NCBI RefSeq assembly: GCF_007744675.1
Contig: NZ_CP036269.1
Location: forward strand, 6,437,046-6,501,045
DNA: 64,000 nt
Reading direction: 5' to 3'
Source: Gimesia alba
GTDB lineage: Bacteria; Planctomycetota; Planctomycetia; Planctomycetales; Planctomycetaceae
In this document: positions 1-64,000 of the stretch, piece after piece
Numbering within the stretch: the stretch's first letter is position 1
Layout: each line of letters opens with the position of its first letter
Notes under the pieces: model-generated
Databases searched by the model: none
Told to the model about the DNA's origin: nothing
Seen by the model: the letters and a program-made list of their open reading frames with translations, nothing else
Position numbers and translations under genes: made by a program

Positions 1-2143
1 ATTTGGAAAACGGTTTTAGTGCTGCGAGGCCCGAATCATCGATCTGCGTGTCCTTTAGATTCAGAACTGAAATCTGGTGGAGCTGATTCAAATGTTTCAA
101 TCCCGTACTGGTAATTTTGGTGCCTTGCAGGTTGAGGTATTTTATGTTGATTAATTTCCGTAAATGCATCAGGCCAGAGTCGGTCACGGCGGTCTCTCGA
201 AGACTTAATGAGTGTAGTTTCGTGAGATTCGAGAGCGCTGCCAGATTCGCATCACCAATTTGATTCAACCCAAGTTTCAACGAAGCGAGTTCTGTTAACT
301 GCACCAGAATATTTAAACCGGCATCGGTTATTTTTGTATTCGTGAGAGACAAAGTCTGCAAATGAGACAAGCAGGCGAGATGTTCTAAACCGGCATCATC
401 AATAGGTGCCTTCGATACATCCAACGATTTCAGTTGGGGTAGCGTTTTTATTTCGTGAAAACCAGCTCCTGTAACCCGGGTACCATCGATACTTAATGTT
501 TCCAGATTCGAGAGTCCTTTCAAATTGACAAGCCCCGCATCGGTTAATGGCAGGCTGCTTAGATGCAACTTTCGTAAAGCGGGATAATTTTTGAGAGAGG
601 CAAGTCCGGCTTCAGTGATGGAGGTTCGGCTCAGATCCAGCTCTTTAAGCTTGGTCAAACCTTTGAGAACAGCCAGGCCGTTATCTGTAATCCGCGCCCC
701 CGATAATTTGAGCTGTTCCAGTTCCGTCAAACCGGACAGGTGCACCAGTCCTTTGTCTGTGAATTTTGTAGACTGAAGGCTGAGCGATTTCAAAGTCGAA
801 AGTTCTTTGAAATGCTCTAACTGAGTGTCAGTCACTTGATTTCCAGAAAGACTGACCGAGGTCACCACTTCTGAAGTTTGAAAGGGAGCTTTCTGTTGTC
901 TGGTTATCATCACCCGCGCCCGCAGGGCTCTCAACGCGGCGATGGCGCGCTGAGTATTCATAGAAAGCTTGAAAGTAAATTCGATTTTGCAGTTTGGGAG
1001 TGCGGACTGTAGCTGCTTAACCCCCTGATTTGTCACATTCGTTTTCTGTAGATTCAAATATTTGAGTTTGTTGAGTTTCTTCAGATGGATTAATCCCGCA
1101 TCACTCACCCTGGTATCATTCAGATTCAGGCTTGTTAATTTCTGGTGTTTTACAATATGAACCAGACCTGAATCGGATAGAGGCGAATGCATTAACGACA
1201 GAAAGTTTAAGCTGGTATGGTTTTTGAGAACTGCCAGCCCCTCACCTTTGACACTTGTGGAATTGAGAATCAGCGACCTCAAATCCTGACTCTCTTTCAG
1301 GCATTTCAGTTTGTGATCATCAACCTGTCTGCCGGAAAGCGTAACGCCAATGATATGTTTGATTTGATTCGTGCTGCTATAAGAAACAGAACCGTGTAAC
1401 TGCTTCACCTGAGCAACCAGAGCCTGGTCTGCCGACGAAAGCGGACGAGTGAATTCAATTTTGCAATCCGGCAATGCGGCCCGGAGTTGATCAACTCCAG
1501 ACTGACTCACGAGGGTGTGTCCCAGATCCAAATACTTCAGGTTTTTGAAATGGTAAAGATGTTTCAACCCGGCATCACTGACCTGGGTCTCAAATAGATT
1601 CAATGATTTCAGCTGCTTGAGATCTTTGAGATACACCAGTCCGTCATTGGAAACATGCGTTCCCAGCAGCCAGAGTGTTTGCAGTTTTGTGAGCCCTTGG
1701 AGATGCTTCAACGCATCATCAGAAAGCGCCGCATTTCGAATGTAAAGGTGCGTTAAGGCTGGAAAGTTTTTCAGATAAGCTAGCGACTCATCCTTGAGGG
1801 GGCTTCTGATAAATTCCAGATTTTCCAGTTTGGTCAAACCAGTAAGATGTTTGAGCCCACTACCAGTCACCTTGGTTTGATAAAAGCCCAGCTTCCTGAC
1901 ATGGGTCAAATCTTTCAAAATCACAAGCCCGGCATCATCAATTTGCGAGTTTGAGAAAGAGATGGCTTCAATCTTCGGGTTTGAACCTGTCTTCGCAAAT
2001 TCAACTTTACCATGCAACGCTTTGATCCGCTGCACTGCCTGCTCTTGAGACAAATTAATTTTAGAAGCAGGGGGAACTTTCTGAGACCTGCAAACAGAGC
2101 CTGTCAGACAGAAGAGCAGTAAAAAAAACAGTGTAGTTCGCAT
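1..2143 (-). CDS. Secreted leucine-rich-repeat protein (3' end outside window)
   Basis: The reading frame is open from an ATG at 2143 to the window edge, so at least 714 residues are encoded and the C-terminus is missing. The first ~20 residues (MRTTLFFLLLFCLTGSVC) look like a signal peptide, so the protein is probably exported. The rest is a chain of ~24-residue repeats of the form L-x-x-L-x-x-L-x-L-x-x-T-x-[VI]-[TS]-D-x-G-L, grouped into blocks separated by segments such as LPDCKIEFT. This is the leucine-rich-repeat pattern common in planctomycete secreted proteins and usually read as a protein-binding solenoid. No catalytic domain is visible in the part present. The binding partner cannot be told from sequence. 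The call as an LRR protein is firm; the role is unknown. Confidence 0.9.
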   Translation of the reverse strand, partial: MRTTLFFLLLFCLTGSVCRSQKVPPASKINLSQEQAVQRIKALHGKVEFAKTGSNPKIEAISFSNSQIDDAGLVILKDLTHVRKLGFYQTKVTGSGLKHLTGLTKLENLEFIRSPLKDESLAYLKNFPALTHLYIRNAALSDDALKHLQGLTKLQTLWLLGTHVSNDGLVYLKDLKQLKSLNLFETQVSDAGLKHLYHFKNLKYLDLGHTLVSQSGVDQLRAALPDCKIEFTRPLSSADQALVAQVKQLHGSVSYSSTNQIKHIIGVTLSGRQVDDHKLKCLKESQDLRSLILNSTSVKGEGLAVLKNHTSLNFLSLMHSPLSDSGLVHIVKHQKLTSLNLNDTRVSDAGLIHLKKLNKLKYLNLQKTNVTNQGVKQLQSALPNCKIEFTFKLSMNTQRAIAALRALRARVMITRQQKAPFQTSEVVTSVSLSGNQVTDTQLEHFKELSTLKSLSLQSTKFTDKGLVHLSGLTELEQLKLSGARITDNGLAVLKGLTKLKELDLSRTSITEAGLASLKNYPALRKLHLSSLPLTDAGLVNLKGLSNLETLSIDGTRVTGAGFHEIKTLPQLKSLDVSKAPIDDAGLEHLACLSHLQTLSLTNTKITDAGLNILVQLTELASLKLGLNQIGDANLAALSNLTKLHSLSLRETAVTDSGLMHLRKLINIKYLNLQGTKITSTGLKHLNQLHQISVLNLKDTQIDDSGLAALKPFSK

Positions 2144-2289
2144 TATGGTGTGGTTCCAAAAGGAAAGATAAACAGCAGGCTGACAGAACGCGATTGCACT
2201 AATGAATACAACTATAACATTGTACGCACATCAATTCCAATACTGCGATCATTCGACTTGAAAATCCGAGCTGTCAACAAATGCAATCA

Positions 2290-3600
2290 CTAAAGCAACT
2301 GCCGGGCTTTGATATCTAAATAGCGGCTAATGAGATTCACCGACAGATTTTCCGGCAGCGTGTCCAGCACCAGCAGGCCGGACTTTTGCAGTGATGCGAT
2401 TTGTGTGGTTTGCGTTGCCACAATATCCGCGGCGGCGGCGACCTGAAAGGCTTCGCGGTCCGTCTCCGGAATCGCATTCATCCGATGTTGTAGCGGCACG
2501 TTTCGCAAAAATGCAGACAACACCAGATGCGGCCAGCGCATCATTCGCAGTGAATCGCTGAGGTGGCTCAGATGCACTTCATCCAAAGCATGCGTCAAAA
2601 CGACCACCAGCGAACGCTTACGGTAACGCAGCTGAAGTTGCTCGGACATCAACTGATAATCGGAGGCTTCATAAACCGGCTCCAGATCGTAAACCTGTCG
2701 GATCAGTTTCTGAATCGAACCGGCGCCCCGAATTGGGGGTACCCAGCGCTCCACCTTGTTCGAGCAGGCCATCAGCGAAACCGTGTCCCCCTGTCGCAGC
2801 GCGATATAGCTCAGTAAAATCGCCGCGTTCAAAGCCCGATCAAAGTGCGTCACCCCTTCCGCCTCATTGCACATCGAGCGGCCGCAGTCGATCAGAATGA
2901 TGATGTTCTGATTTTTTTCGACAACGTACTCCCGACTGATTAACTCCTGATGCCGCGATGTTGCTTTCCAGTCGATACTGCGAAATTCATCACCCCGCCG
3001 ATACTCGCGCAAACGCTCAAATTCCGTTCCGCGCCCTTTTAAACGGGAGAGCCGAATTCCTGTCTCTGCCAGCCGATTGCGGCGGGCCAGCAGTTCAACG
3101 CCATGCACGGCTTTGATATCCGGGTAGATACGTACTTCCTGATGAATGTCCCGCTCGTCATATACCGTCCATAAACCGAGCCGACTTTTCATCTGCAGAA
3201 AGACCCGACGAAACCGGTTTTTCCCCCGATGCAACGGCTCCACATGATAGATGCTGTAATGATGCTTATTCGGTATCAGCTTGATATCAAACGGAAGATC
3301 GGAATAATGACAGGGCAACGGCGGCTCATCATGCACGTGAATCAACAGCGAAACCGGACCCCGATTCGTAAACCAGAGTTTCACACTGTTCTGCGTGCCG
3401 ACACTGAGCACATCGCTGACATCACGGTACACTTCAATCGCCAGCAGAGAAGGAGTGATGACCAAATCTACCAGCGACAGCAGAAAGACTCCCAGACAGA
3501 TCAGGATGCCGATTTGCCCTGCTTCAGCCCAAACGGTTCCCAATGCAAAAGGGACCATCGCGGACGCGAATAGAAACAGTAATGGGAGTCGCGGCATCAT
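2290..3600 (-). CDS. DUF58 / von Willebrand-like domain protein
   Basis: A 436-residue protein with two N-terminal membrane segments (about 5-25 and 30-50), a beta-rich middle and a C-terminal DUF58 domain. The DUF58 signature is seen around GRGTEFERLREYRRGDEFR and IDWKATSR, followed by a vWA-like start (IIILIDCGRSM, a metal-site-like D-x-G-x-S). DUF58 proteins are typically encoded beside MoxR-type AAA ATPases, and that is so here: the start ATG overlaps the TGA of the upstream moxR-like gene, which implies translational coupling. In such pairs the ATPase is thought to act as a chaperone or metal-insertion factor for the vWA partner. The specific substrate in this organism is not known. Confidence 0.88.
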   Translation of the reverse strand: MMPRLPLLFLFASAMVPFALGTVWAEAGQIGILICLGVFLLSLVDLVITPSLLAIEVYRDVSDVLSVGTQNSVKLWFTNRGPVSLLIHVHDEPPLPCHYSDLPFDIKLIPNKHHYSIYHVEPLHRGKNRFRRVFLQMKSRLGLWTVYDERDIHQEVRIYPDIKAVHGVELLARRNRLAETGIRLSRLKGRGTEFERLREYRRGDEFRSIDWKATSRHQELISREYVVEKNQNIIILIDCGRSMCNEAEGVTHFDRALNAAILLSYIALRQGDTVSLMACSNKVERWVPPIRGAGSIQKLIRQVYDLEPVYEASDYQLMSEQLQLRYRKRSLVVVLTHALDEVHLSHLSDSLRMMRWPHLVLSAFLRNVPLQHRMNAIPETDREAFQVAAAADIVATQTTQIASLQKSGLLVLDTLPENLSVNLISRYLDIKARQLL

Positions 3601-4556
3601 TGGCGAGGCGCCTCGACACTTTCCAGGATTTCGCGAATCACGTCATCCACATTCATGCCTTCAATTTCCGCTTCGGGATGTAGACGAATCCGATGGCGAA
3701 GAATCGGTAGCGCCAGTTCTTTCACATCATCGGGAACCACAAAGTCACGCCCCTGACAGGCTGCCATCACGCGGGAACCAATCAGCAGATTCACACTCGC
3801 ACGGGGGCTCGCCCCCACCTCAATCGTATGCCAGCTGCGGGTCCGCGAAACAATCGAGGTGATGTATTGAATGATCGAAGGCTCGACAATAATTTCGGTG
3901 GCCCGTTTCTGAATCTGCAGAATGATTTCGGTATTCAACACAGATTCCATGCCGAAACTGCCCAGGTCGCGGTTATCCTTACCGTCAGCATACAGTTTGA
4001 GAATCTCGTTTTCCTGATCCTGCGTCGGATAATCGACCATCAGCTTGAACATGAAACGATCCAGCTGCGCTTCGGGCAGCGGATAGGTTCCTTCCTGTTC
4101 CAGTGGGTTCTGCGTCGCAATCGTGAGAAAGGGACGTTCGAGCGGATAAGTTTTGCCATCGACGGAAACCTGATGTTCCTGCATCGCTTCCAGTAACGCC
4201 GATTGTGTTTTGGCGGGAGCCCGGTTGACTTCATCGGCCAACAGCAGATTGGTAAATAGCGGCCCCTGATTGAAGGTAAAGACTTTCTCGTGCATGTCAT
4301 ACACGGAATGCCCTGTGATATCCGAAGGCATCAGGTCGGGCGTAAATTGAATCCGACGAAACTCGCTCGACAGCACGTGGCTGAGTGCATTCACCAGCAG
4401 TGTTTTCCCCAAGCCGGGCACGCCTTCGATCAGCACATTCCCTTCACAGAATAACGCGATCAAAACGCCTTCTACCAGATCTTCCTGACCCATGAGAACT
4501 TTTCCCACTTCGGCCAGTGAGCGTTGATAGTAATCTTCGATTTGAGAAACATCCAT
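3597..4556 (-). CDS. MoxR-family AAA+ ATPase
   Basis: A 319-residue ATPase from an ATG at 4556. A TTG 45 bases upstream would add 15 residues but has no better ribosome site, so the ATG is preferred. Walker A is GVPGLGKT, Walker B LLLADEVNRAP, followed by sensor-1-like FLTIATQNPLEQEGTYPLPEAQ (key residues TQNP) and the C-terminal lid segment VGASPRASVNLL. This order is diagnostic of the MoxR AAA_3 family. It forms an overlapping operon with the DUF58 gene downstream. Members are ATP-dependent chaperones that remodel vWA-containing partners in the cytoplasm. I saw no extra domain. Confidence 0.93.
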   Translation of the reverse strand: MDVSQIEDYYQRSLAEVGKVLMGQEDLVEGVLIALFCEGNVLIEGVPGLGKTLLVNALSHVLSSEFRRIQFTPDLMPSDITGHSVYDMHEKVFTFNQGPLFTNLLLADEVNRAPAKTQSALLEAMQEHQVSVDGKTYPLERPFLTIATQNPLEQEGTYPLPEAQLDRFMFKLMVDYPTQDQENEILKLYADGKDNRDLGSFGMESVLNTEIILQIQKRATEIIVEPSIIQYITSIVSRTRSWHTIEVGASPRASVNLLIGSRVMAACQGRDFVVPDDVKELALPILRHRIRLHPEAEIEGMNVDDVIREILESVEAPRQ

Positions 4557-5113
4557 GAATGAACCGTAACCCTGACTGTCTAGCTGAAGTATGTAAATCA
4601 AACACGATTCGGAAATCGCCGATCCGGAACTGATGTTCCCTGAGCCGTTTATTCTAAATCCAATCCGGTTCGAATTTCGAGCAACTCAGTCAAGAACTGA
4701 CCGTTTTTTTCAAATTGGCTGATATCAACACACACTGTCCTGACTCCTGAAGTTCACCTGACCAGATTGAGTTGGGACTGAAAAATTTCCTCTTGACGCC
4801 CTCCCGCACTTCGCCATCATCCCAGTTGCGCGTCGCGCGCGTGAGCACCACTGGTTCAGGTGAAAAAGTGAAACCGGTTTTAACCGCACCTGCAAAAAAA
4901 CGCTTGTTTTAGAACGATTATTCAAATGGAATCCTCGAAAAGTTATGCGGGTCGACACACATCGCCACACAACCGCCCCCCTGTCAACCAGTCCCACCAC
5001 AGCCCCAACACACATCTGCACTCCTTCGCCAACCATTTCGTTTCTCTCCCCCTTGACCGCCCCACGCCCTTCCTGAAAATAGTCACGATTTCATACCAGA
5101 AAAAAGTAGGGTG

Positions 5114-5131
5114 CGGCCCTATGTGGCCGCC
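5114..5131. repeat. GC-rich palindromic hairpin
   Basis: A perfect 6-bp stem, GCGGCC pairing with GGCCGC around the loop CTATGT, extended by flanking GGG/CCC with a one-base bulge. It has no U tract on either strand, so it is not an intrinsic terminator. It resembles the extragenic palindromes elsewhere in this window but differs in sequence. Confidence 0.5.
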
Positions 5132-5298
5132 CGCGGTATCGACGTAATTTATGTCAGCCCCAACGAATGTTCTTACAGAAAACAAAATTGACTTTTCGTG
5201 CCCTTTCGTGTTTTTCGTGGTAGCAAAAAACAAACCAGACCATGGCAGCCTATGTCGCTTTTGGCTTGCCAACAGCGATCAAACAAAAGAAAATCCAC

Positions 5299-5335
5299 CC
5301 ACCCTGAGCGGGTCGGCGCTAGCCGCCGTTTTTGA
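5299..5335 (+). repeat. REP-like palindrome, class 2 (uninterrupted copy)
   Basis: The core CGGC-GCTA-GCCG forms a small hairpin, preceded by CCACCCTGAGCGGGT and followed by CCGTTTTTGA. A second copy of this sequence lies at 6479-6712, but there it is split in the middle by a 194-bp element, exactly after the CTAG inside the loop/stem. This copy therefore serves as the empty-site reference for that insertion. Confidence 0.7.
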
Positions 5336-5377
5336 TACAGGAAACCTAAGCCCTCAAAAACAAACTCTCACGCAAAA

Positions 5378-5430
5378 CAAATCCTACCAGATATCCCCGC
5401 CCCCACGCAGATAAACACCCCGCACTGAAA
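5378..5430 (+). repeat. Dispersed ~53-bp repeat, copy 1
   Basis: By-eye alignment with 11527-11578 gives about four in five identical positions and one single-base gap, both beginning CAAAT and ending CCGCACTGAAA. Both copies lie just downstream of a REP-like palindrome in a non-coding gap. No coding capacity is seen. Confidence 0.55.
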
Positions 5431-5532
5431 TTCATTGATCATGAACATACATTCTGATAGATTGAAACCGTCTCAAATTTTGGCTATCAATATTGATCCG
5501 ACTGAAATCTTTCTAGACTGAATGCAAACATT

Positions 5533-5910
5533 ATGGCAACTGACGAAACACACAATGCTGAACTGACCGCATACGTGAAGCGACTGACATGGGTTTCTAT
5601 CGCAAATCTTGTTGTGATGGTTGTGCTGCTGGTCGCCCTGGTAGCGATGATGATCCCCAAACTGGAACGTGCTGTCGCCACGACGGAACGTGTCGAAGCG
5701 CGGTTCCAATCGTTCGCGGATGACGTGCAACCTGTCATCGGAGCCGGAGCCGGCAAGGCTGTCGAGACCATCAAGAGTATGGATGCAAAACGACTTTCCG
5801 AAACTGCGACGGAGAGTTCGGACAAGACGATTCGTGCGCTGGGTGAACGTGCCAAACGCTACCTCGACCGGGACAAAAAGAATTCCGAGAAACCGGATTC
5901 CACTGATTGA
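5533..5910 (+). CDS. Small single-pass membrane protein of unknown function
   Basis: A 125-residue frame from ATG. Residues ~20-42 (IANLVVMVVLLVALVAMMIP) form one strong membrane helix. The remainder is a charged, helix-prone segment with K/R/E/D-rich stretches and a hydrophilic C-terminus, suggesting a membrane-anchored coiled-coil-like tail. The ribosome site is weak. I do not recognise a family, although the layout recalls DUF948-like proteins. The clean membrane helix plus regular codon use argue that it is real. Confidence 0.6.
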   Translation: MATDETHNAELTAYVKRLTWVSIANLVVMVVLLVALVAMMIPKLERAVATTERVEARFQSFADDVQPVIGAGAGKAVETIKSMDAKRLSETATESSDKTIRALGERAKRYLDRDKKNSEKPDSTD

Positions 5911-6048
5911 TCCCCGCTGGTTGTAACTCAAAGTGGCGGATCACCATGGCATACACCGGAACGGGGCTTGCGAGCGTTTTGACGTAGACAATCAACTTTC
6001 CTGGTCTGGTGATGCCGATCGTAATTCACCTGAAGAAAGGGAGCCCCA

Positions 6049-6471
6049 TTGACTGACGTCGATACCAGGTATGTCAACACAGACCTCGATTTGCTTTCGC
6101 CGTTCGCGTTTGATGTTCTCCACACGGAACTCGCCGCTTTGTGCTGTCCTTTGCACTACGCGGAAACTGCAAACGGTACATGGTCGGCTTGCTACGAGGC
6201 AAATCAACTACAGTCAGACGCCCCGAACGACATCGGTGCCTTTCTTGCTGCGATCGCAAAGTTATCTGATTCAGCCACGGCTCAACTTGCCGCCTGCACA
6301 AAACGCGATTTCAACGTCGGATTCGATTGCTGGGACTCATGGGGATTTAATTACGCTTTCCCGCTTGACCTGCTCACGCAGGTTGCCAATGCCGGGTTCT
6401 CGATTTCGATTACGCTCTACCCGATGCGCAAGACAGACGGCACTCCCAGGCTCGACCCAGACAAAGAATAA
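6049..6471 (+). CDS. Hypothetical 140-residue soluble protein
   Basis: The frame starts with TTG at 6049, placed 5 bases after a good ribosome site (AAGGGAG at 6037-6043), which decides the start. There is no signal peptide or membrane helix. The protein is acidic and cysteine-containing; the clearest conserved-looking stretch is near residues 90-115 (FNVGFDCWDSWGFNYAFPL). Its size and composition resemble small immunity-type proteins of polymorphic toxin loci, but that is only an impression and no toxin gene is adjacent. Immediately downstream is a palindrome split by a 194-bp element, so this gene sits in a rearranging region. Confidence 0.65.
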   Translation: MTDVDTRYVNTDLDLLSPFAFDVLHTELAALCCPLHYAETANGTWSACYEANQLQSDAPNDIGAFLAAIAKLSDSATAQLAACTKRDFNVGFDCWDSWGFNYAFPLDLLTQVANAGFSISITLYPMRKTDGTPRLDPDKE

Positions 6472-6502
6472 CCACCATCCACCCTGAGCGGCACGGCGCG
6501 AG

Positions 6503-6696
6503 GTAGCGTATATTTATTAGTTCTGAGAGTGATTTTGTGGTCTATAGAGTTATCAATGTAATAATTCTCCGTGGCCGACAGTGTGCTGTTGCTCTTATTT
6601 TAAGGACTATGACCGTAATAAATGCCCATTAGCCGCAGGGCGTTAGCCCCGGTTTTCTTCCATTTGCAAAGAGATATTCGAAATGTGAAACGCTAC
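6503..6696 (+). mobile_element. 194-bp MITE-like element, copy A
   Basis: The ends are GTAGCGT and ACGCTAC, perfect 7-bp inverted repeats. It is exactly the same length as copies at 40487-40680 and 54183-54376. It aligns with the 40.5-kb copy through much of its length, notably GTTCTGA, GATTTTG, GCCGACAGTGT and TGACCG-AGTAAT-like blocks, and contains the REP palindrome at 6629-6654. It encodes nothing. It interrupts the class 2 palindrome and is flanked by CGAG/CTAG. Lack of a transposase plus inverted ends make it a non-autonomous element. CTAG-type 4-bp targets are known for some IS5-group transposases, but the source transposase is not in this window. Confidence 0.78.
6629..6654 (+). repeat. 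REP palindrome (class 1)
   Basis: The sequence TTAGCCGCAGGGCGTTAGCC continues CCGGTT. The core GGGC-GTTA-GCCC makes a hairpin, extended after a CA bulge by AGCCG/CGGTT with one G-T wobble. This is the most faithful form of a family found about ten times in the window, always outside genes. Confidence 0.8.
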
Positions 6697-6821
6697 CTAG
6701 CCGCCGGTTTTGAACCTACCAATAATCTTCCGCGTGCACAGGAATCCCAATTGATCGCCATTCGCGGTCCTGATAAATTGAGTCAGAATATATTCCTGTC
6801 TACGGTGAGGCTTAAAAAGTC

Positions 6822-7094
6822 ATGCGAAAACAATCTTTGGGACTGCGAAACCCGGAAGAGATCCCTCTCGCTGGCACCACGCTTCGCGCACTCATGTCCG
6901 AGAAGATCACCGTAGCTCAGGCGAGAAGCGAATTACAGAACTCCGGAGATCCGGGCGACCTGCTACGAAACGAAGACGAGGTTTGGCGGTTCCGAACTCC
7001 TGCCTGGACATGGTCGACAATGTCAGGTGTAGAAGGCATCGTAGTCCTTCGCGACGGCCTCGCCGCCCATTGGCTTGTCACTCGAATGAACTGA
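6822..7094 (+). CDS. Hypothetical 90-residue protein
   Basis: A short soluble protein starting with ATG. The N-terminal half contains a basic helical stretch (ITVAQARSELQ) and the C-terminal half is rich in Trp and aromatic residues (VWRFRTPAWTW) ending in a hydrophobic strand-like part. No signal peptide or known domain is recognised. The ribosome site is poor (GTGAGG about 12 bases upstream). It lies between repeats and a secreted-protein gene on the same strand. It may be genuine but the evidence is thin. Confidence 0.45.
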   Translation: MRKQSLGLRNPEEIPLAGTTLRALMSEKITVAQARSELQNSGDPGDLLRNEDEVWRFRTPAWTWSTMSGVEGIVVLRDGLAAHWLVTRMN

Positions 7095-7172
7095 CCATCA
7101 ACCTGGCAATCCTAATACATCCTCCTGATGGGAACATGCAGGTGATTCTGTCCGATTGAAAAGGAGATAAAA

Positions 7173-7643
7173 ATGAAACCACGTCTTTTTCTACTTCTCT
7201 TCATGGCAATGATCTGTAGCGCAGACGCAGCAGACCGAAAACGTTCCAACTTTCCGAAGCGTAATCTCAATCGAGACAGCATCGTTGCCAAGATTAATAC
7301 AGTAACCGTTCTCAAATTCGAGACGGATAAACCAATCTCAGAGCTACGCTTCTTCTTCAACGGAAAGCAGATTCAGCGGGAACTGGTAAAGACAGACAAG
7401 ACCGGACTCTATCTTGCTGTTGTCCCATTGAACCACAGGATCGATCTCCATGCCAAAGTTGGTGGCAAAAATAACCTCTTCACCGCAAAACTACCGCTAC
7501 TGCTCCGCTCCGACGTAATTGAACAGGAATCATATGGGCCCGGAAAAAAACTCAAGCTGAAAGACTGGACCGAGGTCTATACCATCTCCCGATCCGATTT
7601 CAAAGGGAAGAACATCGGCAGTTTGAAAGTTGAGGTCAAATGA
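7173..7643 (+). CDS. Secreted hypothetical protein, 156 residues
   Basis: A near-ideal ribosome site (AAGGAGA) stands 5 bases before the ATG. Residues 1-19 (MKPRLFLLLFMAMICSADA) are a classical signal peptide with an A-x-A-like cleavage site, so export is predicted. The mature part is basic and beta-rich (TVTVLKFETDKPISELRFFF region), suggestive of a small immunoglobulin-like or beta-sandwich fold, with no catalytic motif. It is convergent with the hydrolase gene that ends at 7724. Function unknown. Confidence 0.75.
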   Translation: MKPRLFLLLFMAMICSADAADRKRSNFPKRNLNRDSIVAKINTVTVLKFETDKPISELRFFFNGKQIQRELVKTDKTGLYLAVVPLNHRIDLHAKVGGKNNLFTAKLPLLLRSDVIEQESYGPGKKLKLKDWTEVYTISRSDFKGKNIGSLKVEVK

Positions 7644-7698
7644 ACTAGGAATGAAGCACTGTCGGACAAGCTATTTAGTACGGACACATTGGTAACAA

Positions 7699-7716
7699 CC
7701 GTTCGTCGTCGAACGG
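7699..7716. repeat. Perfect hairpin between convergent genes
   Basis: CCGTTCG and CGAACGG form a perfect 7-bp stem around TCGT, 56 bases after the secreted-protein stop and 8 bases before the last codon of the opposing hydrolase gene. There is no U tract, so a terminator role is only possible, not shown. Confidence 0.4.
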
Positions 7717-7723
7717 AAGCAGC

Positions 7724-9253
7724 CTACCTCGTAGAGATGGAAACCTCGACATACTTATCATTTTCGATCAGGGAGTCCGTGTATTGCTGGTGCTCATCTG
7801 CTGCCATTTTTCCCTGGTATTCTGTGATTTTGTCAGCGAGCGGAATTTCGTTGTCCAGATCAAAAAACAGTTGATCGGTATTTTGGATAATCGTTCTTCC
7901 TTTGGTTCGTTCGAGCAGCGCCTTCAAAATGGCACGGTTCGGCATCGTCGATTTCCATCCTGAACTGATCACGTCATAATTGAGCGTGGCCATGGCGACC
8001 AGATCAGGATGATTCATCATTTCGAGCCCGATGCTCTGTGCCGTCCCATTGTGACTCAGGTGATGGGCCACCTTGTAAAAGACAACCCGATTCAGAAGAT
8101 CTTCCGTCGTCAGGTCAGAACCTGGCAATACTTTATTCCACTCAATCCCCTGCCAGCTTTCCCAACTCCCGAACTCGGCATCTCCGGGAAACAGCATCAC
8201 CTTGCCGCTTTCTTCAAATTCGATCGCCAGTACCAGGCTCAGGTTGTTCGTCAGGCTGTTCATGCGCAAGGCCAAATTGGCTGAACTTTGTAACCATTCA
8301 TAATCGATCCGCCTCCAGGCCTCCTTGGGGTCCTCATAGGGAGATTTGCGGAAAGTCGACTTTGAAGCAAACGCGGAAGCGGAAAACGGGGCGAGGGTCG
8401 TATTGCTGGAAACATCGCCGTCAAAATTCATCGTCCGGGTAAAATAGTCGCTATCCTGAAGCTGAAAACGCAATGAGTCGAGCGCATAGTCTTCAGGATC
8501 CAGCTTCTTGTTATGCTGATAGGATTCGCCTGCCTCCCCACTTTCCTTGGCAACTTCAGCGTGAGACGTCGGCGGCCCGAGAACAAAAATTCGAACCCCA
8601 TCCAGACCTTCGATATCGTAGAGGATCTCGCGGGGTGAGAGATAATTAATCTCATGCTGCCGTTCCAATTTCTCTTTGGCAATTTGCATTCCTTTCAGCG
8701 GGCCCTTGTATTCCCTCTCATCCTCGTTCACATGCAGACTGGCAAAGCCCTGCACCGATTCCGCAAAATTCTGGTGAAACGACAACAGTTCGTCCGCAGC
8801 CAGCGAACCGGCCAACTGGTTTTTAAAATTCGCGGAATTCATATCCTCATTTAACTGCCGGGCGGCTCTCGCAAGAGCCATCTTTTTCTGTCCATAGTCC
8901 GTTTTCCATTTCTTGACTTTGGGTTTGGCATCGTTCTCCGTCCAACCCATCCACAATTCGCCGACAGAAAGCCCTTCGACAAATAATTCTTCACAACGCT
9001 GAAAGCCGAGGACATGGTCCTGATGCTCGTGCGTAATCACCAGTGCGTCAACATGACCATCAAGATCGTTAATCAGTTCCTCGACAAACGGCGTGAGCCT
9101 GGCCTTCGATCCACTGATGCAGCCGCAATCAAACAACATCGTGTAAGTGGTTTCCGCCTCATGTTGAAACTTCAGCGAAATACAGTCTCCCGTCCCCATT
9201 TTGTACATGCGGACTTTTACAGAAGTGATATTTTTTTTCGGATTGTCAGGCAT
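7724..9253 (-). CDS. ComEC-like metallo-beta-lactamase-fold hydrolase
   Basis: A 509-residue protein from the ATG at 9253, 16 bases after the stop of the upstream peptidase gene; an earlier in-frame start would overlap that gene and is disfavoured. The metallo-beta-lactamase motifs are in order: an N-terminal strand with MGTGDCISLKF and LFDCG, the zinc motif THEHQDH near residues 74-80, an aspartate in MLFPGDAEFG, and a late histidine motif KVAHHLSHNG. This arrangement resembles the C-terminal hydrolase domain of ComEC/Rec2, but no membrane channel is present and no signal peptide is seen, so it is probably cytoplasmic. A long charged insertion (~100-270) separates the motifs. Substrate unknown; nuclease or phosphodiesterase activity is plausible for the fold. 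It forms an operon with the peptidase. Confidence 0.85.
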   Translation of the reverse strand: MPDNPKKNITSVKVRMYKMGTGDCISLKFQHEAETTYTMLFDCGCISGSKARLTPFVEELINDLDGHVDALVITHEHQDHVLGFQRCEELFVEGLSVGELWMGWTENDAKPKVKKWKTDYGQKKMALARAARQLNEDMNSANFKNQLAGSLAADELLSFHQNFAESVQGFASLHVNEDEREYKGPLKGMQIAKEKLERQHEINYLSPREILYDIEGLDGVRIFVLGPPTSHAEVAKESGEAGESYQHNKKLDPEDYALDSLRFQLQDSDYFTRTMNFDGDVSSNTTLAPFSASAFASKSTFRKSPYEDPKEAWRRIDYEWLQSSANLALRMNSLTNNLSLVLAIEFEESGKVMLFPGDAEFGSWESWQGIEWNKVLPGSDLTTEDLLNRVVFYKVAHHLSHNGTAQSIGLEMMNHPDLVAMATLNYDVISSGWKSTMPNRAILKALLERTKGRTIIQNTDQLFFDLDNEIPLADKITEYQGKMAADEHQQYTDSLIENDKYVEVSISTR

Positions 9254-9269
9254 TACTGAACCCTGATGC

Positions 9270-11288
9270 TTAGTGGTTGTGCAGGATGGAAAACATGTGA
9301 CCAAATCGATTGTCGAGCCCCAGGCCGAAATAGTGCGCGAATTCGGAAACCGTGTCTGGCAAGACTTCAGTCTGGAATTCGTGCTGGCTCATAATCCGGG
9401 CACTGGGGAGTCGCGTCTTACTTCCATCCAATCGCTTTGGTTCAAACAACGGTTTCGAGATCGCATATTTGAGCCGCACTGTTTCAGTTTCGGTTTTCTG
9501 CTTCTGTTTTGAATTCGACTTCTCTTTTGTTTTCGGCTTCTCTTCGTAATCCAGATCAAATATCAGTGTCGAGCCCCCCTGGACTTCGAAGCCGCCGGTA
9601 GGTCGTTCTTCATGTAGAGGATCGTAGTAGCGAACAAATTTTCCACCATGGATCACGACTCCCATTCGTTGAATCAGACTGAATACGATCTGATTGACAA
9701 TTTTGCCGTCCGGCCCGACCCGCGAGACAATGCGCAGGTTTTGTACCTGAAACGAGGGACGATCGCGCACCACCGAGTCGCCAAAATCAAATTTTTCCCA
9801 GTTGAAAATCAGTCCGGTCAGCTTTTCAAATTCGTAGGTAATCTTGAATTTCTGAGTCAAACGCCGGTGTAACCCGGTCACACTTGAACTACCTGCAATA
9901 TAGGTTCTCGTGATGTTAAAGATTTTTTCGCGATCAGTTTCATACAATAACCTTCCGCGATACTGTTTCAGAAACTCGACCAGAATGCGAATGCTGCGCT
10001 GGGTCTCTTCGGACAGATTCATCGGGGAAGGATAACGCAGGCTCTCTTCGCTCAGGTTTTTCAGATTGCTGGGATAGATTCCGCGGCGGCGGAAGGAATC
10101 GATGAACGCAAGACGATAGTGATACTTGTCGTCATCAGCCAAATCAAAGTCGGCTGTAATGATCGCCCGAAGAAAATCGCCAAAAGTAATGTCAACGGGC
10201 GGACAATAGTCGATTGCCCGGATACACATATTCAAAATGTGCTGGGCCGACTTCGAGGCTTCGTTTGCCAGGCGATTGACCAGATCTGGGGGAAGTTCGC
10301 CTTCCGGTATCACACCGGAGCCGGCGGTGGCGATCCGTAACAGGTCTTGGATCCGTCGTTTATAAATGGTCAGAAATGCCTCAAAGACTGCGGCAACCAG
10401 AATGCTTCCCCGATGATGCGGCTCCATGACTTCCTGATACTCTGCCGGATCAGGTTTCTGGGGAACCCACTGGCCGGATTCGTCGTAGCGTCCCAGTGCA
10501 TTACGTAAACTTCCGTAACGCCCGATCGAAACTCCAAATTGCTGAGCCAGTTGCCCCAGCAGATTCTGATCATCCAGATTCCCCCGGGTCCGGCTGATCT
10601 GATGCTTCAGCACCTCCGGAAACGTAAAGTGCTGAAATAGAGCAATGATATCGGCGAATGCCTCATGAAAGGCCAGGACATCGGGATTGGAAGGTTGATT
10701 GTATTCACGATGCAGACCATCCAGAATGGCGTGAGTGACTTCATGGGCAATGATGTCATGGCTCAAACACGTAAACACCAGGGAACCAGGCATCTGTAAG
10801 GCGACATTATTGGGAGTCGCGGAAAAATAGCCGAAGAGAATCGATTTCTTCAGCGGACTGTAATAGGCATTGGCCTCGCGCAGGGCGTGCGGGTAGATCC
10901 GCAGGCGGGGAACATAATCTTCATAAGCACCCGACCCCTCTTTCAAACGCGTGGCCCAGAACAGTTTTCGACCGAGTGCTTTTTCAAAGTTTTTGATGGT
11001 CACCATCGACACCGCGTAAACCATCTGCTGATGAAACTGCGGATTACTTTCACTGGGATCCAGACCATTATTGACCAGCTCAAATTCACCATTCAAGTCG
11101 ACGGGTTGATACATTTGCCTGATTGTGGGATCGTAGTCAACAACTTCGACGTACTCGCCTATCGGTCCGGGTTTGAGTTCTTCCCACGGAATTCGATAGA
11201 CAATTGTGTTGATATCAACCGTGTCAATCAGCAGCGAGAGTGAAGGGTCAAAGGCGTAACCCTTCAGGTTTCGGTGTCGTGGATGCAT
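9270..11288 (-). CDS. Gluzincin-type (M4-like) metallopeptidase
   Basis: A 672-residue protein with no signal peptide. The zinc motif is HEVTHAILDG with His182, Glu183 and His186, followed by the third-ligand segment FHEAFADI with Glu209 and Asp213. That 23-residue spacing and the E-x-x-x-D pattern are as in thermolysin-like gluzincins. N-terminal ~180 residues may form a propeptide or binding domain. The C-terminal ~200 residues are basic and contain a K/E-rich low-complexity tract (KPKTKEKSNSKQKQKTETET). Absence of an export signal is odd for an M4-like enzyme and suggests a cytoplasmic target. It is first in a tight two-gene operon with the hydrolase, so the two probably work together. I do not know a characterised homologue. 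Confidence 0.8.
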   Translation of the reverse strand: MHPRHRNLKGYAFDPSLSLLIDTVDINTIVYRIPWEELKPGPIGEYVEVVDYDPTIRQMYQPVDLNGEFELVNNGLDPSESNPQFHQQMVYAVSMVTIKNFEKALGRKLFWATRLKEGSGAYEDYVPRLRIYPHALREANAYYSPLKKSILFGYFSATPNNVALQMPGSLVFTCLSHDIIAHEVTHAILDGLHREYNQPSNPDVLAFHEAFADIIALFQHFTFPEVLKHQISRTRGNLDDQNLLGQLAQQFGVSIGRYGSLRNALGRYDESGQWVPQKPDPAEYQEVMEPHHRGSILVAAVFEAFLTIYKRRIQDLLRIATAGSGVIPEGELPPDLVNRLANEASKSAQHILNMCIRAIDYCPPVDITFGDFLRAIITADFDLADDDKYHYRLAFIDSFRRRGIYPSNLKNLSEESLRYPSPMNLSEETQRSIRILVEFLKQYRGRLLYETDREKIFNITRTYIAGSSSVTGLHRRLTQKFKITYEFEKLTGLIFNWEKFDFGDSVVRDRPSFQVQNLRIVSRVGPDGKIVNQIVFSLIQRMGVVIHGGKFVRYYDPLHEERPTGGFEVQGGSTLIFDLDYEEKPKTKEKSNSKQKQKTETETVRLKYAISKPLFEPKRLDGSKTRLPSARIMSQHEFQTEVLPDTVSEFAHYFGLGLDNRFGHMFSILHNH

Positions 11289-11461
11289 GAGAATCGTCCT
11301 GGCTGCAATGTGTCAGTTCTAATACACTAGCGTATAGAGTGACATAACATCACCGCGTGTCAACCATTAATTTGTTTTTCACACTCCACATCCACAAAGA
11401 ATTCCCAATCGTATCCCTGATTCACCCTGAAAAAACTGAACGTGAGACTCCCCCCCTAACT

Positions 11462-11488
11462 ATCAGCCGCAGGACGTTAGCCCCGGTT
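11462..11488 (+). repeat. REP palindrome (class 1), variant
   Basis: Matches the class 1 consensus except CAGCC for TAGCC at the start and GGAC for GGGC in the left stem, which weakens the hairpin. It lies in a gap between two minus-strand genes. Confidence 0.7.
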
Positions 11489-11526
11489 ATCGTCGATTTA
11501 GAAATAAACTGTCACACACATGACAA

Positions 11527-11578
11527 CAAATTCTATCAGATCGCACCGCAACCACGCAGAGAACCATCCGCACTGAAA
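11527..11578 (+). repeat. Dispersed ~53-bp repeat, copy 2
   Basis: Partner of 5378-5430. Shared blocks include CAAAT-CTA-CAGAT, CACGCAGA and CCGCACTGAAA. It follows a REP palindrome by about 40 bases, as the first copy also follows a palindrome by about 40 bases, so palindrome and repeat may belong to one larger unit. Confidence 0.55.
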
Positions 11579-11669
11579 CTAGCAATCGCTGGTGATGAAG
11601 CAGGACCAATTAGAAAATTGAAATCTGTCGGGCAAACACTAGCTAACTGCGTACACAGTCTTCAAGGAA

Positions 11670-14600
11670 TCAGTCCTTTTGGATCTTCACCTGCAACAGC
11701 GTCCAGTGTTTCCAGTATGTATGCCAGGTCAGGTAAACGTGCCCTTCGCGAATCGGAATCTCCCGAGCAGAAGACAGGTCTTTACGTAGTACTGACGGCA
11801 TTAAGTGACTGTTGAGATCTCCCTCCCCCAGATCGGCAATCTTCAAAGAGGCGACACCACTGTGTAAAGTCACAAGCTCCGGTTGGTTTTCTTCACTCAA
11901 AATAGCCCTTCCACGACGGACATACCGGTTGCGACGCATGACAAACCGCATATCGCCGCCTGAGTATTTCGCCAGCATGGGGTTGTCCGGATTCGACTTC
12001 CACACGTCATCCAGAAATACGTGAACCTTCCGCTGTTTGGCCTTGCTGAAATCAAGAGTGTCTGCCGTCCGCAGTTCGACTTCGAATTGGGGAGCTGCAG
12101 GAACTTCGATGGTTCCCAATTCAAGCGTTCCTCCGGAAGTCAGATGCAAGTTGCGGAACACGCGCCGGTGGCCGGGGGACTCGATCTCAAGTCGGTGAGG
12201 CAAAGGAGCCAGCTGACGATGTTCAAACTCAAAGTTTTTTCCGATCGTCACCTGTTCCTTTTCCGGCCATTCCAGAAAGCCGTCCGTTCCACCGGAGATG
12301 CTGTTCGTTTTCGCTGGATCTATCACAACGCGAATGCGGACAGCGGAGACAGCGATGTCTCGGCCAAATTTCAGGCGACCACGAACAGTCGCTAATTCTT
12401 CGCGTGCATAGGGTTGCATCACAATCCGTCCCAGTGAAACCGTGTCGCCCGATTTGACTTGATCACCACCGGCTTCGCGCGGAACGAGATCGACTTTTCG
12501 GCAGCCAAACATACGAAAACCAACAGGTTTCGCGAGGTTCCCAACACTGCCGATAAAATAGCCCCCTTTGATGATTTTCATTTGCGCGTTGCACAACTGC
12601 GGCGGTTCTCCTTCGGGAGCTACGATTTGCCCGTAAACCAACACGGCTGTCGGATGACCTTCCAACCTTTTGAGAAGAGACTCACGGCGCCCCGTGAGGT
12701 AGTTTGCCGCTTCGGTCTGATTCGTCTTTCGCAGTTGTTCTATGAATTCATCAAACGGCGGAAGACTCAGGTCGTCCGCTTGACCGCTGCCAGAAGTTGC
12801 CGACGTTGCAGAGGTCCCTTCTTTTGACTCAGGACGCGTTTTCGTCTTCGCCTTTTTGCTGGAATTATCCGAAGTTTCCTCTTGATTGTTCTGACTGAGC
12901 ACACGGAAATCCACGCCTTCTGTACGCAGTAACTGGTGCGTCAATGGTACCACCATTTTAACCGTGTAGTCTTCGCTGGAGTTTAACGCTGCAGTCAGCC
13001 AGTCACGTCCGGACTTTCCGCGCACGAGCGCCAGTGCTCCGAGATATCCCTTCCGCGTCTGCGGCTGGACTTCGACCCAGAATTGGGAATCGCCAAACTT
13101 TTCCTTAGCATGCTTCAGGAGTTCCTCGCGCGAACGCGCTCCGGTCCAATTGAAACCAACAACAAATAAGTCAGCCGGGAGCTTCCGCACGTTTTCATTT
13201 AGCTCAGGCTGCTTCAAGGAATGAATCACCTCGCAGTCCGGTCGCGTTGCCTGGAACTGAGCAATTCCCTGAAGCGTCAACGGACCATCGTTGGCCCGGA
13301 TATCAAGCCGTTCGAGCGACTTAATTCGGCCCAGTTGTTGCAGCCCCGCATCGGTCAGGTTGTTGGACCAGAGCGTGAGTCGCTTCAGCTTTGGGGCACC
13401 AGCAAGTTCAGCCGCCGATTGATCGGTCAGACTCCGCGTGTCCAGCTCTTCTAAAGCGGGCAAACCCGCCAGGACTGCCCCCGTACCAGGCCCGATCGCG
13501 GGTAGCGACAACTTGCGAAGCGCCTGCATCTGTTTGAAGACTTGTGCTTTCGATTCGTCCAGGGGTGTGATGAGTGGAAACTCAAGCACTTGGAGCTGTG
13601 ACATTTCAGACAGCGCTGAAAGACTGGCTTCCGAGACAAACGTATTAATCAGGATCAACTCGCGGAGTTGCGTCAAATTTTTGAGTCGTACCATGGCACG
13701 ATCCGTCAGAATGGCAGCCTGGGCGATATGAGTACGACTGCCGTCTGCACGAGCGATCGTCGAAAATCGTTGCTGTTCCTCATTTGAAAGTTTTCCCAGC
13801 CGCGACCTGCGTTCGTCTGAAGTCAGTTTGAAGACCGTCAGCATCGCGTTGAGTTTCTGCAAATAGGGTTGTGATTCCAGGAGAGCCAGATCGACTGGTT
13901 CGAAACGGGAATTGACCACATGGAGTTCGCGCAAACAGGGGTGGGGTACTCGAGCGTCCCACCTTGAACGGGCGCGAATGAGAAATCGCAGATTCCTCGA
14001 CGACGTATTGACGCCGGTGAGGTTGACGTATCGCAGCGTCCCCAGTTTCCCGATCAATGGCCAGGCGTCCTCCGGCACTCTACCGAAGAGCCGCACACGG
14101 TAGGCTGTCTGCTTTTTGGGACCGCGCATGTCGAACGTCGTTGCTTTGTAGAGCCCGAGAGATTCAAGCTTGCTCAGAACAGGCGCCTGCTCATCCGCCC
14201 TGAAGAAGGCGGATTGAAATTCGGATGCGTTAGCCGGCTTCTTTTCGGAATGTTCTTCAACCGCGCTGACTTTTTCTGGTTTGGCGACCCGAACTGTTCG
14301 TGTCGCAAATTCCTCGGAACCAGCAGAGGCCTGCTTGTCCGCGTTGGCCAGATAAATGGCCCCGATCATCAATCCGGCGAGCGTCAACGCCATCCACCAC
14401 CCCGAGGAAGCGGACAGCGGTTCTTCCTGGCCCACAATCCGCCGGATTCGAGCGTGCAGCGAGCCCCCTTTGGCAGAGAGCATGGGCATGGGAACGCTCC
14501 CTCGCAGATCATGCACGGCCAGCAATGCGCCAGCGTAAGTCACTCGATCTGAGACCTGCGATACAGCACATTCGTCGCAGCAATCTTCGCGGTGTAAACG

Positions 14601-15593
14601 AATTCTGTGAGAAACCCACCAGACTGCAGGATGATAAAATAAAACGGTTTCCAAGAGTGCCTGAAGCAGATTAATCAGATAGTCGTGTCGTCGAATATGT
14701 GCCAGTTCATGCGCGAGAATGGCCTCCAGTTGCTGTGTCGTCAGTCCCGTCACAACTCCGGCCGGGAGCAGGATCACAGGTCTGAACCAGCCGACCACTC
14801 CGGGTACCGTCACCAGTGATGACTGAATAACATCAACGCGCGTCGACAATCCAACCCGCCGCGCAGTTTCAAGTAGAAGCTGCCGCACTGATTCGGGAAC
14901 GGGCGTTGATCCCGATGTTTTCAACTTGTGAACCGTCAGCCAGCCCAGCCCCGGGCGAACTGATGCGAGGAGTGTTCCCAGAATCCAGCAGTAGACCACA
15001 ATAGGCAACCACGGATGTACCAATTGACTGGTTTTCATCAAAGCCTCGGAAATCGAGTAACCGCCGCCTCCGAAATATTTCTTGTGTCCAGACAACGCTG
15101 TATCGCTATGCTCGCCGCCGTGCTCGGCATTCGAAGACGGATTCACCTCGGCGGAAAATTCGCTGTCTGCTTGAGAAAACTCCGAACTTCGAGTTCCCGG
15201 CAGAGCCAGCTCTTCGCTGCTCGTGCTACTCCGTGCTGCGTCATGCTCGGAGTTTTCATTCAGTCTCGGCTCAGACAGATTCGCCCCTTCTGTTTGCCAT
15301 TCCGACACCACCGATGTCAATGAATGCTGGCCCAGCACCAGAAATGTCACCGGTAACGCCGACAACATGAATCCCATTGTCAGAACTCCGGCCAGATAAC
15401 GGGCCTGAGGCGATCTCTTTGCCAGCAGTCGTTCCACGGCCAGGTAGATGATCATCAACAGCGTGAACTGCCAGATACTGTTGAGCAGCGTCCAGCCAAT
15501 TCGATCAACCAGCTCTATATTTACTGAATTGAAGATATCGGACGCCAGAAGAAGAGCACCCACTGTTTCCTGGATCGGTACGAGACTGCTCAT
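11670..15593 (-). CDS. BlaR1-like M56 peptidase with leucine-rich sensor region
   Basis: A 1307-residue membrane protein. N-terminal helices (~35-55, 68-88, 195-212, 300-325) enclose an M56 peptidase domain with zinc motif HELAH (295-299) and the downstream E-D-C-C-D-E segment (336-341). A further helix at ~400-420 leads to an extracytoplasmic part. That part contains leucine-rich-type repeats (~480-800), a low-complexity linker and carboxypeptidase-regulatory-like beta domains (~930-1230). Classical BlaR1 has a penicillin-binding sensor in this place; none is visible here, so the ligand is likely not a beta-lactam. The start overlaps the stop of the BlaI-type gene by 4 bases (ATGA). By family analogy, ligand sensing would activate the peptidase to inactivate the repressor. 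Confidence 0.9.
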   Translation of the reverse strand: MSSLVPIQETVGALLLASDIFNSVNIELVDRIGWTLLNSIWQFTLLMIIYLAVERLLAKRSPQARYLAGVLTMGFMLSALPVTFLVLGQHSLTSVVSEWQTEGANLSEPRLNENSEHDAARSSTSSEELALPGTRSSEFSQADSEFSAEVNPSSNAEHGGEHSDTALSGHKKYFGGGGYSISEALMKTSQLVHPWLPIVVYCWILGTLLASVRPGLGWLTVHKLKTSGSTPVPESVRQLLLETARRVGLSTRVDVIQSSLVTVPGVVGWFRPVILLPAGVVTGLTTQQLEAILAHELAHIRRHDYLINLLQALLETVLFYHPAVWWVSHRIRLHREDCCDECAVSQVSDRVTYAGALLAVHDLRGSVPMPMLSAKGGSLHARIRRIVGQEEPLSASSGWWMALTLAGLMIGAIYLANADKQASAGSEEFATRTVRVAKPEKVSAVEEHSEKKPANASEFQSAFFRADEQAPVLSKLESLGLYKATTFDMRGPKKQTAYRVRLFGRVPEDAWPLIGKLGTLRYVNLTGVNTSSRNLRFLIRARSRWDARVPHPCLRELHVVNSRFEPVDLALLESQPYLQKLNAMLTVFKLTSDERRSRLGKLSNEEQQRFSTIARADGSRTHIAQAAILTDRAMVRLKNLTQLRELILINTFVSEASLSALSEMSQLQVLEFPLITPLDESKAQVFKQMQALRKLSLPAIGPGTGAVLAGLPALEELDTRSLTDQSAAELAGAPKLKRLTLWSNNLTDAGLQQLGRIKSLERLDIRANDGPLTLQGIAQFQATRPDCEVIHSLKQPELNENVRKLPADLFVVGFNWTGARSREELLKHAKEKFGDSQFWVEVQPQTRKGYLGALALVRGKSGRDWLTAALNSSEDYTVKMVVPLTHQLLRTEGVDFRVLSQNNQEETSDNSSKKAKTKTRPESKEGTSATSATSGSGQADDLSLPPFDEFIEQLRKTNQTEAANYLTGRRESLLKRLEGHPTAVLVYGQIVAPEGEPPQLCNAQMKIIKGGYFIGSVGNLAKPVGFRMFGCRKVDLVPREAGGDQVKSGDTVSLGRIVMQPYAREELATVRGRLKFGRDIAVSAVRIRVVIDPAKTNSISGGTDGFLEWPEKEQVTIGKNFEFEHRQLAPLPHRLEIESPGHRRVFRNLHLTSGGTLELGTIEVPAAPQFEVELRTADTLDFSKAKQRKVHVFLDDVWKSNPDNPMLAKYSGGDMRFVMRRNRYVRRGRAILSEENQPELVTLHSGVASLKIADLGEGDLNSHLMPSVLRKDLSSAREIPIREGHVYLTWHTYWKHWTLLQVKIQKD

Positions 15594-15979
15594 GACTGCT
15601 TCCTTTCGAGTTTGTCGAGAAGTGCGCGCACTTCTTCGATTTCCTCAGCAGATGCCCGACCCGTTGAAAGCGCCTGCATCACCAGACTCATGCGCGAGCC
15701 GTCGTAAACTTGCTGAACCAGGGAGTCGAGGATTTTCTTCTGCGTACGCTGTTGCGTGATGGCAGCCTGATAAACGTACGGAGAGACGGTTTCGTCACGC
15801 TTGACAAGCCCCTTCTCCAACATGACGGCCAACATCTTGACTGTCGTCGAGTAATTGGTTTGTTTGTCGGCTTGCAATCCCTGATGTATGTCGCGCACAG
15901 GACTGGGCCCATTGTGCCACAGAATCCGCAATATCTGTAATTCAACCTCGGTCGGCTGATTCGACGCTGGTCGTGCCAT
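15590..15979 (-). CDS. BlaI/MecI/CopY-family transcriptional repressor
   Basis: A 129-residue winged-helix repressor. The start at 15979 (MARPAS) is chosen because GGGGGAG stands 6 bases upstream; an in-frame ATG 15 bases earlier lacks such a site. Residues ~10-75 hold the helix-turn-helix (EVELQILRILWHNGPSPVRD then NYSTTVKMLAVMLEKGLV), and the C-terminal half is the dimerisation helix pair. It is followed with ATGA overlap by the M56 sensor gene. Two palindromes in its promoter are the probable operators, so the pair should be autoregulated: the dimer blocks transcription until the sensor triggers its removal. Confidence 0.93.
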   Translation of the reverse strand: MARPASNQPTEVELQILRILWHNGPSPVRDIHQGLQADKQTNYSTTVKMLAVMLEKGLVKRDETVSPYVYQAAITQQRTQKKILDSLVQQVYDGSRMSLVMQALSTGRASAEEIEEVRALLDKLERKQS

Positions 15980-16012
15980 CGCGTTCTCCCCCATACGAGT
16001 CGTTGCACCAGA

Positions 16013-16032
16013 ATAGCGAAAGAATTCGCTAT
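16013..16032 (-). promoter_or_regulatory. Probable BlaI-type operator, proximal dyad
   Basis: A 20-bp dyad, ATAGCGAA-AGAA-TTCGCTAT, perfect in its outer 8 bases. It lies just downstream of the -10 box, over the predicted start of transcription. Its centre is 33 bp from that of the second dyad, about three helical turns, so two dimers would bind on the same face. Confidence 0.8.
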
Positions 16033-16042
16033 CTGCCTCACG

Positions 16043-16070
16043 ATTATAGCGAAGGAATTCGCTACGTCAA
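16043..16070 (-). promoter_or_regulatory. Sigma-70-type promoter of the blaI-like/blaR1-like operon
   Basis: On the minus strand TTGACG (16065-16070) and TATAAT (16043-16048) are separated by 16 bp. The spacer is almost entirely filled by the distal operator dyad, and the proximal dyad covers the +1 region. This is a textbook steric-block arrangement. The predicted transcript begins near 16036, about 57 bases before the repressor's start codon. Confidence 0.85.
16046..16065 (-). promoter_or_regulatory. Probable BlaI-type operator, distal dyad
   Basis: ATAGCGAAGGAATTCGCTAC, a near-perfect dyad nearly identical to the proximal one. It occupies the spacer between the -35 and -10 boxes of the operon's promoter. 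Confidence 0.8.
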
Positions 16071-16100
16071 GCCGATTTTACTCCCTAAAGGTAGGGGAGA

Positions 16101-16234
16101 GGCGATTGGCACTGTGTGAATTCCGATGAGGAACTGGAACAAGTCATCCTGTATGCAGCAGAAGCACAGGACCGAAAAGCCAGAGACATCCATTAACAAA
16201 TAGAAAATTTAGCCGCAGGGCATTAGCCCCGGTT
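16101..16234 (+). repeat. Duplicated 3' end of the RAYT gene plus REP
   Basis: This 134-bp stretch matches 16801-16934 with only scattered substitutions and no length change. It encodes the last ~31 residues of the transposase (GDWHCVNSDEELEQVILYAA onward to a stop after DIH) and ends in a REP palindrome at 16209-16234. Bases upstream of 16101 and 16801 are unrelated, so the duplication boundary is sharp. Confidence 0.85.
16209..16234 (+). repeat. REP palindrome (class 1)
   Basis: Matches the consensus except GCATTAGCC for GCGTTAGCC in the loop. It directly follows the stop of the duplicated RAYT 3' fragment, as its twin does at 16909. Confidence 0.8.
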
Positions 16235-16358
16235 CAGAAATATCTCAGTATCAAAACCGAGGCAAACACCCGGCAGGTGACAGAATAGAAAACAAGAACT
16301 GAATATCATCTTCATGAACAATGTGTTAGAACAATGACTGGCAAAGTACAACAAAAAA

Positions 16359-16426
16359 CAGCCGTACGGTGTTAGCCGTGGATTATGTTAGCTCAACAAG
16401 AACCGGGGCTAACGCCCTGCGGCTAA
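16359..16426. repeat. Inverted REP pair (REPIN-like)
   Basis: A divergent plus-oriented REP (16359-16384, CAGCCGTACGGTGTTAGCCG and on) faces a faithful inverted REP at 16401-16426 (AACCGGGGCTAACGCCCTGC then GGCTAA). Two inverted REPs 16 bp apart form a REPIN-type doublet. It lies immediately upstream of the RAYT remnant. Confidence 0.75.
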
Positions 16427-16465
16427 TGATCTCTAATGCCTGACGTGTAACAGGGTGGGGTGTCG

Positions 16466-16896
16466 ATGCATGATCAACCGCTGGCTTATTTCATAACGTT
16501 TACAGTGTATGGTACCTTCCTGCAGGGTGACGTGCGGTGGTGGCGGTCTCGTGGCAAAGGTTCGCGGACTCCTCAACTGTTTCTGGAACAGTGGCACCGT
16601 GATCGGCTCAAGCACGACGTCATTCTGCTCGACAAAGCTCAACGATCGGCAGTGGAAAACGAAACTGCCCGACTGTGCGGCGGGTGGCACCGTTGGCTTG
16701 TCCAACGGTGAAAGTGCGAGATCAAATCAAGGCCAACTGCACACGAGTCATTCGGCAAGGCTGGCCTGTGTTCATGGACCGCCCCGTCTGGACCGTTGGC
16801 GGCGACTGGCACTGTGTGAATTCCGAAGAGGAACTGGAACAGGTCATCCTGTATACAGCAGAAGCACAGGACCGAAAAGCCAGAGATATCCATTAA
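16466..16896 (+). pseudogene. Decayed RAYT (REP-associated Y1 transposase)
   Basis: The 5' part, from ATG 16466, encodes MHDQPLAYFITFTVYGTFLQ and continues with basic residues, the N-terminal signature of IS200-like Y1/RAYT proteins in planctomycetes. That frame stops at 16711. The 3' part continues in another frame (KVRDQIKANCTRVIRQGWPV to a stop after DIH at 16896) and keeps the tyrosine segment VILYTAEAQDRK. The central region expected to hold the H-x-H metal motif is absent, so there is both an internal deletion and a frame change, and the gene cannot make an active enzyme. It is bracketed by an inverted REP upstream and a direct REP downstream, the classical RAYT arrangement. Confidence 0.82.
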
Positions 16897-16908
16897 CAAA
16901 CAGAAAAA

Positions 16909-16934
16909 TTAGCCGCAGGGCGTTAGCCCCGGTT
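16909..16934 (+). repeat. REP palindrome (class 1)
   Basis: A consensus copy, 12 bases after the stop of the RAYT remnant. Together with the inverted copy at 16401-16426 it forms the outer boundary of the decayed element. Confidence 0.82.
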
Positions 16935-17005
16935 TTCGTTGATTTCTGTAAAGTTGTTTTTTTAACAACCCTCAGAACTATTAAATAAAAACACCCAGCA
17001 CACAC

Positions 17006-17036
17006 AAAAAAAGGCCTCCCTAAACAGGGAGACCTT
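17006..17036 (-). terminator. Intrinsic terminator of fliA operon
   Basis: Read on the minus strand, AAGGTCTCCCTG, a short loop and AGGGAGGCCTT form an 11-bp-class stem with one wobble, followed by a run of seven T. It begins about 30 bases after the fliA stop. Confidence 0.88.
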
Positions 17037-17066
17037 GTGTGTATACACAAATAATGACAGGCTTGA

Positions 17067-17843
<777 letters not shown>

Positions 17844-17920
17844 TTACTCCTCCGTGATCAACATACAGCCGTTTCAAATGGGTTAGAGATGAAAAGTATG
17901 ACTGCTAAAACGTTCTATAA

Positions 17921-18142
17921 TTAATCAAGATTATTTTTCCATTTTTCAAAACTTGCTCGCGCTGATTCTTCAACCAGTCGAGCGGCAACTTCCCCGAGCA
18001 CCAGACCGAGACCAAAAAATATGACTGCAGCTACTAATGCGGATTGAGTCGCGCCAATGAAATCAGCATGAGAGAGAATCCCTCGCACTGATTCAGTCGC
18101 AAAAGCGATTAGCGATAATCGAAATGCATAATGCAGGGCCAC
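17921..18142 (-). CDS. Small membrane protein in flagellar cluster
   Basis: A 73-residue frame beginning with GTG; no in-frame ATG exists. A long hydrophobic helix (about residues 32-52, ALVAAVIFFGLGLVLGEVAA) is followed by a charged tail ending KWKNNLD. It lies between flhG and fliA on the same strand. In some bacteria a small membrane protein occupies the same place, but I do not recognise a family. The ribosome site is weak. Context supports it being real. Confidence 0.55.
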   Translation of the reverse strand: MALHYAFRLSLIAFATESVRGILSHADFIGATQSALVAAVIFFGLGLVLGEVAARLVEESARASFEKWKNNLD

Positions 18143-18514
18143 AGAATATTCCCGGATAGAGTTTGAAAAATGTCCGGAATGAATTTCACTTCACTCCGAA
18201 GGGACCTTCGCTCGTCTATCTTTTTATATCGGCGTCCTGCTCCAGAAAATTTAACCTTTCTCCTACAATTTAATTAATCGTTAAAACCTAACATTTCATC
18301 GTTCCTGCATGCGTACCGCGATCCCCTGATATTGCTTTAACCTCAGCATTTACCAGTAGTTGAACCACGACAATACAGACGAATGTCTGCACGCCCAGTC
18401 AAAAATCAGTTGTTAAGGGTTTCGTAAAATGATGTGACTCAAGAGTGAGAAAGAACAGGAACAGAGAGAGATGAGAGAGAATTTCCTGTGATTTCTTACC
18501 GTAATTCCTGAGTG
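18143..18514. other. Non-coding gap between flhG and the small membrane gene
   Basis: 372 bases with no convincing open frame, repeat or terminator. It separates flhG from the two distal genes, so fliA may have its own promoter here or just upstream of its start. Confidence 0.5.
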
Positions 18515-19498
18515 TTATGCGGCTTCACCAAGCAAGCGCTTCCAAAGCCGCGGAAAGTAAGACTCTTGTTTGTGTTTCGGTTCTTTGACTTTATTCAGAT
18601 CGATCAGATGATCGGCCAGTTTATAAATTGCCTCCGACGCGGGACAATCCGGGTGACTTAATACAAAAGGCTCCCGGTCATAAACGGACTGTACCACATG
18701 CAGATCATGCGGAATCTGACCAGCCTGACTTAAGCCGGTGTGTAAAAATAATTCGGTGGTTTTCTTGAGTTGCTGAAAGACATTCTCGGCCTGGTCTTCA
18801 GAAGTAAATTGATTGACCAGCGTCTGTATTTCTAATGATTGAATGGTCGATAACGATTTGATCGTGGCATAAGCGTCGGCAATCGCCGTTGGTTCGGGAG
18901 TGGTCACGATCAACACATCGTCGGCGGTTGTGACAAACTGCCGGATACTGCGATGAATGCCAGTGCCGTTATCTAAAATCAGATAATCGTGTGTCGCTTC
19001 CAGTTCCTGCATTTGCCCCAGCACATCTTTGCGAACCGCTTCCGAGCAGTCGGCTAAATCGGTCAGGCCGCTGGCACCGGTGACCACGTTGACTCCTAAA
19101 GGTCCCTCGAGTTGAATTTCTTTTAAAGAACGGGCACCGCTGACCACATGCGACAGATTCCAATAGCCGTTTAAACGACTCAGTAAATCGATATTTCCGA
19201 GCGCCAGATTCACATCCATCAGGCAAACCGAGGCCCCCGATTGTGCCAGCGCCAACGCCAGGTTCAGAGAAATGACTGATTTTCCGACGCCCCCTTTTCC
19301 ACTGCAAACCGCAAGTGTCCGACAGCGTGTTGATTTGTCTTTCTCAATGATTCCCGGCTGCCGTTGTTCCATCAGACCACGCAGAACCTTGGCCTGGTCG
19401 CCCCGCGATGCGAGAGACGGCTGAAGATTCTCCGTCGTTGGATCAGTAGAAATGACTTCTGCCTGACTCACTAAGATTTCATTGACAACTGGAGCCAT
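18515..19498 (-). CDS. flhG: MinD/ParA-like ATPase FlhG (YlxH)
   Basis: A 327-residue ATPase. The ATG at 19498 is preferred over a TTG 36 bases earlier because AAGGGAAG stands 6 bases before it. A deviant Walker A (CSGKGGVGKS) opens the ATPase domain at ~90, followed by VCLMDVNLALGNIDLL (switch I-like), ILDNGTGIHRS (Walker B region, with Asn where MinD-type proteins often have Thr or Ser) and VTTPEPTAIADAY. These are typical of FlhG, which sets flagellar number with the GTPase FlhF. It follows flhF by 91 bases. The N-terminal ~85 residues are variable, as is common. Confidence 0.92.
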   Translation of the reverse strand: MAPVVNEILVSQAEVISTDPTTENLQPSLASRGDQAKVLRGLMEQRQPGIIEKDKSTRCRTLAVCSGKGGVGKSVISLNLALALAQSGASVCLMDVNLALGNIDLLSRLNGYWNLSHVVSGARSLKEIQLEGPLGVNVVTGASGLTDLADCSEAVRKDVLGQMQELEATHDYLILDNGTGIHRSIRQFVTTADDVLIVTTPEPTAIADAYATIKSLSTIQSLEIQTLVNQFTSEDQAENVFQQLKKTTELFLHTGLSQAGQIPHDLHVVQSVYDREPFVLSHPDCPASEAIYKLADHLIDLNKVKEPKHKQESYFPRLWKRLLGEAA

Positions 19499-19589
19499 CT
19501 GGCTTCCCTTTTCGCTAAATTTCGTTTTAAACAAAACGCCTGTGATAAACTTTTGAATTCCTGATAATGAAGTCCGATCTGCATCGGCA

Positions 19590-20945
19590 TTAACGCAATT
19601 GATCTTCTCCCAAAATCAAACGGGCCATCCGAGCGGCATTGGCGGGTTCGATATCATCGGGAACGTCCTGGCCGGTCGTCAGATAACGCATGGGCAATTG
19701 AACATTCTGACTTAAAGTCAACAGACTGCCCATCACCGGCGCTTCATCCAGTTTGGTCAGAATCATCGACGTCGGATTGGCAACCTGAAATCGTTTTGCA
19801 ATCGCTTCCAGACTTTTCAAACTGGAGGTCATACTCATGACCAGAGAGACTTCATCAATGGGCACTTCGCGGAACAACTGTTCGAGTTCCTGAATTTTCA
19901 AATCATCGCTGGGACTGCGGCCGGCGGTATCGACGAGAATCAGATCCAGGCCCACCATTTCATCGAGTGCCTGCTGCATCTCGCGGGGTGTGCTGACGAC
20001 CTTCATCGGCAGATCAATAATTTCGGCATAGGTGCGTAACTGTTCGACGGCGGCAATGCGATAGGTGTCGACCGTGACCAGCCCCATTTTCACGTTATCA
20101 CGTAATCGGAAGTTCGCGGCCAGTTTGGCAATCGTGGTGGTTTTCCCGACCCCCGTCGGTCCCACCAGTGCGACCACTTTGCGTTGTCCGGGAACCGCCC
20201 GAATCGGTGAGGTACAGGAGAGTTGAGATTCGATTAACGCAGCCAGCAGTGCTTTGCTGGCATTGGTGTCTTTAAGTTGTTCGGGTGTCGCATTTTCTTT
20301 GAGCTTCGTAATCAGTTCATGCGCGATGGATTCATCGACTTCGGCATCAATCAGACTTGTATAAATCTGGAACAACTCCGTCGGGACATCCGTCGATCGC
20401 TGTGATCGAGTGCGGCGATCCAAAGATTCCAGCATCTCTTGAATGGCGTTGAGTTTTTCTGCGAACTCTTCCGTCGGGTCATAGGCTTTCTGTTCTGGTG
20501 GACTCTGTCGCGGAATGCGCTCGGATGCTCTTTGATCAAAACGACTTCGAACCCGCGGAGGAGTCGGTGCAGCAGAATATTCGGGCTGGCGTTCCGGTAG
20601 ATCCGGTCGACGGGGAGGAGCCGCACTTCGCTGGGCGGGAGCAGTGGGTGCATCTGATTCCGTATAGGCATTCACATTCGCATTCGTGGGCTGCAAATTG
20701 GAGGCGCGATGACGCAGGCCGGAAGTTGCCCGGTTATTTTTTTGCACGGCGGCTGGGGTACGTGTTTTGATATCCAGACCGGCTGTGATTTCGAATTCTT
20801 CTTTGGGCTTGGACCAGGGCAAGAGACCTTTACGGCCCGGAACCTGCTTGGTCTGCAGGATGACGGCATCACTGCCCATTTCCTGGCGAACCAGGTTCAG
20901 TGCTTCCTGCATCGATGCGGCTTTGAAAGTGCGAACATCTGACAT
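19590..20945 (-). CDS. flhF: Flagellar SRP-family GTPase FlhF
   Basis: A 451-residue protein. The N-terminal B domain (FKAASMQEALNLVRQEMGSD) is typical of FlhF; a proline- and charge-rich linker (~90-150) follows. The N domain and G domain carry G1 GPTGVGKTTT (~ residue 260), VDTYRIAAVEQL, G3 DTAGRSPSD and G4 TKLDEA, all intact. FlhF guides the flagellar basal body to its place together with FlhG. Gene order flhA-flhF-flhG is conserved in many polar flagellates, and the spacing to flhA (103 bases) fits an operon. Confidence 0.95.
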   Translation of the reverse strand: MSDVRTFKAASMQEALNLVRQEMGSDAVILQTKQVPGRKGLLPWSKPKEEFEITAGLDIKTRTPAAVQKNNRATSGLRHRASNLQPTNANVNAYTESDAPTAPAQRSAAPPRRPDLPERQPEYSAAPTPPRVRSRFDQRASERIPRQSPPEQKAYDPTEEFAEKLNAIQEMLESLDRRTRSQRSTDVPTELFQIYTSLIDAEVDESIAHELITKLKENATPEQLKDTNASKALLAALIESQLSCTSPIRAVPGQRKVVALVGPTGVGKTTTIAKLAANFRLRDNVKMGLVTVDTYRIAAVEQLRTYAEIIDLPMKVVSTPREMQQALDEMVGLDLILVDTAGRSPSDDLKIQELEQLFREVPIDEVSLVMSMTSSLKSLEAIAKRFQVANPTSMILTKLDEAPVMGSLLTLSQNVQLPMRYLTTGQDVPDDIEPANAARMARLILGEDQLR

Positions 20946-21048
20946 GTTTCACGTTTCCTCTATTTCACGTTTCTGTTTGTATTGTGGAGTCTCTGAATTC
21001 CAGCTTTTCTCTTAAAGCGTCTTTGTCTCGTGTTTAAATCTGTGTTAC

Positions 21049-23169
21049 TCATGCCGCCCCCACCATTTGCTCTGGATTCAAGTGACTGGCCGAAATCTGG
21101 CCGACCGCTTCGACATCCGTGTCGCGGGTAATTTCGTTTAAGCTCAATACCACCAGTCGTGGTAATAAGGGGGAGGTAATCTGTTTCAAGCCGGCTCTGA
21201 TTTGCGGATTGCAGATCACAATCGGATGTCCGCCGGAAGCGACCAGCGGTTCAATCTGATTGGCAATTGCCTGCGTAATCATTTCTCCGGTCTGGGGAGC
21301 CAGTTTGATAACCAGCCCATGTTCGTTGTAATCAATGCCCGACATCAGCACATCTTCAAGTTCGGGATCCAGGGTGACGACTCTTAACAGGCGTTTGCTG
21401 TCGCGATACTGCTGGCAGATGCTACGGGCCAGACCATTGCGGACATATTCCGTTAAAATCATGGGTTCTTTGGTGCGGTCTGCATAATCGCCGAGTGACT
21501 GCAAAATGGTTTCCAGATCGCGAATCGGCACACGTTCACGCAGCAAGTTCGAAAGTACGTGCTGCACTTGTGAAATTTTCAGCACATCGGGAATCAGCTC
21601 TTCAACCACTTTGGGAGATGATTCCTTGAGGTTTTCGATGAGGGCATGCACCTGCTCGCGGGTCAACAGTTCGCTGCTGTGTTCGCGAACGACTTCGGTC
21701 AGATGCGTAATCACCACAGCCGAGGGTTCGACCACATTGAATCCCATCAACTCGGCGCGTTCTTTTTGTCCCAGTTCAATCCATTTCGCTGGTCGACCGA
21801 ATGCTGGTTCGACAGTGTCGATTCCAGGAATGTCGCCGTTGGTGGCTCCCGTATCAATGGCCAATAAGCCGTCGGGATAAATCGCTCCCCAGGCCACGGC
21901 CACATCGCGGATTTTAATCTGGTAGTCGCGTTGTCCCAGTCGAATGTTATCTCTGATGCGAACCTTAGGCAGAATGATTCCCAGCTCCTGGGCAATTTTG
22001 TGTCGGATGCGGGTCACGCGATCCAATAAGTCGCCGCCGGTCGCCGGGTCCGCCATTCGCAGTAAGCCCACGCCCAGCTCCAGTTCCAGCGGATCAACAA
22101 ACAGATGATCTTCAGGCTTGGGCTCGGGGCGAGGCTGCTCCTGTTGTTGTGTTTCTTCTTTTTGTTTGATCACTTCCGCTGCCTGTTGGCCTTTTCTTCG
22201 CAGGGTTCCGGTAATGGCACATCCCACGGCCAATGCCAGCATCGGCCCCGCGGGCAAGCCGGTAAAGGCCAGTGCAAACAGAAACGTTGATGCCAGGAAC
22301 AAGGCTTCGGGGTGACCGGAGAACTGCCTGACCACGTCACGCGGCAGATTACTGTCAACCGAAGTTCGCGTTACAATCAAACCAGCGGCCAGTGAAATCA
22401 GGAAGCCGGGAACCTGTGTGACCAGACCATCACCGATCGTGAGTGTGGTAAAGACGGTTGCCGCTTTGCCCAACTCCATGCCATGATCGACCATGCCGAC
22501 ATACAGACCACCGACCACATTGATCAACGTAATGATAATACTGGCAATGGAATCGCCGCGGACAAACTTACTGGCACCGTCCATTGAGCCGTAGAAGTCG
22601 GCTTGTTCGGTAACCTCTTTGCGGCGTTCTTTGGCTTCTTCCGAACTGATCAAACCGGCATTCAAATCGGCGTCGATCGCCATCTGCTTACCGGGCATAC
22701 TATCGAGTGCAAAACGGGCGGCCACTTCACTGATGCGGGTCGCACCTTTGGTAATCACCATAAATTGAATCGTGACCAGAATCACGAAGATAATCAGTCC
22801 CACTACCAATTCACCACCGGCAACAAACTGACCGAAGGCTTCAATCACACCGCCGGCAGCAGCCGTTCCGTCGGCAGCACCACGGGTTAAAATCAAACGG
22901 GTGGAAGCCACGTTGAGCACCAGTCGCGCCAACGTGGTACCCAGCAGAATGGCAGGGAATACACTGAATTCCAGCGGGCGTTTGACGTAGATTGTCGTCA
23001 TCAAAATCACGACCGAAACCGTGATGTTGCAAGACAATAAGAAGTCCATCACGAACGGAGGCAACGGCGCAATGATCACCAGAACTGAACTCACTATGAC
23101 TAGTGGGAAAATCAGCCCGGAATTGCGCAAGATTGATCCGGATAGACCGGTTTTAGACTCCGGTGGCAT
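21049..23169 (-). CDS. flhA: Flagellar export apparatus protein FlhA
   Basis: A 706-residue protein, the usual length for the family. Eight N-terminal membrane helices are visible (first at ~17-37), with the FHIPEP-family region around RPLEFSVFPAILLGTTLARL and ARFALDSMPGKQMAIDADLN. The cytoplasmic C-terminal domain (~350-706) follows and contains VVEPSAVVITHLTEVVREH and the SYAD/RTKEP-type stretch. FlhA is the export-gate component of the flagellar type III secretion system. It starts the minus-strand cluster flhA-flhF-flhG-x-fliA. Confidence 0.97.
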   Translation of the reverse strand: MPPESKTGLSGSILRNSGLIFPLVIVSSVLVIIAPLPPFVMDFLLSCNITVSVVILMTTIYVKRPLEFSVFPAILLGTTLARLVLNVASTRLILTRGAADGTAAAGGVIEAFGQFVAGGELVVGLIIFVILVTIQFMVITKGATRISEVAARFALDSMPGKQMAIDADLNAGLISSEEAKERRKEVTEQADFYGSMDGASKFVRGDSIASIIITLINVVGGLYVGMVDHGMELGKAATVFTTLTIGDGLVTQVPGFLISLAAGLIVTRTSVDSNLPRDVVRQFSGHPEALFLASTFLFALAFTGLPAGPMLALAVGCAITGTLRRKGQQAAEVIKQKEETQQQEQPRPEPKPEDHLFVDPLELELGVGLLRMADPATGGDLLDRVTRIRHKIAQELGIILPKVRIRDNIRLGQRDYQIKIRDVAVAWGAIYPDGLLAIDTGATNGDIPGIDTVEPAFGRPAKWIELGQKERAELMGFNVVEPSAVVITHLTEVVREHSSELLTREQVHALIENLKESSPKVVEELIPDVLKISQVQHVLSNLLRERVPIRDLETILQSLGDYADRTKEPMILTEYVRNGLARSICQQYRDSKRLLRVVTLDPELEDVLMSGIDYNEHGLVIKLAPQTGEMITQAIANQIEPLVASGGHPIVICNPQIRAGLKQITSPLLPRLVVLSLNEITRDTDVEAVGQISASHLNPEQMVGAA

Positions 23170-23356
23170 CCATGCCTCCGCGATATACAGTAAATTGGAT
23201 TAGTGAGTAGGAATTACAGAACAGTAAGGAAGTGAATTGATTTGATTTTGAGATGGATGAGAGAGAGGCGAGTGATAATGAAATCTTCAAATTCTGTCCA
23301 GAGGATTTCTTAATATTTCGTTCAAGTTTTTTTCAGTATCAGCCGAGAGCCTGGTT

Positions 23357-24784
23357 TCAAGCCAACATTTTCTGAACCAGATGGGCTTCTTCCACACCCG
23401 TTAGACGAAAATCGAGACCCTGGTAAAAATAGGAAAGCTCATGGTGATCAATGCCCAACAGATGCAACACGGTCGCATGAAAGTCGCGAACGTGAACCGT
23501 ATCTTCGACCGAGTAGTATCCCAGTTCGTCAGTTTCTCCTATTGTGACACCCGGCTTCGAACCGCCGCCAGCCACCCACATTGTGAATGCATCGATATGA
23601 TGATCGCGGCCGATCAGATCGCGGGGTTCGCCCTGAGGGGTTCTTCCGAACTCTCCCCCCCAGATGACCAGCGTATCCTCTAACAGCCCGCGCTGTTTCA
23701 AATCTTTGACGAGTGCCGCCGATGCCTGATCGGTTTCCAGACAGCGTGCATCCAGCGCATCGCCCAGATCAGTCCCTTTATTTCCATGATGGTCCCAGTC
23801 GGTGTGGTACAATTGGACAAAGCGGCAGCCTTTTTCGATTAACCTGCGTGCCAGCAAACAGTTACGAGCATAAGAGGGCTTTGCCGGGTCGACGCCATAC
23901 AGATCGAGTGTTTCTTTGGTTTCGCCGGACAAGTCCATCAACTCTGGTGCACTGGACTGCATGCGATACGCCATTTCGTAAGCGGAAATGCGTGTCGAGA
24001 TTTCGGGATCTCGCGTTTTTTCCAGACGCAGCGCATTGAGTTCGTTCACGGTATCGATAAATTCGGACTGCCGTTTCTGATCAATTCCCTTCGGGCTGGA
24101 CAGATTCAAAATGGGATCGGCGCCATTCAGAAAGGGAACGCCCTGATACGTGGTCGGCAGAAACCCGCTACCCCAAAGAGGAGCCCCGCCACGGGGTCCG
24201 CGGGGACCAGACTGCAGCACGACAAAGCCGGGCAGATTTTGTGATTCACTGCCAATCCCGTACGTCACCCAGGCCCCCATACTAGGACGCCCGAACTGCT
24301 GTGTGCCCGTATTCATAAACAGTTTGGCCGGTCCGTGATTGAACACATCCGTTTTCATACTTTTCAGAACCGTAATATCGTCGGCCACACTCGCCAGGTG
24401 CGGAACCGCATCCGAAAGTTCCGTTCCCGCGGCACCATGCTTTTTGAATTTGCGGCGCGTGCCCAGCAGCTTGGCGTCTTTTTTCAGAAACGCGAACTGC
24501 TTGCCTTCGACATACGATTCGGGAATGACTTTGCCTTCCAGTTCCTGGAGTTTGGGTTTGAAGTCAAACAACTCCAGCTGGCTCGGCCCTCCCGCCATGA
24601 ACAGATAGATCACGTTTTTGGCTTTGGGGGGATGATGTGTTTTCCCCAGCGCGGAAGGCCCCGCTTGTGCCTGTTGCTCATTCTGCAGCAGTGCAGCCAG
24701 CCCCATCGCACCGGCTCCCACAGCGCAATTCTCAAAAAAGTGGCGTCGTGTCTGATCGCGTAATACGAGGTCGTCAAAACTCAT
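23357..24784 (-). CDS. DUF1501 (sulfatase-fold) Tat-exported protein
   Basis: A 475-residue protein. The ATG at 24784 has AAGGAGA 6 bases upstream, which fixes the start; an earlier frame extension is rejected. Residues 14-40 form a twin-arginine-type signal (RRHFFENCAVGAGAMGLAAL). The rest is a DUF1501 domain with the alkaline-phosphatase-superfamily look: FMAGGPSQLELFDFKP, WDHHGNKG and WGGEFGRTP then RDHH. These planctomycete proteins are nearly always encoded after a cytochrome/DUF1549/DUF1553 gene, as here with a 58-base gap. The substrate is not established for the family. Confidence 0.93.
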   Translation of the reverse strand: MSFDDLVLRDQTRRHFFENCAVGAGAMGLAALLQNEQQAQAGPSALGKTHHPPKAKNVIYLFMAGGPSQLELFDFKPKLQELEGKVIPESYVEGKQFAFLKKDAKLLGTRRKFKKHGAAGTELSDAVPHLASVADDITVLKSMKTDVFNHGPAKLFMNTGTQQFGRPSMGAWVTYGIGSESQNLPGFVVLQSGPRGPRGGAPLWGSGFLPTTYQGVPFLNGADPILNLSSPKGIDQKRQSEFIDTVNELNALRLEKTRDPEISTRISAYEMAYRMQSSAPELMDLSGETKETLDLYGVDPAKPSYARNCLLARRLIEKGCRFVQLYHTDWDHHGNKGTDLGDALDARCLETDQASAALVKDLKQRGLLEDTLVIWGGEFGRTPQGEPRDLIGRDHHIDAFTMWVAGGGSKPGVTIGETDELGYYSVEDTVHVRDFHATVLHLLGIDHHELSYFYQGLDFRLTGVEEAHLVQKMLA

Positions 24785-24842
24785 CCGCTGTCTCCTTGAA
24801 TGCCACGTTGTTGAAACACGGCATTCAGTTTGAGAAAATGTG

Positions 24843-27800
24843 TTATTCGCGTGTAATAAATTCATCCAGATTCATCAGGACACGGGCGACCGCCGTCCAA
24901 CTGGCGGCTTCCGCGACATCGATTTCTTTCGGTCGCTTATCTGAAGCGACCTGAGCCGCTTCTTTCGGTGATTCCTTAAAATGCGCCCGCTGTTCGTTTA
25001 AGTAACGGGTCAGCACATCCAGTTCATGATCAGAGGGCGTCCGGGACAGACAAATCTGGAATGCCTGTCTCATTCGACCTTCATCGTAATCGGGACCTTC
25101 TGTGAGTATTCGCACAGCAAAGCCCTGAATCAGTTCAAACAGGGAATGATCGTTGGCCAGCGTTAACGCCTGCAGAGGTGTATTCGAACGAACGCGGCGG
25201 GTGCACGTCGTATTACTGTTGGGGGCATCGAAGGTCGGCAGCATCGGATACGGGCTTGAACGCCAGAAATACGTATACATGCCACGGCGGTATCGATCTT
25301 CGCCTTTCTCTTCCGGCCAGGCTTTTTTGTTTTGTGTCAGAACATAAATCCCCTCAGGTTGAGGTGGATAAACACTCGGGCCGCCAATTTTTCGCGTCAA
25401 CAAACCGCTGCTGGCGAGAAAAATATCACGGATCGATTCGGCTTCCATCCGAAACCGGTTCTGACGAGAAAGTAGCAAATTGCGCGGGTCCTGTGATTGG
25501 TTAGTAGGAACAAAGTCCGACGCCTGACGATAGGCGGCCGACATCACAATCAGTCGATGCAGTTTTTTCATATCCCAGCCATTGTGCATAAACTCTGCAG
25601 CCAGCCAGTCGAGTAGCTCGGGGTTGGTCGGCGCGGTTCCCTGCGTGCCGAAATCGTTTTCGGTTTCGACGATCCCTTTACCAAAGAAGCGTTGCCAGTA
25701 ACGATTGACGGTCACCCGGGCCGTCAGAGGTTGCTCGGGACTGGTGAGCCAGTTGGCAAAATCCAGGCGCGTCGGTGTTTTCACAGCTTCGGGCATCGGC
25801 GGTAAGACATCCGGAACTCCGGGGCTGACACGCGCACCGGGTGCCAGAAAATTACCTCGCAAGAGAATAAACGTTTCGCGTGGTTTTGGCAGTTCCTTCA
25901 AGACCATCGTCGTCACAATGGCTTTATTCAGTTTGGTCTGCTCTGCTTTCTGCTTTGTCAACTGCTCGTTCAGTTGAGACCATTTTGCATCCGACTTATG
26001 AAACTCATCGGCTATCTTCGCCTTCAGTTTTGCATCCCATTTTTCTTCCGGTTGCTTTAGCTGAGCAAGAAGCTCAGAATCAAAATTCAACACGCCAGGG
26101 CCAACGTTCGTTATCGCGAAACGGAAACGACCGACATTGTACCTGGAATCACGAGTCTGGGTTAAGGTGATTCGCAACTTCATTGGCTCGTCGGATGTGA
26201 GTGCTTCGTTCAAATGTAGTATCGCGTGACGATTCACATTCATCTTGCCTTTTTTCACGTTGATCGCCCAACCGGTTTTCAAATCGCCGTCGACCAGATT
26301 TTGAGCGGGAAACTTCACTTGCGAATGGTCGGCGGTCGCTTTCGCCAGCTTCACCGGCTCATATGCTGACCAGCCGGCTTTCAATTTTCGTGCGACTTCC
26401 ACGCTGACTTCATCCAAGACAAAGTTCCCATTGCCGGCCCAGCCGGGTCCCATTTTCGGCAGGCTCTCATGCGTGAGTACTTCCAGCCGCACTCCCGTCG
26501 TTCCCGAGGGAACCATCGCCGTTTCGACGACATAGGTATCGTTGTTAGGAATCTTGCCACCGACCAGCAGTGAATCATCTTCCAATACCGTGATCGTCGC
26601 TCCATTCTCGGATTTCGCAGTCTCTGATTTCAGAATCGCCCATTGCTGTTCGGAATCTTTCAGAGCCTGCTTCAGATCCTGTTGCCACGTCTGAAATTTC
26701 GGTTCCAGTTGTTTTTTGCGTTCTGCCAGTTGTTTCTCGATCTTTGTTATCTCTTGTTTGAGACTGGCCTGCTTCGCTTTCTGTTCGTCGGTTGGCAGTG
26801 CTAAGGTCGGTGGCGCACTGTTTATGTCAGCCGTACTATTGAAGATCGCATACAGTTGATAGAAGTCCCGCTGTGTAATCGGATCGTACTTATGCTTATG
26901 ACATTGAGCACAGCCGACAGTCAGTCCCAGGAATGCGGCCCCTGTTGTATTCACCCGATCGACGACTGCTTCGACACGAAACTGTTCCGGGTTCGTGCCC
27001 CCTTCCTGGTTGATCAGTGTATTTCGATGAAAGCCGGTCGCGATTAATTGTTCGGTCGTCGGATTGGGCAGTAAGTCGCCGGCCAGCTGTTCTTTCACAA
27101 ATTGATCAAAGGGCATGTTTGCATTGATGGCGTCGATCACCCAGTCCCGGTATTTCCAGATCGAACGCGGGCCATCGATGGTAAAACCATTGGAGTCAGC
27201 GTAGCGGGCCACATCCAGCCAGTGCCGCGCCCAACGCTCACCATAGTGAGGAGAGGCCAGCAGCCGATCAACGAGCCGCTCATACGCCCCCGGTTTCGTA
27301 TCTGCCAGGAATTGCTGCACCTCTTCTACAGAAGGAGTCAGCCCCGTTAAGTCCAGACTTAAACGACGAATCAATGTGCTGCGGTCTGCTTCTGCTGAGG
27401 GTTTCAGTTTGTTCTGCTCTAACCGGCTCAGAATCAATGCGTCGATCGGATTCCTGACCCACGCCTGCTGTTTGACCTCAGGCACTTTTGGCCGCTGGAT
27501 TGGTTGGAATGACCAGTGGTCTGATTGTTTCTGCGTCGCTTTTAGCGTTCGTTCCGCCTCAGGAATTTGGCCGCCCTGATCAATCCATTGTTGAATCAGC
27601 GCAATTTCGGCTGGCTTCAACGGCTCCTGATCGTGAGGCATCCGGGGAATTTTGCCTTGCCCCGACAGACTCAGGAACAGAGGGCTCTCGGCACTCTTAC
27701 CGGGAATCACCGCCGGACCCCGGTCTCCCCCTTTGAGAATGTTCGCACCAAAGTCCAGTCGCAGCCCCGATTCTTCGGCATCTTGAGAATGACAGTCGTA

Positions 27801-27935
27801 ACAGTGCTGCTTCAGTAAAGGTCGAATCTGTTTTTCAAAATCAACCTGTGCTTGTTTCTCAACGGCCCATCCGATCTGCACGAATACAAGCAGGATGAAA
27901 GCAGCGGTTGTCACTCGTCTTAACAAATTCCGCAT
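24843..27935 (-). CDS. PSC1-type cytochrome / DUF1549 / DUF1553 protein
   Basis: A 1030-residue exported protein. The start chosen is ATG 27935 with AGG 8 bases upstream; a GTG 30 bases earlier is less likely. A signal peptide (RRVTTAAFILLVFVQIGWA) is followed by a cytochrome-c-like PSC1 domain with haem motif CYDCH, then DUF1549 (FDQFVKEQLAGDLLPNPTTE), a charged coiled-coil segment and discoidin-like region (~360-640), and C-terminal DUF1553 (TARVTVNRYWQRFFGKGIVE; NTPLQALTLAND). It is exported and probably binds haem in the periplasm. It forms a unit with the downstream DUF1501 gene; together they are a widely conserved planctomycete pair of uncertain function. Confidence 0.94.
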   Translation of the reverse strand: MRNLLRRVTTAAFILLVFVQIGWAVEKQAQVDFEKQIRPLLKQHCYDCHSQDAEESGLRLDFGANILKGGDRGPAVIPGKSAESPLFLSLSGQGKIPRMPHDQEPLKPAEIALIQQWIDQGGQIPEAERTLKATQKQSDHWSFQPIQRPKVPEVKQQAWVRNPIDALILSRLEQNKLKPSAEADRSTLIRRLSLDLTGLTPSVEEVQQFLADTKPGAYERLVDRLLASPHYGERWARHWLDVARYADSNGFTIDGPRSIWKYRDWVIDAINANMPFDQFVKEQLAGDLLPNPTTEQLIATGFHRNTLINQEGGTNPEQFRVEAVVDRVNTTGAAFLGLTVGCAQCHKHKYDPITQRDFYQLYAIFNSTADINSAPPTLALPTDEQKAKQASLKQEITKIEKQLAERKKQLEPKFQTWQQDLKQALKDSEQQWAILKSETAKSENGATITVLEDDSLLVGGKIPNNDTYVVETAMVPSGTTGVRLEVLTHESLPKMGPGWAGNGNFVLDEVSVEVARKLKAGWSAYEPVKLAKATADHSQVKFPAQNLVDGDLKTGWAINVKKGKMNVNRHAILHLNEALTSDEPMKLRITLTQTRDSRYNVGRFRFAITNVGPGVLNFDSELLAQLKQPEEKWDAKLKAKIADEFHKSDAKWSQLNEQLTKQKAEQTKLNKAIVTTMVLKELPKPRETFILLRGNFLAPGARVSPGVPDVLPPMPEAVKTPTRLDFANWLTSPEQPLTARVTVNRYWQRFFGKGIVETENDFGTQGTAPTNPELLDWLAAEFMHNGWDMKKLHRLIVMSAAYRQASDFVPTNQSQDPRNLLLSRQNRFRMEAESIRDIFLASSGLLTRKIGGPSVYPPQPEGIYVLTQNKKAWPEEKGEDRYRRGMYTYFWRSSPYPMLPTFDAPNSNTTCTRRVRSNTPLQALTLANDHSLFELIQGFAVRILTEGPDYDEGRMRQAFQICLSRTPSDHELDVLTRYLNEQRAHFKESPKEAAQVASDKRPKEIDVAEAASWTAVARVLMNLDEFITRE

Positions 27936-28163
27936 TGGTAAACCTGAATTAAAAATGAACCGCACTTCTGTGATCAGAGATCAATCTCGTCCCCACCCTG
28001 GTTTACGATGCAGAAAGCCGGTTTGCTGGAGAAGCATGGAAGGTCGCGCGTTATTTAAGTAGATTAATTATCAGCGTACCACCGGGCGCAGCAGATTGCA
28101 AGTTTTTGTTACATGTACAGCCCGAAAACCGACTGATTGCAACCGATTGTAAAGCCGTCTCGC

Positions 28164-29051
28164 TTACTCGCCTTCAATCCGCAAGGCGGTAATTTTGACG
28201 GGATCTGCGTCCGCCAGAAAGCTCAGATAACATTCTTTGCCCGATTGCTGGGCAGGCTGAGTGCAAGTCAGTACGCGATGTCGGCCGACACTGATCACAA
28301 ACCGGTTCCCGGTACCCACAAAGCGAATGCGGACCCGTTTCGACTTGGGACTCGCTTCCAGATGCAGTTTGTTACGTTTCAGTTCTTTGGTTGCGTCTTT
28401 CAATTCTGCAGACACACTCACTGAATCATGTTGAAAGTGAACCGAACTCGTCACCAGCACTTTTTCCGGATGTGCCGGATCTCTGGTCAAGAGCTGCAAT
28501 TCAAACGCGGGAAGCCGCTGTTCCACTTCCACGGCAAAACTGACACTGATTTTTTGATAAGGCCGCACAAACGTCGCTGCCGAAATCTGTTCCGGAGTGG
28601 ATACCATTCCCTCATCAGTAAACTTCCAGCCTTTGCTTTTCCAAAGCAAGCGGTAAAACGGATTTTGCCAACTCGTGGATTCCAGCTCGCCTTTTTTGAG
28701 AGTGCCGACATCGGGCAGCAACGGTTGCCGATTTGCGGTCTGCGTCAGCACCAGTTCGGTCTGTGGTGTTGTCTGTGACAGCGAAGTATTCGGAATCTCT
28801 CGATCCGTCTCTGTTTCCTCTGGTTGCGTATTTGAAGAATCGGATTGTGGAACCGAATAGGCAGGCTCGCCTTTGGTCTGCGATGACGTAGTCTCTGATT
28901 GCACAGGAACTGATTCCTGGCTCTGAATCTTGTAAATCAGCAAGGCGGAAACAAGTACAATAAAACCAAACAGCAGGGCTCCCGGCTGGATGCGTTTGAC
29001 GACTCGAATCCTGTGGTCCGATTCCTCGGGCATCAATTCTTCAGGCACCAT
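28164..29051 (-). CDS. Single-pass membrane protein with lectin-like outer domain
   Basis: A 295-residue protein with one N-terminal membrane helix at ~24-42 (GALLFGFIVLVSALLIYKI), a long Ser/Thr/Glu/Gln-rich linker (45-105) and a C-terminal beta-rich domain (~115-295) with a concanavalin-like strand pattern (KISVSFAVEVEQRLPAFELQ). No catalytic motif is evident. It starts 1 base before the stop of the methyltransferase gene, so it is co-transcribed with it. Function unknown. Confidence 0.75.
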   Translation of the reverse strand: MVPEELMPEESDHRIRVVKRIQPGALLFGFIVLVSALLIYKIQSQESVPVQSETTSSQTKGEPAYSVPQSDSSNTQPEETETDREIPNTSLSQTTPQTELVLTQTANRQPLLPDVGTLKKGELESTSWQNPFYRLLWKSKGWKFTDEGMVSTPEQISAATFVRPYQKISVSFAVEVEQRLPAFELQLLTRDPAHPEKVLVTSSVHFQHDSVSVSAELKDATKELKRNKLHLEASPKSKRVRIRFVGTGNRFVISVGRHRVLTCTQPAQQSGKECYLSFLADADPVKITALRIEGE

Positions 29052-29052
29052 A

Positions 29053-30297
29053 TCAATCTACTCCGTCCTGTCGAGATGATTCACACAATTTCTGAAACGG
29101 CGCCCCCAACGCGCGTTCCAGAGAAAACGATTCAATTCCAAACTGACTCTTGAGTGACTGATACTGCTCTACGGCCTCGCATAAATCACTCGGACTCAAC
29201 TCTGCTTTCCGTTTGACCGCCTTGATCAATAAATTCTTCGGAGTATGTTCCGTATCGATGAATTCTATAACTTGTGCGCGATATCCGCAAATTTCCAGCA
29301 CCAGAGCCCGCAAGGCATCCGTCACCAGAGCCGCCGTTTTTTCTTTGAGAATTCCATGCTGCAGCAATCCTTTCAGCGGCTGGCTTGTGATCTGCTGAAA
29401 GATTTCATGCTGGCAACAGGGGACCGCCATGATGACTGACGCCTTAGTTTGAATCGCAGACGCCAGGGCGGCATCGGTGGCAGTATCACAGGCATGCAGT
29501 GAAATTGACAGGTCACATTTTCGGTGAGATGCATCAAACTGAGAAATATCGCCGGTCTGAAACGAGAGTCCCCGGCACTGCAACCGGTCGGCGATACTCT
29601 GACAATGTTCCACCACAGTTCGTTTCAGGTCGAGTCCCGTAATCTGTACTTCGCGTTGCAGCACTTCCGTGAAAAAATAATGTGTCGCAAAGGTCAGATA
29701 ACTTTTTCCGCAGCCGAAATCAACAATCTGCAGCTCTCCCGTCTCAGGCAATCCAGGAACGATATCGTTGATGAATTCCAGATAACGGTTGATTTGACGA
29801 AACTTGCGGTACTGTGCCGACTTCACATTGCCGGCAGATGACATCACACCGATCGCTTCCAGAAACGCGCAGGGAGTCCCTTCCGGAATCAGATACTGCT
29901 TGCTGCGGTTATGCGGTTCAGCCGACAGGGGTTTGGCTTTGGTCGGTGCCTGCTTTTTCAGGCGGACGGTTCCCTGTTTTGTTTTTTGAAAATGAAAATC
30001 GGCTTCCTGAGTGTAAAGATAGCCTTCCCGAAAATGATCAGACCATAATTCGGCAACACGCTGACCCACCTCCTCCGGCTGCAGATTTTCATGAACTTCC
30101 TGCTGTCCCTTTAAAAGGGCTGCTTGAAAATGAAGTTTGTCTTTGATGATCACAGGTCGCAACGTCACTTTTTTCCAGGCAGACGTACGCTTCTCGAGCG
30201 GTTTACTCAAAACCAACTGAATACAAGTTCCCTGATTGAGTGCCTGCGTGACCTCAACTGGTAACGTGGATTCATTCTGTGAGGGTTGAGGTTTCAT
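29053..30297 (-). CDS. SAM-dependent methyltransferase (Methyltransf_32-like)
   Basis: A 414-residue protein from ATG 30297, which overlaps the end of the prepilin-peptidase-like gene by 26 bases; an upstream in-frame start would overlap it further. Class I methyltransferase motifs are present: motif I IVDFGCGKSYLTFATHYFF (~195), motif II ITGLDLKRTVVEHC, and motif IV ISLHACDTATDAAL with VPCCQHE downstream. The D-x-G-C-G-K and H-A-C-D patterns resemble the GSTCD/Methyltransf_32 family. The N-terminal ~150 residues may recognise the substrate. Substrate not known; RNA or protein are both possible. Confidence 0.85.
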   Translation of the reverse strand: MKPQPSQNESTLPVEVTQALNQGTCIQLVLSKPLEKRTSAWKKVTLRPVIIKDKLHFQAALLKGQQEVHENLQPEEVGQRVAELWSDHFREGYLYTQEADFHFQKTKQGTVRLKKQAPTKAKPLSAEPHNRSKQYLIPEGTPCAFLEAIGVMSSAGNVKSAQYRKFRQINRYLEFINDIVPGLPETGELQIVDFGCGKSYLTFATHYFFTEVLQREVQITGLDLKRTVVEHCQSIADRLQCRGLSFQTGDISQFDASHRKCDLSISLHACDTATDAALASAIQTKASVIMAVPCCQHEIFQQITSQPLKGLLQHGILKEKTAALVTDALRALVLEICGYRAQVIEFIDTEHTPKNLLIKAVKRKAELSPSDLCEAVEQYQSLKSQFGIESFSLERALGAPFQKLCESSRQDGVD

Positions 30298-31423
30298 CAA
30301 CTGAAATAGATTCCTGGAAAAGGCTGTGAGTTTCTCGTTTGCGATAAATCGTTTTTGCCAGACCACTCAGTATCGGAATGGCAATAATCTGACAACCGAC
30401 AATGATCATATAGACTGTGGTTGAAGTCTCTCCTGGCAAAAGCGTCAAATATTTTCCCAGTAACAGTTGCAGCGTTAAGACAGCAGCCACAAAAGCGGAT
30501 GCCGGCAGTGGTAAGTGTTCCGCCTTCCTGTTTCGAACTACCATCTGAAAGCAGACCAGACAAAACGCCGCCAGGAATCCAACGGTCACAACCTGCTGCC
30601 AACCCAGATACAAACCGGTCAGAATCAACAGACAACTCGTCCCGGATTGAAACAGCGTGCTCGGCTTCTCTTTTTGAATCATGAGCGGCCAGCTATACAG
30701 GAAGCCCACAATTCCACCATAAAACAATCCCCACCACAGCGTCATCAAGGACGCGCCTTGAAAGCCCCAGTGAAGTGAGCCGTGGTATCGCACCTCACTC
30801 AGGATCAGGTCTGTCGCAGTCGGCTTGGCTGCCGCCGTAATCATCGCAGGCACTGGATGGAGTTCCGGCAGAAAAAGCCCCGTCGAAAAGCCGATCACAA
30901 AACACCACATCAACAGCCGCAAGGGAATCTTCTGGCGATCAAATTGAATGTAAGCAGCCGCCAGTACCACCACAAAGAGATAACAATAGTAAAGATCAAG
31001 GGCAATCAGATCCCAGGTATGCCCTTCCAGAATCTGGTAAGCACCCCAAAATTTATTCGGTATCCGGTAAGGCACAAACCGCCCCCCCGAATGAACGAGT
31101 GAGAAATACAACAGGAGAAAGAAACAGCCGACCATCGCTTCGACGATCGGATAACGTATGGAGATCGGTGCCTGGCAAGTCCGGCATTTTCCGCGAAGCA
31201 GGAGCCAACCAATGATCGGCAAATTATCGCGGGTTTGAATCGGAGTTTCACAAACGGGGCAACGCGACTTGGGCTTGGAAATGTTCAACCCCAGCGGCAG
31301 GCGATAGATGACCACATTTAAAAAACTGCCAATCACTGATCCCATGACGAAGCACCAGACTGCAGTAAAAACCTCCAACCCCCACAAGCTGATACTTGAG
31401 GAATACACTAACATCGGATGCAT
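30272..31423 (-). CDS. Prepilin peptidase-like A24 protein lacking GxGD aspartate
   Basis: A 383-residue polytopic membrane protein. The N-terminal domain is that of bifunctional prepilin peptidases: GSVIGSFLNVVIYRLP, then two zinc-type cysteine pairs CPVC (55-58) and CRTC (80-83). The first catalytic-type aspartate is present in YIQFDRQKIPL (Asp162). The second, normally in G-x-G-D-x-x-L before LGW, aligns with QSGTSCL (259-265), so the aspartate is replaced by threonine. Aspartic peptidase activity is therefore doubtful, while the N-terminal methylase-like part is intact. It could be a scaffold or a methyltransferase for pilin-like proteins. It shares an operon with the methyltransferase gene. 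Confidence 0.85.
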   Translation of the reverse strand: MHPMLVYSSSISLWGLEVFTAVWCFVMGSVIGSFLNVVIYRLPLGLNISKPKSRCPVCETPIQTRDNLPIIGWLLLRGKCRTCQAPISIRYPIVEAMVGCFFLLLYFSLVHSGGRFVPYRIPNKFWGAYQILEGHTWDLIALDLYYCYLFVVVLAAAYIQFDRQKIPLRLLMWCFVIGFSTGLFLPELHPVPAMITAAAKPTATDLILSEVRYHGSLHWGFQGASLMTLWWGLFYGGIVGFLYSWPLMIQKEKPSTLFQSGTSCLLILTGLYLGWQQVVTVGFLAAFCLVCFQMVVRNRKAEHLPLPASAFVAAVLTLQLLLGKYLTLLPGETSTTVYMIIVGCQIIAIPILSGLAKTIYRKRETHSLFQESISVDETSTLTE

Positions 31424-32090
31424 GGTTCAGTGTCTATCTATTGTTTCATCTGTTTCACAATACTGAGTTCTTGTTACCTGATCGACCCACGACTGCTTCC
31501 TCATTGAAAAAGGGTCATCCAGACGCGCCATTCATTAAAAACGCGCTATTCACTTCATCAAAAAGTAATGGATTCCGGCAAATTGCACAATTCCCCCATT
31601 CCGGCAGTCCCGAAAAATACCGAGTACAATTCAAATCAGACGAATTCGAAACATCAATTTTTTATGCCAAACAAAAATACCTACACCATCTTACGTAACT
31701 GGTACCCCCCTTTTCTGAAAGTGGGACAAGTTGCCGCTTTCTCCGAATCCTCAGTCAACACAACCAATTCCATGTACCGATAATTTATACATCTCAAAAT
31801 TAAGAAAATGAGGACCTCGACTCCTTCGGATACGAATCTAATCTCTCAAATTTCCATCTAATCGTATGCGAAAGAGTATCTCAAGAAGCAAGCAGCATTC
31901 AGACTCGTCAAGAATCTCGAATTTTTACCTGATCAGATGCAGAGTCCACTCTGCATTTTGACGGGGGAGGCTTCTTACTTCCTACTGAACACAGAGAGAC
32001 CATCCAGATTCTTGCAAGAAACTCAAACGCTCAATGTCGTTTCCTGCAATACTCAAAATACATCTTGTCGATTTTGGAAAGAATACAGAA
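31424..32090. other. Divergent intergenic region
   Basis: About 670 bases between a minus-strand and a plus-strand gene, AT-rich, presumably carrying both promoters. I see no convincing small gene, repeat or -10/-35 pair strong enough to mark. Confidence 0.45.
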
Positions 32091-33611
32091 ATGAATTCAA
32101 GGATGACGCCGCACCTTTGGATTAAATGTTCAACATTAATCGTATTCACAACCGTCCTGCAGACTGCCTGTGATGTTCATGCAGCACCAGGTCCCCGATT
32201 GCTCGTTCCCAATATCAGCGATCAACCAGCTAAAATACGACAGGTGAATACCACCGAAACAGAAGTGGAAGAACCACTGGTCGCCCGCAAACCCGACCTC
32301 AGCATCGAAGCGCGGAAACCAAACCTCGTCGCGGACGACGCAACCAGCAAGAAATCGAAAACAGACGCCGTCCCCGAACCGAAACCGTTCCCGGGAATTG
32401 CCAAAAAGACAACGCCTTCCATGGAAAAGCCAACAGCGCCGGAAGTCCCCAAAATTGTCGACCCGCTTGATAAACTGGTTGATGAAGCAATTGAGGTTTC
32501 TCATCGTCGAATGTTGCACACCAACGTTCACACTCCCTGGCAGATCGCTCATGGTATTCTGGCCCTCCGTTGGGAATACGCACTGTATCAAAACAAAAAA
32601 CGCATCCGCGCCATCGACTGGGTCTCGACAGGTCCCAACTTCCGCGGTCGCCCCTGGTTCATTACTACAGACAATGGCGGGAAAGGGCACCCCTTTACCG
32701 AGCCCTATGCCTTTGAAGGTCACCCCAACCAGTTCCTTGCCTTTTATGGAATGGCCGGCATCCCCCTGGATCATAAAATTAACACCGGCGAAAAAACGAT
32801 TACCATCGCTGACATGATTCGAAATGCCAAAGCAGAAGTGAATACTGACGAAGAAATCACCTGGACCCTCTGGGCATTTTCACGCTACCTGCCTTGGGAT
32901 ACCGAATGGACCAGCAACCGAAGTGAAGAGTGGAGCATTGAAAAGCTGGTTCGAGTCCAGATGCAGTCAGAGCCCACCAAGTCAGCCTGCGGCGGCACGC
33001 ATGGCCTGTTCGCATTAGCGAGTGCAGTCAACAGCTATGCCAAAGATCAAAAGCATCTGCGTGGCACCTGGCTGGAAGCCAGCATGCGAGTGCGTCAATA
33101 TATCGAATATGCCCGCTCGATGCAGAACCGGGACGGTTCCTTCTCATCAAAGTATTTTGAAGGCCCTGAATACGCCAGCGATGTCAACAAGCGAGTTTCC
33201 ACAACCGGACATACGCTGGAATTCATCATGGAAGCCTTACCGCAAAAACGTTTGAACGAACCCTGGGTCAGAAGTGCCGTTTCCCGGATTGCCAATGACC
33301 TGATCCAATACAAGAGCCAGCCTCTGGAACCGGGCGGCATGTATCACGCGATTGACTCTCTGGTGATCTACCGGGAACGCACTCGCCCGAAATATGCCCA
33401 GTACCTTGAACAACTTGCGAAGCAGAAAGACTTTGATCAACCAGAACCCTCGGAACCAATTGTTGGCTACTCGAAGCGATTTCAGCAACAGCAGCAAAAT
33501 GCACCTCAATATAATTACCAGCCACAATATCAAAATAGCAATCAGTCGAATCAGTCCAATCAGCCGACCTCACGACAGGCACGCCGCCGCTTCTTCTCAC
33601 GTTTCCGCTAA
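32091..33611 (+). CDS. Secreted protein with helical toroid-like domain
   Basis: A 506-residue protein. ATG 32091 is chosen, since GGAAAG precedes it and it leaves a sensible signal peptide (HLWIKCSTLIVFTTVLQT, residues ~7-24, cleavage near HAA). After a Pro/Lys-rich linker (30-140) comes a helical region with motifs CGGTHGLFALASAV, MQNRDGSFSSKYF and TTGHTLEFIMEALP. These resemble the repeating helical pairs of the alpha/alpha-toroid superfamily (terpene cyclase/prenyltransferase-like), but the similarity is weak and no catalytic Asp-rich motif is seen. The C-terminus is Gln/Asn-rich then basic (SRQARRRFFSRFR). Function unknown; probably planctomycete-specific. Confidence 0.75.
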   Translation: MNSRMTPHLWIKCSTLIVFTTVLQTACDVHAAPGPRLLVPNISDQPAKIRQVNTTETEVEEPLVARKPDLSIEARKPNLVADDATSKKSKTDAVPEPKPFPGIAKKTTPSMEKPTAPEVPKIVDPLDKLVDEAIEVSHRRMLHTNVHTPWQIAHGILALRWEYALYQNKKRIRAIDWVSTGPNFRGRPWFITTDNGGKGHPFTEPYAFEGHPNQFLAFYGMAGIPLDHKINTGEKTITIADMIRNAKAEVNTDEEITWTLWAFSRYLPWDTEWTSNRSEEWSIEKLVRVQMQSEPTKSACGGTHGLFALASAVNSYAKDQKHLRGTWLEASMRVRQYIEYARSMQNRDGSFSSKYFEGPEYASDVNKRVSTTGHTLEFIMEALPQKRLNEPWVRSAVSRIANDLIQYKSQPLEPGGMYHAIDSLVIYRERTRPKYAQYLEQLAKQKDFDQPEPSEPIVGYSKRFQQQQQNAPQYNYQPQYQNSNQSNQSNQPTSRQARRRFFSRFR

Positions 33612-33628
33612 GACAGACGGACCAACAC

Positions 33629-34066
33629 TTATTCGGTTTTGGTCTCAGACGAATCGCCATTCGTTTCTTTGATATTTCGAATGGAAGGCACCCAGGTCCG
33701 CTGATCATCAACCGTCTCACGGATCGACTCCAGCGTCGGCGGTTGATTATTACCATAATCAACATGACTGGAACGTTTTCGAGGCCGTGGCTTGTACTCG
33801 CAAGTCTCGGCTTCTTTCTTTTTCCAAAAGTGCCACAAACTGAGAGATTCCTGATGCGCTTCGGGCGGTTTTTCGCGCAACAGCCACAGCACGAGCAGCA
33901 ACACTGTGATCACGCCAATCGCCACCATCATCGGCCTGCCCGGCGGTTCCCCACTCGTGACGACCACGAAGATACAGGCAAACAATCCCCCGACCAGGGT
34001 AAACACAGTTGCCAACCAGGCCGCCGCCTGATCTCCTGAACCATGAGGGGATCGACCTGCTGTCAT
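33629..34066 (-). CDS. Two-helix membrane protein of unknown function
   Basis: A 145-residue protein starting at ATG 34066 (GGAGAG 8 bases upstream). Two membrane helices (~15-38 AWLATVFTLVGGLFACIFVV and ~46-62 MMVAIGVITVLLLVLWLL) are followed by a charged cytoplasmic tail with K/R-rich RPRKRSS and acidic C-terminus. Its stop is 17 bases from the convergent stop of the secreted-protein gene. No family is recognised. Confidence 0.65.
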   Translation of the reverse strand: MTAGRSPHGSGDQAAAWLATVFTLVGGLFACIFVVVTSGEPPGRPMMVAIGVITVLLLVLWLLREKPPEAHQESLSLWHFWKKKEAETCEYKPRPRKRSSHVDYGNNQPPTLESIRETVDDQRTWVPSIRNIKETNGDSSETKTE

Positions 34067-34197
34067 CTGAGGGCTCTCCGGAATACTACACATGACTTAA
34101 GATATGATGTGCCGTTCTTAGAACAGCCAGGAAATGCTGAGTTGCTTATCAGAATAACAAGTTTTGTGCCGTATATCAAAATAATTTTCGGTTTCGC

Positions 34198-36207
34198 TTA
34201 CAGGAAAATATCCAGATACAGCACAAAGAGCATTAACCCCAAAACGAAAATCATACCTACATAGGTGGCGGCAGCCAAAACCTGTTCGTTGGGCCGCTTT
34301 CGGGTAATTCCTTCCCAGCACAGAAAGACCATGTGGCCGCCATCCAGAACCGGAATCGGCAGGAAGTTCAACACGGCCAGATTCACACTCAGAAAACCGA
34401 GGAATAACAACAGTTCGGAATACCCCTGATGTGCCACCTCATATGCCACAGAGGCGATTTTCACTGGCCCGCTCAATTCCAGAGGAGAAACACGTCCCGT
34501 GAACAGGCTCTTTAATGTCAAATAAATATCTTTCGCTGAGTTGGTCGTGTAGGCGACTCCCATTCCGAGTGCCTGCCCCATATCGTGGGCCTGTTGCGTT
34601 TCCCGCAACAGTTCCATTTTGATCCCTCGCACGGGAAGAGACCACTGTGCTCCCGATTCCTGGTTCGGATTCACCCAGGGAGTCATCTTCACTTCGCGCA
34701 ATTGCCGTTTATTACTGACAGTCAATTCCACAGGCCAACCGGGACGCATCTGCATTTCCCAAAACGCATTGGCCCAGTTCACATTTTTGTCATCGAATTC
34801 ATAACTAACTTCCGGCATGCCTCCCCAGTCAGCAGTGGTTTGACTTTCGGGTAGCATGATCTTGATTTTTTTGATTCGCTCGTCCGGTTGAATTCCCGCT
34901 TTTGCAGCCGGGCTCTCCTCTTCGACTTTGAGCACCGTCGGAATCACATGGAAGGCAATCCCCAGTGAGCCGACTGATAAAGGCGTATTCGGATAAATCG
35001 GATGTTCCAGCCAGGCAGGATTGTCCAGTGGAACCACATTCAAATTGACTTCGGTCGGGTTGGCTGCATCCTGCTGCCGTTTCACGACGATCGGAACGGT
35101 TTCCCCCGCTTTCTCTGCAAAATAATTCGGCAGTCGTAAGGGGTTCAACGCTTTCCCGACATCTTTTCCATCAATATGCGTAATCTTGTCGCCGACTTTT
35201 AAACCAGCGCGTGCAGCCGGTGAACCATCCTGGATCGATTCAATCTGTCCGATATCCATCCAGAGCCCCAGGCTCCGAAAAGGATTATTTCCCACCGTGA
35301 TTTCCACGATTTCCGTAGCCGGCGTTCCCTTGCGATTGACTCCCGTTTTTAAAGTCTGATTGCTTTTGGCGGCAAACGTGCGTTGCAGCTGGGCATAAGA
35401 CTCAACTGCTTCGCCATCGATGGTTCGAAATGTATCTCCCTGTAGAAAACTCGGCTCGGCTTTGGCAGCCGCCGTTCCTTTGCTGGTGACACTGGCCCCT
35501 GGATCTTGAAACGTGGGAATCTTCAGACTGTTTGCAGGAATCAACCCGATTTGCGGCCGCGTGCCGGTTCGGTCCGGGGTGATCGTCACATCAAATTTCA
35601 CACCATTCAGATGCGTCCCTTCCATCTTGATGTCGCCATCACTGAAAGCACTGCTGCGAATGATATCCATATACGAGGTGGCTTTTTCACCATCAATTTT
35701 TTCGATCACATCACCGGGTTGAATGCCTGCTTTCCAGGCGGGCATACCTGGAATTGCCGCCCCCACCACACTCGGCATCGAAGCCACTCCCATCCGGAAT
35801 GCGAGGGCGAAGAACAACATCCCGGTGATAATGTTCATAATGACGCCCGCCGAAATAATGCCCATTCGCTGATAGACCGGCTTCGCGGAATACGAACGGG
35901 GATCGAGGGCAATTTCTTCACTCGTCAACTGGCTGGGATCGACGTCATCCTGCCCCAGCATTTTCACATAACCACCAAAGGGGATGATCGACAGCGCGTA
36001 CTCGGTCTCGCCATATTTGAAGCTGTAAATAATTGGTCCGAAACCAATACTGAATCGCTCCACTTTGACATCGCACCATTTGGCAACGGCGAAGTGCCCC
36101 AGTTCGTGAAAGAAAATCACCAGCCCCAGCCCCAATGCAACCAGGGCGATGTTGGCGATTTTGCCAGCGATGGTTCCTAATAATAGACCGGATAGCACTA
36201 CTTCCAC
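34198..36207 (-). CDS. rseP: Site-2 zinc protease RseP (M50), long form
   Basis: A 669-residue membrane protease. The active site HELGH is at 34-38 in the first helix; the second metal motif NFLPIPVLDGGHM lies near the C-terminus, with the closing helix at the end. Between them are four PDZ-like segments, recognisable at GMPAWKAGIQPGDVIEKIDG, GDTFRTIDGEAVESY, GSPAARAGLKVGDKITHIDG and SPAAKAGIQPDERIKKI. Usual family members are ~450 residues with two PDZ domains, so this one is expanded. It cleaves membrane-spanning anti-sigma factors or similar substrates. It overlaps dxr by 10 bases, a pairing found in many bacteria. Confidence 0.93.
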   Translation of the reverse strand: MEVVLSGLLLGTIAGKIANIALVALGLGLVIFFHELGHFAVAKWCDVKVERFSIGFGPIIYSFKYGETEYALSIIPFGGYVKMLGQDDVDPSQLTSEEIALDPRSYSAKPVYQRMGIISAGVIMNIITGMLFFALAFRMGVASMPSVVGAAIPGMPAWKAGIQPGDVIEKIDGEKATSYMDIIRSSAFSDGDIKMEGTHLNGVKFDVTITPDRTGTRPQIGLIPANSLKIPTFQDPGASVTSKGTAAAKAEPSFLQGDTFRTIDGEAVESYAQLQRTFAAKSNQTLKTGVNRKGTPATEIVEITVGNNPFRSLGLWMDIGQIESIQDGSPAARAGLKVGDKITHIDGKDVGKALNPLRLPNYFAEKAGETVPIVVKRQQDAANPTEVNLNVVPLDNPAWLEHPIYPNTPLSVGSLGIAFHVIPTVLKVEEESPAAKAGIQPDERIKKIKIMLPESQTTADWGGMPEVSYEFDDKNVNWANAFWEMQMRPGWPVELTVSNKRQLREVKMTPWVNPNQESGAQWSLPVRGIKMELLRETQQAHDMGQALGMGVAYTTNSAKDIYLTLKSLFTGRVSPLELSGPVKIASVAYEVAHQGYSELLLFLGFLSVNLAVLNFLPIPVLDGGHMVFLCWEGITRKRPNEQVLAAATYVGMIFVLGLMLFVLYLDIFL

Positions 36208-37343
36208 TTTTTTATCTCCTTGCGAGCCCAGCCATCCAGGAGAAACAGTTCTTCCAGATCCGGCTCAGGATCGAATTGATGTGATTCTAATACTTGTTGA
36301 CAGGAGGTCGCGATATCGCAAAAACGAAATTCACCCGACAAAAATCGTTCAACGGCCGCTTCATTCGCCGCATTTAATACCGCACCGCACGTTCCCCCCT
36401 TTTCCGCAACTTCAAATCCGAGTCGCAATGCAGGGAACGCTTCCAAGTCAGGTGGTTCAAAGGTTAATTCAAAAGACCGACTCCAGTCCATCGGAGTATT
36501 CAGGCCCGCTTTCCTATCAGGATACGTAAGTGCGTACTGAATGGGAAGCCTCATATCGGGAGGTGAGAGCTGTGCGACGACTGATCCATCCACAAATTCC
36601 ACCATCGAATGCACAATGGACTGCGGATGAACGACCACCGAAATTTGCTCAGCAGACAGGTTAAACAGCCATTTGGCTTCAATAATCTCGAGCGCTTTAT
36701 TCATCATCGTCGCAGAATCGATGGTGATTTTGGGACCCATCTCCCATGTCGGGTGGGCCAACGCACTTTCGGGAGTGACATCTTCCAGTTCTGAAAGTGT
36801 CGCACCACGAAAGGGACCCCCGCTGGCGGTCAAAATGACGCGTTTCACTTCCTGGGGGTGTCCGGCCTGCAACGCCTGAAAGATTGCATTGTGTTCACTA
36901 TCTACGGGCAATAATGTCGCATTGTTCTTTGCCGCCAGGTCCATAATTAGTGGCCCTGCAACGACTAACGTCTCTTTATTGGCAATGCCAACCGTTTTGC
37001 CCGCTTCAACGGCTGCCCAGGCTCCCTTCAAGCCAGCGGCTCCGACAATCCCACAAATCACGACATCCACTTCATCAGAAGACGCCACGCGCTCGATCTC
37101 TTCATCGCCAAACAGGAGTTCCGAGGAATCGGAAAACGCATCTGGGTTCACGGTCGATTTTAACGCCGCATTACTCAAGACAGACCAGCGGGGATGAAAC
37201 TGCTCTGACTGCTGCGCAAGCTGTTCCCAGCTGTTATGTGCGGTAATTGCAGTCAGCTGCATTTCCCGGGGATGGGCGGCAATCACATCAAGTGTACTGG
37301 TACCAATCGAACCCGTAGACCCGAGAACGGCTATTCGCTTCAT
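36198..37343 (-). CDS. dxr: 1-deoxy-D-xylulose 5-phosphate reductoisomerase
   Basis: A 381-residue enzyme. ATG 37343 (MKRIAVLGSTGSIGTSTLDV) is chosen since AGGG stands 5 bases upstream; an in-frame ATG 18 bases earlier has its own AGG too close. The Rossmann NADPH motif GSTGSIG is at 8-14; active-site segments ANKETLVVAG, PVDSEHNAIFQAL and ASGGPFRG and the TWEMGPKITIDSATMMNKALE stretch (key residues M-G-x-K) are intact. It catalyses the second, committed step of the non-mevalonate isoprenoid pathway. It is followed by rseP with a 10-base overlap. Confidence 0.97.
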   Translation of the reverse strand: MKRIAVLGSTGSIGTSTLDVIAAHPREMQLTAITAHNSWEQLAQQSEQFHPRWSVLSNAALKSTVNPDAFSDSSELLFGDEEIERVASSDEVDVVICGIVGAAGLKGAWAAVEAGKTVGIANKETLVVAGPLIMDLAAKNNATLLPVDSEHNAIFQALQAGHPQEVKRVILTASGGPFRGATLSELEDVTPESALAHPTWEMGPKITIDSATMMNKALEIIEAKWLFNLSAEQISVVVHPQSIVHSMVEFVDGSVVAQLSPPDMRLPIQYALTYPDRKAGLNTPMDWSRSFELTFEPPDLEAFPALRLGFEVAEKGGTCGAVLNAANEAAVERFLSGEFRFCDIATSCQQVLESHQFDPEPDLEELFLLDGWARKEIKKWK

Positions 37344-37740
37344 TCGACCCTGTTTTCTCATCCTCAGTCGGTATAATTGACTGTGCTATCGATTCTCTGA
37401 AGAGCGGAAAAAAGACATGTCTCGGTTCAGTTTTTTGCCCTAACCACCAACGAATTCGCATTTTAGGCGTAATAATTAAACATGGCAAGAGGCATTCCTG
37501 CTACTGCAGGTCCTTTTCCGGGCACCTTTTACTCAGAACGGGGATTTCTCTGGAAACGTTTGATTGACCCCTTTGCTGAAACGACATACATTAACAATAA
37601 AGTTAAGATGCATTCTGTGCTAAGATCACTTCTTCTCGGGCACGGTATAAATCGAGAACTTATTCACATGAACCTATGAACCCTGTCTGTTTCGTTTGAA
37701 CCAGGCAGCATAGCGCACTCCTCTGAAAAGATAATTCCAC
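37344..37740. other. Divergent gap between dxr and ftsH
   Basis: 397 bases holding the promoters for dxr-rseP (minus) and ftsH (plus). A 65-codon open frame on the plus strand (37482-37679) has no ribosome site or domain and is not called. No repeat or palindrome is apparent. Confidence 0.5.
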
Positions 37741-39807
37741 ATGCCAAACATGGATCCGAATCAACCAAATCGAAAAGAACGTCCTTCACCACCTGAAAAC
37801 TCTCCCAAAGGTGATGGTCGACGCCCTGAACCAAAGGGGCCCAAGAGTAATGCACTCTGGTATCTGATTGTAGGCGGGTTGATTCTGGTCATCACGCTGA
37901 CCGTTTTCACGAATAATAAGCGGGGTGACAAACTCAAATTCGGAGACTTTGTCAAAGGTCTCGATGATGGGAAATTTAACAAGACCAACGTGCACGAACT
38001 GAAATTCGGCACCGACTACATCGTCTTTCAGGATCAGCCCAAACCGGAATCTCCCGAAAAAGGAACCTTGTCGGAAACCACCAAGAAATATTATATCCCG
38101 GTCTGGGGTATCCCCTCGGAAACCCGCGCACAACTGCAATCGAAACTGGAATCAAAAGATATCGTGGTCGATTCAGAAAGCCGCCCCTCCGAATGGGAAT
38201 CGCTGATTGCCGTTTTGTTTTTCCCGATCGTGCTGTTGATTTTTGTGATTTATCTCTTCCGTCGTATGGGAGGCGCAGGCTCGCCCATGTCATTCGGACG
38301 CAGTCGCGGGAAGATGTATGCACAAGATGACATCGAAGTTACCTTCAACGATGTCGCAGGCATCGAAGAAGCCGTGGAAGAACTCCGCGAAGTCGTTGAG
38401 TTTTTGAAAACACCCGCCAAATACCAGGCGCTCGGTGGTCGCATTCCTAAAGGGGTTTTGCTCGTCGGTCCTCCGGGGACAGGGAAAACCATGCTCGCCA
38501 AAGCCGTAGCCGGCGAAGCAGGTGTGCCTTTCTTTGGTCTGTCCGGTTCTGACTTTGTCGAAATGTTTGTCGGCGTGGGAGCCGCCCGTGTGCGAGATAT
38601 GTTCCAGCAGGCCGCCCAGAGATCTCCGGCGATTATTTTCATCGACGAACTCGATGCACTCGGTAAAACCCGAGGCAGCGGCATGCCCGGTGGTCACGAT
38701 GAACGCGAACAAACACTCAACGCTTTACTGGTGGAAATGGACGGCTTCGGTTCGGACCAGAGCGTGATTGTCATGGGCGCCACCAACCGTCCGGAAACAT
38801 TAGACCCGGCGTTAATGCGTCCTGGTCGATTCGATCGTCACGTCCTCGTCGATCGTCCCGATGTCCGCGGACGCGAAGCGATTCTCAAAGTGCACAGCGC
38901 CAAAGTCAAAATGGACGAATCGGTCAACCTGCAACACATCGCCAAGATCACCCCCGGTTTTGTGGGAGCGGATCTGGCAAACCTGATTAACGAAGCAGCT
39001 CTGCTCGCCGCGCGAAACAATAAAGATGCCGTCTCCATGCATGAATGTGAAGAAGGTGTTGAACGCGTTGTCGCAGGTCTGGAAAAATCGACCCGACTGA
39101 TTCACGAAGATGAAAAAAGTCGCGTCGCCTATCACGAATGTGGACACGCCCTGGTGGCCTGTTCGCTACCGAACGTCGACCCCGTTCACAAAATTTCGAT
39201 CGTGCCCCGTGGTTTAGGTGCGCTCGGCTACACGCTGCAGCGTCCTGAAGAAGAAAAGCAACTGGTCACACAAAGTGAACTGGAAAGCCGGATCTGCGTG
39301 TTGCTGGGTGGTATCGCCGCGGAAGAAATCATCTACCAGGAAACTTCAACCGGCGCCCAGAACGACTTGCAACGGGCCACCGACCTGGCACGCCGCATGG
39401 TCACCGAATTCGGCATGAGTCCGAAACTGGGTCGCGTGCATTACAGCGAAACCAGACGTTCCCCGTTCCTGGGTGACTCGCAAAATTCGGGAGAAGGCGT
39501 TCATAGTGAAAATACACTGCGGGAAATCGATCTGGAAATCAGACGGATCATTGATCAATGCTCAAAAATCGCTTACGAAGTTCTGGATGAACGCCGCGAA
39601 CTGCTGGAACATCTCACCAGAGATTTACTCGAATGCGAAGTGATGGACATGGATCAGCTGCAGTCGATTCTGAAAGAACATCAGCGGGGGCCGCAAATCA
39701 AACCGGGTACCTTTAAAGAAAGTACACCCGAAAGCAAAACCAGCGATCAGGAAAAAGAAGAGCCCCCATCCGAAAACGATCAACCAGCCGACGGAACGGG
39801 AGCATGA
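37741..39807 (+). CDS. ftsH: ATP-dependent zinc metalloprotease FtsH
   Basis: A 688-residue membrane protease. Two membrane helices (~39-57 and ~155-172) flank the periplasmic part. The AAA domain has Walker A GPPGTGKT (243-250), Walker [11 protein letters not shown] and second region of homology [20 protein letters not shown]. The peptidase site is HECGH (465-469), with Cys in place of the usual Ala in HEAGH, and the third ligand Asp lies in [16 protein letters not shown]. The C-terminal ~50 residues are a charged, Glu/Pro-rich tail. It degrades misfolded membrane proteins and regulators. Its stop overlaps the LOG-family gene by 4 bases. Confidence 0.97.
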
Positions 39808-40394
39808 GCACACTCAAAAGTCTCTGCGTCTTTTGCGGTTCGAAATCGGGAAGTGATCAGCAGTACCAGCAATCTGCCATTGAACTTGGTCGTCTGATGG
39901 CGCAGCGTAACATCTCGCTCGTCTATGGTGGTGGCAGCGTCGGATTGATGGGCATCATCGCCGACGCCGTGCTGGAATCCGGGGGAAAGGTCATCGGCGT
40001 GATTCCCCGACAGTTGGCAACCAGAGAACTGCTGCATCCCGGCGTCGAAGAAATGTATGTCGTCGACGACATGCACACCCGCAAAGCGAAAATGTCTGAA
40101 TGCTCAGACGCCTTCATCGCCATGCCGGGCGGCTTTGGCACTCTCGAAGAACTGTTCGAAGTCGTCTCCTGGGTGCAGTTGGGAATTTATTCCAAACCGG
40201 TCGGCCTGCTGAATACAGCCGGCTTTTATGATCCGCTCTTGAACATGGTCGAACATTGCATCGAAACGGAGTTTATCAAACCCAAATACCGGGATCTGAT
40301 TATCGCCGATGACAGCCCGTCCACTTTGCTCGAACATCTCCAGCGTCACCAGTTGCCCAAGATCGAAAAGATTCTGAACCCCGAGCAGATCTAG
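39804..40394 (+). CDS. LOG-family protein (nucleotide 5'-monophosphate phosphoribohydrolase-like)
   Basis: A 196-residue Rossmann-fold protein. The signature PGGFGTLEE is intact, and the N-terminal [13 protein letters not shown] and [10 protein letters not shown] segments mark the LOG (lysine decarboxylase-like, TIGR00730) family. Characterised members hydrolyse cytokinin-type or other nucleoside 5'-monophosphates to free base and ribose 5-phosphate; the physiological substrate in bacteria is often unclear. ATGA overlap with ftsH shows translational coupling, although no functional link is evident. Confidence 0.92.
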
Positions 40395-40486
40395 AGCGCA
40401 TCACATTTTATCATAGCGTGTCTCAATCTAATATACTCGGTCCAAATCACCTTGGAGACGCTACAGTAAAACTGGACACAGTCTAG

Positions 40487-40680
40487 CACGCGTTTCTTGA
40501 ATCGTTCTGATCCTGATTTTGAGGTCGACAGCGTGCGCGATGTAAGATTTCATTGTAGCCGACAGTGTCATGTTGCCCTTGTTTACTGGTCGCTGACCGC
40601 AGTAATGGTCCATTAGCCGCAGGGCGTTAGCCCCGGTTGGACGTCTTTGGTATGGATCGTTCGAATGAACGAGATGCTAT
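40487..40680 (+). mobile_element. 194-bp MITE-like element, copy C
   Basis: The element is the same length as copies A and B and is flanked by CTAG (40483-40486) and CTAA (40681-40684), consistent with a 4-bp target duplication that has drifted. Its ends (CACGCGTTTCTTGA; GAGATGCTAT) have diverged from the GTAGCGT/ACGCTAC pair. The interior aligns with copy A: GTTCTGA, GATTTTG, GCCGACAGTGTC and TGACCGCAGTAATG, then a consensus REP at 40613-40638. It lies between convergent LOG and acpS genes. No coding capacity. Confidence 0.75.
40613..40638 (+). repeat. REP palindrome (class 1)
   Basis: A consensus copy, at offset 126 within the 194-bp element, exactly as in copy A. Confidence 0.82.
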
Positions 40681-40702
40681 CTAAAACAAACCAGGACACA
40701 GG

Positions 40703-41089
40703 TTAAGGGGCCGCTCCCAGTGCGATCGCCGTCGCCGTCGCAAATTCGCGGCTGTGAGAAATGGTGATCAGAATCTCTTCAATGCCCATTTCTCCGGCGT
40801 GAAGTTCGACTCCCCCCGAAATCACAATCGTCGGCTTGCCGCTTTTTAAATTGATGACTTCGATTTCTTTCCAGCCAATCCCTTTGATAAAGCCGGTCCC
40901 CAATGTCTTCATCACCGCTTCTTTCGCGGCCCAGCGACCGGCGTAATGCTGCTCCTTGTTTTTCTTGGAGCCGCAATACTCGTTTTCATTCTCTGTAAAT
41001 ACCCGATTCAGAAACGTATCCCCATGCCGCTCAATCATTTGACCGATGCGTGAGATCTCGACGATATCTGTTCCCAATCCAACTATCAC
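40703..41089 (-). CDS. acpS: Holo-[acyl-carrier-protein] synthase
   Basis: A 128-residue enzyme of normal length. GTDIVEISRI at the N-terminus and GRWAAKEAVMKTLG (~50-63) are the AcpS signatures with the magnesium-binding Asp and Glu; ITISHSREFATA near the C-terminus is also typical. It transfers the 4'-phosphopantetheine arm from CoA to acyl carrier protein, a step needed for fatty acid synthesis. It is convergent with the LOG gene, with the 194-bp element between them. Confidence 0.95.
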   Translation of the reverse strand: MIVGLGTDIVEISRIGQMIERHGDTFLNRVFTENENEYCGSKKNKEQHYAGRWAAKEAVMKTLGTGFIKGIGWKEIEVINLKSGKPTIVISGGVELHAGEMGIEEILITISHSREFATATAIALGAAP

Positions 41090-41189
41090 TGATATTTACC
41101 TTGTTTCTGATCGCATGTATAATGGAGGCGATTTCAAATCTTTCTCTGATTTCTGAAACAGAATCAATTCCAGCGGGGTATTTACCTCT

Positions 41190-41224
41190 AGAGCGGCTTG
41201 AACAAAACTGGATCAAATCGCTCT
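41190..41224. repeat. Imperfect inverted repeat with AGAGCG ends
   Basis: AGAGCGGCTTGA and TCAAATCGCTCT pair at 10 of 12 positions around an 11-base loop containing AAAACTGGA. The same AAAACTGGA phrase follows CTAGAGCG at 40391-40480, so this may be another dispersed non-coding repeat. There is no U tract. Confidence 0.5.
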
Positions 41225-41335
41225 CGCAAACAGTACGCTACCTTTAACCCGATTCCGGGTTTGATTGGAAATGGTGTTTTAAACAGAATCAGCGCCCATC
41301 ATTAAATATGAGTTGAGAGGGGAGTTCAAGGTCGA

Positions 41336-43321
41336 ATGCAACGCTTCTATTATCTAATCGTGGGATTCCTGTCGGTCTGCCTGTTTACCGCGTCGGTACA
41401 TGCTGAACCAACTGATTCCCTGATCGGAAACAAAGTCAAAAATTTCAGCCTCAAAGATTTTCGCGGCAAAATCGTCCAACTGAAGGACCAGCAGGACAAA
41501 AAGTTGACCGTCATCGCCTTTCTGGGAACCGAATGCCCGCTGGCCAAACTGTACGGCGGTCGTCTGCAGAAATTATCAAATGAATTTTCAGAGCAGGGCG
41601 TTGCCTTTTATGCCATCATGTCTAATCAGCAGGACTCGCTGACCGAAATCGCCGCTTACGCCCGGAAACACAAAATTGAATTTCCAGTCCTCAAAGATGC
41701 CGGCAACCATGTCGCCGATCAAATGGGTGCAGTACGAACCCCCGAAGTCTTTGTTCTCGATCAGCAACGAAAAATTCGCTATCACGGTCGCGTGGATGAT
41801 CAGTATGGCGTCGGCTATCTCAGGGACGAACCCAACCGCGAAGATCTGAAAGTCGCCATCACCGAACTGCTCGCACAGAAACCGGTCAGCGTTGCTTCCA
41901 CAAAACCGGTTGGCTGTTTCATCGGTCGCATCCGCGAGCCCGATGCCAACAGCACGGTCACCTATTCCAATCAGATCTCTCGACTGTTTCAGAAACATTG
42001 TGTCGAATGTCATCGCAAAGGAGAAATTGCTCCGTTCGAATTGACGGAATATCAGGAAGTCGCCGGCTGGGCCGAAACCATCGCCGAAGTCGTCCGCGAT
42101 CAACGCATGCCTCCCTGGCACGCCGACCCGGCCCACGGCAAATTTGCAAACGACCGCAGTCTGACCAAAGACGAAAAAGAACTCATTTACCAGTGGGTGG
42201 AAAACGGCGCACCGGAAGGAGACCCCAAAGATCTGCCCGCACCGAAAACCTTTGTCACCGGTTGGAAGCTGCCTCAAAAACCAGACGCCGTTTTCTACAT
42301 GGATGACAAACCATACACGGTCCCCGCACAAGCCGGGAAACGGGGCGTCAAATATCAGTATTTCACAGTCGATCCCGGCTTTACAGAAGATAAGTGGATC
42401 ACTGGTGCCGAAGCACTGCCCGGCAACCGGGCCGTCGTGCATCACATTCTAATCTTCGCCCGCCCCCCTCAGGGGAAACGGGTCCGCGTCTTCGGCGAAG
42501 GTGATCAGTTCCTCGTCGGCTACGTTCCCGGATCACGCGAAGTCATGCTGCATCCGGGAATGGCCAAGAAAATTCCAGCCGGCTCCAAGCTGGTCTTCCA
42601 GATGCATTACACCCCCATCGGCACCGAGCAACAGGATCGCAGTAAAGTCGGTCTGGTTTTCACCGAGGAATCCAAGGTCACTCACCAGGTCGTGACAGCG
42701 CAGGTCATCAATGAAGACTTTGTCCGCCGCCGGTTTAAAATTGCCGCCAATGACGACAACTTCAAAATCGAAGCGACTTCGCCCCCCAGTGATCGCAAGG
42801 CTCTGCTGTTGAGCTATATGCCGCACATGCACCTGCGCGGGAAATCGTTCCGTTACGAATTGAGAAAAACTCCGGATCAGCCGGGCGAAATTCTACTCGA
42901 TGTCCCCGCCTTCGATTTCAACTGGCAGACAGCCTACGGCATTGAAAAACCGATTCCCATCGAAATCGGCGACTACATTCATTGTGTTGCACACTACAAC
43001 AACTCGGACAGCAATTTATCGAACCCCAATCCGAACGAACCCGTTCCCTGGGGTGATCAGACCTGGCACGAAATGATGATCGGCTATTTCAACGTCGCGA
43101 TCCCCAAATCAGAGGCGAAGGGAGAGAACCAGTTCAAAACCGTCGCCTTCCGACTCGTCCGCCGTCGCGATAAAAATTCGAACGGCAAGCTGGAACAGGC
43201 CGAGGTACCACTCACGGAACTGCCCCTGTTCTTCAAAGCCGACCAGAACAAGGACGCGATCGTCACCGTCGATGAACTCGCCACCATGATCGAAAAAACA
43301 CGCAGCAAGAAAAAAGAATAG
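41336..43321 (+). CDS. Exported thioredoxin-like / haem c / copper-monooxygenase-like fusion
   Basis: A 661-residue protein with signal peptide (residues 1-23). An AhpC/Redoxin-type domain follows (~28-185) with a single active-site-like Cys in GTECPLAKLY (Cys67) and no C-x-x-C. A cytochrome-c-like domain (~200-290) has haem motif CVECH at 222-226 and RMPPWHADP as a likely distal Met. The C-terminal part (~300-590) resembles copper type II ascorbate-dependent monooxygenases: VVHHILIF, QMHYTP and PHMHLRG (His497, His499) are candidate copper ligands. At the end two EF-hand-like loops, DKNSNGKLE (from 612) and DQNKDAIVT (from 636), could bind calcium. It probably acts in the periplasm in an oxidation reaction; substrate unknown. 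A strong terminator follows. Confidence 0.88.
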   Translation: MQRFYYLIVGFLSVCLFTASVHAEPTDSLIGNKVKNFSLKDFRGKIVQLKDQQDKKLTVIAFLGTECPLAKLYGGRLQKLSNEFSEQGVAFYAIMSNQQDSLTEIAAYARKHKIEFPVLKDAGNHVADQMGAVRTPEVFVLDQQRKIRYHGRVDDQYGVGYLRDEPNREDLKVAITELLAQKPVSVASTKPVGCFIGRIREPDANSTVTYSNQISRLFQKHCVECHRKGEIAPFELTEYQEVAGWAETIAEVVRDQRMPPWHADPAHGKFANDRSLTKDEKELIYQWVENGAPEGDPKDLPAPKTFVTGWKLPQKPDAVFYMDDKPYTVPAQAGKRGVKYQYFTVDPGFTEDKWITGAEALPGNRAVVHHILIFARPPQGKRVRVFGEGDQFLVGYVPGSREVMLHPGMAKKIPAGSKLVFQMHYTPIGTEQQDRSKVGLVFTEESKVTHQVVTAQVINEDFVRRRFKIAANDDNFKIEATSPPSDRKALLLSYMPHMHLRGKSFRYELRKTPDQPGEILLDVPAFDFNWQTAYGIEKPIPIEIGDYIHCVAHYNNSDSNLSNPNPNEPVPWGDQTWHEMMIGYFNVAIPKSEAKGENQFKTVAFRLVRRRDKNSNGKLEQAEVPLTELPLFFKADQNKDAIVTVDELATMIEKTRSKKKE

Positions 43322-43350
43322 TTTTTCTACGCAAATTTTTGTTTCAAGCG

Positions 43351-43397
43351 AAAGCCACTGTCAGAAGATTTCACTCGACTGACAGTGGCTTTTTTTA
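43351..43397 (+). terminator. Intrinsic terminator
   Basis: AAAGCCACTGTCAG and CTGACAGTGGCTTT form a perfect 14-bp stem with a 14-base loop, ending in a T run. It stands 30 bases after the stop of the fusion gene. Confidence 0.92.
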
Positions 43398-43619
43398 ATT
43401 CTCCCCACATTTCTGCCAGCCTTTCAATCTTTGCACAGCCCCAAAAGATCGAGGCATTCTTCACCCTTTCATCAGACCATATGAATAATAATATATATTT
43501 GTATTGATCATGCATTTAAACGGCCATAACATTGAACCAACGCAATAAGGCCGCGCATCGCCAGACATAACAATTAAAATAGTACTTGATCCCCAGCTGT
43601 ATCATCGATTAATCGAGCA

Positions 43620-46600
43620 ATGACAAAGTTTGACCCTTACCAAAGATGGCTTGGCATCCCACCGCAAGATCAACCTCCCCATTTTTACCGCTTACTGGGA
43701 TTGGAACTCTTCGAAGAAGATCCCGAAATCATCAAAGCCGCCGCCGAAAATGCGATCGCATTTATCCAGCAAAATGCCTTTGGCGAAGAATTACAACAGT
43801 CACAGAGGCTACTGAAAGACATCGAGAAGGTTGCCGCTTACCTGATGTCTCCTCCTCACAAAGCCAAGTATGACAAAAAGCTGAAAGCCAAACTGGGAAT
43901 TTCTACCCCGGAGGTGTCAGCACCAGAAGCCCCCACGCAACAGACAAGCAGTAAACAGAATCCGAAACCAGCACCACCAACGTCGTCCCAGTCTCAGGAG
44001 AGTCCCTCACCAATCCAGGTGGATTCGCCATCTACTGACTCTTCTCTGGAAAAATCAAAACAGGCATCCAAACTCAAACTGGCTGGATTCGAGATCAGTT
44101 ATCTATCAGCGGCGGCAGGAATTGTTGGCATTTTCATCGTTGCGATTCTGCTGGGAATGCAATTTGTGGGAAACGATTCTGCCCAACAAACTAACATCCC
44201 CCAGCCTTCTCCCACACCAGAACCATCGGCAACCAGCAAGTCGCCGAAAACTGAGGTCGTAAACAAGCAGGCACTGGTAGCCAAAGAGAATAATCCTGTT
44301 CCACAAAAAGCTAAGCCTGCTCCCAACAAACCAGACAAACCCATGCCTCCGCCGGCGGACGAATTCACCGGTCAGTTCACGGTTCGATCTGATACTCTGA
44401 ATCAAAAACCGGGCAAACTACTCGAAGACGTCACCGTCGACTTGCTTTACCAACCGGGTCTCAAAAAAGAGGGACAGATTCCACTGGGAACATTCAAAAC
44501 AGGCGCCAACGGTCAGGGAACGTTAAAAGTCAAATTGACTCCCAAACAGCAAACCGGGAAATTTCTGGTCAAATTGACCCGTGAAAACGAATCCTGGGAA
44601 CGCATGCTGAATAACTTTCCCAACGAACTGGCACAGAATTTGGAGATCCCTGTTCAACTTGAGCCGGAATATCTCAATCCGGCATGGATCGAACAACGCC
44701 TCACTGAAGTCAAACTCAACGATTTAATTGCTGAATACCGGAAGGTGAATGATCCGGCTGTTCAAGCAGTCGCTTCTGCACTGGAGTTATCTCAACATCT
44801 TCTGCAAGCTCACCCTGAAACCCTCCGCGACCAGTTGCAGTTGAGGCTTCAGTATCATCAGGAACCCAAACTGGCAGTTTTTCAGTCCCTGCCAGATGAG
44901 AAAATTCAGATCCGATCTCAATGGCCCACCTTCAATCGGGCGGGTGGTCCATTGATCCGAACAATCCTGGATTCCAATCGCGGCATTTATTGTCTGGCGG
45001 TAACACCTGACGGAAAATACGCCATCACAGGACGAGGCGACAGGCTTATCAACATTTGGGATATCTCAACCGGCAAATTAAGTCGTAACCTGAAAGGACA
45101 TAGGAGCAGTCTGAAATGCCTGGCGGTCACTCCCGACGGAAAACGGCTTGTTTCCGGCTCCTATGATAAAAAAGCCATCGTCTGGGATATCGCAACCGGT
45201 AAAGCAATCCATACACTCGATGGGCACACCGATACGGTATCCGCTCTGGCTATCACTCCCGATGGGAAACGGATCGTTACCGGCGGATACGATCAGAGTT
45301 TGAAGCTTTGGGATCTGGAAACAGGAAAGCTGCTGCGATCATCTGGCTTGCACAAAAAAGCCATTTCATCAATCGCGATTTCACCAGACGGTCAAACGAT
45401 TCTTTCTGCCTCTTACCAGAACCTGATCGTAAGCAGAATTGATAATGGGCAAGGAATCCTGGAACTAAAATCGGATCGTGCTGCATTCGATAATTTTTCC
45501 ATGTCGCCCGATGGTAAATTTATCGTTTCGAGCGGTAGTCAACCTCAAATCTGGAACCTGGCCACAGGAAGTCCAATTCTGAATCTCGAAGGCGACGAAG
45601 GATTCAGAATTTCCTGCCTGGCCGTTTCTCCCAATGGAAAGCAGGTGATCGCCGGCACACACTCGCGTGCTCTGTTAGTATTTGACATCGCGACGGGTAA
45701 ACTGAGTAAGACGTTCTTGGGACATTCCCATACAGTCACTCAAATTGCTTTTTTACCCGATGGGAAGCACTTCATTTCAGGTTCGTATGATGACACCTTG
45801 AAATTATGGAGCCTGGAAAACGAGAGTCCGGTTCTCACACCCCAAGCCCACAGCAGAGAAGTAAACCACGTCGTCATCTCATCAGATGGAAAGCAGGCCG
45901 TTTCCGCTGCACAAGGCGAATTAAAAGTATGGGACCTGCAAAAGGGAAAACTGCAGAACAATCTCAAAGCGCCGTTACATTCCAATAACTGGATTTCCTA
46001 TTTACCGGACGAAAGATTCATCATCTCCGGATCATCTGCATCATTTCATGGCTGGGATATCGACACGGGTGCGGAAATCCACGATTTCAAAGCCAAAAAC
46101 CACATGGGCGACGTCGCTGTCTCACCGGACGGATCACGCGGCATTACCACATCAGAAGACATTCGCACCCAAAGCAAAAAACTGACTATCTGGGATCTCA
46201 CGAAACGTAAACTTCTTCGCACAATGTTTGCACATAAAAAAAGCATTGCCAGTCTGGCCATCTCCGCGGACGGGAAGCGGCTCTTCTCAGGTAGCTTAAA
46301 CGAATTTAAAGTCTGGGATCTGGAATCGGGAGAATTGCTGCACACCTACGAGGAACCGATGGGACTGGTTCGTCACCTGAAATTGACTTCTGACGGAAAG
46401 TACGCGCTGACCAGCGGCGTCGTTGATAAACAACATGCAATCCTGGTCTGGGATCTCCTCGAGAAAAAACGGAAACACACTCTCAAAGGGCATACCCAGA
46501 GAGTGAGGTGCCTTGCAGTATCTCCAGACGGAACATTGGCGGTCTCGAATGCTGACGATAAAACCATCAGACTCTGGGATCTGATCCAGGGCAAGTTACT

Positions 46601-47732
46601 CAAAACATATGCGTTCGAGGATAAAGCAAATGACATCGCGATTGCTTCCGATAACAGAACGTTGCTGGTCGGCTGCTATTCAGGTCGCATTCATAAGCTC
46701 AGAATTGTCATGCCGGGAGAAGCAACAGACCTTCAACCAGTGCCTCCCCTGCTCGCAGCAGGCCAGGGAGCCCCTGACTCAATCGCACAAAAACAGCAGA
46801 CGTTATCAGCAAAATCACTGGACAGAAAAGTCAAAATCATCAATTCTCTGGATATGCATTTTGCCTTGATTCCTGCCGGGAAATTCATGATGGGAAGTGG
46901 CAAACCTGCAGCAGAAATCGCCCGACAGTTCGACTCCAATCCATCCTATTTCGAAAATGAGCGTCCTCAGCACGAAGTCCAAATCGAAAAGCCTTTCTAC
47001 ATGGGAATGCATGAGGTCACAATCGATGATTTTAAACAATTTATCAACATGACCGGTTATAAAACAGATCTCGAGCGGAGTGGTAGAGGAGGCGCAGGCT
47101 GGGACGATTTTTCACAAAAATTCAAAACCGGAATCGCAGATTTCAACTGGGCAAAAACAGGTTGGTCTAAAAGTAATTTTCACCCTGTCGTCAATGTCAG
47201 CTGGAACGACGCCGTCAGTTTTTGTAAATGGCTCAGCCAGAGAGAGAAAGCGAAATATCGCTTGCCGACCGAAGCAGAATGGGAGTACGCGTGTCGTGCC
47301 GGGACAACCAGTCTGTTTTACTACGGCAATGATCCAGAAGCGATGGCACCATTTGGAAATATCTGGGACAAAACCGCCAGCCAGCAGTTTCGAGTCAACT
47401 ATGCAAATCTGAAAGGCATCTCAGCCGAGGACAACTTTGCCTTTACCGCACCGGTAGGAAGTTTCAAAGCCAATCCCTGGTCGCTTTACGATATGCACGG
47501 CAATGTCATGGAATGGTGCAGTGACTGGATGGGGGATGAGTACTACAAAACACTCAATGGAAAAGTCGCCTCTGATCCCCAGGGACCAGAAACCGGATCT
47601 GACCGCGTCCTGCGCGGGGGATGCTGGTCGTTCTTTCCTCAGCACGCACGCGCCGCTTCCCGCTCGAAACTTGCCCCCTCAAGGTCCGCACATAATGTCG
47701 GGTTTCGCGTGGTTCTGGAAATCGAACAGTAA
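43620..47732 (+). CDS. J-like / WD40-repeat / SUMF1-domain giant protein
   Basis: A 1370-residue protein. The N-terminal ~95 residues (YQRWLGIPPQDQPPHFYRLL and onward) are a planctomycete J-domain-like module also found before kinase and repeat domains. A membrane helix follows (~161-184), then a Pro-rich linker and a beta domain (~250-345). From ~440 to ~1030 there are about 13 WD40 repeats (xx-CLAVTPDGKxxxSGSxDxxxxxWD). From ~1079 to the end is a formylglycine-generating-enzyme-type (SUMF1) domain: IPAGKFMMGSG, RLPTEAEWEYACRAGTT and NVMEWCSDW. The paired cysteines of active FGE enzymes after RGG are absent (RGGCWSFFPQHARAASR), so it is more likely a binding domain. It is convergent with a sulfatase gene 9 bases away. 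Confidence 0.92.
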   Translation: MTKFDPYQRWLGIPPQDQPPHFYRLLGLELFEEDPEIIKAAAENAIAFIQQNAFGEELQQSQRLLKDIEKVAAYLMSPPHKAKYDKKLKAKLGISTPEVSAPEAPTQQTSSKQNPKPAPPTSSQSQESPSPIQVDSPSTDSSLEKSKQASKLKLAGFEISYLSAAAGIVGIFIVAILLGMQFVGNDSAQQTNIPQPSPTPEPSATSKSPKTEVVNKQALVAKENNPVPQKAKPAPNKPDKPMPPPADEFTGQFTVRSDTLNQKPGKLLEDVTVDLLYQPGLKKEGQIPLGTFKTGANGQGTLKVKLTPKQQTGKFLVKLTRENESWERMLNNFPNELAQNLEIPVQLEPEYLNPAWIEQRLTEVKLNDLIAEYRKVNDPAVQAVASALELSQHLLQAHPETLRDQLQLRLQYHQEPKLAVFQSLPDEKIQIRSQWPTFNRAGGPLIRTILDSNRGIYCLAVTPDGKYAITGRGDRLINIWDISTGKLSRNLKGHRSSLKCLAVTPDGKRLVSGSYDKKAIVWDIATGKAIHTLDGHTDTVSALAITPDGKRIVTGGYDQSLKLWDLETGKLLRSSGLHKKAISSIAISPDGQTILSASYQNLIVSRIDNGQGILELKSDRAAFDNFSMSPDGKFIVSSGSQPQIWNLATGSPILNLEGDEGFRISCLAVSPNGKQVIAGTHSRALLVFDIATGKLSKTFLGHSHTVTQIAFLPDGKHFISGSYDDTLKLWSLENESPVLTPQAHSREVNHVVISSDGKQAVSAAQGELKVWDLQKGKLQNNLKAPLHSNNWISYLPDERFIISGSSASFHGWDIDTGAEIHDFKAKNHMGDVAVSPDGSRGITTSEDIRTQSKKLTIWDLTKRKLLRTMFAHKKSIASLAISADGKRLFSGSLNEFKVWDLESGELLHTYEEPMGLVRHLKLTSDGKYALTSGVVDKQHAILVWDLLEKKRKHTLKGHTQRVRCLAVSPDGTLAVSNADDKTIRLWDLIQGKLLKTYAFEDKANDIAIASDNRTLLVGCYSGRIHKLRIVMPGEATDLQPVPPLLAAGQGAPDSIAQKQQTLSAKSLDRKVKIINSLDMHFALIPAGKFMMGSGKPAAEIARQFDSNPSYFENERPQHEVQIEKPFYMGMHEVTIDDFKQFINMTGYKTDLERSGRGGAGWDDFSQKFKTGIADFNWAKTGWSKSNFHPVVNVSWNDAVSFCKWLSQREKAKYRLPTEAEWEYACRAGTTSLFYYGNDPEAMAPFGNIWDKTASQQFRVNYANLKGISAEDNFAFTAPVGSFKANPWSLYDMHGNVMEWCSDWMGDEYYKTLNGKVASDPQGPETGSDRVLRGGCWSFFPQHARAASRSKLAPSRSAHNVGFRVVLEIEQ

Positions 47733-47741
47733 ATCAACCGA

Positions 47742-49193
47742 TTATTTCACGGCTTTTGCTTTCTTTTTCTGCTTTCCACTGCCGCGCTGTTTCTTTTTCT
47801 TCTTGCCAAGCGATTGATCGTGCGGTGCATCGGGGGCGTTTTTTTCAGGGAACCACTGAGCGAGTTGCTGTTTCACCGTCTTAAAGTTGGGATCGTCCGC
47901 CAGATTCTTCCATTCCATCGGATCGTTCGAATGATCATACAACTCCTCGCTACCGTCCTTGTAGCGAATCAATCGATACTGATTACTTCGGATCGCATGA
48001 TTTAATCGGCCGTGTGTCGTGAGTGCAGGGCGGTCCCATGTTTTCTTCGGGTCTTTCATCAAAGGCACCATACTCACGCCATCCAGATGTTTCCCAATCG
48101 GCAGCGTACACAGCTCACACAGCGTCGGGTAGATATTCATAAAATCAACCGCCTGCTGACAGCGTGAACCTGCTTTCGTGACACCAGGCACGACCATCAT
48201 CAACGGCGCCCGTGTCGCTTCTTCCCAGAGCGAGAACTTGCGCCAGTGATGTTTTTCACCCAGGTGCCAGCCATGATCGCCCCACAAAACCACAATCGTA
48301 TTGTCTGCATACGGGCTGGCATCGAGTGCATCCAGCACGCGCCCGACTTGCACATCCGCAAAAGCAATGCTCGCCAGATACGCCTGCACCGAATGACGCC
48401 AGTTATCCGTTTTCAAAATTTTCGCATGATCTCCTTGCGGCCGCGCCATTCGCACGCCCGCCTGGGGGATATCATCCAGATCATTTTCCAGTACTTTAGG
48501 TAACTGAATTTTGTCAAGCGGATACATGTCATAATACTTACGAGGCACCTGCCAGGGCATATGCGGCCGATAAATGCCACACGCCAGGAAGAAGGGTTTC
48601 TCATGTTTCTGACCAAGATAATTGATGGCGTAGTTGGCCATCTTATAATCACTCATCTCCCGGTCTTCCACATCCAGCACGCCCCAGATAATCGTACCGG
48701 CGCGACTGTGCGGATCGTTTAATACAGCAGGTGTTGGCTTGGGATCGCCGGTTTGCTTCAGATAATCATCCCACGAATCAGGATCGTTATAGCGACCATG
48801 AAAGATCTTTCCCGATCCCACTGAATGATAACCGTGCTTGCTAAAATGCTGAGGCAGCGTCACCACATCGGGCATCACAGGCCGCCAGGGTTGAGGATTC
48901 AAATACACGCCAGAATTCGAAGGACGAATGCCCGTCATCAAGGCGGCCCGCGAAGGATTACAGGCCGGCGCTGCACAATGAGCGTTGGTAAACAACACGC
49001 CCCGCGACGCCAGTCGATCGATGTTGGGCGTCTTACAATCCGGATGCCCCCCCAGGCAACTGATCCAGTCGTTTAAATCATCAACGGCAATGAACAGGAC
49101 ATTCGGCTGCTTGGTCTCCGCAGCAAAGGTACTTGCTGCATCAGAAAAGACAAACAACGCCAACAACAAGATCGAAAGGAGCGAGCGACTCAT
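47742..49193 (-). CDS. Secreted type I sulfatase
   Basis: A 483-residue enzyme. ATG 49193 is chosen because AGAGGG stands 6 bases before it. Signal peptide residues 1-25 (SLLSILLLALFVFSDAA) predict export. The alkaline-phosphatase-superfamily core shows FIAVDDLNDW (metal-binding Asp38-Asp39 region) and the sulfatase signature CNPSR (78-82) followed by AALMTG, in which Cys78 should be converted to formylglycine. WGDHGWHLGE and KHHWRKFSLWE (later metal and substrate residues) are also intact. The C-terminal tail is Lys-rich (KKKKKQRGSGKQKKKAK). Substrate is probably a sulfated marine polysaccharide by analogy with the phylum, but cannot be specified. Convergent with the WD40-SUMF1 gene. Confidence 0.95.
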   Translation of the reverse strand: MSRSLLSILLLALFVFSDAASTFAAETKQPNVLFIAVDDLNDWISCLGGHPDCKTPNIDRLASRGVLFTNAHCAAPACNPSRAALMTGIRPSNSGVYLNPQPWRPVMPDVVTLPQHFSKHGYHSVGSGKIFHGRYNDPDSWDDYLKQTGDPKPTPAVLNDPHSRAGTIIWGVLDVEDREMSDYKMANYAINYLGQKHEKPFFLACGIYRPHMPWQVPRKYYDMYPLDKIQLPKVLENDLDDIPQAGVRMARPQGDHAKILKTDNWRHSVQAYLASIAFADVQVGRVLDALDASPYADNTIVVLWGDHGWHLGEKHHWRKFSLWEEATRAPLMMVVPGVTKAGSRCQQAVDFMNIYPTLCELCTLPIGKHLDGVSMVPLMKDPKKTWDRPALTTHGRLNHAIRSNQYRLIRYKDGSEELYDHSNDPMEWKNLADDPNFKTVKQQLAQWFPEKNAPDAPHDQSLGKKKKKQRGSGKQKKKAKAVK

Positions 49194-49286
49194 AAAACCC
49201 TCTGTGTAGAAAATGGGCGATGAATTAGTAGAACAGACGATTATAACCATCCCCGGTAACACATTGAAAGCATTTTAGACACTCCG

Positions 49287-49940
49287 CTATGGGTTCACCG
49301 GGAACGTCTCCACGCTTCTGTTCGCTTTTGCTGCCTGTAAAAGTTCCAATAATCGATCGCGTGGTATACACCGGCGTTCTTCAGGGATTTTACAGAAAAT
49401 TCGCTGCTTCGTATCGGAGCGGACCAGAGTCTCCAACGTTTCCAGAGAAAGCACTTCCGACGATAGCCAGTTTACCTGCTGCATTGGCAAATACGCGATG
49501 AGCCAGACCGGACTCTTTCCATCTTCTCCCGCTGTCAATTTGACGGCACGAAAACAGGTCAGGTAATCCGAGGGCGCTGGATTGTCTGAATCGAATCTCA
49601 GTAGCCCGGGGCGCTCATCCGTCCGCAGAAAGCCGGGAACGGTGCGTTCAGAGCCGCTGCCTTCGATTCCACTCTGAAGTTGGTCATCAATCTCCGTTAT
49701 TAGTTCTCGCCAGCTGACCCCCTGTTGTTGTGCATCCTCAAAAACGGAGGTTCCCTTTACAGTCTTGTAATTGGTAACCCCCAGGGAAATATAGCTCAAT
49801 TGCCCTTTAAGACGCGAATCAAAGGCAGCCTGTTGGGCATCTCGTACTTGAAGTACAAGAAAGGCCATCACGCCGAACAGGATCACGCATAACACCAGTT
49901 CCAGGAACAGATAGTTGCGCAATATTTCCCGCAATCCCAT
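49287..49940 (-). CDS. Membrane-anchored hypothetical protein
   Basis: A 217-residue protein starting at ATG with GGGGGG nearby upstream. One N-terminal membrane helix (~10-31, LFLELVLCVILFGVMAFLV), then a periplasmic-facing or cytoplasmic domain of mixed structure with no known motif. The Met-Gly start, helix position and a following helical stalk (VRDAQQAAFDSRLKGQLSY) resemble the sensor part of signalling proteins, but no kinase or other output domain is attached. It lies between the sulfatase and sthA. Confidence 0.65.
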   Translation of the reverse strand: MGLREILRNYLFLELVLCVILFGVMAFLVLQVRDAQQAAFDSRLKGQLSYISLGVTNYKTVKGTSVFEDAQQQGVSWRELITEIDDQLQSGIEGSGSERTVPGFLRTDERPGLLRFDSDNPAPSDYLTCFRAVKLTAGEDGKSPVWLIAYLPMQQVNWLSSEVLSLETLETLVRSDTKQRIFCKIPEERRCIPRDRLLELLQAAKANRSVETFPVNP

Positions 49941-49994
49941 CGGACATCCCCCCGTTAAAAGAACGGAGCAGGCTGGAGTTGACTTCTATTTTAA

Positions 49995-51395
49995 TTAGAA
50001 CAACCGATTATACCCGTTCAGCGCAGCAACGCGATAGGCTTCTGCCATCGTGGGATAATTGAAAGTCGTATTGATGAAATACAGCAGCGTATTCGCCGAC
50101 CCGGGCTGAGACATAATTGCCTGACCAATGTGAATAATTTCCGAAGCATTCGGTCCAAAGCAATGAATCCCCAGAATTTCCAGCGTCTCGCGATGAAATA
50201 ACAGCTTCAGCATCCCGACCGGTCGATTCATAATCTGCGCACGGGCCAGATGCTTGAACATCGAATGCCCGACTTCGTAGGGAATTTTGGCTTCGGTTAA
50301 TTCCCGTTCGGTCTTACCTAAAGAACTGATTTCAGGACTCGTATAAATGCCCGTCGGAATATCGCGAATCAAAGCCCGCTCGCATTCACCATTATCCAGA
50401 TGACTGGCGGCGTAGCGTCCCTGCACATAGGCGGCGCTGGCCAGTGATGGATAACCGATGATATCGCCCACGGCATAGATATGTGGCTGCGAGGTCTGGA
50501 AATCGTCATTCACCTCAAGCTGCCCACGGGAATCGGGTTGAATATCCAGGTTCTCCAGACCCAGCTTTTCTGAATTCCCGGATCGCCCCGCCGCAAACAG
50601 TATGATATCGGTTTTCAACTTCTTACCGGATTGAAGCGACATAATCACACCATCATCAGTTCCCTCGATCGATTCATAATATTCGCAATGCCGCAGCAAT
50701 ACACCGCTCTCGCGCATATGATAACTCAACGCATCACTGATTTCGTCATCCAGAAAGTCGAGCAGGGAACTGCGGGTATTGACCAGATTCACTTTCATGC
50801 CCATCGTCCGCAGCATGGAAGCATATTCACAGCCAATCACACCGGCACCATAAACGCTGATCGAGCGCGGCGTGAAATCCAGATCCAGAATTGTATCACT
50901 GCAGAAAATGCGCGGATGACTGAAATCGATGTCATCAGGCCGATACGGACGCGATCCGGTGGCGATCACGGCATAGTCAAACGTGATTTCTTCTGTCAAA
51001 CCATTGGGTGTGTCGATGTGGATGCGATGCGGATCCAAAAATCGCGCCTCTCCTTCGACAAGCTCAACACCATTGCGCTCATAAAATGTACGCCGCATGC
51101 CGACTTGTTTTTGAATCACGGAAGCGGCGGTCTTTCGCAGTTCCGGAAACTCCAGATCCAGAATCATTCCGGAGCGCCCCATCTGGCGCATGTAATTATT
51201 GATCTCGGACATTCTCAGAATCGAATACCGCAGTGCCTTACTGGGAATGGTCCCTTTATGCGTGCAGCTACCGCCGATCTCATAGAACTTCTCGATGGAG
51301 ATCACTGATTTGCCCTGTTTAATGGCTTGCATCGCTGCCCCTTCACCACCGGGGCCGGTTCCAATCACTGCCACATTAAAATGTGCTTCTGACAT
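49995..51395 (-). CDS. sthA: Soluble NAD(P) transhydrogenase
   Basis: A 466-residue flavoprotein, the length normal for SthA. ATG 51395 starts [20 protein letters not shown], an FAD-binding G-x-G-x-x-G; AAGGA lies ~9 bases upstream. The second nucleotide motif is [15 protein letters not shown]. The segment where dihydrolipoamide dehydrogenases have C-x-x-x-x-C reads [15 protein letters not shown]: the first Cys is present but the second is Thr, as in soluble transhydrogenase. It transfers hydride between NADPH and NAD, balancing the pools. It follows the Uma2-like gene with a 127-base gap. Confidence 0.93.
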
Positions 51396-51522
51396 CCTGA
51401 AATTTTCCTTGATAATTCGCACGAGATATCGCTGAAACGAGCAGCCAGTTTTTAACAACGATATATGATTTTTACTGAAATATACGAGATCTAAAAAATA
51501 AAGCTGAGAATGGTAGCGAAAC

Positions 51523-52092
51523 TTACCACCAATCCGGTTCCGCAAACAAGTCTATTACTTTCATCGAAAACTCAGGCAACAACTCTCCACCAATCATTTT
51601 TCCAGCAACATCAATTACCTGACTCTGTTTACCGAGCCGATATTCGAGCACTTCCCGTGTTTGAGGATCAATCACCCAAACCAGTTCTACCCCCCAACCC
51701 ACATACTCGGTGACATGTGATTTCATCAATTGACGCCGCAAATTGGTCGATGCGACTTCGATAATCGCAGCTGGTTTCCGTTCTGAAATTGCTTTATCGG
51801 TCTCTTCGAACCGTTCCCCGGTTTTAAAGATACTGATCGCGGGAAAACGAACCGTATCCGGGTCCCGTTGAACGATCAATCCCAAGTCAAAACAGGCGTA
51901 TCCCTGATTGGCTTCGTGGAAAAACACGGACAGCACTTTTGAAATATTCAAAACAATCGTCCCATGTTCAATATCGAGCGGTTCGAGTGTTATGATTTTT
52001 CCCTGGTCCAGTTCTGTCCAGCGACCTCCTTCCGGCAGCTCAAGCCGGGCCTCTAAAAATTGTTCCGCCGTATAAATTTGCGATTCTGACAT
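51523..52092 (-). CDS. Uma2-family (DUF820) protein with altered catalytic motif
   Basis: A 189-residue protein. The Uma2 fold is seen in the N-terminal [20 protein letters not shown] and [12 protein letters not shown], then the REase-like core ending IIEVAS and [16 protein letters not shown]. Family members usually have P-D before the hydrophobic strand (PDV) and P-D before xxEV. Here both read P-A (FPAISIF and KPAAIIEV), while the Glu and the Lys of KSHVTEYV persist. The first catalytic aspartate is therefore missing, and nuclease activity is doubtful. Uma2 proteins are abundant in bacteria and cyanobacteria; biological role unsettled. Confidence 0.8.
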
Positions 52093-52251
52093 CCATTTTT
52101 CCCATCAGGCTACGCTTATATTTCTCGAGAATTTGGCCCGGTTGCAGGTAAATTCGTCTCAACTTTCAATTTTCCTTGAAACATCATAGCATACAGGCAG
52201 CTCTCTCGTCAGTCTTACCTGTCGTTTCGCCATAACAATCCTGTTTGATTA

Positions 52252-52752
52252 ATGATCATGAAAATTCGTCCCTATCAGCCTGAAGATTTACAGACTCTGA
52301 AAGAGATTACCGTCGAAGCCTTTCAAGGCGTTTCCATTGATGAAGGCATCGAACGCGAGTTTGGCATCATCAACGGCCACGATTGGAAATGGCGCAAAGC
52401 CGGGCATGTGGAAGCCGATGCCAAACGCGAACCCGAGGGGATTTTCATCGCAGAAATCGACGACCAGATAGTAGGGTATATCTCGACCTGGCACGATGCA
52501 GAAACCGGTATCGGTTATATCCCCAATATGGCGTTTATTCCCGAATGCCGGGGGCAGGGCATGGGCCGCAAATTGTTGGAATATGCACTGGAACACTTTC
52601 GTCAGCTCAATCTTTCCCTTGCAAAAATAGAAACTCTGGAACAGAATGCGATTGGCAACCACCTTTACACTTCGCTGGGGTTCCAGGAAATTGTGAAACA
52701 GGTCCATTTCGTCGCACCACTGTCCCCCGCTGCCAGGGAAGAGAGCCCGTAA
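52252..52752 (+). CDS. GNAT-family N-acetyltransferase
   Basis: A 166-residue protein, ATG at 52252 with a second in-frame ATG 6 bases later that could be the true start. The GNAT acetyl-CoA motif A is IPECRGQGMGRKLLEYAL, with the R-G-x-G-x-G signature, and motif B includes NHLYTSLGFQE. Such enzymes transfer an acetyl group from acetyl-CoA to an amine on a small molecule or protein. It is followed by rfbD after 35 bases and may be in one operon with it. Substrate not known. Confidence 0.88.
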   Translation: MIMKIRPYQPEDLQTLKEITVEAFQGVSIDEGIEREFGIINGHDWKWRKAGHVEADAKREPEGIFIAEIDDQIVGYISTWHDAETGIGYIPNMAFIPECRGQGMGRKLLEYALEHFRQLNLSLAKIETLEQNAIGNHLYTSLGFQEIVKQVHFVAPLSPAAREESP

Positions 52753-52787
52753 GTCGACAGATCTTTTGAATCAGCGAAGAGGACGCG

Positions 52788-53663
52788 ATGCAAATCACCA
52801 TCATTGGCGCCCGGGGACAACTGGGACAGGATCTGAGGTTAAGTCTCGCTGCAGACGGTCATCAACTCACTTGTCTGACACATCAAGATATTTCGATTGA
52901 AAACGCCGCCAGCATCGAAGCGGCCCTTGATCAAAGTTCCCCCAATCTGATCATCAACACCGCCGCCTATAACAAAGTCGATCAGGCTGAATCGGAACCC
53001 GATATCGCATTCGCCATCAATGCACTGGGACCGCGTCTCCTGGCTCAGTATTGTCAGAAGCACAAGATCTGCTTGCTTCATTTTAGTAGCGATTATGTGT
53101 TTGGTCTGGAAGGTCTCCGTAAACCGGCCTACAAAGAAAACGACCCGCCCGGACCGATCAGCGCGTATGGACAGAGCAAACTTGCGGGAGAATATTTCAT
53201 CCGGGCGATCTGCTCGCAACATTATGTCGTTCGCACATGCGGCCTGTATGGGAAAGCCGGCAAAACCGGAAATGGGAACTTTGTGGAAACCATGCTGCGT
53301 CTGGGCAAGGAACGCGATGAACTTTCTCTGATCAACGATCAACATTGCACGCCTACTTCCACACATGACTTGTCGGCTGCCATCACACGACTGATCACCA
53401 CAGACCAGTTTGGCCTGTATCACGCGACGAGCCAGGGAAAGACGACCTGGTATGAATTCGCACAAACCATCTTCGATCTAGCGGGGATCGAGGTGCAGAC
53501 AAACCCGATCACAACAGAACAATATCAGGCAGCCGCCGAACGTCCTCGTTTCAGCGTGCTCGACTGTTCAAAACTGGAAGAAGTCACCGGTTTTTCTTTC
53601 CCTCACTGGAAACAGTCACTTTCAACGTATCTGGAATCACCCGATTTAGATATCAATAAGTAA
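52788..53663 (+). CDS. rfbD: dTDP-4-dehydrorhamnose reductase
   Basis: A 291-residue short-chain-dehydrogenase-type protein. The NADPH motif IGARGQLGQDL is at 6-16; VVRTCGLYGK, AYGQSKLAGEYF (Tyr-x-x-x-Lys) and SSDYVFGLEG are as in RmlD. It reduces dTDP-4-dehydro-L-rhamnose to dTDP-L-rhamnose for surface polysaccharide. The usual rmlA/B/C genes are not beside it, so the exact substrate is likely but not proven. The call is firm at family level. Confidence 0.88.
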   Translation: MQITIIGARGQLGQDLRLSLAADGHQLTCLTHQDISIENAASIEAALDQSSPNLIINTAAYNKVDQAESEPDIAFAINALGPRLLAQYCQKHKICLLHFSSDYVFGLEGLRKPAYKENDPPGPISAYGQSKLAGEYFIRAICSQHYVVRTCGLYGKAGKTGNGNFVETMLRLGKERDELSLINDQHCTPTSTHDLSAAITRLITTDQFGLYHATSQGKTTWYEFAQTIFDLAGIEVQTNPITTEQYQAAAERPRFSVLDCSKLEEVTGFSFPHWKQSLSTYLESPDLDINK

Positions 53664-53959
53664 TTTTATAGTAATCACTTATGCTGAGTGGCTGATCGAG
53701 AATTTGCGCCGTTCCGCGATTGCGGGATCTATCGATTTTCACTGCAAAATCAGTTTTTTGCCCCGCACTGGCTGGCTTTCACACTTCAGACGGAGGAAAC
53801 CATTGCAGCACCGATTTTGGTTTGATACACTCCCTCTTCGCAGTTGTGTCGATTTACCGAAGTCTTGTTAGATTCAAGGCTTCAATCGTTGACATTCTGC
53901 ACAAAAAACAGCATAAAGAGTGCTTATCGCTCCCGTTACATCAACGGTCGATAAAGCCA
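53664..53959. other. Short gap before tRNA-Ser
   Basis: 296 bases with no gene or repeat visible; expected to hold the tRNA promoter, though no clear -35/-10 pair was marked. Confidence 0.45.
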
Positions 53960-54048
53960 GGAGAGATGGCAGAGAGGCCGAATGCGCCGGTTTGCTAAAC
54001 CGGTGAGCCGTGTAAACGGTTCCACGGGTTCGAATCCCGTTCTCTCCG
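53960..54048 (+). tRNA. tRNA-Ser (GCU)
   Basis: An 89-nt class II tRNA. Acceptor GGAGAGA (53960-53966) pairs with TCTCTCC (54041-54047), discriminator G at 54048. The anticodon stem CCGGT/ACCGG encloses loop TTGCTAA, anticodon GCT at 53994-53996, which reads AGC/AGU serine codons. The long variable arm (GAGCCGTGTAAACGGTTCC) and GTTCGAATC T-loop are intact. CCA is not encoded. An intrinsic terminator follows 11 bases later. Confidence 0.97.
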
Positions 54049-54059
54049 TATTCAAATCT

Positions 54060-54111
54060 ATGGTCGTTGTAAGCACTTAAAAACGAGTGGTTTGCAACGA
54101 CCATTTTTTTT
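54060..54111 (+). terminator. Intrinsic terminator of tRNA-Ser
   Basis: ATGGTCGTTG (54060-54069) pairs with CAACGACCAT (54095-54104) as a perfect 10-bp stem; an inner CACT/AGTG pair extends it. An uninterrupted run of T follows. Confidence 0.92.
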
Positions 54112-54182
54112 ATCCTTGTCACCTTCGATTGCCACATCACTTCAGTACCCCTGCTCAATGCTGCTCGTATCCGAGATACTAG

Positions 54183-54376
54183 ATAGCGTTTATTTAATGG
54201 TTTTGAATGTAATTTTCTGGACCGCAACTTAATCCAGTTCGAATTTAACCGCGGCTAACGCCGTGCGGCTGATCTTGTTTCTAGCCACATTGCCAGCCGG
54301 AATGACCTATTAGCCGAAGGGCGTTAGCCCCGGTTCATCTTTAATCCTAAGGAGAATTCGAATCAAGAAACGCTAC
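54183..54376 (+). mobile_element. 194-bp MITE-like element, copy B
   Basis: Ends ATAGCGTTT and AAACGCTAC, inverted repeats (8 of 9 perfect). The length equals copies A and C. Flanks are CTAG (54179-54182) and CTAT (54377-54380). Its interior differs from A and C on the left half, where an inverted REP (54247-54271) has replaced or diverged from the A/C sequence, and pairs with the forward REP at 54310-54335. This copy sits about 70 bases after the tRNA-Ser terminator. Confidence 0.75.
54247..54335. repeat. Inverted REP pair (REPIN-like) inside copy B
   Basis: Left arm 54247-54271 (AACCGCGGCTAACGCCGTGC and on) is an inverted, diverged REP. Right arm 54310-54335 (TTAGCCGAAGGGCGTTAGCC then CCGGTT) is a forward REP differing by one base from consensus. 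Separated by ~38 bases, they could form a long hairpin, the REPIN architecture. Confidence 0.72.
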
Positions 54377-54454
54377 CTATGACACATTGAATAAAATGAC
54401 CTCATCTCCTTTAGTGTTCCCCTCCTTGAATTTATGCACACTTATTGCGAACTT

Positions 54455-54910
54455 TTAGTTGAAATAAACACTTCTTATCAAGGGTGATAATAAACCCAAA
54501 AGATAGATCAAGCCTGAAGCTAAAAACACATAGACTACGTACTGCTTTTCCAGTTGTTTCAATAAAGGCAGAGATAAAATGGTTGCCACCAAAAAGTAGA
54601 TCCCAAAAACGAATACATAACCCGAACCTTCCCCTCCCTTCATAACACCGAGAGAAAAGTACAATAGTGGAAAAAATGAATAGCAGAGAAATGCAGAATA
54701 TTCATTAATGAAACGTTTCGGATATCGTTCAAAAATAAAATACAAAATCCATCCAGGCAATAAAAACATTGCGGGAACAAATCCCATAATATAGGCATCA
54801 TCTCTACGAAATGAGATGTTAAAAATCAGAATCAGAGTTAAGGTATTCACAAATAACGTGAACCCCAAAATGGCGACCGTTTTTTTCGCTGTCTGAGAAA
54901 TAAAATCCAT
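54455..54910 (-). CDS. Four-helix membrane protein of unknown function
   Basis: A 151-residue, very hydrophobic protein with four predicted helices (~10-32, 45-62, 70-90 and ~95-140 as two). It has no catalytic motif. Base composition is notably more AT-rich than its neighbours, and it sits beside a tRNA and a repeat, a common place for acquired genes. Origin by transfer is possible but not shown. Confidence 0.65.
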   Translation of the reverse strand: MDFISQTAKKTVAILGFTLFVNTLTLILIFNISFRRDDAYIMGFVPAMFLLPGWILYFIFERYPKRFINEYSAFLCYSFFPLLYFSLGVMKGGEGSGYVFVFGIYFLVATILSLPLLKQLEKQYVVYVFLASGLIYLLGLLSPLIRSVYFN

Positions 54911-55005
54911 CGTTCACTTCACAACGTTAAGAGCAACGGGGGGCGAGACAAACCGTGCAGGCTCATTTTACGCCCTGCCAACCACGGCTTTCACTGCGCA
55001 CCTTC

Positions 55006-57473
<2,468 letters not shown>

Positions 57474-57477
<4 letters not shown>

Positions 57478-58793
57478 ACCAGCAGTTCCTGCAGGGGGCC
57501 TGAACCGGAATCAAACTTCCGGGCCAGCTTCTCATTCATGTTGAAGTGCTCACAGGGAACGCCGGCGGCTTCCAGCAGCGTTGCATAGAGTGAGTTGATC
57601 GGGCGTTTGCCATCCAGCTGGGTGAAGCAACCTGTCTTGAAGGCGCCGTCGAAATTGCCCAGCAGCATCACCGGCCAGTTGGCACCGCTGGTGTGCTGTT
57701 TGTCGGCATTGTTGCTGGTATACACAATCAGCGTGTGGTCCATCATGGTGCCACTCCCTTCCGGGACGCTTTCCAGGGCTTCGATGATCCGCACCAGCAT
57801 CCGGCTGTTGTATTGACGGATCTTAATCCAGATCGGATTCCCCGGCTGTTCCATGTGGCCCAGGTTGTGGCCCTGTTGCTCAATCCCCAGTCCTTTCCAG
57901 GCACCGAAAATTTCGCCCCGTCCCGAACCAATGGTCAGCGTATTGGTGATACCCGATGTGAGTGAAGAGATTCCCAGGTCCAGCAGCACATCGTGCCAGT
58001 CGGTTTCATGCTCAGGACTGGTATAGCGGCCGTCGACTTTCGGCGCGAATTTGCGCAGGTGATCGGCAACCGAGTCGAGGCGGTCACGCAGGCCGTTGAC
58101 TTCTTTGAAACCCTCAACAAATTGACCGTAACGCTGCTGGTCTGCTGTGGGCAGTGATGTCCCCTTTGAGGCGGCTAGCTTTTCAATCTGATTGAACACA
58201 TTGGAGCGTGCTTCGTGATGACGTCGAATGTTGCCTGTGGAGATGCCACCATAGAGCATCTGATACAGATGGTTCGGATTGGAATGCATAAAGATCGGCT
58301 GACCGGCGCCACTCGCTGACAGCGTCGCGATGGTCGGTTTCGTCGTCATGTTCTCCATGGAGTCCATGCCGATGCAGAGATGAGGCAGCAGCGTTTGAGG
58401 CAGGATCTTGCTCAGCTCATAATCGATGGTCGCTGCGCTGGGAGGAACTCCGTCGCTCCCGCGATAGCCGCCGAGCGCGCCGAAAAAGGCACTATGCGAC
58501 GGACTGGTGTGAATGCCATGCAGACCGTTGATGATATGCATTCGTTCCTTATAAGGTTCCAAGGGACTGATTGGCTCGGGGAGTTTGACTTTCGCCAGCG
58601 AACCGCTACGTTTCATCCCTTCAGGAATACAGGTTGCCGGATCGAAACCCTGATTCTGCATGAAGAAGACAATCCGCTTCGGCGTTTCCTTGAGCTTCGG
58701 CATCGCCAGCAGACGTTCGGGAAGCAGCGAGAAGCCGAGTGCAGAACCTGCACCAGCGGCCATTGTTTGCAGCATTTTTCTACGGTTCAGCAT
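57474..58793 (-). CDS. DUF1552 Tat-exported protein
   Basis: A 439-residue protein with a twin-arginine-type signal at the N-terminus ([19 protein letters not shown]). The DUF1552 domain covers nearly the whole length, with [34 protein letters not shown] and [20 protein letters not shown]. It is encoded directly before the DUF1588 gene (4-base ATGA overlap), the regular planctomycete order. The enzymatic role is not established. Confidence 0.94.
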
Positions 58794-59635
58794 GATCGAT
58801 CTTTCAGAAAACAGTCCGGTGGTTTCTTGGTGATCTCAGCGTGTCTCGGGAGCCGTTCAAAACATCCCTGGAGCAGCGAAACGCGACATCACGGGTAAGA
58901 TGGTCGTGGTAGGATACCTGGAACAGGTATCGGGTGTTTGAGCGAGGCAAGATAACTTCATTTACAAACGCTTGAGGTAGTACTCCTATTTTACCCTGAT
59001 TCAGCCTGACCGCAACCGAAATATCAAGAAACCTGCCCTCCGTTCCACGAAACAGACGTCCCCCTGGACTACCCTATGCGGTTCAGGAAAATCCGTTTCA
59101 CAATCATGCTGCCCCAGTAGTTAGGGGTGGTACCCACGTCTCCGCCCGCTTCACGACCAGCAGCCTTGAACCAACGCTCAAATCGATTTAGAGCAAAAAA
59201 TGTGAGCTGTCCGGAGCAAGCCGCCGGTAAAAAACGATCGGCCGATTGAATCCAGTCAAAACCAGCAAACCAGTTTCCCACAGAGCAACAAAGCCAGAGA
59301 GATAAGCAGACCGCATCAGGCGTGAAGAAGATTCACTAAGTAGGTTTCCCAGCGCGAAAATGGTTCCGGACACCTTTTCCGCGTTCCACCGGGTTAGTTT
59401 CTAACGATGTCAGTTTTGTGCTTGTGATTTAGAAGATTCGTGAAGCATCAGTTTTTGACTTATTTATACATGTGCATGACCTTCTTCTTGTTTTTTGTTC
59501 AGGCTGATGGAAAATGGATTTAACTGACAGACAATGGTGCTGTGTTTGACATCACTTACAAAGTAAATAGAAACAACAGTGGTTTACCGGCCATAATAAA
59601 AGTTCTCATTTTCAACAATTTTCCAGAGGTACTAA
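58794..59635. other. Large intergenic region before the ECF sigma gene
   Basis: 842 bases. Two overlapping minus-strand open frames (59069-59373) read partly like a protein (LTFFALNRFERWFKAAGREA) and could be a gene remnant, but neither has a start, signal or recognised domain. A possible promoter for the sigma gene is marked near the end. Nothing else is recognised. Confidence 0.5.
59546..59573 (+). promoter_or_regulatory. Possible promoter of ECF sigma gene
   Basis: TTGACA at 59546-59551 and TAGAAA at 59568-59573, 16 bp apart, about 60 bases before the start codon. The -35 is ideal and the -10 weak, so this is a modest call. Confidence 0.35.
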
Positions 59636-60226
59636 ATGATGGATGAACAGAGTTCATTCCAGCAGATAATTGATGATCTGGGAATGGGTGATGAAGAGGC
59701 AGCACGGCAAATCGTTCAAAGATTCACCCGAAGGTTACTGGCGTTAGCCCAAACTCGACTTGATGCCCGGTTACAACAAAAAGTTGCCCCGGAAGATGTG
59801 CTGCAATCGGTGTATCGAAGTTTCTTTCGACGTCATCAAAATGAAGAATTCAACCTCGATAGTTGGGATGGACTTTGGGCATTACTGGCAACGATCACGG
59901 TCCGGAAATGTTGTCAACAGGTGCGTCATTACCACAGAGAGAGGCGTGATCTGAATCGAGAGACGCCCTCCCAAACGCCAGAAGAAAATAAATTAAACGA
60001 ATGGCAAATGATCTCGAATGAACCGACTCCGGAACAAGCGGCTTTATTAACAGAGCTTTTAGAAGAAATCATGTCTTCTCTAGACCCACAGGGACAGACG
60101 ATCTTTATGATGCGTCTGCAAGGTTTTAGTGAACGGGAGATCTGCGAAGAAATTGCCCGTTCAGAACGGACTGTTCGTCGCACGCTCAATCGAATTCGTT
60201 CTCAGTTGTCGAATGCGATGGAGTGA
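59636..60226 (+). CDS. ECF-type RNA polymerase sigma factor
   Basis: A 196-residue sigma-70-family protein with AGAGG ~7 bases before ATG. Region 2 shows LAQTRLDARLQQKVAPEDVLQSVYRSFFRR (core residues E-D-V-L-Q) and region 4 the helix-turn-helix GFSEREICEEIARSERTVRR. This form is the planctomycete ECF group found near kinase, FHA and DUF1559 genes. No anti-sigma gene is adjacent; regulation by the nearby protein kinase is an inference. Confidence 0.92.
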   Translation: MMDEQSSFQQIIDDLGMGDEEAARQIVQRFTRRLLALAQTRLDARLQQKVAPEDVLQSVYRSFFRRHQNEEFNLDSWDGLWALLATITVRKCCQQVRHYHRERRDLNRETPSQTPEENKLNEWQMISNEPTPEQAALLTELLEEIMSSLDPQGQTIFMMRLQGFSEREICEEIARSERTVRRTLNRIRSQLSNAME

Positions 60227-60425
60227 TTTCAATGCGATAGCCATATAGACTCCCAGAGAAAGAATGGTTGGTGAGATATAAAAAGAATTATATGAGATTT
60301 TTTTATAAGCTTTAACCTTTCGTGTTTTCCTAAAGGTGCTGGTCCAAATGAAGCGACAGAAAATAGATCTCTAACCTACGATCCAAACGAAATCAGGATA
60401 AACCGAATCGAGAAACGAAATTCAC

Positions 60426-61556
60426 TCAGCTACCTGGTGGTTTAATCGGATATTTGGAGTCATAGTTATTTTCTTCAATGTAATTGTTCTCAAGCATCAT
60501 TTTTACGGTTTCCAGATGTTTTTCCAGACGTTTTTCATGCAAACTAATTTCTTGGCGAGATTCCAGAAAGACCTTGGGAAGACAGTCCCGGGCAGCACGT
60601 AAAAGCTCTTGCTTAACTCGATTTTTGGAGCTGGCATTTTTTTCAAGATAGCTAATCATCGGCTGAAATTCAGTCTTGGAGTTATTTGCTAAAGTTTCCC
60701 ATTGTAAAGGTCCTGCTCCATTCTTACGGTGTGACTGCACTATGTTCAATTTTGTTTGCAAAGCATTGTAAATTTCATAGTCAGAAGTTCCCGAATACCA
60801 GAGCGCCTTTAGCCCCCAAAAAAACATAATTAAACCAGCTGTGTAAAAAATGCGTCTCAACAAAGGGTTCTCTTTTAAGCCGTCGATTGAAAACAAAACT
60901 GTTGTTGTTTTTCGCCTACTTTCTTCGTGCTCATCAGGCACACTGTATTTTCGTCGTTTTAATTTTTCAGGACACACAGGAAGTTTCACCACGGGATTGA
61001 TTTCGTAGCCTTCAGTATCATCATCTAAATCGGAGCTGAGATCATCAAATTCAAAAAGTTTAATATCATCAGCATATTCAGGAAGATCACATGGAGAGAC
61101 GGACGGTGGTGAAATGGCAAGATCCTTTAAAGAGAATTCACTATCAGAATGATTCGTATTCGGATTTTTTGTTTCCTGTAACAATAATTCTTCATTCGAA
61201 TTATTGGCGACTTCAGTAAATTGAAATCGAAATCTTCCAATTTGGATTTTATCTCCCACTGATAGTTTTTTAAAACTTACACGTTGTCTATTTACGTAGA
61301 CGCCATTTCTACTGCCCAAGTCGCTAATACATAATTTATTTCGAGACCAAAAGACCGCACAATGTATTCTGGATACAGAACTATGATTGAGAATCAGGTG
61401 GCATTTCTTTTTATTTCGACCGATTAAGCTAGGACTGTATTGAAAAAAAAGCGTAGCTCCGGAAGTAATAGATCGCAGAGCAAATGGACCCTTATCAATA
61501 AAATCCATCTCTCCATTTCCAGCTTTTCGTTCGCTGTAGTTTGGTTGACCAGTCAT
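60426..61556 (-). CDS. FHA-domain membrane protein
   Basis: A 376-residue protein; ATG 61556 is chosen as AGAGAG precedes it, over a TTG overlapping the upstream stop. The FHA domain is at about 40-110 (SLIGRNKKKCHLILNHSSVS, RIHCAVF and LGSRNGVYVN), with the Gly-Arg, Ser-x-x-His and Asn-Gly residues that bind phosphothreonine. A linker (~120-225) rich in Asp/Glu/Ser follows, then a basic stretch, a membrane helix (~238-256) and a C-terminal helical tail. It should dock a phosphoprotein, plausibly a target of the neighbouring protein kinase. It follows the DUF1559 gene with 32 bases between. Confidence 0.88.
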   Translation of the reverse strand: MTGQPNYSERKAGNGEMDFIDKGPFALRSITSGATLFFQYSPSLIGRNKKKCHLILNHSSVSRIHCAVFWSRNKLCISDLGSRNGVYVNRQRVSFKKLSVGDKIQIGRFRFQFTEVANNSNEELLLQETKNPNTNHSDSEFSLKDLAISPPSVSPCDLPEYADDIKLFEFDDLSSDLDDDTEGYEINPVVKLPVCPEKLKRRKYSVPDEHEESRRKTTTVLFSIDGLKENPLLRRIFYTAGLIMFFWGLKALWYSGTSDYEIYNALQTKLNIVQSHRKNGAGPLQWETLANNSKTEFQPMISYLEKNASSKNRVKQELLRAARDCLPKVFLESRQEISLHEKRLEKHLETVKMMLENNYIEENNYDSKYPIKPPGS

Positions 61557-61588
61557 CTGAATCTCTCTTGGAAGAAGTAGGATTAAGC

Positions 61589-62587
61589 TCAAAAGTCTCC
61601 TATTGTTTGACCATCTTTGATATTGGCCAGCTTCTGGAAAACTCCCATACCAGAGCCGGAAGTCGCTCCAGGATTTGATTCCACATTCTCACTAAGAAAA
61701 CGTACATGACCATCTGCAAAAAGGAAGTGAGCACCACCATCATGCTCACTACTGAATTTTGCGGAATGAATGGAATTAATATTAACTCCTGCAGTACCCA
61801 GAATGTCCATCAGCCAGTTATCTGGTGTTCCCGCCCAGTATGCATCACCAAATTTTGGGATTCCTGGTGAATAGAAACCGGCCCATCGACGTTCACCTGC
61901 CAAAAGAGAAACCGAAGTGCCATCCGTGATATCTCGAATTCGAACAGCGCTATTTCTGCTAAATACTCCACCACCTGGACCTGCATCGCTCGCATTATCT
62001 GCCACCACTTTGTCTCCAAAACAGGCAACGTAACTTGTAGTTGCCTGATTTTGAATTGTGACAGGATCAAGTGATCCTAAATTGTCTTGCCTAGCTGGTC
62101 CTGCATCGGAGGGGCAACGAAATATAGGAATAATTTGTGTTGCTACCAATGTCTCGTTATTCTCGATGGCCGTCGTAGAAGGATTGCGATCCGGTTCCAG
62201 GAAAAGAGGCGCCGTGAAACGTATCTGGCTGTATAAATTTCCCTGATCCAGTTGTGGAAGGATCAAAGCGGCCCAACTAAAACCATTCTCTGGCGGTCTC
62301 GTTGGGATGTTGCCCGAGGCTTCAACCCAACCTGGTGGGAATGTCCGGTGCGAATCAAGATAACTATGAAAAGCAATACCCATTTGCCTGAGATTGTTCC
62401 GACATTGAGTACGTCGTGCAGCTTCTCGAGCCTGTTGGACAGCGGGAAGCAATAAGGCAATCAAGATTGCAATGATTGCGATGACGACCAACAACTCAAT
62501 CAGCGTAAAGCCTTTTTTCGTGATTTTGATTTTAAATTTCTCTTCGAAATCTTGTTGGTAGATTAACTGATCAGAATCAAAGCTCAT
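61589..62587 (-). CDS. DUF1559 pseudopilin-like protein
   Basis: A 332-residue protein; ATG 62587 is chosen since AAAGG lies 7 bases upstream, and a longer in-frame extension runs through a likely terminator hairpin. The type IV pilin-like signal is KKGFTLIELLVVIAIIAILI, with cleavage expected between Gly26 and Phe27; the 26-residue leader is longer than usual. The DUF1559 domain has H-rich C-terminal motifs (HDGGAHFLFADGHVRFLSENV segment, key D-G-x-x-F-x-F-x-D-G-H). Family members are abundant in planctomycetes and are exported by a type II secretion or pilus-like route. The upstream leader holds possible alternative hairpins. Confidence 0.93.
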   Translation of the reverse strand: MSFDSDQLIYQQDFEEKFKIKITKKGFTLIELLVVIAIIAILIALLLPAVQQAREAARRTQCRNNLRQMGIAFHSYLDSHRTFPPGWVEASGNIPTRPPENGFSWAALILPQLDQGNLYSQIRFTAPLFLEPDRNPSTTAIENNETLVATQIIPIFRCPSDAGPARQDNLGSLDPVTIQNQATTSYVACFGDKVVADNASDAGPGGGVFSRNSAVRIRDITDGTSVSLLAGERRWAGFYSPGIPKFGDAYWAGTPDNWLMDILGTAGVNINSIHSAKFSSEHDGGAHFLFADGHVRFLSENVESNPGATSGSGMGVFQKLANIKDGQTIGDF

Positions 62588-63307
62588 CGTAGTTACCTTT
62601 CGTAGAAATAGTCGCTTCTCAATGAAATCATGCGAAAACACAGGACTTCTTTGTTTTTGTTCCCTAATTCGTTTTCGGCCTAGCCAGATTGAGCTTCCAG
62701 CTGCTATATCAACTTCAGCACAGAGAGTTTTCCATAGTCTCTGACAAGTCAAAATCTTCAGCGCATAAAAAAAAGGAACGCCGAAACCAGGTACGTTTCC
62801 GAAACCCCGACCAAAGGGCACATACAAACGAAACCTGACCCGACGTTCCCAATACGTAGGGAACGCGATCCAAGTTGTCTGCTTCGATGTTTTTCCAAAA
62901 TCCTAGAATTTTGGTTGGTCGTATTTCGGAAAGCAGTAACTTTACGCACTTGCGTCATTTCCAGATTGTTAGCACTAGGCTACGCTCTGTGAAATGCAAA
63001 ATCAAGAGGCGTTATAGACCTGAGGGTCAGATTTCTAAACCTTCTAATTCGTTGAATGATTTAGATGTAAATAGTCTGTTAGAAAAGAGTTGACTTCTCC
63101 TAAGTAAAAAATTAGGTGTATCTAAAGGTCTTCAGGATCAGCTAAAATGAGCGAACCTTCTCTTCTTATTAAGGAAATGGTTTTCAAATAATTAATAGGT
63201 CAAGAAATATGAATTTTTTTTGATCTATTTTTTCTTTCCTTGTAGGATTGCAGTCATACAAACAAAAGCGACTACACGATCTGTCAGAAAGCGTGAATTG
63301 TTTCACT
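62588..63307. other. Divergent intergenic region with structured leader
   Basis: 720 bases between the DUF1559 gene (minus) and the kinase gene (plus). The minus-strand leader contains the hairpin set described separately at 62767-62865. No other gene is convincing; one plus-strand frame (62875-63093) overlaps the leader and has no domain. Confidence 0.5.
62767..62865 (-). promoter_or_regulatory. Candidate transcription attenuator in DUF1559 leader
   Basis: Read on the minus strand there are three related arms: CGTTCCC (62859-62865), GGGAACG (62844-62850) and CGTTCC (62775-62780), followed by eight T (62767-62774). The middle arm can pair with the first (a 7-bp hairpin, loop TACGTATT) or with the third. 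The latter makes a ~17-bp stem with wobble pairs, a subsidiary GTTT/AAAC hairpin in its loop, and the U tract of an intrinsic terminator. The structures exclude each other, as in an attenuator. No known riboswitch sequence is recognised. It could alternatively end an independent small transcript. Confidence 0.55.
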
Positions 63308-64000
63308 ATGGTCAAACCCATCAATTATTCTCAAGATTTTTGGAATCAGTTAGAAAAAGTCGTATCAGAATATGAGGATGCTTTACGAAATGGGAATGCA
63401 CTGGAAGTAGAAACGATCTGGAGGAGTTCCCACAACAAAGAGCTAGTTTTACTCTTTGAACTGGTGCATACAGAGTTGGAATGGAGACTGAAAGCAGGAG
63501 AAGCTGTCCGCGTTGAAGAGTACCTGGAACGTTTCCCGGAACTGTCAGAGGATATCGATGCACTTCATGAGTTAATTTCTACTGAATATATCTTACGGTT
63601 GCGAACGAACTCAAAAGTTGAAGTCTCTGAGTATACAAACCGATTTCCACATTTCGGTGAATCGTTGATCTCTAGATTGCATGATGCAGCTAAACAAGAT
63701 CAACCAAATTACTTTCCCCATAGTGCTCATGAAGAATCTGTGAGCCATTCACAAAATTTGACACGATCACAGAGGGAAGCAAAAACAACAGATTCGTCTT
63801 CTGATCAGACAAAACAAAACTTGTCCCATCAAAAATATGGTCGGTATATCGTCAAAGAACTACTTGGCAAAGGATCATTCGGACAAGTTTTTCTCGCTTA
63901 CGATCCAAAAACGAAACGAAATGTCGCTCTGAAAGTTCCGCAGCAGTCTTTACAGCCAGGATCTGAAGAATATGAGCGTTTTCTACGAGAAGCGCGTGCA
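63308..64000 (+). CDS. Serine/threonine protein kinase (3' end outside window)
   Basis: Open from ATG 63308 to the window end, so at least 231 residues are present and the catalytic C-terminal part is cut. Residues ~1-170 are an acidic, helix-rich N-terminal region (ELEWRLKAGEAVRVEEYLER, repeated once as RTNSKVEVSEYTNRFP) typical of planctomycete kinases. From ~178 the kinase domain begins: YGRYIVKELLGKGSFGQVFL is the glycine-rich loop and VALKVP holds the ATP-binding Lys. It is divergent from the DUF1559-FHA genes and close to the ECF sigma gene, which suggests a signalling neighbourhood. Confidence 0.92.
   Translation, partial: MVKPINYSQDFWNQLEKVVSEYEDALRNGNALEVETIWRSSHNKELVLLFELVHTELEWRLKAGEAVRVEEYLERFPELSEDIDALHELISTEYILRLRTNSKVEVSEYTNRFPHFGESLISRLHDAAKQDQPNYFPHSAHEESVSHSQNLTRSQREAKTTDSSSDQTKQNLSHQKYGRYIVKELLGKGSFGQVFLAYDPKTKRNVALKVPQQSLQPGSEEYERFLREARA

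Follow-up and report, generated by a model that had tools for sequence, protein, structure and literature searches.

The window, i.e. the whole stretch of 64,000 nucleotides analysed here (G000:C1:6437046-6501045, in a Gimesia alba genome of 7,769,723 bp), carries three similar units that a sequence-only reading had taken for copies of a transposing element, probably a MITE. This raises the questions of whether these units belong to a mobile family, which transposase would move them and which sites they would enter.

Three copies of a short element in the window

In the bounds first proposed, copies A, B and C (Table 1) are each exactly 194 bp long. Their inverted ends are present in A (GTAGCGT...ACGCTAC) and C (ATAGCGT...ACGCTAC) and drifted in B (CACGCGT...GATGCTAT), as had been described, and the flanking tetramers are indeed CTAG-like: CGAG/CTAG for A, CTAG/CTAA for B and CTAG/CTAT for C. 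Copy A aligns with B over 149 bp (75%) and with the right end of C over 78 bp (78%, E 1e-8). Copy C carries two REP1-type hairpins in inverted order. Besides the hairpin of copy A, REP1 matches are found in the window at 11462, 16209, 16401-16428, 16908, 40612 and 54309, the first four of these places being stand-alone hairpins of the type carried by the element. The REP1 loop is TTAG in 108 of 110 matches (382 kb of G. alba sequence examined).

According to mechanical ORF calls, one ORF ends at 6471 before copy A and the next starts at 6822, a 97-aa call overlapping the copy itself; copy B is preceded by an ORF that ends at 40394 and followed by another at 40703-41089 (-). A tRNA gene (53960-54048) lies upstream of copy C and is the sole report of Rfam in the window at the gathering score, with no match at the MITE copies. 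The left flank of copy B (40390-40481) belongs to a dispersed repeat no shorter than 90 bp (TCTAGAGCGCATCACATTTTA...GACGCTACAGTAAAACTGGAC) that has many matches in genomes G014, G016 and G007.

Table 1. Coordinates of the MITE copies and associated features (positions in the window)
Feature	Position	Strand	Remark
MITE copy A, 196 bp, GG...CC	6502..6697	+	earlier bounds 6503-6696
Left target dinucleotide of A	6500..6501	+	GA (TA expected); CGAG also occurs in REP2 loops
Right target dinucleotide of A	6698..6699	+	TA
REP-like palindrome (REP2) hosting A, left half	6486..6499	+	
REP2 palindrome hosting A, right half	6698..6711	+	overlaps right TA of A
REP1 hairpin within copy A	6628..6654	+	
MITE copy B	40486..40681	+	drifted ends; earlier bounds 40487-40680
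TA dinucleotides bordering B	40484-40485 and 40682-40683		
MITE copy C	54182..54377	+	second subfamily; earlier bounds 54183-54376
TA dinucleotides bordering C	54180-54181 and 54378-54379		
Unsplit REP2 palindrome	5306..5327	+	paralogous target type; G000:C1:6442351-6442372

A family of at least 71 copies

Searches of the G. alba genome gave 42 matches for copy A (E<=1, 40 of 126 candidates scored) and 43 for copy C (E<=0.1, 40 of 128 candidates scored). These numbers are lower bounds and, since the two queries have different best hits, point to two subfamilies. Together with an end-motif search, they led to at least 71 near-full-length copies. By automatic end finding, 28 of these measure 193 bp, 18 measure 194 bp, 10 measure 192 bp, 5 measure 195 bp and 4 measure 191 bp; the other 6 include copy B, measured at 208 bp owing to the drift of its right end. 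The length of the element is therefore near-constant (191-195 bp in 65/71 copies), but the constant 194 bp put forward for the window is not universal (18/71). Nearly all copies are intergenic: an open frame of at least 150 codons covers 1 of 71 midpoints, compared with 347 out of 500 positions drawn at random from the same blocks. The copies include two pairs with 99% identity. Hence, with 71 short copies of near-constant length and without a transposase gene, the family has the general structure of MITEs.

Longer structures considered as putative parents turned out to be nested insertions, i.e. an IS with transposase-like ORFs (by eye) inside a MITE copy (L031 9692-10814) and an IS4-family IS inside another one (L257 1900-3515), or, for a 1.2-kb pair of ends (L258), two MITE copies around a gene. 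The IS4-family IS shows, by eye, what looks like an 11-bp repetition of REP core sequence and may thus be a second IS landing in these hairpins. Single exact end motifs without partner occur at the control level (18 control hits), so that no longer autonomous copy with exact ends is seen in the G. alba genome.

Copy A matches 19 of 59 genomes, that of G. alba included, at E<=0.001 (at most 13 candidates scored per genome). The matches extend from base 1 to about base 152 of A in at least 8 of the 16 other genomes of the genus (base-1 matches being found, among those listed, in G001, G005, G006, G007, G009, G010, G013 and G016). In other genera, the matches listed cover the REP core alone. The search of the genome and of its relatives that had been suggested as a check thus retrieved the family in both. 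Moreover, the end motif YAGGTAGYGTTTMTT is counted 92 times across eight sister genomes, one of which has none, versus 0 for the reversed control. A one-genome-per-species scan, which may omit the G. alba genome and near ones, returned 21 stretches with the exact pattern CTAGGTAGYGTTTMTTWA, 3 of which match the family profile, all on Gimesia MAG contigs (L324, L326 and L327). Elements of 133 bp with the MITE ends were also observed in other planctomycete MAGs (L330 320-454 and L334 2881-3014), the one in L330 having two REP2-like hairpins in inverted order.

Empty sites and shared insertions in sister genomes

Forty-four of the 71 copies were queried against sister genomes for empty sites. The closest sister by these matches is G016 (88.1% identity over 302,087 aligned bases in 20 fetched regions). 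Both flanks align with an empty site of G016 for the copies at 278121 (also empty in G007), 5659016, 2806952, 1321100, 2976477, 6128358 and 6560667, and the left flank and an intact hairpin do so for that at 4151342. Element-free sites, as expected for a MITE, are therefore found in G016 for 8 of the 44 queried loci. Five insertions are shared between G. alba and sisters: 7269965 (G007 and partly G016), 3965073, 2550305 and 6504110 (G016), and 6278875 (G007). The remaining queried loci were rearranged, had a diverged junction or a one-sided match, or were not found. For the window copies, no empty site was located in sister genomes, as A and C have no listed orthologous left flank and the left flank of B is the dispersed repeat mentioned above. 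At the G016 site of copy 3815225 (L157, G016:C1:3865700-3867000), a different insert follows CTCTAG (AGTGCTTTGTCAAGCTAGG...) and is possibly another small element.

These data leave little room for a repeat of ancient origin, with an RNA or regulatory role between genes, that recombination would have spread: the copies are intergenic and bear hairpins, and no parent transposase was found in the G. alba genome, but an immobile repeat is practically untenable in view of the empty sites, the species-specific insertions, the defined ends, the IS with the same ends (see below) and the lack of an Rfam match at the copies.

An IS5-family parent in sister genomes

The sequence-only reading had called for a full-length IS with the same ends and a CTAG-type target, and such an IS is found in sister genomes. 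Genome G010 carries a 925-bp IS with the MITE ends (L259 and L277) whose transposase lies in two frames, G002 a 920-bp one (L278) with a single 271-aa ORF, and G003 a decayed one of 524 bp (L279). All three parent copies (G010, G002 and G003) have CTAG on both sides and the G002 copy sits inside a REP2-like palindrome. At E<=1e-15, the parent IS has no match in the G. alba genome or in 13 other genomes searched, and a scan of genome contigs with the parent ORF2 returned no relative. The distributions of the two elements differ: G002 and G003 harbor the IS and have no match to copy A, whereas the G. alba genome harbors the MITE and has no IS match. Since no close match to the parent transposase is found there, the family is probably stranded in G. 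alba, although the two pairs of copies mentioned above are still 99% identical.

The MITE and the IS share their terminal inverted repeats, with up to 90% identity over about 38 bp on one side and 86-93% over 29-37 bp on the other, as expected for a MITE and its autonomous element. In blastn comparisons, 250 of 253 pieces fall on the IS ends; the interior of the MITE is therefore not recognisably derived from the IS. The parent transposase scores 252.9 bits with the IS5-family model NF033580 (cut-off 110) and exceeds the cut-offs of PF13340 and PF01609, so the parent IS encodes an IS5-family DDE transposase. Its transposase model and domains, its size of about 920 bp and the CTAG on both sides all resemble those of the IS5 family, and an IS5-group element with 4-base CTAG direct repeats is described in PMC9241763. 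The IS427 group has two overlapping ORFs, according to PMC3281130; the G010 copy has two reading frames and the G002 copy a single ORF. The parent may be IS427-group-like. The best plasmid relatives of its transposase are annotated as IS5 family and show about 44% identity; the ends of the fetched relatives (GGCTGTGTCCCTTAA) differ from those of the parent (GGTAGYGTTTMTTWA). The four relatives fetched are flanked by CTAG/CTAG in three cases (one Citrobacter strain) and by CTAG/CTAA in one (Yokenella).

The IS630/Tc1 group is known for inserting at TA in CTAG, which would suit the target of the MITE. However, a parent of that type seems extremely improbable, as none of the 30 loci obtained from 31 PF13358 matches (17 congeneric genomes) has a good pair of ends: four show weak pairs only, mismatched at 8 of 32 positions, and what forms a perfect pair at L236 is a neighbouring MITE copy.

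Insertion into the loops of REP palindromes

Using a loose rule, 23 of the 71 copies adjoin half or the whole of a REP2 palindrome, both halves being present in 12. Unsplit REP2 palindromes are abundant in the G. alba genome (101 matches at up to 2 mismatches versus 6 in the control), and the loops of the 83 listed at 0-1 mismatch are mainly CTAG (71), with CGAG (4) and CCAG (3) as variants (hand count). The insertion at 4151342 has entered the loop of another palindrome (CTGTCGG...CCGACAG), of a type that also flanks a Y1 gene at L174. As judged from these junctions, the element often enters CTAG sites within intergenic REP palindrome loops, and CTAG sites outside REPs are used too.

Copy A was said to split a palindrome whose unsplit relative at 5299-5335 represents the empty site. 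It does split a real palindrome and an unsplit one of the same kind lies at 5306-5327. However, the latter is one of the 83 listed REP2 places, so that it illustrates the target type and not the empty allele of A; the 5299-5335 palindrome is a separate, paralogous REP.

What is duplicated at the target

Flank statistics were computed on 63, 60 or 61 of the 71 copies, those with unusual lengths or unclear ends being omitted. TA is found on both sides of 18 of 61 copies, all 18 having G at -1 and C at +1. Their outer bases are freer, with 12 G, 3 A, 2 T and 1 C at +4, and 17 C and 1 T at -4. The invariance of the inner G and C, compared with the freer +4, indicates that they belong to the element. 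Furthermore, locus 1321100 has CTAA at the empty site of the sister and is flanked by CTAG and CTAA in G. alba, as a TA duplication predicts. Our analysis therefore retains a CTAG-type target but not the 4-bp duplication of CTAG suggested earlier: the duplicated unit is best read as TA within CTAG and the element as 196 bp from GG to CC.

The statistics on 61 copies disfavour a plain duplication of 4-bp CTAG followed by even decay. Some of the flanks also agree poorly with a duplicated TA: inner dinucleotides are identical in only 23 of the 61 copies, and CCAG/CTGG pairs are frequent. The flanking 4-mers are identical in 14 copies and inverted-complement in 22 (CTAG/CTAG being counted in both); among the 50 copies without CTAG/CTAG, 3 are direct and 11 inverted, such as CCAG/CTGG. 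In addition, position -3 is T or C about equally whereas +2 is nearly always T (p=1.4e-7, 61 copies), an asymmetry not expected from plain duplication followed by even decay. Coupling between -3 and +3 is weak (p=0.027 for 63 copies, p=0.053 for 61). A Vsr-like bias from CTAGG to CCAGG as the source of the CCAG/CTGG flanks is unsupported in the 302-kb alignment of G. alba with G016, where 2 of 54 CTAGG sites became CCAGG and 16 of 54 CTGGG; a general bias is thus not seen.

The base at -3 tracks the relatedness of the elements (permutation 0.0006, 60 copies, 20 flank positions tested), including outside REP-like sites (0.03), and that at +3 does not (0.49); the next lowest position is +2 (0.07). 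With neighbours defined from the left or the right part of the element alone, the values are 0.0056 and 0.001 for -3, and 0.14 and 0.09 for +3; for the right part, +4 (0.016) and -5 (0.038) are also below 0.05. Age confounds these values, as neighbours are closer for copies with T at -3 and A at +3 (mean 0.911) than for copies with C and G there (0.868). In G010, C and G occupy these places in 8 of 14 copies whose inner positions are AG and CT, and several of the 8 lie in REP2. In G. alba, G is found at +3 in 6 of the 12 copies that retain both REP2 halves, and none of the 83 listed unsplit REP2 loops ends in GG.

An older wave of insertions might have joined between the CY and RG halves of a palindromic tetramer without target duplication, or have carried the outer flanking base along. 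Locus 5659016, where the sister has CCGG, agrees with a duplication-free insertion. However, the sister tetramers at 6128358 (TTAG), 5439579 (CTAG) and 2976477 (ATAG) mismatch the CYRG that it predicts, and we consider such a wave rather unlikely. If real, this would make a novel case of an IS5-family transposase, one acting without duplication or with its donor flank ligated into the target.

Junctions of this kind, together with the entry into REP loops, would also be explained if the units were extended REP/BIME that a REP-associated tyrosine transposase (RAYT, Y1) moves in single-stranded form, without target duplication. Many copies can be read as AGG...CCT between CY and RG without any duplication, the sister CCGG at 5659016 agrees, the element both carries REPs and enters their loops, and the G. 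alba genome has nine Y1 matches. Nevertheless, scanning these nine loci revealed just two single weak matches to the MITE ends and never a pair, the repeats shown for L173-L176 are unlike the MITE ends, and the parent that shares these ends encodes a DDE transposase of the IS5 family; movement by a RAYT is therefore very improbable. Five of the Y1 transposase genes (L168-L172) are similar to each other, with open frames of 229 aa in four and 244 aa in one, and the gene at L169 lies between AAAAGGGGTCAGGACTCTTTT-like inverted repeats (by eye) unrelated to the MITE.

A MITE with proposed mobilization in trans

The 194-bp units are thus, in all likelihood, MITEs with IS5-family-like ends that would have moved in trans into the TA of CTAG. 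This agrees with the multiple copies of near-constant length, the inverted ends, the lack of a transposase gene, the CTAG-type target, the sister empty sites and the parent IS, and upholds the initial identification as a MITE. The element would be a non-autonomous transposon of 196 bp from GG to CC, its interior unlike the IS and bearing either a single REP hairpin or two. Acting in trans, the IS5-family DDE transposase would recognise the ends (GGTAGYGTTT...) and mobilize the MITE, which would be joined into the TA of a CTAG site with duplication of this TA. Mobilization in trans, be it by cutting or by copying, and TA as the duplicated unit are what we infer from the shared ends and the flanks.

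Comparison with known elements

Bacterial MITEs such as RUP, NEMIS, Nezha and ERIC are named in PMC3733652. According to that paper, these are 70-300 bp long, with inverted ends, non-coding, often adjacent to genes and mobilized by transposases that recognise their ends, all of which resembles the Gimesia MITE. The latter differs by its IS5-family parent, the REP hairpins that it contains and its many copies in REP palindromes. The same paper describes GTAG/CGTC REPs and mentions Planctomycetes; the names Gimesia, Rhodopirellula and Planctomyces do not occur in it. A limited literature search found no description of a planctomycete MITE family and none joining Gimesia with miniature inverted-repeat. 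On this basis, we regard the MITE family and its parent IS as apparently new but of a known kind.

The element resembles REP/BIME/RAYT systems in having REP hairpins both within it and as its target. However, its termini and its parent are of DDE type and no RAYT link was found at the nine Y1 loci. IS1397 and IS621, which belong to the IS3 and IS110 families, respectively, insert in the loop of REP palindromes. The MITE also enters REP loops but is IS5-related and uses CTAG sites outside REPs as well.

Two classes of intergenic repeats would thus be linked, a DDE-type MITE carrying REP hairpins and landing in REP loops. Such a MITE could copy REPs around the genome, so that REPs could spread without RAYT. 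Moreover, as this planctomycete family now has a parent and a target rule and its insertions can be dated, such intergenic repeats can be used as insertion markers. One of the plasmid IS5 relatives (L341, in Citrobacter) was also found at the centre of a palindrome (ACCGGCTA CTAG...CTAG TAGCCGGT), suggesting that palindromic targets may be wider in that IS5 subgroup.
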